Shown here: piece by piece, positions 1 to 64,000 of the stretch
Layout of the letters: each line of letters starts with the position of its first letter
Position numbering within the stretch: position 1 is the first letter of the stretch
NCBI RefSeq assembly: GCF_021134715.1
Contig: NC_060017.1
Location: 2,914,001-2,978,000, forward strand
Reading direction: 5' to 3'
DNA from: Daphnia pulex
Lineage: Eukaryota > Arthropoda > Branchiopoda > Diplostraca > Daphniidae
DNA length: 64,000 nucleotides
Notes under the pieces: generated by a model
Databases searched by the model: none
What the model was told of the DNA's origin: nothing
The model's input: only the letters and a program-made list of their open reading frames with translations
Translations under genes and position numbers: made by a program

Positions 1-3000
1 AACAACCGATCCTGAGCGTGAGGGATCGTGAGTTGTCAAAAAATGACTTTGTTCAACACCTGACACGTCGGTGTTAATAAAGGAGAAGTTGACATAACAA
101 AAATTATTACACCAGTGAGACAAACAGTAGCACTGGTGAGATATACACAAAGAAACACTGGAGGATGGATCGAGAAATTCGTCAGAGTCACAGGAGTTGA
201 TGGCACGTGTTGTTTTGAGTGCGAGCTACTGGATAGTGACTGCCACTCGACGAAAGAGAGTCCCAGTCTTAGTACCATCCGTGTAGTAGTAGCCTAGTAG
301 AGTAAGAAGACCTTCTTCTTCTTCTATCTTAACCTCCTCCTTCTTTTCGTTCACGATTTGCCCCGGAGACTCTAGCTCCGCCTACTGGCCGTCTTCCGAC
401 TCTGAAACGGAAACCCAAAAAGTCCCTGCTGCTTCACTCCTTTTACGCGCTCCAGCAGCAACAGTCGGTGAAGGAAGTTGGAAAACAGTTAGACGACAAC
501 AACAACAAACACTGGGTGGAGGGGGACACACACACTTTTGTGTATGTCAAATGTCCCGACCGGCCGCCATCACTTGGGAAACCAAAGACGCAAGGACAAA
601 ACACAAAAACAACGACATCCGATCACTTCCTCTTTCACTACTCGCATAAATGTCTCTCTCTCCAATGTTGGTATAAAATGTGCTGTACGCCGGTGGTGTA
701 ACGGTACCGCACTCGAATCTACGACAGGTTCCACTTAGTGAACACGACAACGACAACAACAACAACAACCAATCTTCAATTACAATGGCATACGTGGCCC
801 AGCTTTACTTCGGGTCGCGTTTCCACCTATCTTTCACCTGAATGACTTTTACTCATCACACGAACGTCGTTTTGTTGTCTGACATTAAGAATACGGTACA
901 TTTAAATCGTATTTTTCTTTTGTGTTCCAATATTCCAAAAGATTCCGGTTCCTTCGGGAACTCGACCCGATTTTTTCAAGCTAAATAGAAGTTTGGCTGC
1001 ATAAAATGTCTCCCCCCCCAAACAAAGAATATTCACCCAATTGTTCGTTTCTTTATCTTTTTTGTTATATATTCGAGTTTCAATTATGCAAAGGAGTAAA
1101 AAAAAAAACCAACTACTGTTAACAGAAAATCGTGTTACTTTACGGTCGCTTCGCTGCATGTCGTTACCCAGATTTTATCTAAAGATAAGACATTTTTATG
1201 ATATTCTGATTATTATTTTAAACGGAGAAACCGGATTACTTTCGCACGAAATGGTAACACGACCAAACAGCTCTTCTTCAGCCCCGAGGGGGATATTCTA
1301 TTTACCTAAAATCTTTCTTTTTCTGGCTCTACTTGTAATCAAGATGTAAAAACTTGTGAACGTGTCACCAGGTTGTTGTTGTCGACAGGAGGAGACGAAA
1401 ATAGGAAAGAGAAAGTTCCACTCATACATAACCATCACCGGATCAAAATCTTTTTTTTCTTTTTTTTCTAGGTGGAATGGTCACAAGATATGTAGATTAA
1501 GGATACAAATCGATAAGATGCGCTCTTTTGCGTTTGTAGATTGTTGGTACACAACCAAAGCGACCGGGGTTTTTTCTCTATCTTTTTTTGCTTATGGAAA
1601 TTGGGCGCGAGCCCAGCGGGAGCGTGCGAACACGGTAAGAGGGGAAGCGAGCGTGCGCGCACACAACCGCTTGATTGCGGTCTGGGAAGAAATCAAGAAG
1701 AAGAAGAAGAAGACCCTTTTTTTTACTTGATTTTGTTGTTGTTGTGATTTTCCTTTTCATTTTTTTATCTTTTTGAATTACAATGCAAGACATGTTTTTT
1801 TACCCTTGCGCTGGCTGCCTTTTGGGATTCAAATCAAAGTGGCACCCCTCCCTTTTGTAAGAGTTTTGTCGGAAGAGAAGGGAAAAGAAACAAATTAATG
1901 CAGACCTTGGACTGGACATGGCACCAGCACACAACGTCTCTCTTCTTCTTCATTTTCCTTTTGTTTTGAGCATTTCCAATGACTCCCGAAAAAATATAAA
2001 ATTGTGTACAAACCCGACCCCGAAAAACCCACCCAAATCGTCGGTCGAAAGACGAGTCGGGGGCCCTCTTGTTGGCAGCCCATTAAACAAGAGATTCAGA
2101 AACAGGTAAAAAAGAAGAAAAACACACAGACGAGACAGGAACGAACTTCCAAAACCAGAAAATAAAAATAAAGAAGTAACAAAAACGACAAGGACGAGAT
2201 ATTACCTCATTAATTATAGGCGCAACTATTAAAAATGTTTGAAAAAATATGAAAAAAAAATAAATGGGTATAAGAGACTGAATCTTCAGTCAGTCTATGA
2301 AAATCAAATAAATTAAAACGAATTTTCCAAAAATAAATCAAAAATAAAAGGTGGGAAGAGAGAGAAAAAACAAGAAGTAGAAGGGGTCTGGGAAAAAGAG
2401 ACTCGAAGAAGATTTCAAGCCAACTTTTTCCTCCCCTCACTACTTATACGATTGCTAGGAAGATGATGATGAATCCTTGTCTTCTTTGAACTCGGCCTCT
2501 CCCCCTGCGGAGAATGGCAAGGCCGCACCTCTCTAGATTCCACCTCGTTCCTCTATCCCTCTATCAATCTTTACTATAATATTAGAGTAGTACCAAGTAA
2601 ATAGTCGCAAAGGAGAGAGAGAGAGAAGAAACTTGTTCCTTCATTACGGTTGTTGCTAGACAAGTCTGACAATCTGCAATCCTGGAAACTAAGAAAAAAT
2701 GCGCACTTCAAAAAATGTCGCGGTTGTCGTTAATCATTTTTCTCCCTGAAGAAAGAAGAACAACAACCTGACGTAAATGACCGCAAGCTCCATTTCTCGA
2801 GAAATTCCGGTTAAGAAATCAAGTCGGAATTGATGACTGAGGGGAAAAAATATCCGATAATTATTCGACCTCGAGACCCAATCAGTTGGGGGCCATCACA
2901 TCATGACCAACGAAAGAAGACGTGACGCAATGTCGCTAAACAGGCTCTGATTTATACATGCAACCTTGTCCCGCAGAGTCTTAGAAACCTTGGCGCCGGC

Positions 3001-6000
3001 ATGTTATACCCATCGGATACAAATCGATTCATTCCGCGTGCGCAACTCGTGTACGTATTTATATATACTACCTGACTTGCACAGGTCGGTCTCTCGCTCG
3101 GCGGCCATAATCAATAAAAAAACAAAAACAAATTAGATGGTAAAAAATCTCTTTTTTGGGGCGGTGGCTTTCAAAATAAAAAACTATTCTTCGGACTGCA
3201 ACTTAGTAGTTGTAGTAGTGTGTCATTACAGTAAATCACATGCCGGAGCCACTGGAGCAGCCTTACGTTCAGTGCACAGGCGAGGCAACCATTTTTGAAT
3301 GTTTAAAATACTCGTTTCTCCTCTCTTTTGGCTAGTCCATAAAAAGAGATCAAAGACTCTGGGATGAGAAACATTGCCCTGCGGATTCTGCGCTGGTGTT
3401 GAAGGCCGCTGCAGCTGTTGTGTCGTGATTACACATTAAGCAGCGCAATGTTCCAGGTATAGGTAGGTTTTAGGCTTGTTGTTTCTTTGCTAAGCCAGAC
3501 GACGATGTTGGCTGTCCCGCCATGCGTGTCAAATATACACACGGTGGAGAGAGAGAGAGAGAGAGAGGTAACACGGCTTTTTTCTTCTTCTTCTCTGTGT
3601 TTACTTCAAGGTGAAACGCCTTGAGCAGACACACACAACAACACCACCACAAAGATGAGCAAAAGATGAGAGGAGGCCTCCCTGCCGTGGGAGAGAAGAA
3701 GACAGCCGTTTCATAACACCCAAAAAGACTTGCGTTTCTTCTTCTCTCCCATTTCTCATATCCCAATCGGGACTTGGATTGGCACGAAATCAATTCACCA
3801 TCACGCTGGGCTCAACTTAACTAACCATAAAGCTTCGATTTCTTCGAAAGAGTCACCGGGTGCGCCTATTTCAATCGATGGATGATGACACCTTACCTCT
3901 TGGACCGTGTCAATCCAGCGGAAATCCATCTTTCCCCCTTTTTATTATTTTTCTTCTTCTTTTGACTTTAGACCGGCGGCGGCGGCGGCGATGGTAGACA
4001 AGAGACGCAGGATGAAATTCCACACAAGTACAACAACAGATGAAAAAAAAAATAAATACGAATACAAGTTCGTTCAACGACACGTAGTGTAAGCGGACAT
4101 GATCCTATGCCGTTGACAGCTCGGGACCAACTGAACGTGAAGCCCCGGATTTACAATTTTCGCCTTTTTTTCTAGATAAATAGACACACGGTCTTCTCTC
4201 TCTCTTCTCCCCTTTTCCCTCGCTACCGTACACAGGACACAAGAAGAAGAAGAAAAAAGCAAAAATAATAATTCCAGTCGCCTTTTTCCCACCTGAGAGT
4301 TTGCCGGTGGCAACGAGCAGTGGCAAGGCTTCTTCCCCTTTTCCATCGTATTACCGAAAATAATATAATAATAAAAAATAGTAAAAAAAAAAAGGACAAC
4401 GAACGAACGTGCTATTCCTTTCTCGTTTCTTCCACGAGTGCATCTAATTCTCTTTCGCCCTATGGCCATCAAAACAGTTGGGTCATCAGCTCCGTTTTTT
4501 TCTTTTTTGGCACCATCAACTGTAGCATCCTGTAGTTAAGCTCTGAAATTGCTGCGCGTGCTTCACCTGCTCTCTATCCTAACGATACAATCGATTAGCT
4601 TATGGAAAGACAATAGAGCCCCAAGAGGCTTAAGTATTGTCACAGGGATTAACGACTGATATAACAAGACTAGCCTGTTAGCCCCAAAGGAGAGAAAGAA
4701 AAAAAAGGTAATGATTCGGTCAAAGCCGAAAGGAATGAGGGGATAGTCGTCGATAGTCGTCGTGACGTCCGTGATTAAGCCCCCCCAAAGGCCGTGTAGT
4801 GGACAGCACTGTGTAATAGCTAACCAACGTCGGAAACATGGCGAACGTCCGCTACTACTAACCCAAGGGGGAAACCAACGGTTCATTTTTCGATTCTTCC
4901 TTCCTCTCCACCCAAAAAGCCACAATGAACATACTATATATATTTTGAAGACGTGGTTTAACATCAACAACAGAAGCGAGCAAAAAGCAACAAGACTTCG
5001 CCACACATACACACACACACAAAAAGCGTTTGAGGTGGGGAAACATCACGACCCTGTGAGTGCGTGCGTGATTGCACGACTCGCCAAAATGACAGGTGAA
5101 CTGGTGAAGAGGTACAAGTAACGTTATCTCACCAATAGGCGTTAGAAAACAAAGGGAAAACTGCGCACGTATAGAATTTAACAAAATCCCGCGACCGTAA
5201 CGAATTTCACCTCGTGATTTTGTTTTTATCGCGCTCAAATGTCGACATGCAGGCCGAAAAAAATAATAAAAACCTTGACACCCATATCATTCTCAACTTC
5301 ATCACAACAACAGGGCCGATCGATTCTATTTTTTATCCTCCAGTGTTCTTCCGGCCGATCTGTCGTCAGCGGTTACACGCACGCGCTATTCTTCCCGAAA
5401 TAAAAAATGAAATTCTCTCACGCTGGACAATCGCCCCGACTTTGTGTGTAGGGTGTAACATTCACAAGTGACGGTAGAGACCCGCTAAATCGCCCCCTTG
5501 AAAACCAAAAAAGTAAAAACCCCAAAAATATCCTCTGGACTGACCAAGCTGCCAACTCTACAACCTCCATAATGAGCATTTCCGCGTGCAGTGAAATTAT
5601 TCTCACGAACAAAAAAAAGAAATAAAAAGTGACTGTAGAGAAGACATTTGTTGAAAGATAAAATAAAAAACGGGGAAACGTATTTATTATTATTGTTCTT
5701 TTCTTCTTTTCCCTCTTCATTATTACGACACACAACAACAAGTCCGAGACGCTCGACAGAGAATATAAAAATGAGTCATTAATAATTGCAAGGACTCCCT
5801 GCTGGATGTTGTGGGGGAGAGGAAGGAGCTGTTAGCTCGTGCTCGTCGTCCAACGCGAAATTCTGACGTCACATTGGCGTCGTGAATGGCGCAACGCTTT
5901 CTGCCCACACTTTTTGGCGCTCATCACCATGTTCTCAATAGACTTTTTTCTTTTTGTTATTTAAAAAAAAAGGCTGGTTGCCAGCTTCACCCAAAATTGG

Positions 6001-9000
6001 GATCAACCTCCTTTTTGGAGACTCATCAAGTCAATTTTCAGTGAAAAAAAGGAAGGAAAAAAAAATCCAAATAAGTTATTTCATTTATTATAAAAACGAA
6101 ATGCGAGCCGGATCTTTCGGTGCATTTTATTTTCAAATGATGATTTCATTTTTTTTTTCGGGTGGTAGATAGGATTTTGATTTGTGTTTCTTATTTTTTT
6201 TGCCAACTCGAGCCGGATCAAATGAAAGAAAATAAGCAGGGCGTCGTTAGAGTCGTAAACATACGGCGGGTCCATCAAACCACCCAAAAAGCTAAAATAG
6301 CAGGGCCTGGTCCTATGCTAATTCAGCAACCGGTTTATTTCATTTGCGAAAAAAAAAGAACAGGTTCTTTTTCATTTCTTTTATTCATTTATTTACTGTT
6401 TTTACGAGCCACTTTTATGACCAAAAGTCAAGAAATCACCGAGAACACTGTGCCCTTTTTTTCTTTCTCCCCTTATACTATTTCCTCGGCACGTTGGTGG
6501 GTGTCGCTGTTGGCATTACACCGATTTTCATTTTAAATAAAAAATAAAAAAGTCATGGCGCAAACGAAAATGTAAAAACTCTTTTAACGAACGTCGCCAG
6601 ACATGTCAAATGTTTTCAACACTCGGAATCTGTCCTTAAAAACATTAAAAAATCAAAATAAAATAAACCGCGATATTTCTATTTGAGCAAGTTTGTTGTT
6701 TTAGTTAATCATCAATGGCTCCATGATGGCGCCCCGACGTCATCCGATACCTCCTCAAAGTTTGTTCTTCCTTCTACTAGTGGTGCCCCAAAAACTTACA
6801 TAACGGAGGGGTTGGCGGCCCTGTCTGCTATTCAGCACAAGGTGGCCGGTATTGATCGCATTGCGCTGACTCAGAATCTAAAGCGGGAAGGGGGGAAAAA
6901 GCAGCTAGGGAGAAACTTGGGCCATGGTGCATCAAGCATGGTTATATATGTAGTACGTGTGACGCTTTTTCCAGGAGGAAAAAGAATCACATTTCCATAA
7001 CACAGGACTCTTTTTCTTGCTCTCAAAGATTTTTCTCGTGACAACAAAACGAGTCCATCACGCCCCCACACCCTCTTCTCAAACGATTGCTCAAAGACTT
7101 GTCAGATATTTATCAGCATAACAAGTCACTTGAAAGCGGAAATGTGTCATCGGTGGAAAGTTCAAGGGGGAATAGGAAGGAACTGGAAGAGAGACAGACA
7201 GTTGTTCCGGAACGACAGTCTCGTACGGACGGAATTAGACAAAAACATGCACGGGATATTTTTCCGAAAAACAGATGGCTTCTTTTTTCTTGCTGCTGCT
7301 GCTCTCCCCACAAACTTTTTATTTTTTCCCTCCCTAAAATTGTCCCGGGTGCTGAAAGAACAATTCCCCTAAATAGTTTAACTTCTTTTAGCATCAACCC
7401 AAACAAAAATAAAAAAAACAATCAACTTAGAAAGTAGTAGTTGATTGTTCTTTGTTTTTCGAATAATCCCACAAGATGTTGCTTCAAACTTAAAACAAAT
7501 AAAACTCTGGCTGATCCACGACAGATGGGACTAGAAATGTTATTGGAGGAGTCTGTATAAAAAGCGAAAGAAAATAACAACGGCCATAATATATCCCTGT
7601 CTTAACTGTTCGATAGACACGTTGCATTTTTTGGTTATTTTATTTATTTTCTTTCCTGGTGTCTGTCGGTGTATATTCACCGTCCGATGAACATTGTTAC
7701 TGCACCCACACGCTCAAACACACAACAGCTGCCTGCCTGCCTAGTGCCTACCTCTCTGGGTGACGGGCGTTTGCATGCCGTTGAACTAATGCGGCGATTT
7801 GAAATCGTTGGCTAGCCATGCCTTTATACCGTGAACAGAAAAATCGTCGATCCGTTCAACTTTCCTTCGCGCCATATTCCTAGTATACTCGGCCCACCAT
7901 TTACAGTCGAATTCAGCTACGCATCAACTTAACGAAATAAACGTTTAACGGAGAAAAGTCTTACCTTTTATTAAGCAGAGTAAACCAGTTGTAAGTGACT
8001 CTACTGCATCACTGAAATCCACCAACTACGATCCGAATCTATATGCAAATCACTTGAATCATGTTGCACGTTCGATGCTGAAAAAAACCACGTGCTCGAA
8101 AACGACTGCCAATAATCCAAATGTGTCGAATGTCAAACAAAGCCAATTCTTTTCTTCGTCTTCAACGAATATTCACCACGAGTATAGTTTCACCAAAATG
8201 GATGACACACAACAAAAAATCCGAAATTAAATTGGCGTATCAAAAGTGTGCGAGTAATGTCGATCGACTGAAACTGTGCACAGCCTCTCTGAGTGAAGCC
8301 TGTAAAAATACTGACACTGGACTTTTGTGTCTCTGTGTGTTGGCCACAACACACAACGGGCGTCTGAGAGCGGGCGCGCCAAGCGCATGAGGAGAGAGAG
8401 TCTGTTGTCTGCTGTTGGTTGGAGAAAACAGAAAATTCTGCAGTTTTATAAAACGCCCCCCTTCTCTCCCTCTTCTCTCTGTCAAAGGGGGGGTTGGCTG
8501 TGTGAAAAAGGAGGGAATAATCAAATAACCCTAGGGTGGAATATATCGGCGGAGGAGGGGGTTGGAAATCCCCCATAAAAGAGAAAACATCAAAAATAAT
8601 GGCCGACCCTCTTCAAGAGATCGGGGTATGCTGTTGCTGCTCGCGCAGACGCGGACTTTTGATGATCGTTCAGGGAGATGTTGGGACTATCGAACTAATA
8701 CTGTGCAGAGAGTCTCCTCCCTCTTTTAGGTAGGACCTTTTTTAACCGATAGATCCCCCGCCGCCATGTGGCACAATTGCCGGTCAGATCTCCTTTTTTT
8801 TCAACAAAAAGATAGCCTGACTGTCAAAGATACTTTCGAAGCCGCTCGATCAAAGCCGATAAGCATCTTTCTCTTTGCTAAACGAAAAAATACGAAAATA
8901 AAAGTGTGGTATTATAACATGTGGTGGCGCATAGGTCCTTTGGGTCTATCTGTGTGTCATTCGGGGAAAAACAAAACCCGCCCCATATCTCCTCGGTATT

Positions 9001-11308
9001 AAAAACTATAAACTTGTTCTCTCATAGGAATGAGATTTATTTGAATGACCTTGTCAAATCATGATAACGTTCTACGGACGACCAAAAGAAGAATCTTTTT
9101 AAATATTTCTTGTCCTTGACTTGCTGTGCTATGGCTACCAAGAATTTGAACTGTCACGAATTTCCCCATTTTTATTTTTCAAAATAAAAGGCGAGAGATA
9201 AGATTTATGGTGCATCCATCTTTTCTAGGGCAGCAGCAATTAAAAATTATTATTGCGGCTGCGTGATGCAGCTGTCCGTCCCGAGGACCTAAAAGGAATC
9301 TGGATGGTGGCCCTATCAAATGAGTTTGAGCCGACTACTTTGGTAGTTAGTACTTCATATCCGGTGGGTCTGTGAATGCCATGTCGACACTCGTTGCAGC
9401 TCTGATGGGCTGAGATATCGATCATCATTCAGTTGGCGCCGCAGCGTTTGGTCACCGGATGTCGCCTTCTCAACTCGTTTGCTGCTCTCCAGCAGCAGCA
9501 GCAGCCAGCACGTAACCCTATTTCCTTCTTCTCGCAATCAAGATGCGGATGGACGGATGGATCCCTGGGCACTTGCACGAAACGATCTCATTTTCTTCTT
9601 CTCCTAGCAACAGATGCTGCTGGTTGTAAATGAGCCGTGGCTCGAGCCACCGCGAATCGATAGAGAAAACAGAGAGCCCTAGGGGTGTGTATAATCATCA
9701 TCATCTTGTGGTTTCCATCGGGTCTAGAGGAAACGAAAAAATTGAATACTTGAAGGAATTTATTTTCAAGCTAGAGCGAATATCACGTTAGCACGCAGCA
9801 GCTGCGTGTGTAGTCCAATCTGTTTTAATTGATGCCCAGAATCTTGTGTACATGATGAGCCACTCGGAATTCCAGCTGGATGTGCCCACGTGAATTACAT
9901 CCTGACGTCTATGTACATTCTGTTTAAAACCAACAACATTTCTTCGTCAGGGAAAATAAGTCCTTGTGTGTGTGTGTTTTGGAGCGATGAAGTCGTCACT
10001 AACTGGCAACAGCTCTATAAATACATCAAAGATGCACTCTTCTTCATCGTTCGAGAGCCACAGAGAAACAACCTTTAACTATTTATAAACTTGAAACATT
10101 CTACATCTCGCTTCCTGGCCTTTGCACATTAAAGTGGAAACAAATTCCGGCGCGCTACTTAAACAAAAAAACAACAACAGAATTAAATACGTATATACCC
10201 AGTATCGAGAAGTCATTGATCTTAATTTAGCTCCAGGCCGCAGACAACTAAAAAAAAAAGGAGAAAATGATATTCAAATGCGTGTATTCTTCTTCTTTCA
10301 TTGTTGTTGAATGTGGTTGTTGTTTGTATAGGTTTGATATTGGCGCGTCCAGGAAATACACGAAACAAAAATGATGATGATGGTGGTGGGTCGTCTCTCT
10401 CTCCTCTTGGCTCTTGTGAATATTCGTTACCATTATTAGACATCAAGGGTAATGGATTGGCGTGGACGTGTTGTACCGCGAATAAAAAAGAGATGAGACC
10501 GCCGCCACGCGAGCAGCAAGCAACAACGAAGAGAAAGCCATCGAGTCTCACGCAAGGAGAAACAAACGAGACAAGTGCGAAAGGAGGAAATGATGATGAT
10601 GATCAAGACGGACAGAAAACGAGGGATATAAATGTGGGTAGACGAAAATTACATCTTGGGCTATTAAACGTCAAAAAAGAGTTTCCTTTTTTTGTTGTTA
10701 TTGTTGTTTTTACGTTAAAAAAAAAAGAAAAGATGGAAACAGACAGACAGAGAAAAAGAAATGGTTTTTTAAAAAAGTGTTCGCAAAACATCCGACGATA
10801 CGAAAGAGGCACTACATTTGGACGGAATGATCCGGAAAGGAGGGATAGGTAGAATTAAGGCTGATATGATACTGATAACACAGGAGAGAAATATTTTTAT
10901 AAAAGGGGAATCACCCTTTTCTTTTTGGTCAACTCAAAAACAAATTAAAAAGAAAAAAAAGTTGTCAAATAATATGGCGAAAAACGAAAGATTCTGTCCT
11001 TTTTTTTCTCTCTAATTGTTTTGTTTTTGTTTGTTTTCTTTTTGTTCATTATTATCTAATCGCAAAAATTCCAGCCCGCTTCTGAGGCATTGGAAAAGCT
11101 GCCATTGGTTACCTTTTGTTTGATTTTTAATATACAGAGAAAATAGAGGGGAAAAAAATACTTGGGGATTTCCATCGCAGCGATTCATGGCGTCAACGGA
11201 ATACATATGACGACGTGGGTCAATCGCCAACCACGCCCTTTTTTTTCTTCTTTTAAACACACACGGTCGACTGCCATGAATGACGACGGTAGGAAAAGCT
11301 GTCAAAAC
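1..11308. other. Long intergenic stretch, no gene recognised
   Basis: I see no exon with recognisable protein similarity or a chain of phase-compatible exons on either strand. The open frames are short, low-complexity and do not splice into anything. The stretch is rich in homopurine/homopyrimidine and A/T runs and in simple repeats: TTC triplets near 312-330, GA at about 3547-3567, GGC triplets near 3973-3990, and CAG triplets near 9493-9508. It lies downstream of the mbt stop codon (mbt is on the minus strand). It could hold UTR, enhancers or non-coding RNA, none of which I can support from the sequence. Confidence 0.6.
3547..3567. repeat. GA dinucleotide microsatellite
   Basis: Uninterrupted run of about ten GA units, one of several purine-rich simple repeats in the gene-poor first 11 kb. 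Confidence 0.85.
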
Positions 11309-14498
<3,190 letters not shown>

Positions 14499-16667
14499 GG
14501 CGAATCAACTTTGAATATTGAAGAACTAGAACTATTCAAGAAAACAAACAATACAATCAGTTCCTTTTGAAACAGTACTAGTCGAAACACTTTCAAAGAG
14601 AAATAGCGGCACTTTACACACAATCTTTGCCGACATAGAAATTGAACGAACTAAACGGCATCACGCTTCATGTACCAATGAGAGTCTCGTTTCCTCTTCT
14701 GATGTTTGTATCTGCTACGACAACAAACACGAACAACAAGGTAAAAGTAGGAGCCAACGCGAGGAGAGAGAAGGACGAAACGAACCGTGTTGAACGACGT
14801 CAACAGCCGAATGACGTGCGGCGTATATACCTCCCTCCCAAAGGCGTCTGGTTTATGTTTCGTGCCGGAATGCGGCCGTAAAAAAAACGAAGACGACGCG
14901 CATACACACACAACACAACACACACACACAGACACACACTACCAACCTAGTTTTTAAGGTTGCTAGTTAACCCAAAATAACTCCATTATGTTCCAATCAA
15001 AGCCTATTGTTATGTTACGTGGCACAGAATGGTTCTGATTCAAATGCCCAATTACAATAAATGTTTTGATAACTTGATCGTCCAACTGTTAAAACCCAAT
15101 TACAGGTGTAAATTTAAACCCTAAACTTGAACCACATGGGAGAGAAACATTTTCCATCTTCAACGAAAACCAGTTAGTAGGGAAACATCTCAGACGAGAG
15201 TTGAACACTATCTACTTATTCAATTCAAAAGCACAGCATTATTGTACGCAATGCAGTTAACTTCCTCAAATGAATCACATAAGGTCACAAAGGTAATGTC
15301 ATTAAGGGCTTGTACACCTAACAAGATTGTAGACAGATTCAGTTTTGACAGGCGAAATGGGGGGGGGGGGGTATTTGTGAAGCCTTCTAAATGTTGATTT
15401 ACTGAAAATCCTTATAACATCACTATGGTAACACTCAGGTAATGACAAAACACATGCACGCACTGGCCACGTACCAAGTCCACGTTTTTATCGACCGACT
15501 AATGCCGAGGATCAATAAATTTCACACATGAAAACAAAAGACTTGGCCTATGGAGGAGGTAAGATAACCAAATGTCATTCGGCCGTTGAAAACACCAAGC
15601 CACCCCTTTCACCTGTTAACCATTCAAAGAGCACAGCAAAAATGCACATAAACTCACCTTTAAAATGATAACACCAAACAGGAATCCAAAAGCACCACCA
15701 AATGAGCACTTAGAACTTAAACATCGAAGAAACTAAAGGAAATGAAAGAAAAAAAAGGCTGCGGAAGATTGTTTATAGTGAATCTTGTATGGCCGCCATC
15801 TTATTTGCTTGTTAAGGTGTTTCCCCCTCCCCCACAACAGGTGAAGGCTAACTAGTGACCATTGTTTTCACCTACCCATCAAGCGATTTATTATATTAAT
15901 ATAAGCAAGTCGTAAAATACAGCATAACTAAAAAAATATTGAATTTTCATTCGCCAATTTTATATTTTAGAATGCTGTCATAATAATATCATCTTTTTTT
16001 TTTTTTGCAATTTTATTTTATTTTTTGGAAAAAGAAATTCGTAGCGGGTCGCTGCTAAACAGAAACCAGACACTTGGCTTGGTTTTTTATTTATTGCGTT
16101 GTATTTGGATAAAAGAAATTCACAACTATGAATATATGCAATATCTAGAAGAGAGAGTGGGAGTGGACAAGTTCTGGAGGACAAGAGAGCAATTTAAAAT
16201 TTTGCTCAAGGAATGAACTGTAAATTAAATGTGAAAACAAAGTAAAGAAAAAAAAATAGTATAGTTGGGATTGATTCACAAATCGGCTCATAGGCCGATC
16301 CAGCGCCATCTAACGAGTAAAGAACAATAGTAGTCCCAACGATCATAAGGCATAGTTTGTTGGCACACCCAAAAGATTTTTGGCTAGGTATGAAAAGAAT
16401 GAAAAGATGAAATAAAATTTGGAAATAATACAGGTTACGGATTTGAATAACAATGAGAGGTACCAACAATCGCGGAATAGGAATTGCAACATCTACGAGT
16501 TTTCTTTAATGGATCCTTTTATGTTTTTAATGTAAAGAGAAATATACTCAAATGAAACGTATGGCGACGTACGGGGGGCATGGAAGCGCATGTTTAAGCA
16601 ACAGCAGGTTCACATTATGTGATGGAATGTGATGACGAAGAATTTAATGAGTTGAACGCCACAGGTC
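14499..16667. other. Intergenic region between mbt and norpA
   Basis: Contains the mbt 5' flank (mbt reads leftward from 14498) and the 3' flank of norpA (stop at 16668). CA repeats occur near 14900-14937. A homopolymer run of about 13 G lies at 15359-15371, unusual in this AT-rich setting. No coding exon seen. Confidence 0.6.
15359..15371 (+). repeat. Poly-G homopolymer run
   Basis: Thirteen consecutive G on the plus strand. Long G runs are rare here, while A/T runs are common. It may vary in length between individuals or be an assembly-sensitive site. Confidence 0.8.
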
Positions 16668-24808
<8,141 letters not shown>

Positions 24809-26505
24809 TTTCGCGCACAATAATTATTCGTGTCGGGGACCAAAAAATGAATAAAAACCAAAAAAAAAATTGGCCGGGAAAAAATGCTCACGGACCAGCA
24901 GTGGGCAAATTAAAATGAACTTGTTAACAATTCCACGGACGTTTCTAAAAGTGGAGGAAAATGTGAAAAATGAGGGAATTCTCTCTCTCCAGTTTCGGAG
25001 ATGGTGGCGGACGGTGCGCTACTGAGCTTCAACGGGACTGAAACCCATCACATAACACCCAGAGAGAAAGAGAGAGAGAGAGGAAGTTCTCTTCCACGTT
25101 GCCTGGTTGCTGCGTGCGCGTCGACGAAAAGCTTAGCAAAAAGGAGAAATAAAAAAAGCACGGAGCGAAGTGCGGCGCGGGCTTCGATCCAGCTGGAAAA
25201 CACCAACAAAGAAAAGGCAAAAGAGAGAGAGGGAAAAATTTATGGAAAAAGGTAAAGGGCAGAAGGAAAGTGTGTCAACGAGTTCGACTTTGAACGCACA
25301 ATCTTTCGTGGGTTTTGCCCGTAAAGCCAATTTTGTTGGTGCAAACGAAAATGCCAGACGGTCAGCAAACGCAACACTCAAACTGGAACTAAACTTAAAA
25401 AAAAAAAAGAGTAAAAACCAACATTTATAGCTAGTCGATGCTTATTGTAGTGAACGCAGACTCTTCTCCGGATCAATAACATCAGACGAGATCGACGCAC
25501 AACTCCACCAGAGTCCGGGATCGATGGAACACACACACACACACACACACAAGGAAGATTGGGCGTTCTTCGTCTGCGTCGTCATCCGCCATCAAGTGGC
25601 CATTTTTCGCCGCCAAATCTTATTCCGCAAAAATGACCGGTCTTGCTGCTTGCAAATGAACAGTAAAATAACAAAAGAAACATCTACTCTTCACTTTCTT
25701 TCCTTTTTACCAGTTCCCGGAATCATGACGATCTGGTTGTTGGAGCTCATTTATCTTCACGTTTCCTGACACATGCACTTGCACAATATCGATCAGCAAA
25801 CAAAAACAGCTATGCTTCAGAGCACTCGAGAGCCACCGGTCGGTTCGTTACAGGTTTTCGTGCACCTTTTTTCGTCCGTGCAGATTATTTCGATTCCCTT
25901 TTTTTCCCCCTTCACCATTGCAAAAGGTCAACGACGCTCATTGCGTGGTGCTCTCGCAACTTTATCGATGGGCTCTTAGTTTTAACGAGTTTTACGACGT
26001 AATAAGGTCAAACGATTTACGGAAATGGCATTTGATATGTTTTCTTTTCTTAAAATAATTTTGCCATTTCCGATGGCCTTATATCCTTCCGATGCATTTG
26101 ATGGCCATTTCTCAGCTAACGGATGCCAGTTAGCATGTACTTAAAGACGACGATTTATTTTCGACGGTCTCGGCCGTCTAGTGCTCGAAATCGATTTCTA
26201 ATTCAATTAAGACAGCAGCGCGAACTATTGTGCAGCACATTGACCAATCGAATTCCAGACAGGAAAAAGAAGAGAAAACAAAAGCGTCAGTGGTACAACT
26301 TTAATCTTGTTTGGCTGACGTACAAATTGATCAAGGAAGTAGTATATTGCACGTGGACATACACTCTACGGGCTTCCGACTACACAGGGGCATACACATT
26401 CTATAGACCCCTTCAAACTTATCCTTTTTTTTTTATCTTTAATGACTTCGTCCTCATAGTAGCAAGTTCCAAAATAGGGATCGATTTTTATAGTTTCAAA
26501 GTTGC
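24809..26505. other. norpA upstream region
   Basis: Between the norpA start codon and the stop codon of the cyanophycinase-like gene, both on the minus strand. It should contain the norpA promoter and 5' UTR, but I could not place a TATA box or start site. Holds a CA microsatellite at 25530-25550 and GA runs near 25067-25081. No coding exon recognised. Confidence 0.6.
25530..25550. repeat. CA dinucleotide microsatellite
   Basis: About ten uninterrupted AC units in the norpA 5' flank. Confidence 0.85.
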
Positions 26506-28470
26506 TTAGGCTTTTGTTGAAATTGAAACTGACAATCGAGCATAGGAGATGAGATGTTGCGAAGTCGATGGCGAATCGTTGTGGAAAGATTCACCGGAAC
26601 GACTGTCCATGTCAACTACGAATTGAGGTGAACTTTGCCATGTCACTGATGACACCTTCTTGCTTAATCTATGACATATAAAATAGGCCCAACCAAAATC
26701 CCATTTGTTAGTGTGAGAAATAAGAAGTTGTGCAGAAATGTTGTTAGTAGAAGAAAAAATGATTTGATTAAGAAGTTACTCACTGCGAATCAAAGAGTCG
26801 TTTGGCTACATGGTTGAAATTTCCCTTGGTTCCGTCTTTGTTAGCTGAAAAGATGTCGTCACTTGGTGCGGCCAGAACATGCCACTCTTCTCCAGACAAA
26901 TCAGATTTCCATGTGGCAGGAAGCACTTCCTCTAATAATTGCAAGAATAATATGATAAGGTATTTAATTTCTCTAAAAATAACCTAATGATGACATCTTT
27001 ACCTGTTCCCAAAAGGATCTTATCATCCTCAGTGAGGAAAGTTATTTGAACTCCTGAAATGTGAAGTTTGGGTGATGTTGCATAATTGGCTTTGGTGGGA
27101 TCGATTATGGTGATTCCTCCCTTATTCCCGAGAACCTAATGTGAAACAAAAATGATTAAATGGTAATTACGATTAAATGGTGTCGACGGAAGAAACATTA
27201 TCATGTCTCAACATTACATTTAACGTTTGACAACTGAAATCGACCGAGACGAGAATTGAATGTGCGGGTTTGTTTACATTACCTCTGCGTATTCTTGTTC
27301 AGAACCTACACGGTAGATGGCTAACGCCATTTCTCGATCGATTCCCAGACCATATGTATTCGCCGTTCCACGCGTATCCAAGAGGAGACGAATGGTTCTT
27401 TGGAAATCGAAACAGCTTTTGAATTGAGAACAAACAGTATAAACTTTTTAATTAGCAACCAACCTGCCGTGCAGAGAGTGCTCATTAAAATGTGGCTCAA
27501 TTAGCCAAGAGCGCAAGAAACCAAGTCCGCTAGTCAAGTAAAAGCATCCGGCAAAGTTCCGTTTGTGTCCGCGTCGACCAGCAGATGCTTGTTCAGAATG
27601 AACTCTGGTACCGTGTCTATACATAGTGAATATCATAGTACATAAATATATGGATTAGTTGAAAGTTTGATGTCGTCGTCGCCGTTGGAGAGAGACATTG
27701 TTTTAAACTTTATCCATTACATACACCAGTGTTTCGTAACTATGTCCAGAAACGGGTAATGGTGTGCCAGATAAAGCGGCAGAACCAGCTCCGCTGCCGC
27801 TGATGACTCCACGTTGGAATTTCTCTCTCAACGCAGCCAATACAATGGTATCTAAATTGGAAAAAAATTTACGAATAAGCATAAAACAAGTAATGCGACA
27901 TCTGTAAAAGGACAAGTTGATTTCATGACGCCAAAGCAGTTTGGCCGGACATACCGGTTCCATCAGCATTTCTAAGGACACGGACGAGTCGATGTACATC
28001 TCCATCATCAATGAAAATGGCCGACTGTTTCACGATCATGTTGGCTATAGTCTCGTTGTTGGCACTGTCCTCCACCGACCCACTAACCGGAATCCAAGTC
28101 ACTTGACGAGCCCCATGATTCATTAATATGGTCTGTATAACGTAAATGCAATTTGTTTTATTGTCATTCAATAATTCATTCCATTTTTATGTACCTTTAG
28201 CTCTTTAGAAGCTTCTTCCGGATCATCCCTTGCGGCCGTTATGACGCCGATTTTGGCTTGGCCCCTACCGCCCTAATATAAACAACAAACGAGAAAAGTC
28301 AATTTAAAAATTACGGATAAATGTCTTGAAGCGAAACTTGCAGCAAACAAGATGAGTCGATTCCAGAAGAAATAGGATTCTGCCGTGAGTCCACCGCCAG
28401 CCAAAAAGAGGTGCTGGGCATCGACCGACGCCAGAAAAAGGAACAAAGCCAAAACTCCTCCGACCCTCAT
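26506..28470 (-). CDS. Secreted cyanophycinase-like protein (peptidase S51 fold), nucleophile missing
   Basis: Minus-strand exons: 28470-28342, 28272-28195, 28132-27955, 27851-27725, 27616-27464, 27415-27283, 27135-27003, 26931-26784, 26668-26506. 1242 nt, 413 aa, frames consistent. Residues 1-18 are a signal peptide. What follows matches the cyanophycinase branch of peptidase S51: LFLAGGG near the N terminus, KIGVITAARDDPE, an FIDDGD block, VISGSGAGSAALSG (about 144-157), SGLGFL...IEPHF (His about 213) and GLGIDREMAL. Active members carry G-x-S-A-G, where the Ser is the nucleophile. Here the aligned residue (about 149) is Gly in GSGAG, so hydrolase activity is doubtful although the histidine region is kept. 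Intron 1 appears to use a GC-AG boundary (donor GCAAGT). An extra C-terminal region of about 130 residues follows. The family assignment is solid by motif; the function is unknown. Confidence 0.85.
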
Positions 28471-28842
28471 TTCCGTTCACTTTCTTACTCTCTCTCTCTC
28501 TCTCGTTCAAACCTTTTGCCAACTAAACTGCCAGCCTCTGGACGATTTGGTTAGCAAATGATGGATAATATTCTTTGTGTATCAAGTCCAACGAACTCCT
28601 CTCTGGTCTCCATGGCCGTTATCTTATCTCTCGGGGTAGGGCGGCTATGTAGACTCTTACATTCTTTGTTGTCGTTTCATCGATGAACAGTTATCATCTT
28701 GTCGAGACGCTTTATCAGTTCAAAAACTACACTTTGTGTATTTGTTCAGTTTGTGAGTTGAGTATAGATGGACGTCGGAATCGTGAGAGTTGCTGTAAAC
28801 AATGATGAGTTTTGTACAGGTAACAAAATAGACGCCATTTTT
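28471..28842. other. Short spacer between two minus-strand genes
   Basis: 372 bp between the stop of the coiled-coil gene and the ATG of the cyanophycinase-like gene. It must contain the 3' UTR of the former and the promoter of the latter. CT repeats lie just upstream of the ATG at about 28488-28503. No TATA box recognised. Confidence 0.5.
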
Positions 28843-31584
28843 TCATTCAGATTCCAAGTCGTCATCTGTGGGGCTGAATCGTTCAGCCGGAATCTCGCCC
28901 AGACTTCCGGTGGCCGATTGGAAACTGGCGGTTGAATCCGATCTTGACGTTTGTTGTTGCGGTAAAAGGATTTCGCCCTGCGAACTGCCATCTAGCAGCG
29001 TCGACGCCAACCCTGTTTGAAAAGAATGAAAGCCATGCAGAAAGTCTGTTTGTTTAATAATACAATAAGGAAGCTTTCAAAAAATGGGAATAGAGTTTTA
29101 TAGTACATATGAGAAAATGGTGAAAAAGCAAAGTTTAACGTACGGAAGTTGGATGATGGAACAATATCCCTAAAAGGGATTTGCCCTTCACTGAGCGTCA
29201 CTTCGGCGGATCGATCCATCTATGCGACGGTAAAAAGTGAAGCATATAGTTAAAATTGAAAATTTTCTCGCGTCTTTCATGCTTAGTAGATGATCAATTA
29301 TTTACGTTATTTCCAGTCGCTCCTCTTATTTTTTGAACAGCGACCTGCCCGGGACTGGTGACACGGTTTGGCACTTCGCCTTCTGACAACCAACTCACGG
29401 CAACGGTGGCCTATAATCGAGTTTGAAAACAAGGAATAAGCCATTAAAAAAGTAAAAGAAACTGGGGAGGGGGACAAAGAGGATTGGTTGGAAAACCAAA
29501 AAGTTTTGTGATGGGAAAAAGAAAGATGGCACGTAGTGCTGTAGTCTCTTATTAGATCAATAAATAAATACACTGGAGGAAGATGCGTTGGTGGAAAGGC
29601 TGCTGGATGATAGTAGTATTCCGGTAGCGTCCGAGGAGGAGGAAGAAGAAGAAGCAACGGCTGTCATGTTGGACAAAGATTCGTGAGCGGCAGCTTCGAC
29701 TTGTCTGATTAAGGATTCGAAACAGGAAGAAGGTGGCGTAGGAGGGTAGCGTCGTCTCCAGAGATTCAAATCCAGTGGTGGCGCCGGGTCCGGAACAATA
29801 TTATTGCAACTTGTCCTCGGCGGAGTCAACGGTTCGTCTACTTCTTCTTCTACTTTTACTTCTTGTTCGACTTTACTGGAAACTTGCATTATTTCTTCTT
29901 CTTCCGAATCCGATGAAACAGGACGATCCGGACCGACCGCTCTATCCGTTTGATGCCATCTTTCCATCACGGTTGAAGAGTCCTGATTATAAGAAAACAA
30001 AATAATCAAATTGCCATGTTGTTTTCTTTTGCCCCGACTGCTGCTGTTTTTTTCCTTTTTATTTTTTATCTCTCGACGAGTTTACACACCTTGACGTTGC
30101 AGATAGTCGTCTGCGTGCAGCTATCGATTGTTAGCCGGAACTCGTTGTCGTCGTCGTCGTCGTTGTCACGCTATACATAAACCATAGAAACACATTAGCT
30201 CGTTGAAACTTTGACAAGAGCTGTGAGCACACACACATATATCCGAGCCCCAAAAAAGAGACACAGATACGACGGTATCTATCTATCTATACAGGAAGTA
30301 TATATCCACGTCAACTGCACACGAATCTGTTATTCATCACCCGGACGATAGCAAAAGTTAGACTGTAGACAGACAATACACACACACACGGCCTCTTCTT
30401 ACTTGACATTGCCTGGGAGATTCAGGTTGCTGGATTGGGCCAATCGAATCGACAGCTAGTTCCAGTTGAGTGGCCAGGAGGTCGCAAAAGAGGCGGGCCA
30501 CATCATCCGGCTGGATTTCCAAGTTGGGTGGCGACTGCTGCTGGTGGTGGTTGGCGCTGCTGCTGCTGCTACTGGCAGTGCGTTCAGTCAGCAATTCGAC
30601 GGATGCAGGCGACTGGCAAATCGTCGAGACGATCGATGGACTTTGGACGCTGATGACGTGATTTAGGGGACGATCCGGCTTTCGCGTGGCAATAGTGACA
30701 GACGGAAGCTTTTGAACGCTTAGTCGGCTTAGCTTGTCTTCCTGGACTGCAGCAGCAACTGTCTCTGTGTGACGGAATCGATAGAATCCGACGCGCGGAG
30801 ATTGCTCAGACTCTTTTCCTTTTTCTTCTTCTTCATCAATTGCCGGTTTCTTGCGTCTCTCCAGGGTTTCTTTAACAGCTTCCAGCAGAGCTTGACGAGA
30901 CGGACTGCCCGGTTGGGGAAGGAATCCGGGTTGTTGTTGGTTGCTTGAAAATGAATGGACGGGTTGTTCCGTCTTCGGCTTTTGCGGAGATTGACTCGCT
31001 TTTCGGGGTATCAAATCGGGAAAATGTCGTTGCGAACGACGCGGAGATTGTGCAGGATCGCCCGTCTCCTCCAGCATGGCCGCCCCTAATCTTCCAATCG
31101 TCTCCTATGGGAAGATACAATTTAATTAAACTTGATCTGACGTGAAAATTGACGATGAGTTATTAATGTGGACTGACTTGAATGTCTTGATCGATGCACT
31201 CCATATTGCTCTGAATCATGGAACGAACCTGAGCCCATTGGCGATCCCTGTGGGAGAATCATACGATATATCCAGGTCAATAAATTTGGCATCGTTCAAT
31301 AATTAATAAAAGAATATCAAATGAATTTGGCAAACGAATTGCTCGCAAGTCACCCGAGAAGTTTAATCATTTAATCGTTGGGGAAACGAGAGTAAGGCGA
31401 AGCCAAATGAAAATTGGTTGGCATTTTACCTCATTACTCTGGCGAGGTGAGGAACAATCGATTTCTGTCCGAGTGCTTCTTCCTCATCCACTTGGCGCGA
31501 TTCGAGTTCTTGGCGGCGTTCCTGTAACCTTCGGAGTTGCTCCTTCATTTCGCTTATCATTCGGCTGTCCTGACGGCGATTCAT
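28843..31584 (-). CDS. Unrecognised coiled-coil, Ser/Pro-rich protein with SEGE/SEGQ tail
   Basis: Minus-strand exons: 31584 (ATG; acceptor at 31586)-31430, 31247-31178, 31104-30403, 30170-30090, 29982-29572, 29410-29306, 29219-29144, 29012-28843. 1770 nt, 589 aa, frames consistent. Residues 1-75 are a charged coiled coil (EQLRRLQERRQELESRQ, then QWAQVRSMIQSN). A 234-residue exon of low-complexity Ser/Pro/Arg sequence follows, containing a helical DDVARLFCDLLATQLEL segment, then an acidic patch and a Pro/Ser-rich part. The C terminus has LSEGEVPN and LSEGQIPFRDI repeats and ends PTDDDLESE. SEGE/SEGQ motifs together with coiled coils loosely recall the ciliary protein TALPID3, but I cannot confirm this. 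The first ATG follows a splice acceptor, so coding exons further upstream remain possible. Confidence 0.7.
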
Positions 31585-34064
31585 GTCTAGCAAACAAAAT
31601 AAGAACATTACGTACAGGAAAACAAAAAAGATAGAAGAGATGACGTGAAATGGCCGTCAATTGGCGTGTGTGTGTGTGTCTTGAGAGAATCACGCGATCG
31701 TCAACAAACAACTTTAGAAGGTTTCTCACGCAACTTTGGGAGTTTATGTAAGGAAAGCAAATAAAATGGGTTCCTTCTCTTGATAAACATGTGACATCAC
31801 GAGATTATATATTTCTTTATCTTGAAAGTGTTTCATCATCTGCATTCCATGTCCGGTTTGAACGGCCCTCCCGATTTGAAAAAAATCATACAAACCAACA
31901 CGCCGAATCGAATGGCACAATGGCGAAAATTGCCAATCAAAGTGTGTTGATGTATTAGATTCGTCCTTGACCCAGTATTTCTTTTCACAGTGCTCCAACG
32001 GTCAAACAGGAAGTGTCGAGGAATAGAGAGAGAGAGAAAAAAAGCGGACAAAGGTCGACGTCATCAGATTAAGAAGCTATCAAGTAGAGTCGGCGATCAA
32101 TACTCGGCAGCTCGCGTCTTATTTTTGACTAGAAAATACGATGATGCCGGCGATCAATAAACTCGGTCATCTCTCGCATCACTGAACAAGCGCGCACATT
32201 TGGTGGTGATTCAAAATGAATTTTTCAATCGTCAGCATCAAACCATCACACGAACCGAAGAAAATCTCGTGCACGCGTCCAGATTTATCGAACCTCGCGA
32301 GATATCTATTCCGTGTGTCTAGTATTCAATGAATAATCAATTGAAAACGAATCCAGCCAATAATGCAACGGCACACACACACACACACACGGTAGAGTGC
32401 ATCCACATAGAAAAATCAATGAAAACCAAGGGACGCTTAAATGGATAATGGGGCGACCTGGCCACATGCGCACGTCACCGTATCGATCCGCCGGGCGGAA
32501 TCGATGACGACGCTCTCTAGCAGCCAATCTCGCAGACCAATCAAGATAAAAGTAGTACCGAAGAGAAAAGAAAGAAAAAATGAAAACATAACACGTAATG
32601 ATATTCTCTTTTTCCTCATTCTTCTCCCTTTCGGTAGTTTAGAACGTGACATGCCTTTTCAGAGTCTACGTGTTGCTTTTACCCAATTGCGTCTGTCGGG
32701 GTTGTTGAGGGCTCCCCCTTTTCCCTCTCTTCCAATTATATCGACAAGAAGAGAGAGAGTGTAGTACAGCAGAAGAAGAAGATCGTCATGCCCGACACGT
32801 CTAGCATCGACACGCGCTGGCCTCTCCAACACTATCGCGCCAGGGAACGGCTACAGCACCGAGCCGCGCTCGCCTAGCTGAATATAACGACGTTTCACGG
32901 CTTTGCCCCGGAACGTGACTTTCGGCCAGCACAGGAGACTTTTTTAGTTCCTCTTTGGGTTCGTGACGTCCAGTCACGTCGTAGACTAATTGAACTTTCA
33001 ATCCCCCTGCACATGTAGGAAATCAAAAAAATAAAAAATGAAAAAACGGAATTTCCGTTGATACCCGAAAAAATTAAAAATAAGGTGACAACATGTTTTT
33101 TCCATTTTTTCTGTATGTTTTCTTTTTGTAATCTGGTATATCTGATATTTTGTTACGCGAGTAATAGTACTAGTAGTAATAGTAATGGTATTAGTAGTAG
33201 TAGGTAGTAGCAGTGGTAGTAGTAGTAGTTTTAAAAAATCGCCTTTTTTTTACGACCTGACAAAAATTGGGGGAAAATTGTGGAACCATCAAGTCAACAT
33301 AAAAAACAATCAACCAAAAAAATATTTTCAACACGAAAATATGACCCAGAAAATAAAGGGACAACTTGGGTTATTTTCCATTTAAAAAACAAAAAAGGAC
33401 ATCGCGTTTTTTTGGCGCACAATTGTTTGTCTTTTTTTTTTGTTTGTTTTGTTTTCAAATTTTCGTAACTTCTTTTGTCTTTCTCTCCAAATATCCAGAC
33501 ACGGAATTAAAGAAAATGCCATACACAATCGGTGTTATGCGTGTGCGTACGGACGATATCTACAGTACACACAAATATGAAGAGAGAAAAAGAAAAAAAA
33601 CCAAAAGAGACGGAATCATCCAGCAAAATGTCTGAAAACCGAACAAAATGACAATTTAAAAAATGGGAGCAAAAATAGTTGAGCGTTTCGTGTCTGTGTC
33701 TGTCTAATAATGGCCGTTGCACTTGATTATTTAAAGAGTGGACAAAAAATCATTGAATCAACAAACGGGCAAAGGAAATAATTCCTCCACCCTATAATGT
33801 GTATGTGTTTCATGTTGTTGTTGTGTGTGTGTCTGTGTATGTGGAGAAACACGCACGGCATGATCCACGCGGGATTTGTATCGACAAAAATTCAAAAGAG
33901 AAAAAAAAAAAAAAAATCAGGACCTTCCAAACGGGTCACAAAAAATCACTCCGATATCAAAAAGGAATACGGAGGAACCAGAAAAAAAGAGAGAGCTCAA
34001 AATATGGGGTTTATGAGGGGGTGGTGGTGGTGTCGAGAGGGGGAAAAAAATTTGAAACTTGTTT
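31585..34064. other. Intergenic region upstream of the coiled-coil gene
   Basis: Likely holds 5' UTR or promoter of the minus-strand coiled-coil gene and the 3' flank of Pits. Simple repeats: TG near 31665-31680, CA near 32371-32390, and an imperfect TAG triplet run at about 33160-33230. An open stretch around 31750-31990 on the minus strand has no recognisable similarity. Confidence 0.5.
33160..33230. repeat. Imperfect TAG/AGT triplet repeat
   Basis: About 70 bp of interrupted AGT/TAG units on the plus strand. Stops in several frames make it non-coding. Confidence 0.75.
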
Positions 34065-37000
34065 TCAAGTTTCCCGCTCTTTTGTGAGCGGTTTGTTGTT
34101 CATCTCCTCTCCCAGGATTGTAGCGATTTCGCCTTGCATGAAGGCCCAGGGAACATTTGACCCGGCCAACGGACATTTCTCTCCGCTGGGGCAGTAAACC
34201 TGCGTGAGAGATAAGAAAAAATCAAATGGTTATCATTTTTTGTCCAGTGATAACGTCCATTTTCTTTATCGGACGACAAAAATGAAAGCAAACAGAATTG
34301 ATAAGTGCTCCTCTCACCTCTGATCCGGCACCTTGCTGTTTGATGCTATCACGGGAACATGGAAAGCAAAACTTGTGATGCGAGATCGAAGGGCACTGGA
34401 CAAAGTGCGTGTCCTCTAACCGCTCCTGACAAATGGTGCACTTGAGCGTCGCCGCCGCCGCCGCCGCAGCGGCTGCAGCGGCCGCAACAGCCGGCGGAAC
34501 GGCAACCGTCGTCGGATTGATGTTGCTGTTGCTTCCGCCAACGCTGCTAACGCCGCTGTCCGATCCGGCGTAGTGAGATCCCGGATCGGAAGGGCTGGCG
34601 CTTGTCGCATTCACCTCGGACGTTGAACCGTGGCGCCCGTTGCTCACCGTCGCACCGCCGTTTCCAGATGATCGCCGACTTGTGGCCGATCCTATTTAAT
34701 CCAATTATCTCGTTAATAATCATCCAAATGTCAAGATAAAACAGCCTTTGCTCCTTGCAATCTCATTAAAACTGTTATCACGCGTAGTGAAACGGTAAAT
34801 TTACCTGATGAGCTGGGCGAATGCTGGGATCCCCTGGATGGTGTGCGGGAAAGTTGAGCCACTCCGGCAGGTCCGGTCGGCGGACTTCCTCGAGGTGAAT
34901 TTGAGACGGGCAGTATTGTATCGGCCACCGAAATGAGCGACTGCATCGGCGAAGCGGCTTTGCCTGGATTAGCAGGAGGTACCGCATTCCCCCCTCCGCC
35001 ACCGGTCAATCCGCTGGCAGTTGTGGAAGGCGGAGGCGGGTGAGCGTGAGAGCCCGGCGGCCCAGCGCCATAGGGTGGAGTAGAAGAAGGTGGACCACCG
35101 TTGATGGACGTTGTTGGGTGATGCGGATGTTGTTGTTGTTGTTGTTGTTGCTGCTGCTGCTGCTGCTGTTGCGACGTTTGTTGCTGGGACGGCCCGTGAT
35201 TGTTACTAGGTGGCAGTGGGCCGGCCGAAGAGTGTGGGGGCACCATGAGCGGATGGCCGGGTGGAAGCTGATGAGGCCCACCCGGTGGACTGTTTCTAGT
35301 CAGCGGAGATGCAGTTACTCCGCCGCGATTTCCACCGGATGCAGACGGGATTCCGGGAAATACTGAAAATACCCAAATTAATGTTACGTTCTTTTTCTCA
35401 ACTCCAAAACACAGAAAATAACCCAGAAAATTGGGAGGGGAGGGGTAGAGGTTTGAACTGGAAAGTGCTTGTTCCATCCATCCATTGTGTGTTGCCGTTC
35501 GTGGAAAAACTGAGAAAACCGGTCGGCTGCTGAGAAAGCCGCGGGGATTATCAAGTTTATCCAACGAACTAGAGATACATTTGTGTTTCCCTTTCTAACG
35601 CCCAGTCGCCCATGTCCTTCGCTTTTAGACATTTTTTATATATAAAAATACACACACGCCGTACGTGCATTCGTATAAACATTTTCAGACAACAACCAAC
35701 TAGCCAACCGACCAACTAAAATTAAAAAAAAACCGGTTCAACTTGTCCTCCCTGAAGCTGTTTGTGCTGCTGGAACGACCGTTGCCGGTCACGCCACATA
35801 CGTGTTGTATTGGGTGGAGATTTCTACCACCATCGGCCGTCGATGTAATTGGGGAAAAAATAGTTGGCCAAAAAATTCTCATCGCAACTTGAACAGATTT
35901 TGATATTGGCTGGAAAACAAATAAAATATTCCGACAGGGGGTCAACGTACCGACGAAGCATATTGTAATATGTGCGTATGTGTCTCTGAGTCACGCAATG
36001 CACATGTGCGACAACTGGTGACCAAATCCCCCTGCCAAGCCTAATTTTAACCAGCCAAAAAAAGGGCTGGCCCTCGCGGCTATTACCCCGCTGGCGTGAG
36101 AGATGATGATGGAAGTTTGGAGGGAACGCTTTCATATGTGACGTCACCTATTACTATGTGGCATTGAATCAGTTATATACACACACACACACACAGAGTG
36201 AAAAGCTCACGCTGGCCGCTCTACTGCTCCCTTTTTGTTCGTTACTATGCGCGCACTGTTCCTCTCGGAGAGCCGATCCCGTTCCACGTACACATTTTCA
36301 CGCCCATTTCCCTTTCAGTCACGCGGTTATATTCTTTACGATAAATACAAATCATGTTTTTTAACTCGCAAGGAAAGTCTGAGAAAAGGAGCTTTAATGA
36401 GGCAAACGTGTTGTGGCATCTGGCGGAAGAGTCTGTGGCTATTTTCAATACCCTAGGCTGTCCCGCGAGCTGCACCCCCCCTCCTTTCAGGTTGTACTGT
36501 ATTTCTATCTGTTTATAAACGTACACGTTTAGCTCAGAGTCTTAAAAATAGACAGCCAAAACTCTTCTTCTTTCTTCTGGACTGCCGAGTCCGTTTAGGT
36601 TCTTTGGTACGCGTCCAACTCAGCTGCCAACAAAGATGGCAGCCCTGAGGTCAAAACCCCCTAAAATGACGTTTCTTATTAATAAGGGGTTTTCGCAGTC
36701 GCATCATTCAGAAAAATTGTCTACGCTCCTATTGAGGTCTCTCTGTCCGACTAGGAGAGGGAGTACGGTACGGACTAACTGTGCAAACAAGGTGGCGGCC
36801 TTGGGAATCCAGTAAAAAGGAGGAATGTGGAGATGATTGATTCACAAATGTATAAAAATTTACCTTTGTTAGAGGATGGAGCGTCGAATGAATTAACTCG
36901 AGTGGGTCGTTCCTTGTGATTCAACCGGCCGTCACGCGGATCAAACTGGACAGGCAATCCGACTGGAAGCGAATCTCCTCGCGTCAATTGAGGCCGAAAA

Positions 37001-37902
37001 TCGGATATCGTTTCCATGGCGGATCGTTTGGATCCGTCAGCGTGTTGCAGCTGGACCATCATACCGTTACTCGACAGGTACGAAGTGGCTTGAGACGGAG
37101 CATTGTTGACGTCGTCGTCGTCTCGTTCTCTTTTAGGTCCACCGGAACGGCCGTGTGAATTGATCTGCATGTGGTGACCACCGGAAGAGGGACCACCGCG
37201 AACCGAAGGTCCACGCGGATCGGAATGATCCAGCGAATCCATTCGGGTCATGACACTATTCTGCTGCTGCTGCTGCAATCGAGACGGGTAATCGGCAGGT
37301 AAATGTCGAGGGCGCTCATTTATATGCATGTGATTGTAGCCGCCTGGTGGTCCGACTGGTCCAGGAGGTCCATGAGACGAACGAGACATGGACGGGACTC
37401 CGGGATGTCCTCCATGCCCGTGACCTCCGTGAGCATGGGCCGGCATGACATTAGCTAATCCATCCGAAGCATTGTTGCCGTTGCTCAATTCCGACTGCCG
37501 ATTCTGCAGCCTTTCGACCGGATGGCTGGATTTGCCCGGCCCCGGTGTCGTCGTGACTCGCAGTTCGGCCGGTCGTTGCGACGACGACGACGACGTTGGT
37601 CCGGCCGTTGGTGGCATGGGTTCGCCACCAGGGTAAGGGCCTCGTTTCATCTGTCGTGCTGATTCGATGACGAGTTCGATCCTGTCGGGTCCTTCATAAT
37701 TGACGCATCCACGACAAACGGGTTCGCTAAAGTCTTGCAGCATGGCCCATGGCGTTCTGGGTAGATCGCAGAGGTAGCAATGTTGCCGCTTGTTGCTACC
37801 CACTAGTCCGGCACCGCCTCCGCCCGATGACGAACCACCTCCAGCCGCCGACATGTTGGCCGCACTGCTGCTGCTGCTGCTGCTGTTGGCCAACGAAAGC
37901 AT
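34065..37902 (-). CDS. Pits: IRF2BP-family transcriptional co-repressor (Pits)
   Basis: Nuclear co-regulator; Drosophila Pits is reported to work with Ttk69 and Sin3A, vertebrate IRF2BP1/2/L are relatives. Minus-strand exons: 37902-36864, 35362-34805, 34691-34318, 34199-34065. 2106 nt, 701 aa, frames consistent. The N-terminal IRF2BP zinc finger ([14 protein letters not shown]...CRGCVNYEG, about residues 32-70) is in exon 1. The C-terminal C3HC4 RING ([18 protein letters not shown], then [13 protein letters not shown], then [10 protein letters not shown]) is split over the last two exons, ending in the family motif [13 protein letters not shown]. Between them lie long Gly/His/Ser/Pro-rich stretches with polyQ, polyA and polyS. 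The start is the first ATG before the zinc finger. A splice-acceptor-like TTGCAG just upstream at about 37920 means a short upstream exon cannot be excluded. The 1.5 kb second-to-first-exon intron (35363-36863) is the longest in this gene. Confidence 0.95.
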
Positions 37903-40900
37903 TGGCGGCAACGCACCGGCGCTGCAACGAAGATCCACCTTCAGGCGATCAGTGTTTATTGTTTGATCAAATTCAAAAAAATAACTATTCGGTGAAACCA
38001 AAACCGATTGATTGGTCTGTGCGTTGGTTGGCCGAAAAAATCAACAAGATTCGACCGAGAAAAGGTTCAAAACAGTGGCCGACAACAAAAACATGGCCGT
38101 CAATCGAAATTCCTTTGCCAACACGCAGAAACACACTGCACACACACACAGACGATTGCAAGAGCACGAACAAATTGGGCTTCACGCCGTCGTTCTGTGA
38201 CGACACACAACAACACCTGGTCCTGCAGCAGCGGGAAAATGGCGACACATTCACAAACGAAAAATGTTGGCAAGTCCGCGAAAAGAAACAAACAAACAAA
38301 AGAAAAATATTTCAACGAAAAAAACTGGCGATTGTGTACGGAATCGAAGAACAACCGAGAGACAAGCGTCGAGCGTGACGACCAATCGACTACTAACACA
38401 CAAAAACTGGCCTACACAGAGGCGCCCGAGAGACTCGCACACGCGCGCACTTCACTACGCGCCTTCGGGGGGCTTCAGCTTCGACTGACGGTGGCGCCAC
38501 TAACGGCAGCCAAGTCGAGAAAAACACGAGACGCCGTATTTAGAGAGTGGGGAATATAATATATAATCGTCGTCAAAACTTGTTTCTTCCTTTCGATTAG
38601 AAAAACCAGTTTTATTTTTTAGAAAATGTCGTTACTCGAAGACGTTGGTTTGTTTCAAATCAAAATGTTAAAACAAGTTTATTTGAGAGACGAGAGAGAA
38701 AGAATTACAAAATAATAAAGATGGCCGCCATATTTATTAAGCTCCGCCCCGCCCTATACGTATGCATGGCCTTGTGTGTTGCCCAGCCCTAGTTCTCTCT
38801 CTCTTTCGTCTCTTTTTTCATCACCCATTCCGCCACTTTCCACAGTCATTCCATTTCCCCTCGAAAAAGAAATAAAAGTGTGTTCCCAACCCAGCAGACA
38901 CGAGAAGCGGTAAATCGATGCTGTGTGGCGGCCATGTTGTGTGACGTCACAGACGACTTGTGGTGGTGGCCCGGTTCCAAAGAGAAAAGGGCGAGTGGGG
39001 GGGAAGGGTGGGAATAGGTTGAGGCACGTTTTCTCCCGTTGAGCTATTTGCAGCCGAGAGAAAAATAAGAGACTCTGTGTGTGTGTGTGTGTGGACTCAT
39101 TCCGTACACACACGCACGCCCAGTTATTTCTTTTGGCCGTGGCCTTGCATTCTCCACAGAAAAGAAAGATGGATGTCTATTTATGTGTGTGTGTGTAAAA
39201 GTCGATTTGGGAAAGATCGGGGGTGAAAGAAAAGATGGCCGCGCTTTTTTGGGTACAATTTCAACTGTTGAAAAAAATATTTTTATTTAAGGGAAAAGAA
39301 CCGTTCGGGTGATGGCCGCAGGCATCGTTTCTTTAATGCAGGTCAAACTGAAACGTTAAACTGTGTGTGTCCAGGGTGGAGGAACTCAACATTCCAGGGG
39401 ACTTTAAAGAGGGTTTTTCTTTATTTTGCGGAAGACGATTATCTCGGTTCTTTTTTTAGCTTCAATAAAATAAAAACAAGAAAAACCTTGGAAAAATCGA
39501 CGAAACGTGAAAAATCCGACGAATCGGAACGTCGAATCTTCCAAGTGTGTCGCCTATTGAATTATTGGTCGATAAGGACCAAAGTCCAAATTTTATAAAA
39601 AAATTTTATTAAAAAACAGGTTTCAGCGAAAATGTCTACACACACACAAAGAAATACTTGGCAGCAGCAGCAGCGTGTGGACTCTTGACTGTGACGCAAC
39701 TTGGCCTCAATTTTTCCGTGCCGAGAAAAATAAAAAAAGATTGAAATTGTGAACTCTTTTTTTTTTGTTTATTATTCAAATGACGACGCGCAGATCGCCG
39801 CCCTTTTTATCACGAAAAAAGAGAGAGGGAACGATGCAGGAAACGTGGCCATTTTTACACAAAAACACGCGCCCTATCAGCGTGAAAGGGAAATAAGATA
39901 CGGGCGACGTCATCACGTGGCATGTTTTGCATTTTATCGATCAGAGCAGTGTAAAGTTTAACTCTGAAACAATTTGGGAGAGCGCGTGGTCTCGAGAATG
40001 GAGGTGGATAAAGCAACCGTTTGATAAAGGGACAGAGAATGAGAGAAACGGAAAAAAAAGACGGAGGGGTCTGATTAGATAGGGGGGAGGGCTCTGACTG
40101 GGTGGTGATTGGTCATGGCTAAAAGTGACGTCAGCATATTTTTCTTTTTCTAGTTCTTCCCTTTTTCTGCTTAAGTCTTTTCTCTTTGGAAGGAAAAATT
40201 TTTCTTATCTTTGAGCCCTCAGGGGACGGTTGAAAAACGGGCGCAGGTCATGGAAGCCAGGTGGTGTGGTGGTAGCTGCTCTGGCCACGGCTGTGACGTC
40301 ACAGACCACCTTGAGGCGTCGTGCCAGCCAGCTATATAACACACCAAGCCTTTCATCCCGTCTGCTACCGCTGACGCAGTTGCGTGAAAAAAAATTTTTT
40401 TTTTACTCTCTCACGATGCCGTTCCGCGGGATCCGCTCGACCAGATTTTCAAGAAATAAAAAAGAGAAAAACCAAACAAAATCAATAATAAGATTTCGTA
40501 TGACGGCTGCGCATGTGCCGGAAGTTTTCATCGGCAAATCGATGATCAAGAAATCGATAATGACGCAGCTTCGAACACTTGAGTTGTGTCTCGATCGATT
40601 TCGATTGGTTCCAAGTCGCACACACGAGAGAAAGCGGTCAACGAACCAAAACACATGAAATCGATATCTTTCGACGAAAAATCAAAAACTTTCACTGTTT
40701 AAACGATTTATTTAAACTTAAAAATTATGATGGAATCCCTTTTTTGGGATGGAGCCAAAAGTGGAAAAAGAAGAAAAAAAAATGGCACGGTCACGAAATG
40801 AATAAAGAAATGGCGTGCGTGATGGCAGGGTTGAATCGTGAGAGGGGCCCCATTGATTACCATACGGCTTTGAATATAAATAAATTAGGATAGGGAAAAC

Positions 40901-42850
40901 GTGACCAGTTGAGCAGCTTCAAGTCTTCATCAAGATATAATATCTTTTAACTAGAATTTCTCTTTCTAAACAAGAAAACATGATCCATCAAAGAAAGACG
41001 AGAAAAACCAGTTTCCCAATAGCCGACAGCCAAGTACACAGACCTTGATGGCGCCATATATGGCCGTCTTTCTCTCTTTAGATATTTAAATTCTTTTGCC
41101 ATCAGCTTCCCTCTATACCTTTTTTACTCAACGATGGCCTTATAGGGCACACGTTGAATCATGGTCTCTAATCCGGTTTCTCTCGGCCATTTTCAATTGC
41201 CTTATTTAATCAAAACTTTCATAGCACCTAAATTTCATTTCATATTTATTCCTGCGTTAATTCTGTGACTAACTGTGATTCTCAGTTTGACCTTGACCTT
41301 GAACTCTTGAGACGGATGGAAAATCTCCAGCAGACAGAGATTTCCCCAGGTCAAGAGTCAAAAGAGGTCGCATGAGGTCGTTCAACCGTTCCGCCAATGG
41401 AAGAAAGTTGTGTGAGAAAAACTTTCGTGGCCTGTAGGAAAGGTCCATGGATTAGTACAACGTTAATAAAGAGAGCACAAGACCAACTGTTGTTGGCTGT
41501 GCCAAGCTCTGGGCCATGACGTCACATCCGCCTAGCGGGAAAGAAAAGAAACGGCCACAACGGGCTTACCGCAACAAGAGGGGAATATAATACAAGCTAA
41601 AGAATAAACCGATAAAAACGAAACAACTTCCCTTGGAGCGTGAATTTTTTCTTCTTCCAGTCGCACACACAATCGAGGAATAAAAAAAAAGGGCCTTACA
41701 ATCGAGAGCCTTACGGCATTGGGCCACTAAAGTCCCATTTGTTGTTGTTGTTTTCGTGTGGAAAACTCTCAAGGCTACGGTGAAAGGAACCGTGACGCCA
41801 TCTTGCGGCTTGCCCATTCGAAAGGGAAACAATTCAAAAGAATCGCACCGTCCATCTCACCAGGAAGTCGTCACGATTTCTGACTTTACGGCAATTTGAC
41901 ACAATATAATACAAAAATTGAATTAAAAACAATATCGACGTTTGATCAAAACATTTTCTTTTTTAAAAGAAATGACGCGACCCGTCAAATTTTAATTGTC
42001 CTCATTTCGGCTGAAAGCAGTTCAAAATTCCGAAAAAGACCTTGATTGAAATTCACAACTTGTACGGTGACGTAACTATAATACGGTCCTTGTGACACAT
42101 CACGCGAAGACTTATTAAAACAAAAAACAAGGTGCACCATGTCTGAACGTTCTCAGGTTTATAGATTGTCCTACCTGCGTGCGGAATCTTGAGTGGATCC
42201 CGGACGTCACGAGGAGATCTTCAACACCTCCAAAAGTTTTTCCTTAAAAACAAAAGAAGGAAAAAGATATATAATAAGTTATTTTTAAAATTCCAAGCAC
42301 ATCTGGAAGTCAGACAAAGACCCAGGTATGACCTCTCTTCTTCTTCTGCATCTCATTTTCCAAAAAGAAATAAAACAATGGTTACAATTTTACGACATTG
42401 CTTATTAGCATGCAACTCTCGTCGACTACCTCACGAGGGAATAAAATTGTTTGAATGATGGGAGGTCTGGCAACAACTTATGGGGTAGAATCATCAATGA
42501 AGCCCCGGGGCCACTTTTTCCTCTTGCATCTATCTATCGTCATAAAAATGATCGAAATGATCTTACCTCACGCTGCCGGCACCACGAATTCACTCACACG
42601 CAACGAAAAGATCTTGAATTCACCCGCGAAACACACTCACGAAGCACAGTGAATCGAACTGACGACAAGGTTTTATTAGTGTTTTTCAAAGCCAAGCTGC
42701 CTTGGCGACCGTTGAGTGCGTCGACTGTTCAAAACTGATGTAAACACTGAAGTCACCAATGAGTTCTTGCTTCCTACGCCAGGTGGCAGCTAGTGTCTGA
42801 AATCACACGAGGAAAATGTCGTCTGCTTTCACACTTTTCTAAAATCTAAA
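37903..42850. other. Intergenic region between divergent Pits and Tim9
   Basis: About 4.9 kb between the Pits start (minus) and the Tim9 start (plus), so it includes both promoters. CA and TG microsatellites occur at about 38138-38150 and 39076-39092. No exon recognised; the many short open frames are low-complexity. Several GATGGC or ATGGCCGCC-like motifs recur (for example near 38720, 38930 and 39235), of unknown meaning. Confidence 0.5.
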
Positions 42851-43407
42851 ATGACTTCCGAAGCAATTGACGCCGCTAAAATTGAGGCGGAACAAATCAA
42901 ATCGGTAACTTATTCGGCTATTATTTTTGTCTATTTGTATAAGTGGAAATAACGATTGTTTTCTTGTTCTCAAATCTGTTGATTGCAAGTCATTTTTTTA
43001 CATTTGCTAAATGATCAAGTCACGTTGCTTCAACTGGAGATATTTTCTTACGTGCATATTATATTGGTCTTTCTTCGAACGACTGTGACGTATGGATTAA
43101 ATTTGCATAACTTTTTTTCTTACCCTTTGTACAGTTCCGAGATTTTCTCTTCTCCTACAACAAACTTTCTGAGCTATGCTTTGTGGACTGTGTGTGGGAC
43201 TTCACTTCGAGGACCATCAAAGACCAAGAAGTAAAAAACCAGAATTTTGTATTATTTGCAAGGTAATTATTATTGTTTTTGTTTCAGAATTCCTGTGCAG
43301 TTAATTGTGCTGAAAAGTTCCTGAAGGCTAACCAAAGGATATCTCAGTGTTTTCAAGAGTTTCAAGTCCTATCTAATGAAAATGCATTGGCAATGGCTAA
43401 AAAGTAA
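42851..43407 (+). CDS. Tim9: Mitochondrial inner-membrane import chaperone Tim9
   Basis: Small Tim protein of the intermembrane space. With Tim10 it forms a hexamer that escorts hydrophobic carrier precursors to the inner membrane. Exons 42851-42904, 43135-43230 and 43288-43407: 270 nt, 89 aa, all junctions phase 0. The twin CX3C signature is present as CFVDC and CAVNC, placed as expected after FRDFLFSYNKLSELC and before NCAEKFLKANQRISQ...FQEFQ, all typical of Tim9 rather than Tim10 or Tim8. Length is normal for the family. A Trp (DCVWDF) replaces the usual charged residue after the first CX3C. Confidence 0.95.
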
Positions 43408-44008
43408 ATCAAATCTAATGTGTGTATGTAGGTTTTCAATAAACATTTAATCCATTCAAACTATGAGGGATTCTCCTTTTCACACCAGTTCTGACGGTTC
43501 TTCCTGTTGCGTTGTTAACACGGTACTTAACATATGTGTCCATGTGACCCAATACAGGGTGTTGTACTATTCTCATTGCCGTTGTGATTTGAGGAAAAAT
43601 TTGTCGAGTAGAGGTCGTTCACTTGAGGCTAGTCGAGTATGGTTGTCATTATTTACGGTACAAGATAGATAGAATCAATGGGAAACGCATATCCCTTTCT
43701 GTATTCATCTTGTACAAAAGAAACACCTCAAAACTTTCTACACCGGAATGCCAGCAGTATCCTTTCTCAAAGCAAAAATAGAAGGAAACTTAATATATTT
43801 CATTCGGAACTTGTTGGTTTGCAACGGGATTCGGCGAGGGGTGTGTTTTATTTCATCACCGGAAACACAAAAAGAAAAAAGCGTCGTCTTGTATCGACCG
43901 TCCTTGGTGCTGAAACAGTCCTTGCATTCGAAAGAGGTGGTCTATGGCGTTCGGAATAAATAATTTCAAGTGTTTACTTATTAGCAGTCAAGTAATCATG
44001 CCTTTGGA
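43408..44008 (+). other. Tim9 3' flank
   Basis: Holds AATAAA-type sites just after the Tim9 stop (a TCAATAAAC at about 43436-43444). Open frames at 43678-43963 have no recognisable similarity. Confidence 0.45.
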
Positions 44009-44367
44009 ATGGTTGGAGCATACCCCTTGTTGCTACCTGTAATTCTTCTTCTTGTTGTTTGCTCAATTCCGGTGAGTTGGATAGAGTCCTTATAAAACGT
44101 AACTAATTTTCAATTTTAAAAAATAATTTTGTTTCCAACAATAAGAGCACGTCTGGAAGGCCTTTGACATTTAGAGATTTCAATCCAACTGGATCATCGC
44201 CGAATAATACATTCCGCGAGGTAAATATATTGTCCAAAAATTGCATATGTACGACTGCCCCAGATACAAACAGATTTGTCATCTTCAATATGAGTAGATT
44301 AATCTCAGAAAGTCAGCCGACCAAAATTCAAGTCGCAACTTTCCAGGAGACATGGTCGACGGAATAG
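44009..44367 (+). CDS. Possible small secreted protein (94 aa)
   Basis: Tentative two-exon model: 44009-44071 and 44146-44367, joining in phase 0 (285 nt). Exon 1 encodes MVGAYPLLLPVILLLVVCSI, a textbook signal peptide, and ends at a good GTGAGT donor. Exon 2 follows a modest TAAG acceptor and encodes a polar tail with NILSKNCICTTAPDTN and no known domain. It sits 0.56 kb upstream of the Notch-ligand-like gene on the same strand. A separate frame at about 44578-44678, ending at a GTATGT donor, could be another exon of this or a different transcript. I do not recognise the product. Confidence 0.35.
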
Positions 44368-44923
44368 GAATCGTTATCGACGTAGTCTACCGCTTGAATC
44401 AGACTCTTTTGTACGGTGCCTCAGTTCTACGAACAATCAAATGGATCTTCTTCATTTTCAAATTCATTGGCTAAATGGAAACCCAATCTTCATTTTAAAA
44501 TCAATTATTAATATGTTCTGTTTTAAATGACTATTCGTTCGTTGTTTCTTAACTCGTGTTCATCCCTCAATCCTGACTGATTTCCTTCGAGGCGGAAAAA
44601 TGGTGTTATCTAGTTGTTGATATTCAAGTAAACGAAACAAAGAAAAAGGTAAAGAAAGATGGCCATCAGACGTATGACGGTATGTAGTACCTGTTCAGGT
44701 AGTGGAAAGTTGAAAGAGGGGAAGGGGATGCGGAAGCCTCGAAGGCATGTGTTCAACCTCTTTTACTTACCCTGTTCCTCTTTGGGTCATATCATATGCT
44801 GGCGAGTTGTCATTGTTAGTGGTTTGTGTGGTATCATCAGTCATCGAGACAAAGTGCTGCTGCGAGGATTTCTTGATAGTTAAGTTGATTTTATTGCTAG
44901 ACTCCTCCAAGAACCACGTTTAC
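44368..44923 (+). other. Upstream region of the DSL/EGF gene
   Basis: Expected to contain the promoter or 5' UTR of the gene starting at 44924. Open sequence at about 44578-44678 ending in GTATGT is a possible unassigned exon. No TATA box recognised. Confidence 0.4.
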
Positions 44924-47780
44924 ATGGAATCGAGTCTGTTACTGCGTATGATATGGATTGCGCTTGTGCTCGGCATAGAATTCAGTTCGAGTGCGGAAGG
45001 AACCAAATTACGTAAACCGACACCAATTTCTACGTCATGGCAGCGCCAGGTATTTGGATCAAGAATCAACGAGAGCTTTTTATTATTAGATCCGCCACAA
45101 AACAATGTTCTTTATTCATATCTAATGTTGTTGCAAGACAGGCATGTGAGTCGAAAGAGGGTAAAGCAGGGCATTTTACTTGCACTCCAGACGGCCAGCT
45201 AGAATGTTTCGAAGGATGGATTGGAGATTTATGCAACGTCCCCATTTGTAAAAAAGGTTAAGTTGTGAACAAAAGGAACAAATGTAATAAATGCAAAGGT
45301 AATCTTGAATGTCGAGAGGCTTTGTTCTTCTTTAATAGGCTGCGACCCCCTAAATGGCCACTGCAGAGTACCCGGAGAATGTCGCTGCCGGATAGGTCTT
45401 AACATATTTAATTTCTTGCTAAGAAGTTGTTGATAACGATTACATTTTTTTTTCCCGATTACATATGAGCAGGATTTGCGGGGGAGCACTGCCGCGATTG
45501 CGCCTTGTTACCTGGTTGTGTTCACGGGACGTGCAACAAGAGCTTCGAGTGCGTTTGCAAACCGGGATGGACCGGCCTCTTTTGTTCTCAAGGTACCAGC
45601 AACGGTTATTCGGTAAAAAACCAACAGGTTGCTGCCAATCGGAAGCTATTCCACTTCTTGTTCTCATATCTTAAAACTAAACTCGTTCAATAAACTGTGG
45701 TCACGATAAATCCATCTTTTGCCGAGCTGCTGCATTCATGTCCGGGCTATTATAACCTACCACTTGAAAATAATAATAATAACAGCTATTAACCAAAAGC
45801 AAATGACACATGCGATGATATAACAATTCCGCTGACACAATCGCTGACAAAAACACACACAAATAACTTGGTATATAATCAACTGGTTTGAATCGTACTG
45901 CATTTAGATTTATTCAAGCGAAGAATAAATAATGTTGGAGATAACTTAACCATTTCCACGTGACACGCTGGTACCAAGTAATTCTATTTTCGCTTTGGAA
46001 AATCCTTCGAATCTGGGCCACAGCATGTCAAAAAGAAGCAGCCGCTTATGAAAAACTCAACTCTTTTACAGTCGCCATTCTTTTTTAAGGACCGCAAAGT
46101 GCTCTGTACATTTTTAACAATTTCCAACGTCAATTTAGCCACCTGTAAGGAGAGTTGTCATAAAAGCCGGGGATTCTGTGAAAAACCGGGGGAATGCAGG
46201 TGACAACTTGTTCTTTTTTATCAAATTCAAAATTTTGCGTATTTCTAAAACAAACGTGATACTAATGGACGGGCAGCACAGGTGTCGCACGGGATGGACT
46301 GGTGAATTTTGCAACGAATGTCAAACCCTCCCTGGCTGCCACAATGGATTTTGCCGAACGAATCCTCTCGACTGCATTTGCTATCCCGGTTGGACCGGAT
46401 TATTATGCCAAACCCGTACGTACGTAGACTATAAGTGTTCAATTATTTTTGGTTTTAAAACATTCAACAAGGTCAGCCCTTTCAAACTTTCTTGGACCAC
46501 CTGAAAAAGTATAGACTAGTCTGACGTGTTGTTCAATTAGGTTATAAGTGGGCGCGCGCCAGCGTCGCCCGAAATGTACTAAATCTTTCATAAAGTAATT
46601 TAAACCCTGCCAACCCGCGAGAAAAACAGCAGTAGACGTCCAACCTTACGTTTAAATATTCCTTAATTAAAATATTAATTTCTTTACACATTCATGTAGC
46701 CATTTGCAAAAAAGGATGCAGTGCCGATCACGGTTATTGTGAAATGCCTAATCAGTGCAGGTAAGGGCTTACTTTATTTAATCAACGTGATTATTAGCGC
46801 ACCAGTATGGAAACAAAAGACATCACTTGTTTTAATTTCTCCGTTTGTATAATACTCCCTTTTTTTTGTTGTTGAATACTTTCATGCGATTGCAGATGCC
46901 GCGTGGGATGGTGGGGTAGTAACTGCGATGTCTGCCATCCTTATCCTGGCTGCCGGAATGGTTATTGTTTAAAGCCATGGGAGTGCCGCTGTCATCCTCA
47001 TTGGACTGGATTCCTTTGCGACCAAAGTAAATCATTTTGCTTAATACGCACTGATAAGATGCATAAACACATTGAACATATATATACTACCTGCTGAACT
47101 AGTGACATTTTCAAAGCAATAGATATTAAGCTGCCCTGATTCGGGTTAGCTGTTCGTTTTCGAATATGAGATACGCAGCGTTTGGCTGCTAGTAGCCTGC
47201 TACCGATTCATTTTCTATTCAATAATTCATTTTCTAGCCTTTTGGTTTTCTGTCTCTTATACTCTGTGATTCTCTTTGCTCCGTTTGAATAATCAATACG
47301 AAACAGAAATAGTCTCGTGCGCTCGCGACAGTTGCCTCAATGGAGGAACTTGCTTGATGCTGGAGCCGGAACTAAATAATAAAGTGGCCGGAGAAGAAGG
47401 CAATATCACCTGTCTCTGCCCGGCTGCATATACCAGCTCACGTTGTCAAGTGGAGCTCAAATTTCAAGACGAACGGAAATGGATATCACATCGGTCAAAT
47501 CATACTTCCGTACACCTTACACCTTCTATGGGTATAATAGTTATAGTATACTAACATGAAGAAAATTACATGTTTTGATTGTCTTATAGCAGCTTTATTT
47601 AATATGTACGGTAGAATATAATCATTTCGTTATGTTCATGAACTCAAAGGCGGCCAGGTGAATGGAACACTGGATGCGTCATCGTCAAATTTAAACCAAG
47701 AAACTGGTTCCGGCTCACCTGACACTCTTGCCACTGAAGAAAACCGTCCGTGGAATAACCAAACAGGAGACGTCGATTGA
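44924..47780 (+). CDS. Secreted Notch-ligand-like protein: half DSL plus three tandem DOS (double EGF) modules
   Basis: Exons 44924-45049, 45142-45256, 45339-45395, 45473-45592, 46139-46199, 46282-46415, 46700-46760, 46896-47026, 47307-47531, 47650-47780. 1161 nt, 386 aa, frames consistent. Signal peptide at about 1-25. Residues 43-73 (ACESKEGKAGHFTC, then CFEGWIGDLC) match only the C-terminal half of a DSL domain. Three copies of the Delta-type EGF1-EGF2 pair (DOS motif) follow at about 76-139, 140-204 and 205-268, each of the form C-x3-C...GxC..P.xCrCR.Gw.G..C..C...PGC..G.C....C.C...WtG..C. Next comes one ordinary EGF (SCLNGGTC...CLCPAAYTSSRC, about 272-310) and a 75-residue polar tail ending TGDVD. 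No transmembrane segment. The MNNL domain and first half of DSL expected in canonical Delta/Serrate are absent. It is likely a soluble, non-canonical Notch-pathway ligand or modulator (inference). Confidence 0.88.
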
Positions 47781-48096
47781 ATGAATTCAATGAAAAATCT
47801 TTCCAAGTATCGGTGCATACACTACATGTTGTATTGAGCCCTCATTGTAATCACATCTATTTAATATAATGTACTGTATAATATACTATCATAATATGTC
47901 ATAATTCATAAATAGCAATTGTTAATTTTACACTCCATTATTTTTTACAAGGGAATGATGTCGTTATTGGACAAGTTAGAGATTAAGCGTGTCTTTGTTC
48001 CGAACGAGAGATCATTTTGGATTAGACCCTGAAATTGGAGGAATGCAAATAATCAAAGGAGTAATTTTCTGTTTGGTGCAATCTATATAGTTCCTC
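47781..48096. other. Convergent 3' ends
   Basis: 316 bp between the stop codons of the plus-strand DSL/EGF gene and the minus-strand secreted-protein gene. AT-rich, no coding exon; 3' UTRs of both are expected here. Confidence 0.55.
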
Positions 48097-49395
48097 TTAG
48101 GAACTCTGTTCAGATACGTAAGGAACGGTTGACGTTTGCGGTGCTTCGGTGTAGAAGAGCGCTCGTTGAATGCCAGCAAAGATTCGATCAGCAAAGCGGA
48201 CTACAAGGCAACCTCGAATCTCTCTGAAAAAAGCAAATGACAAAAATGATGTTAGTTTATTCGATTTGCCACCGGTTAGATGTTCGTGAATTTACCTGGC
48301 CGAGCAGTCGTAGTAGCGGTGTACATTGGATTTAAGAACTTGTTCTGCCACCCGAAAGAAATTTGAATTATCGTATTCCTCGGCTCCAATAGCAGAATGC
48401 AAAATCAGGCACATCGAAGTCTCCACTTTCCCCGTTAATCTATAGAATTACATCAGACATGAACACATTGCTATTTCAAATAGAGCGCAGGGGCAATGGG
48501 TTTGCTTACTGTCGAATGTTTTGGTGTTGGGCATGGTTCTCGGAAGGACAAAATCGGGCAGAATCGTAGGCGTCGCGAATCATCAAATGCAAATGAGCCG
48601 CTGTGATCATCATACCGCGATAAACTTCCTTCAATTGAATTTCACCCTAGTGCGTGAAGGAATAATAATGTTTAATTTGCAATTCAACTCATTCGACATG
48701 AAAAATATTTTACCTGGGGGGAAACGAGTAGATCGTCGTTAGGCAGTGACTGTAACTGAATGCCATCACATTGTTGTAGACCCTTGAAATAATAATTTAA
48801 AAAAAAGACTGTCAGATTTGGATGGAAAAGTGGAAGAAGAAAAACTGATTGCTAACCGATGGGGGATAAATGTGGCGGGCCAAGTGCATGGCTTCCAAAA
48901 CTACGAGTTTAAACTCCTGGGCCAAAGCGGATCGCTCTTCGTTCGTGTAATTCCGGTTGGCGTAGCGATCGCGAAGAGGTCCCAGGAAACCGAGAGTCTG
49001 TTGCTCCAAAGTGGCGTTGGTGTCGAGATTTCTCAATGGAGCCGGTGTCGCTTGCTGGACATTGGAGTCGAACTGATTGACCGGTCTCTCCGTCGCTATG
49101 CCGGGCCAACTGGGTTGCGTTGGGTTCATTGTCGAAGAGGCGGCCATGAATCCGCACGGATTCGCCAGGAAATTGATGAATGGAAAGCGCAGCAACGTCT
49201 CGACGGTTTGCTGCTGTCTCCACGAGCGCGGTGGACTCACCGTCGCCGCTGAAACGATCGGTCGTGACGCCAAATAAACGCAGCCTGTTGTACCATTGAA
49301 TGGAATTAGTAAAACATGTTGCTAAGGAAAAGAACTATAACGAACGCAAGTGATAACTTACAAAAGTAGAAGTAAATTATCGTCTTGAAGTACAT
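48097..49395 (-). CDS. Unrecognised secreted protein (312 aa)
   Basis: Minus-strand exons: 49395-49362, 49284-48857, 48782-48714, 48646-48510, 48439-48296, 48223-48097. 939 nt, 312 aa, frames consistent. It begins with a hydrophobic signal peptide (MYFKTIIYFYFCCVYLAS). Residues 30-130 are Pro/Gln/Asn-rich with possible N-glycosylation sites (NYT, NAT). The C-terminal half is more ordered and helical, with cysteines in QQCDGI, ARFCPSE, TSMCLIL, YYDCSAR and RGCLVV. I see no known domain. It looks like an arthropod-specific secreted protein, perhaps a cuticle, salivary or reproductive factor, but function cannot be inferred. A TATA/Inr promoter lies about 100 bp upstream. Confidence 0.82.
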
Positions 49396-49494
49396 GTTTG
49401 GTTTTCTACTAAGATGTTAGACTGGTGTAAAATTCGATTTGAAGTTTGGTCGGGATGACAAAAGGCAGGAAAAGGTAAGAAGGATGATTCGGAG

Positions 49495-49528
49495 ACTGAC
49501 GAAATACAGATAAATCGCTCCTTTTATA
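49495..49528 (-). promoter_or_regulatory. TATA box and TCAGT initiator
   Basis: On the minus strand, TATAAAAG occupies 49528-49521 and an arthropod-type initiator TCAGT occupies 49499-49495. If transcription starts at the A of TCAGT (49497), the TATA box begins at -31, the canonical spacing. The start codon of the secreted-protein gene is about 100 nt downstream. Confidence 0.75.
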
Positions 49529-49529
49529 T

Positions 49530-52500
49530 CCAGGGACTGTAAAATTATAGGTAAGCAGCGATCCTGCATTGCTTCTGCTCAGTGCGTCGACGAAGATGAC
49601 GTTGTCTTTTACGTGGGTGGAAGAAGAGCGCAGACGGGACACTCGGTAGTCTACCTGCTACCGCTCTAATTCCTCGAAACATTGAGGAGTCGGCGCCCAG
49701 TCCTCGGTCCCGAGTTCCCCGGCACTGCTACCGGAATATCCGACTCGACTTGGAAAGTCAACTGCTCTTGACAACCTGTGGGAGGAGAGTCACCGAGTAG
49801 CAAATAATGCGAGACCTATCAATCAAACATGCAAGATGATGCATATACAATGCACGAGAAGAAAACAGAGAACCCAACAAGACCTCCGTAAAGGATCTCC
49901 AAATAAGCAGGTACAATCTGTAGTATGTCAAAGTTTCTTTCTGTATTCCGTTCATACTATTTTATACAGGATTGACCGGGGAACATTCTTCCCACTCAAC
50001 TTGAGATAACCGCCTAATAGTTTTACTCAATGATTACGTGATAAACCCTTGTATATGCTTTGGCTATACTCGGCCGTTGTCTTTCTTAGAGTTCCTTCCG
50101 TTGCTGCCGAACTGCAGTTTCAACGAGTGTGTCTGATTGACAGTAGGCCTATACCGAGACAGATGACGAGACTAACAGAAAATCACTCCCACTTTTTCTA
50201 CTCTGAATATATAGCGGTCGCCTTCCGGTTTCAATAAGCAGAGAACTGACAGAATGTTTCCACGCTCCTTCGAACCGCCATTGGTAGAAAAATTCATTCC
50301 CCAAATGTAGGAGCCAGCTAAATCAATGATCTGGCATCAGATAACACAGGATAGATTTATTCATCATTGGAATCACAAGAAGACTAAATCAGTCATCAGA
50401 CATTCACATTTTTTTCTTTTACCGATCCCCCTCCCCCCCACCAAGGTCAACTTAATAAATGTCAAATGGTGACTGCGGATCCGTTCTTTTGGTAGAGACG
50501 GATATAGACTACAAACATAGCTGATTGATTTCTTACTAACATCGAGTTACTAAGGATAAACTCGCAGCTGCTGTACACAGTAATGCAGATCTCCTCATTT
50601 ATATATGGTTGCGGTTTTACGACGCGTGCAGACAGGTGAAATACAAATAAGTCAACAGCTAGTTTCAACACCCACACAGGTGGTTCAGTGTCAATGCTGA
50701 CTCATATAGATATTCCAGTTAGTGTTAACGTTCGGTAATGCGAGGGCTCGGCAGTGTGAATGCACTGCTCAATGTATGAAATATGAATATGACTTTGCTT
50801 TTCCTTATAAATCCTTAGAAAATGTTGTCACTCCCTGCTGAAATGAAAAGCAGAGAAACATTTTAGGCCGTATCGGGCCGTAACTTTTCTAAGTTTTACT
50901 TAATAAATGTTTTAACTAACGCGCCCGCTGAATTTTTCATTACTCTGAGGGTTGTCAACCGCCGGTAAATCTTCAACGTTGTCTTCGTTCTTTCCTTAAT
51001 TTAATATAATATCCCACGGGCAGATTCAGAACCCTTACTTAGAATCCCCCACGTGACTGCAGTACGGTTTACAAGGTTCACAAACTTATTAGATACGATC
51101 ATGTTGATTCACTTGCATTGTACTTTCTATGAGTTATATTTAAAAATGAAATATCGTCGTAAAACTACTCAGATAATAAGATGCTTCGTCGGCTCATCGA
51201 TGCATCTTCTTATAACTTACTTAAAGGTTAAGGAAGACCGATGACTTTTTTTTCTCTCTGAGAATCACATATAATTGGCTGAAAGCTGGCTCCCGCGAGT
51301 ACCGACTATTACTGCTGTCAGAAGTGGTAACTTTTGAATCGAGTGACGTCACTGTTTTCTTAAGAATAGGTCGTGAAATGCCTAATGTTACAGGCGCTAC
51401 GTATAGATATTCGCTAAAACAAATCTAAAGTTTCAAAAAATTTAATGACGGTTGTGCATTGGCAATAACCAAAGAGGGATCATTAAATAACTGAATAAGG
51501 ATTATTTTAATTTGATTTTTTATTCTTGTCTCTGCATTTGATTGAACAAATTAAGGCTAAGATGATAAATTTAGGCTAATACGATTTCATTTGGTGCACA
51601 TATGGTGCACAGGCTTATCAATCTGAATTTTTAAATGAATAGCGATATCTCTAAAGGTCTGTGATTGGAGGAGACAAAGGGCAATTATTGGTCTTTTTCA
51701 GTAGGACATTTGAAAAGACTAAAGGTTGAAAACTGACAACCCGAAAAAAATTCTATGAAAACTAAATCAGAAAAAAACAACTGTACAAGAAGTAGCACAC
51801 AAGATAAATCCTTGAATGTGATCGTGATGTCAACATCAAAACCTTTGCACGATCCACTTTGTTTGTTTTAAGATTTACAATCGATCCAATGCTTGAGCGC
51901 ACACCAGGCAGTGTATGAATGGGCTATAAGCGCGGCTAAATATAACAAGGAAACGGAAATTGTGCCTGCTGGGGTTGATCAGTTGGTACACTCGTATGTA
52001 GTCTAATAGGACCGAAGAATTTGATACGCCTTTAGATATATACCTACATAAATGTTCTAATAATAGTAAATTTACATAAATCCTATCCTAATAAAATAAA
52101 TCCCTGAGCTAGACATTAAGACTATATATGTTTTGGGGGCATGGTTCCAAAGTTACGTAATGTGGAAAAAAACATGGTCCCAATCGACATTATTAATGAT
52201 GCATCCAGCATAAGGAATCACCGTCGTGTTTGTCTGGCTAGTAATATAGACGCCCGCTTGTTTATTCTCTTCAATTGCTCAAATTTGGAGCGGATGCAAC
52301 AATGAAACAAGAAAGTAATTTATGCACGATGGAGGTAATGCTACAGAACACAACGAAACGCCCCCATGTTCCCAGGATCCACCTTGCACTTCGCATCGCA
52401 AGAACTTCACAATTCACATCAATTATGTCGTCGAATTTTGTTTTGTGTATCCCTGAACGGAATCACTTTACATCCGCTTACAAATTCAGGAACTAAGTAA

Positions 52501-53889
52501 GCAGCATCAGGCGCGCCATACAGTTGTAGCTGCATGGTATACATTTTTTTTCCGGAAAATTCACGAGGACATTTAAACCTTGATGATTCTATCCGTATTT
52601 TTTATTTGCGCTAGCCATTCGGACTCGGTTTTTTCTTTAACATCTCGTCGGATGGCAACAGCAGAATCTTACGTGGGTTCAATATTAAGCAACAAGTCGT
52701 CTTCAAACCTCATAATACATGTATTTCTTTCTTTGCTGGTGTTAGATTTTTTCGCCATTTTACTTCTGAATAAAACGCAAGGAAGCCGTGCAGTTTTATT
52801 ACATTTTTGAATCCTGTGACCAGTTTTTTGTGTCATCAGGAACTAGGTCAGCAATAGAATATTTAGATTTGTAACATTAAAACTTACATCGGCTCGGCTA
52901 TTGAGAATATATGAGAAGGACAAAATCACGAAGCGGAACTGCGTAACTATGCAACCTATACTTCCGTGCAGCCGGTTTTTCGTCTGGTCATTATATAGTA
53001 TTGTCTCGTTTTTCTGCATCACTGCAACGCGATATTTATCGCTGCATAAAATATATTGCAAAAATCTATCTATATATATACGGTGCATAAAATTTCGTTT
53101 AGTTTTCATTACACGAATACATTTGTTATTTTCTTGCTCACTGAGACGTCGAAAGTCCAAGTAAAGTTCGTCAGTGATGAACATAGCCCACGAAGTAGCA
53201 GTGAACGACATAATGTATCTCGATCTGTCATCGCTTAATACCTGATGGCTCTTTTTCTTCGACATTTAGCGTCCTGTTGCGTTTCTACCCGAAGCGTCTG
53301 ATATCGGGTCAACATCCGCAGACAACCAGATGGTTCAGCTACTCAAAGGATCCGCCTATTTTGGTCGCGTGACGCATATAGTCTTTTCGTCAGTATGTAG
53401 GACAATACACTTATAGAGTCAACGACGTTATTCAGCGAAATGGAGACCATTCTCCGGGCATTTCCGTATACGTTATACATTCTATCGAAAAATCCGTTTT
53501 GTCGACAACTCAAGATTGATTCCACTTTTTTATATTTTTTGCGACAATTAAATAGTTTCCAGTATAGCGAAAAGGAATATCGATACGGCAAAAAAGAAAT
53601 GAAGTTACTGAAAAAAAAAAACAAGGTAATAACCTATCGTCAATAGCTCGGTTCAACCTCTTTAATAATTACACCATATATTTATAAAGCGTTTGTGTAC
53701 TTTCGCGAAGCTATGTTTCACACGGGAGTTGGGAAGTTTCATTAAAAAAAAATAGAATCCGTCATTGAAAAAATTATATTAGTTCAAACAAAAATGGTTA
53801 CTGTAGTAGACGGATCCAAATGATTGACAGCGGAAGATGTAAAATAGTGTAGCTTATAGCGCAGGATGGACAAATGTGCTCCTGTTCTT
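49530..53889. other. Intergenic, AT-rich
   Basis: No exon chain or recognisable domain on either strand. Open frames at about 52580-52810 and 52843-53265 are AT-rich and without similarity. Confidence 0.55.
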
Positions 53890-53952
53890 CCTCGGCCGGC
53901 AGGCCGTTCTTTCTCGGCCGGTAGGCCGTTATTCCTCGGCCGGCAGGCCGTC
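53890..53952. repeat. GC-rich tandem repeat, about 23-bp unit
   Basis: Three copies of a unit built on CTCGGCCGGCAGGCCGT, each nearly palindromic (CGGCCGG/GGCCG), in otherwise AT-rich DNA. The same CTCGGCC core reappears in the array at 54046-54182. Confidence 0.85.
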
Positions 53953-54045
53953 CACATTTATGAAAAGTTAGGCCGTGGTACGTGTCTTATTAGGTTATGT
54001 CTTATTAGTCTAATTAGGTGATGTCGGCCGGCTTTCTCTAATCGG

Positions 54046-54182
54046 CACGTAACTCGGCCTAAGTTACACGTAACTCGGCCTAAGTTACACGTACCTCGGC
54101 CTAAGTTACACGTACCTCGGCCTAAGTTACACGTACCACGGCCTAAGTTACACGTACCACGGCCTACACGTACCACGGCCTA
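54046..54182. repeat. 21-bp tandem repeat array
   Basis: Five full units of the 21-bp type CACGTAmCwCGGCCTAAGTTA, drifting stepwise from CACGTAACTC to CACGTACCTC to CACGTACCAC, then two shortened 16-bp units. The ordered drift suggests growth by unequal crossover or slippage. An open frame reading as repeated LGRGTCN crosses it but is a by-product of the 21-bp (7-codon) period. Confidence 0.9.
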
Positions 54183-55658
54183 CGCTACAAGAAGGGGCCA
54201 AAAACAGCCAAAAGCCACTAAAAATTTAAATCAAATAATATGAAAAAAAAAAATTATATAAAATCTATAAAATTTGGCACATTAAAATTTATATCAATTC
54301 ATCATAACAATTTATAATATATATAATATTCATGGTATATATTAATATTAGTCAATATTAAGTTTTATTCCCAATATGTATAAGGTTTCTACCTTGGCTA
54401 ATTTTCTCTTTTGCGCTCTTTTGCACAAGGTTGTGAACTAATGTTTTTTCTTTCGTGTTTGTAGCTTCACTTTACAGCAGAGTCGTGGCCAATCGTGGGA
54501 ATCAAGACAGCAGCAGCCGGTGGAGCTATATAACTATATATGTATGAGCTATATAACGAGCCATATAACGAGCTATATAAGCGAATTTATATGTCATTTA
54601 GTGCTGACGAACCCTGACGACATTTTAAATCATGAGTAGGGTATGAGATAATACATCCTGCATCTGTGTAAGAGGATATAACTAGAATAAAACACTGTCT
54701 GCGACTCATTCATTTGGACATAGGAGAAGGTTTCAATGGAATTCATACAAAATTTGTCATGGAGCGGTTATAACTAAAGTAATAAGAACGTCCCACTATA
54801 CGAATCTCAAACCTCGAGATTTAAGTATTTAATTAGATTTTATCAAGAGCGTCGACGTGTGCCTACTGAGTAATCGTCGTTGTTAAACTATATAGTCCTA
54901 TAGTCCGAAATGTATTGTTTTATTCATTCAAGATGAATGAGTAAAACGCGAACTAATCACTTTATGTGTTTGTACTTTACAGGTATACGTACAGCACGTA
55001 CTTTGACATTGATGGTCTCCCTTAATAAGCATTGTTCGGAAGCGTAAAAGGAAAACACACGCAGCATCTCATGAACGAATAATACAACCGGAGGTACCAG
55101 AAAGAAAAAGAAGTATCTATTGACGTCTACGCTGTCGGAAGGTGTAAGAGGAACTGGGTGTATTTATATTTTTATGCCATCTCTTACAATAAATTTTATA
55201 TTATTTTTTTTTTGTCCACTGTCTGTCATCAATATCTGACAAGCATACTCTTTCTTTTTGACTTTGCTTGCAAAATAGCACTTTGGACTGAAATTATGAA
55301 TATAGTCTTGTTAAAGTCAACTTCGCAATGGGCTTGCGCCTTTCGATTGTATCTGGAAAGGTAATGCAAACAATAGGAAATGTATACGAAAACGAGAATT
55401 TAGACAAATAGGTAGCTGGGCAATCTGTCAGAAAACCGAATTAAGAATAAACACAATATTGTTGTTAGTCAAGCAAGGATCTCGATATTAATAATTCGTC
55501 ATAAATTCAAACCTTTGTCTTTTAACCATAGTGTCTATTACATTTCGCCACATATTTCACTTCAAAGTTCAAAACATATAGAATTCTTAAATGTTACTAC
55601 CCTAACCCGACATTATAAGCTAACAACAGTGATCACACAGATAGGCATGCCTACTTTA
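54183..55658. other. AT-rich intergenic DNA with short repeats
   Basis: Very AT-rich. A run of 12-13 bp units related to GAGCTATATAAC lies at about 54523-54581. No gene seen. Confidence 0.55.
54523..54581. repeat. GAGCTATATAAC-type short repeat
   Basis: Four related units (GAGCTATATAAC, the same again, GAGCCATATAAC, GAGCTATATAAG) starting at 54523, 54546, 54558 and 54570. Each contains a TATATAA core. Confidence 0.7.
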
Positions 55659-56949
55659 GACCTAATAGACACTAGACCTTTTAACATTTAGACACTAGAA
55701 CTTTACAATAGAACATAAACATAAGTCAGTTCTAGTGTCGTCAAAAATTTACATTTTAAAATTTAGCTAGGTCTAGTGTCTCTACTTCTAGTTCTAGCGT
55801 CTTCGAAGACATTTTAAATTTTAACGTTATAAAATTTACAAAATCCAAATTAAATTTTTTAATTCCAAATTGTCAAAGTTTTAACATAGTTTTAAATACT
55901 GTTTAGTTCTAGTGTCCTATAAGCTATTTCTAGTGTCTCCTTAATTTAAAAGTTAAAAAAGAAATGTTTGTTCTATTGTCTTCGATAACACTATGAGTGT
56001 TAAATGTTAAATTTATTTTTTAAATTTCGATTCGAGATTTTCGATTTTCAAAAATATCCTCTTAGAGCCTGGTGTACTTAATGCTGCCATCTAGCGATAG
56101 GTTGGCCAACCCATGTCTGAGTGCACAAGTGCAATATATCGCACAGGTCTGGCGCCACTTTTCCTCTCGCGCTTCCCTATTACGCTAGTGTCGTCTGGTG
56201 GGGAACGGCGACAACTCTATTTCTGTCAACACCATTCTGCATGCAAAAGGACTTATGTAGTGCTCATGTAATCTCAATTGTTATTTTATTATTAATCTAT
56301 GCATTTTAAAGGTACTACATCTTCTAAATCCCTAAAAACTCAGTGAAGATGAGACTAAGGTTACAAGAATTACACCATTCCCCCCTAAGTCTCAGGAATA
56401 CATAGACATTTGCAGCAGTGTGTACGTGGTAAGCAAAAAGAATTGTTGGTGTACAGCATTAATACATTTTCCCTTTATAACCAGGAAAGATTATTATACC
56501 CCATGCTTCAATTGAATGGATTACCAGCATATTTTCTGAATATATGGAGTGGTAGCATAGCATATACTAAATTCGAAGATGCAACACGAAGAAGAAGCTG
56601 TGCATTTGTGGAATTTTGTGATTCCGAGTCAGCTGCCAAAGCTGTCACAGTAAGTGTTCTTTACATATTTAGGCAGTAACAATTAATACCTAAATGGAGA
56701 CAATGCTGAGAGCTCATTCAAAAATTTTATAGGAATATGCAGCCTCCAGCGAGTATCATGTATTGACTGAAGATCCAGGGCAGTCATGTAGTATTCAGGT
56801 GTTTGATGCAGAGTGCGTAAACTACTTTCTAATTGAACAATTGAAAGTTGTTCACTTTACCTTTTTTATTTATTTTAATTTGATTTTGTTCTTACAGGAG
56901 CCAAGACGAAAAGGGGGACAAGAAGAAAACGAGCACAAAACTAGACACG
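55659..56949 (+). repeat. Left arm of palindrome
   Basis: Near-identical to the reverse complement of 58511-59802. The first visible difference is one base near 55742 (CTAGAACTG against CTATAACTG read on its mate). Contains the TCTAGTGTC-rich end and one copy of the RRM-like gene. Confidence 0.9.
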
Positions 56950-56973
56950 GAAGAACCCTGGAAGAACCTCTAG
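56410..56973 (+). pseudogene. RRM-like gene copy, left (diverged 3' end)
   Basis: Exons about 56410-56649, 56733-56812 and 56898-56973, using GTAAGT/TATAG and GTGCGT/TACAG junctions. The first exon contains an RRM RNP1-like block RRRSCAFVEF followed by SESAAKAV. The second has EYAASSEYHVLTEDPGQSCS and the third SQDEKGDKKKTSTKLDT, then EEPWKNL and a stop. The 5' start of the protein is not clear. The last residues differ from the right-hand copy because the near-identical arm ends inside this exon. The domain resembles La/LARP-type RRMs, but this is weak. Whether it is expressed cannot be told. Confidence 0.5.
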
Positions 56974-58453
56974 ACACTGTAGTTCCATGGTGCGGCATGC
57001 TCAAGAAAATGCTAAATGCTACAATGAGAAATACAAATTCGTTAAGACACTTAACATGCCTGTAGTGTATCCATGTAATACATAATAAAAGACAACAATA
57101 AAAGATATAAATTTTAAATAATGAGAATTCACTTGTTAGTTAGACTGTTTTTTATTTCAAATTTTGATTCCGCGTGAAAAATTGAGTGTAGTGTAATTTT
57201 TTCCATTATTTTAAGAAGTCTGCATAGATCGAGCGTCGGCGTGAAAAACCGTCCGGCGTGAATTACGGGGGTTAATGCATATAAGATATAGTTTTTAACT
57301 CATATTCGGATTCCGCGTCAAAAGTTGAGCATAATTCATATCTTTCGTTATTTTTGCGTTATCCTGCATAGCATGATGAGCGTCGGCGTGAAAAACCATC
57401 CGGCGTGAATTACGGGTAGATGCATATAATATAGAGTTTTTTTGAACTCATATTCGCATTCCGCGTTAAAACTTGCGTAAAAACTATCACTTTATTATTA
57501 TTGGCGGAAGCCTGTAGTGTATAGCGTGCTTTACGTGAGCGTGAGAAACCGTTCGGCGTGAAATAACGGTAGATGCATAAAAAAAAGTCGGTATTTGACT
57601 TCATTTATGGATTCAGCGTTTAAATTTGAGTATCAGGTGTTAATTTCATTATTTTAGGGGGGAATTTGTCGTTTGCGACAAAAAAAAATTTCGAAAAAAG
57701 GTCGCCTAGATAATAAAAGAGAACTGCGTCGTTTTGTTTCTATGAAAAAATTCGTCAAAAACGAATAACTCTTGCAGGCTGCCGCTAATATTGATGAAAA
57801 TTATGAAGTAGACTCAACTTTTTACGCTGAATTCAAAAATGATTTGAAAAACTGGCTATTTTATATGCGTGTACCTGTAATTCACGCCGAACGATTTTTC
57901 ACGCTGACGCACATCGTGCTGCACAGGATAACGCAAAAATAACTAAAACAATAATTTATGCTAAACTTTTTACGCGGAATCCGAATATGAGTTCAAAAAA
58001 ACTCTTTCTTGTATGCGTGTGCCTGTAATTCACGTCGAACGATTTTTCACGTTGACGCAAATCATGCTAATGCAGCCGTCCGCCAATAGTAATCAGATGA
58101 ATGTTCTTACTCAGATTTTCACGCGGAACCCGAATATGAGTTAAAAAACACTGCATTTTATATGCATCTACCTTTAATTCATGCCGGAAGATGTTTAAAC
58201 TGACGCTAGCTATCATGCTCTAGCTCATGCTATTCAGACTTCCATCTATGAAATAGGGAAGATACTGCATTAATACACTACATTATCAACGCGGAATCCT
58301 AATTTGAAATACAAAGAGTCAACCTTTTGTTAATAGTGAACGAACTAATAAATTCTCATTTTTTGAACTATCATATCTTTTTTATTGAAGTTTAACACGG
58401 GTACACTACAAGCATTGGTGCGTGTTTAAAAATTTGTATTTCTCAAATAATAT
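56974..58453. repeat. Inner palindrome of diverged repeats, about 120-130 bp
   Basis: Left half (about 57160-57640) has at least three direct copies with landmarks CATATTCGGATTCCGCGT, GCGTCGGCGTGAAAAACCG and CGGCGTGAATTACGGG. The right half (about 57800-58310) carries them in reverse orientation (TAATTCACGCCGAACG, CGCGGAATCCGAATATGAG). Divergence is far higher than in the outer arms. A short TTTGTCG/CGACAAA hairpin lies at about 57665-57681, close to the centre. Confidence 0.8.
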
Positions 58454-59050
58454 TTAAAATGTTTCTTGAGCATTCAACACACGGAACTTGGAAATGATCT
58501 GCTTCCTCCGCGTGTCTAGTTTTGTGCTCGTTTTCTTCTTGTCCCCCTTTTCGTCTTGGCTCCTGTAAGAACAAAATCAAATTAAAATAAATAAAAAAGG
58601 TAAAGTGAACAACTTTCAATTGTTCAATTAGAAAGTAGTTTACGCACTCTGCATCAAACACCTGAATACTACATGACTGCCCTGGATCTTCAGTCAATAC
58701 ATGATACTCGCTGGAGGCTGCATATTCCTATAAAATTTTTGAATGAGCTCTCAGCATTGTCTCCATTTAGGTATTAATTGTTACTGCCTAAATATGTAAA
58801 GAACACTTACTGTGACAGCTTTGGCAGCTGACTCGGAATCACAAAATTCCACAAATGCACAGCTTCTTCTTCGTGTTGCATCTTCGAATTTAGTATATGC
58901 TATGCTACCACTCCATATATTCAGAAAATATGCTGGTAATCCATTCAATTGAAGCATGGGGTATAATAATCTTTCCTGGTTATAAAGGGAAAATGTATTA
59001 ATGCTGTACACCAACAATTCTTTTTGCTTACCACGTACACACTGCTGCAA
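58454..59050 (-). CDS. RRM-like gene copy, right (partial or hypothetical)
   Basis: Minus-strand exons about 59050-58811, 58727-58648 and 58562-58454. Same protein as the left copy up to KLDT, then RRKQIISKFRVLNAQETF and a TAA stop, which reads as a more natural basic/helical end. Splice sites are intact. The first exon probably begins earlier or is preceded by others; the N terminus is not resolved. RNP1-like RRRSCAFVEF supports RNA binding. Confidence 0.5.
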
Positions 59051-59802
59051 ATGTCTATGTATTCCTGAGACTTAGGGGGGAATGGTGTAATTCTTGTAAC
59101 CTTAGTCTCATCTTCACTGAGTTTTTAGGGATTTAGAAGATGTAGTACCTTTAAAATGCATAGATTAATAATAAAATAACAATTGAGATTACATGAGCAC
59201 TACATAAGTCCTTTTGCATGCAGAATGGTGTTGACAGAAATAGAGTTGTCGCCGTTCCCCACCAGACGACACTAGCGTAATAGGGAAGCGCGAGAGGAAA
59301 AGTGGCGCCAGACCTGTGCGATATATTGCACTTGTGCACTCAGACATGGGTTGGCCAACCTATCGCTAGATGGCAGCATTAAGTACACCAGGCTCTAAGA
59401 GGATATTTTTGAAAATCGAAAATCTCGAATCGAAATTTAAAAAATAAATTTAACATTTAACACTCATAGTGTTATCGAAGACAATAGAACAAACATTTCT
59501 TTTTTAACTTTTAAATTAAGGAGACACTAGAAATAGCTTATAGGACACTAGAACTAAACAGTATTTAAAACTATGTTAAAACTTTGACAATTTGGAATTA
59601 AAAAATTTAATTTGGATTTTGTAAATTTTATAACGTTAAAATTTAAAATGTCTTCGAAGACGCTAGAACTAGAAGTAGAGACACTAGACCTAGCTAAATT
59701 TTAAAATGTAAATTTTTGACGACACTATAACTGACTTATGTTTATGTTCTATTGTAAAGTTCTAGTGTCTACATGTTAAAAGGACTAGTGTCTATGTGGT
59801 CC
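58511..59802 (-). repeat. Right arm of palindrome
   Basis: Reverse-complement mate of the left arm. Homology begins abruptly at 58511, inside the last exon of the RRM-like gene, and fades at the GACC near 59802. Confidence 0.9.
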
Positions 59803-61366
59803 ATTGTCGCTTTCCCCACAGATATTCAATCAAATATCTTCTATAACTTTATTGCTAAATAAAAGTTTTCAGATTTCTTTCTTTCTTGTCAGAAATTCTA
59901 TAACTTATTTTTTCCTGACTGTCACATTGCTGTTCATTACCCTTTTCAGGGTGAACAACCCCCAATAATGTAAGCTGTATTAAAAATTAATTTATCAGCT
60001 TCTTGCAGTGGTCATTCACCGCCTTTCTGTCTTTGTATAATCCTTTTGTTTTATTTTTTAAAAAGTAAAAAAAATATCGATAGAGTATACCTATTGTTCA
60101 GAGAAGCTCCAGCTTACGATTATAAGTTATAAATGATGTTCAGTTAATCGGTAAATCATGAAAGATCAACATTAAAAATTCGATGGTCAAGTTACGATGA
60201 AGAACCGTAGTACTACTGTGTTCCAGGCATACAACTGGGGGAAAAAATCCTGCGATTTTAATATTAAACTGCGCGCACATATGTCTGTAGGGGCAAAGGC
60301 CGGACAAAAGTTCAACGCCGATTGAACCAACCAATATCTTTTAAGCTGATTGTAAGTTTGTTAAGTCGTAGTCTTGCAAATTTCTTTTTTTTGTGTGCAA
60401 AAATCCATGCATCTTCCACCAAAAAACTAACTTACGCACAGATAAGGAATGGTCGCACTAAAAATCGCAGAAAACTTTAAAATTTGTAGTTATCGCATTT
60501 ACAGCAGCACTTTACTTTACAAAAAATTAAACGGCAACCCAGTTCATGCTTTATTGCTCTTCTCCTTGCCGACTGATATTGGAAACTGCAAATCACTGGG
60601 TACACGAGGTAAACGTACTTAAAGAAAATTGTTGCGTAATTTAATTGCAGTGCAACAGCTAATGAAGTTTCTAATTGCCTTCTCTCTCAAACCAACCAAC
60701 AGTTGATATTACATTCATGCAAAATACCTTACAAAGTCCTAACTTTTTTTCAAAGTTGCCATAAGCATCAAAGAGACAAAAACTTTCATTCAACCAGTTA
60801 AACTATTCGAAATTTCGGAGGAGTTCGTAGCTATTGGGTAACTATTGGGTTGTCTGATTTTCGAAAGCACATCGCACCCGTTGTGGAAACGCGGAATTTT
60901 GTCTGGTGACGTTTGTAATTTCAAAGCTGTCTCGTTCACTAACCTCTCATTTACAAGAATCCTTGATAGATTCAGAGGTCAACATTCAGACCATTTTTAA
61001 ACTTCCGAATCTTGTGTTAATTAAAGGATGAAAATAAAATGTTAATTAATGGTCCTGATCAAACTTGTCTCGTTAAAAACTTGAACTCGGCAATTCAGAA
61101 AACCTTGAAAACTTTTCAGCAATTAAATTGGCATGTTATACATGGGCGACGGTATTTATTTCTTAAAAACTGCTTTTTTTTCTATTAGAAATGCTGCTGT
61201 AGTGACAAAGGGAGACGTTTGAGAAAACACTGATTCAGGTGAGTCAAAACAGGCGATTTTGTAGGTATTGAAAAACGCACAATTCATTAATACAATACAA
61301 AAAACAGCACAAGGAAATATTTCCCGAATTATTTGAACTATTTGTCACTGAAAGAGGTCATGTTGT
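59803..61366. other. Intergenic, no gene seen
   Basis: AT-rich sequence between the palindrome and the RBM7-like stop codon. Short open frames only, and no recognisable protein. Confidence 0.55.
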
Positions 61367-62451
61367 TTAATAGTTATTGTGATGCCGATCTTGATTATAA
61401 GATCTATCGCGACGAGATCTGCTATGTTGATGCCCATCATCGTGGTGAGATCTGCTCCGCTGATGATCATCCCCGCGGTGACGTTTACCATCTTGATAAA
61501 CTTCCAAATGATCTGTTTTACTCGATCGGTGGTCACCTCCTTGATAACGCCTACCTTCTCGAAAATTACTTGATCGATATTGACCTTCATCTTGGACACT
61601 TTCGCGCTTCTCTGAATTTGAATATTTCGATTTTTTCTCCTCTGGATGGAACGAATGATTGCTGTTGTTACCATTGTTGTGATTACCATGTCTTCTTTTA
61701 TTGTTGACATCCTGATTTGATGAGGTAGATGAATCTTGATGCCTCTCTTTTGAATGAGCTGGAACAGGAAAAAGTAATGGTAAATATATCTGATTAATAT
61801 GTCAGGTCTAAAATTATACCTGTGCTGTGATGTGGTGCCACAAATGAATTTTTGTATTGTCCGTGAAATATGGCTGGAATAAGGTTGGAATCTGTTTTTG
61901 GTAAGCCTTCAACATCAAAGCGGATATGGGTAGGCATCGGTGGGACAGCTGGTGACATTCCAAGTCCAAAGTTGAGCATGTTTATTGGTGGATTCATGAT
62001 ACCTGCTATAAATGGTGGTCTAAAAAACAATGGATGTGGCTGCATAGGGAAGTTCATCATGATTGGAAGGCTGGTTGTACGATGCATTCCAGGAAATGGT
62101 AAACTGGGAACCCGCTCAGGATTATTTGGTTTCCTCCTTTTGAGTTGAAGTTCCTGGCCAAAAAGGGTAGTATGGTGAAAGAGTTGTATAGCATAGTCCA
62201 CTGAACATTCATGTTGATATTCGACGAATCCAAACAATTTAGATTCACCTTGAGGAGTTTTGGGTATTTTTACGCATTTCAAGGGCCCCGCCTATGAACG
62301 AACGAGAAAATAAGGAATAAGCATTGATGAGTTATATTTATGTTTACTATGAAAAAGGCGGGATTACCTGTAAGAAAAGTTCATGAAGTATTTCCTCTGT
62401 AACTTTAGGCGATAGACTCCCACAGTAAATTGTACACAAATCTGAATCCAT
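61367..62451 (-). CDS. RBM7: RBM7/RBM11-like RNA-binding protein
   Basis: In animals RBM7 is the RNA-binding subunit of the nuclear exosome targeting (NEXT) complex with MTR4 and ZCCHC8. Minus-strand exons 62451-62368, 62291-61820 and 61758-61367: 948 nt, 315 aa, frames consistent. A single RRM at about residues 7-85 shows RNP2 IYCGSL, the RBM7 hallmark VTEEILHELFLQAGPLKCVK, and RNP1-type KLFGFVEYQHE. A Pro/Met/Phe-rich segment with LPFPG follows, then a His/Arg/Ser/Asp-rich tail (about 190-315) with RSRSHHDD-type repeats. The start ATG is directly before the RRM, as in the family. The intron inside the RRM is phase 0. RBM11 cannot be separated from RBM7 by eye. Confidence 0.9.
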
Positions 62452-63164
62452 TTTAGAATATTGTTGGAACTTATTGAAACTCGAAAACTGTTTAGGACAT
62501 GTAAAATAAATTGGACTTTGGAAGGCGTAAAAGCATATGAGAATTAGCGTTGCAACACGCTGTCTGCTTGTTTTTTCCAACTTTAAGCCCTCTAGCGAAA
62601 CAAAAAGCTAACTTCAACGAAATTAAAAACCTAAGTTCACCTTTTCTAAAATAATATTTAAAACGATAGAAGAGAAATATAGTCAAACAATATTTTTCTT
62701 TTACATCGATGTTTAATTCATCGATGCGTATATTTTTTTATACATGATATAATCGTCTCTCTTTGCAACCCCAACTAACTATGTAAAACTACAAATCAAG
62801 TGACTTGCAACATAACTTTTACTGCCACAAGCCCATAAGCCAGTCAACCGGCAGAAAATATTTCCAGCCTGGCAATGATAGTTCGCGATTGGCAACTTGT
62901 ATGGAAATATGTTTTTCGTGCAACGTAAAGAATCAAATTGATTTTTACATTGAGTTGCCAAAAACAAAACAACAAATAAAATAGAGACGACTAGAAATGC
63001 GTTAGCTTGCTCTTTTGTCTGTGCTCTAAGCTGCACTCATTGAAAGATTCGATCAATAAGCGAACTGGCTAAGAATAAAAAAGTCCAAGTCAAGTCGCTT
63101 CATTTGGTCTATCGCAGCAGAAGGGTGTGACGAGCAAGAAGTTGAAACTCCAGTCGAGATCGAA
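62452..63164. other. Spacer between RBM7-like gene and Vps54
   Basis: 713 bp: RBM7 5' flank and Vps54 3' UTR, both genes on the minus strand. It holds an open frame (62779-63036, minus) with a hydrophobic stretch and several Cys, but no ATG. Confidence 0.5.
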
Positions 63165-64000
63165 TCATCGCGGAACGTTCCATAAATCTTTCGAAAATAC
63201 TTCCACTGTCTCATCATCGCGTAAGACATTCAGAGATTTGAGACTCGAAACGTAAAATATCAGCTCAGACGTCACCAATCTATATGTCCAATCAATAGAA
63301 TGAATAAATGTCCCATTTTAGATATGAAATCAAATTATTGATCCTTACCCATGCTGTGGGCCTCCGTTATTTTGAACACCATGCTTGGAGATATGATGTT
63401 GCAATGATTTTTTTAGGGAGGCATTAAATTTACTATAAAAATTTTGGACATCGTTGCTGGGCCAGATGGGATTGATAGCTTCGTGAAGTTTCGCCATTTG
63501 TTTGCTAATCGCTCGAAAGGCAACGGAAGGGACAGGAGGCTTGATTTCCCAAGAAGAAAGGTAACTTTCAGCCATTTCACTTAAGAGAGTGAGAAGTTTA
63601 TTTTCAATTTCCGCTATGTGATCGGTGAAGTCCTGTAATTTTCAATGAAATTACTCGTTTATACCGTGTAATTAAGTTCGTAGCTGAAATATTAGTACCT
63701 TAAGAGCTTGATCAAAATGTTTGATCATTGTCTTCTGCTTAGGTGCAAGCCTCTCTTCAAAGTGGGCCTTGAGTAATGGAATGAATAAAGCAATCAGCTG
63801 CAGACTGCGTGACGCAAGTGCTAAATTACGACTTGAAATAGTCTTTAGACCAACTAAAGGAAGAGCACCAGCTCCTAGCACTAATTGACAAGTGCGGGAA
63901 TTAAAGGTTTTTAATAACTCCACCAAACGAGTGAGCAAATCTGGCGCAGCTGTCGGAAGATTGTCCACGCAATTGCAGTACTCCAACAATTGAGGAAGAA
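63165..64000 (-). CDS. Vps54: Vps54, C-terminal part (GARP tethering complex)
   Basis: Subunit of the Golgi-associated retrograde protein complex that tethers endosome-derived vesicles at the trans-Golgi. Only the 3' exons are inside the window: 64000-63699 (continues past the edge), 63632-63349 and 63279-63165, with phases matching. Near-textbook Vps54 blocks are visible: LLEYCNCVDNLPTAAPDLL, LLKTFNSRTCQLVLGAGAL, VGLKTISSRNLALASR, then PPVPSVAFRAISKQMAKLHE and NNGGPQHG. The last exon encodes LVTSELIFYVSSLKSLNVLR and ends DLWNVPR, corresponding to the end of animal Vps54. It is truncated at its 5' side by the window edge only; no lesion seen. Confidence 0.95.

Follow-up and report, generated by a model that had tools for sequence, protein, structure and literature searches.

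The gene at 44924-47780 (+) is most plausibly read as a duplicated Notch-ligand gene with a Serrate-like exon layout that may have become a secreted, DSL-disabled modulator of Notch acting via its DOS modules, likely as a competitor, a reading to which we assign a probability of roughly 45%. The window is the whole stretch of 64,000 nucleotides that was analysed (C1:2914001-2978000), and the genome searches covered the 133.2-Mb assembly of 13 contigs. Judged by sequence, the favoured gene model combines a signal peptide with the lack of both a membrane anchor and a working DSL domain, of which a remnant is present.

Gene model and domain composition

Rebuilding the gene yields 10 exons, 1161 nt including the stop codon, encoding 386 aa in a continuous frame, with GT-AG boundaries at all nine introns, as in the complete 10-exon, 386-aa model proposed in an earlier sequence-only reading. 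Intron length ranges from 77 to 546 bases, and GC content is 50% in exons and 35% in introns. None of 20,000 random sequences of equal length and intron composition stayed open, indicating that the open frame is not due to chance. The locus lies well inside an 8.3-Mb contig. The exons, and one stretch outside the favoured model, are as follows.

44924..45049, +, exon 1: carries the start codon and a signal peptide, read as about aa 1-24 and assigned by hydropathy, ahead of a linker
45142..45256, +, exon 2: remnant of DSL (cysteines 3-6 of 6; aa 44-73, bases 45145-45234), matched by Pfam DSL, and the first DOS1 cysteine
45339..45395, +, exon 3: EGF1 part of DOS1; although its donor, gtctta, is weak, joining it to exon 4 re-establishes the spacing of the EGF
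45473..45592, +, exon 4: remainder of EGF1, then EGF2, completing DOS1 (aa 78-137); open frame 43.8 bits for EGF_DL_JAG
46139..46199, +, exon 5: EGF1 part of DOS2; ends 0 codons past the cysteine in phase 2, like Serrate and Delta
46282..46415, +, exon 6: remainder of EGF1 and EGF2 of DOS2 (aa 142-202); open frame 33.2 bits for EGF_DL_JAG
46700..46760, +, exon 7: EGF1 part of DOS3; intron place and phase like Serrate and Delta
46896..47026, +, exon 8: remainder of EGF1 and EGF2 of DOS3 (aa 207-266); open frame 34.9 bits for EGF_DL_JAG
47307..47531, +, exon 9: ordinary EGF (aa 273-315) with CLNGGTC, aligning to Jagged1, followed by the first part of the tail
47650..47780, +, exon 10: remaining, polar part of the C-terminal tail, without a hydrophobic anchor by hydropathy, and the stop codon
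47171..47292, +, outside the favoured model: stretch of intron 8 that may serve as a different last exon, coding for a hydrophobic tail (hydropathy 2.22)

Four of the nine exon junctions (2/3, 3/4, 5/6 and 7/8) exactly restore EGF cysteine spacing, and three (4/5, 6/7 and 8/9) fall between domains at the intron place and phase of Serrate. Homology supports neither the 1/2 nor the 9/10 junction, both of which rest on splice signals and phase. The 46 cysteines that follow the signal-like start correspond to the expected sum of four in the DSL remnant and six in each of seven EGFs. Several weak donors (gtctta, gtacca) and a third-position GC of 0.47, compared with 0.73 in the frame of Delta's large exon, would suit an untranscribed or decaying gene; this explanation is nevertheless very improbable, given 10 exons free of stops and frameshifts, an even cysteine count, intact EGF spacing and the four junctions that restore it.

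Pfam matches were judged by curated cut-offs. The profile search that the earlier reading had suggested, with DSL, DOS-type EGF and EGF families, places both DSL and EGF_DL_JAG above cut-off in the spliced protein. EGF_DL_JAG is the strongest family (119.5 bits, cut-off 27, over six stretches), ahead of the teneurin family EGF_TEN (88.9 bits), and DSL scores 32.8 bits (cut-off 24.2) over profile positions 12-45 of 46, the open frame of exon 2 itself reaching 37 bits. One ordinary EGF follows the DOS pairs as had been described, although the open frame of exon 9 scores 20.4 bits for Pfam EGF, slightly below the cut-off of 21.5. Of the solved structures, Jagged1 (E 2e-39) and Dll1 (E 1.7e-32) match best, in agreement with the Notch-ligand origin proposed earlier.

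The EGFs of WIF1, teneurin and HHIP also match the protein, the DOS pairs are only 30-42% identical to seven reference ligands at non-cysteine positions, and the residues of the DSL face described below are gone. These observations would fit an EGF protein whose link to Notch has been lost and which serves in matrix, immunity or another pathway. However, Jagged1 and Dll1 are far ahead of WIF1, which appears at 1e-17 after most ligands, EGF_DL_JAG exceeds EGF_TEN, and no WIF or HHIP domain is found among the ten Pfam matches of the spliced protein at E up to 1, making a function outside Notch signaling unlikely.

Just upstream, at 44009-44530 (+), lies a second signal-like frame with hydropathy up to 2.6 and plausible splice sites, continued by an Arg-rich frame, perhaps encoding a small secreted protein. 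These frames were considered as part of the gene and rejected, having no Pfam match over cut-off; they were taken as a separate small gene or chance. On the other side, 48130-49420 (-) reads as a convergent multi-exon gene, two frames of which have no Pfam match, and by reading it is separated from the stop codon of the present gene by about 350 bases. No tRNA genes and no Rfam families at gathering score are found in window positions 1-64000.

DSL remnant and DOS-type pairs

The DSL domain is truncated, as the sequence-only reading had proposed, but it extends beyond the last third to half of the domain assigned there: the remnant comprises the last two of three disulfide loops, with cysteines 3-6 and 34 of the 46 Pfam positions, and no complete six-cysteine DSL is found in the protein. 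DSL disulfides connect consecutive cysteines (PMC3415683), so that loss of C1 and C2 leaves only full pairs and the even total of 46. In Jagged1 the residues F199, R201, R203, D205, and F207 are located on the DSL face that binds Notch (PMC3415683). As read from the alignment, the five corresponding positions are A, E, K, G, and A in the remnant, none of them the Jagged1 residue, and L, R, R, D, and F in both Delta and Serrate of the same genome, each of which keeps four of five. Non-cysteine identity of the remnant to the seven references is 22-33%, compared with 41-78% among the references themselves. This pattern indicates that the part of DSL that grips Notch is erased and that the scaffold is retained.

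An upstream exon encoding MNNL or the start of DSL, which would have pointed to a longer ligand, was not found: among forward-strand frames of 28000-50500 neither the canonical MNNL profile (best E 0.68) nor a profile of the N-terminal half of DSL (best E 0.61) gives a match above chance. The positive control for the N-half scan, the Delta exon at 62.3 bits, is itself in the profile and shows only that the scan works. Read-through of intron 1 in the open frame 45016-45261 was considered as a source of a full DSL exon and rejected, the frame scoring only 0.8 bits against the N-half profile. In this frame a cysteine lies 13 residues ahead of C3, which is the C1-C3 spacing of DSL; by reading, C2 and the YYG region are absent, and the weak profile stretches lie elsewhere in the frame. 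The 3' end of intron 1 has a T-rich tract and AG. The open, in-frame intron 1 (45016-45141, +) may be left over from the first DSL loop, now lost, or may be due to chance. The partial state of DSL is dependent on the join of exons 1 and 2, which is the junction at the start of the domain unsupported by homology.

The DOS consensus was used as printed in PMC11162419. Only DOS3 of the three pairs satisfies it strictly; the consensus W is replaced by F in DOS1 and by L in DOS2, and all three pairs match if F or L is allowed at this position. Four of the seven reference pairs pass the strict form, and those that fail are Dll4 and the Delta and Serrate of this genome, Serrate having F for the consensus W and Delta having L at the basic position (both loci are on contig C5, near 9894222 and 10981950). 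The published consensus is thus too strict for this lineage, and all three pairs can fairly be called DOS-type, in keeping with the three consecutive DOS pairs described from the letters.

One DOS proline matters in Dll1 (PMC6986876), and the proline of this type is present in all three pairs. Tyr255 of Jagged1 is kept in none of them and is likewise absent from Serrate and Delta of the same genome. The loss of W in two of three pairs together with that of Tyr255 in all three suggests that contact with Notch may be weak. The three pairs share 38-40% of their non-cysteine residues with one another, indicating that the duplications are old or that the pairs are fast-evolving, and a tree groups them weakly (75/86), with a warning from the tool about long branches.

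Signal-like start, C-terminus, and membrane anchor

Hydropathy was evaluated on the Kyte-Doolittle scale in windows of 19 residues. The signal peptide proposed earlier is supported by a hydrophobic, signal-like start in exon 1, with a best value of 1.66 in the windows from residues 3-5. The favoured model likewise has no transmembrane segment, as had been stated, its highest value past residue 40 being 0.83.

A downstream exon encoding a membrane segment had been named as an observation that would alter this picture. None was found downstream, where acceptors between 47560 and 48125 give no membrane-like tail, but the stretch in intron 8 does encode a hydrophobic one, in frame from an acceptor before 47171. 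Its hydropathy of 2.22 is reached by 19 of 400 dinucleotide shuffles of intron 8, before counting the three other stretches tested, and the stretch coincides in part with the T-rich tract ahead of exon 9; acceptors in introns 4 and 6 and 3' of exon 9 give at most 1.34. From these values a membrane-tailed isoform through intron 8 appears possible though unlikely, and an additional membrane-tethered isoform in general, whether by this alternative last exon or another missed exon, is quite improbable.

Relatives, intron layout, and proposed role

Matches to the DSL family in the genome number three at E up to 0.001, namely Delta, Serrate, and the present gene. MNNL has two matches at E up to 1, both on C5 and belonging to Delta and Serrate, consistent with the lack of MNNL noted for the gene. 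EGF_DL_JAG has 14 matches at E up to 0.1, five of them over cut-off: Delta, Serrate, two exons of the gene (DOS1 and DOS3), and a match on C12 that lies about 1.5 kb from the Notch NOD domain; the Notch locus itself is identified by NOD at 58.1 bits. The DOS2 exon reaches 25.5 bits in this search, under the cut-off of 27. Such genome searches score the best candidates only. At the DNA level the single match in the genome is the gene itself. At the protein level the 20 own-genome matches at E up to 0.01 comprise 9 from the gene, 2 from Serrate, 2 from Delta, 1 from Notch, and 6 weak others, the best besides itself being Serrate (2.6e-13) and Delta (3.4e-13). The gene is a third DSL locus without MNNL, and no close paralogue was found. 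No relatives were found in viral contigs, a collection not meant to hold crustaceans. A genome-contig collection, also not meant to hold crustaceans, was queried with exon 8 only; one locus of 33 pattern matches, in a bacterial MAG with bacterial-looking frames, was dismissed as chance.

In all three DOS units the intron after EGF2 lies two codons and one base past the cysteine, as in Serrate, whereas Delta has no intron at this place. The EGF1 introns of DOS2 and DOS3 are in phase 2 and directly follow a cysteine, which holds for Delta and Serrate as well. DOS1 (45247-45585, +) differs from DOS2, DOS3, Delta, and Serrate in intron placement, having one intron between the first two EGF1 cysteines and one a few codons farther than in the others, which counts against the favoured reading. 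Each DOS unit forms a phase 1-1 pair of exons and can therefore be duplicated without a frame shift, so that with its Serrate-like introns exon-pair duplication explains the DOS triplication. A single intron underlies the suggested Serrate-like origin, and Delta may have lost it; sequence identity does not clearly favour Serrate as the source.

Compared with the canonical DSL ligands Delta and Serrate/Jagged, the product shares DSL cysteines 3-6, the DOS module directly after DSL, and the positions and phases of the introns in the DOS unit, Serrate's above all. It differs in lacking MNNL, the first DSL loop, the conserved DSL face, and, in the favoured model, the anchor, and in having three DOS pairs instead of one and a single ordinary EGF. 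In the proposed mechanism a ligand ancestor would have lost these parts, including the receptor-binding face, and its DOS exon pair would have been duplicated twice. Jagged1 EGF1, EGF2, and EGF3 contact Notch EGF10, EGF9, and EGF8, respectively, and an O-fucose on Jagged1 EGF3 touches Notch EGF8 (PMC7922208). DOS3 together with the ordinary EGF mirrors the Jagged1 EGF1-EGF3 layout, and the protein may bind Notch EGF8-10, possibly with two or more of its DOS modules, lacking the grip that MNNL and DSL have on EGF11-12. The last EGF shares with Jagged1 EGF3 the CLNGGTC loop, which we take to be an O-fucose site.

The loss of the DSL face, none of whose five residues is kept, leaves DOS and the last EGF as the expected route of any contact with Notch. 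Of the earlier proposal of a secreted agonist or decoy, the secreted layout is retained, and neither a simple canonical agonist nor a decoy acting through DSL is likely. Soluble ligands may act as Notch antagonists (PMC9001970), and a protein without an anchor cannot pull on the receptor, making a competitor the likeliest reading; the protein would modulate Notch, with competition against Delta and Serrate as the likeliest mode. Secretion, the order of events, Notch binding, and the sign of the effect are all inferred.

In the main rival reading the protein would be secreted and, like OSM-11 and DOS-3, would act as an agonist or co-ligand, its DOS modules helping Delta or Serrate or activating Notch alone. 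Secreted DOS-only proteins of C. elegans are reported to activate Notch rather than inhibit it, DOS-3 overexpression being effective even with reduced lag-2 function (PMC11162419), mammalian Dlk1 can substitute for OSM-11 (PMC9001970), and DOS3 of the present gene fits the strict consensus. On the other hand, Drosophila ligands carry both DSL and DOS, no arthropod precedent for a DOS-only protein being named in PMC11162419, and the lost DSL face and divergent W positions look like drift from canonical contacts; an agonist of this kind is therefore doubtful, though a serious contender.

In composition the protein also resembles C. elegans OSM-11, OSM-7, and DOS-1 to DOS-3, which likewise have DOS without a working DSL and with which, in the case of DOS-3, a signal peptide is shared (PMC11162419); here, in contrast, a DSL remnant and three two-EGF DOS pairs of the Delta/Serrate form are present. 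DLK1 and DLK2, with six EGFs, and EGFL7, with an EMI domain and no DOS triplet, differ in build from the present protein. DLK1 and DLK2 too have DOS without DSL (PMC11162419), and soluble forms exist, but they are described as transmembrane proteins lacking DSL (PMC4283135). Like the predicted product, EGFL7 is a secreted EGF protein, and it antagonises Jagged1 and Notch activity (PMC4283135). DLL3 is also a ligand derivative with a degenerate DSL and inhibits Notch, but it is a membrane protein found mainly in the Golgi (PMC7353046) and is described as having no DOS motif (PMC9001970). Cnidarian DSL-only genes are also an unusual rearrangement of Notch-ligand modules, but they multiply DSL (1 to 11 repeats) and not DOS (PMC2770060). 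No protein of like architecture was found in the literature among the matches listed.

The role of DOS without a working DSL is called poorly understood (PMC11162419). A natural protein in which DOS is retained and tripled but the DSL face lost separates the two parts and makes this role directly testable, in an animal whose other DSL loci in our search are just Delta and Serrate. Taken further, and only tentatively, the gene may be a lineage-specific, dedicated soluble Notch modulator in which the DSL grip of a Serrate-like ligand was erased and DOS was multiplied, so that DOS alone would address the receptor several times; it would then be the arthropod equivalent of the DOS-only ligands of nematodes, and the first of them to carry DOS in tandem. 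The preferred reading would illustrate a route from membrane ligand to soluble modulator by way of symmetric exon-pair duplication.
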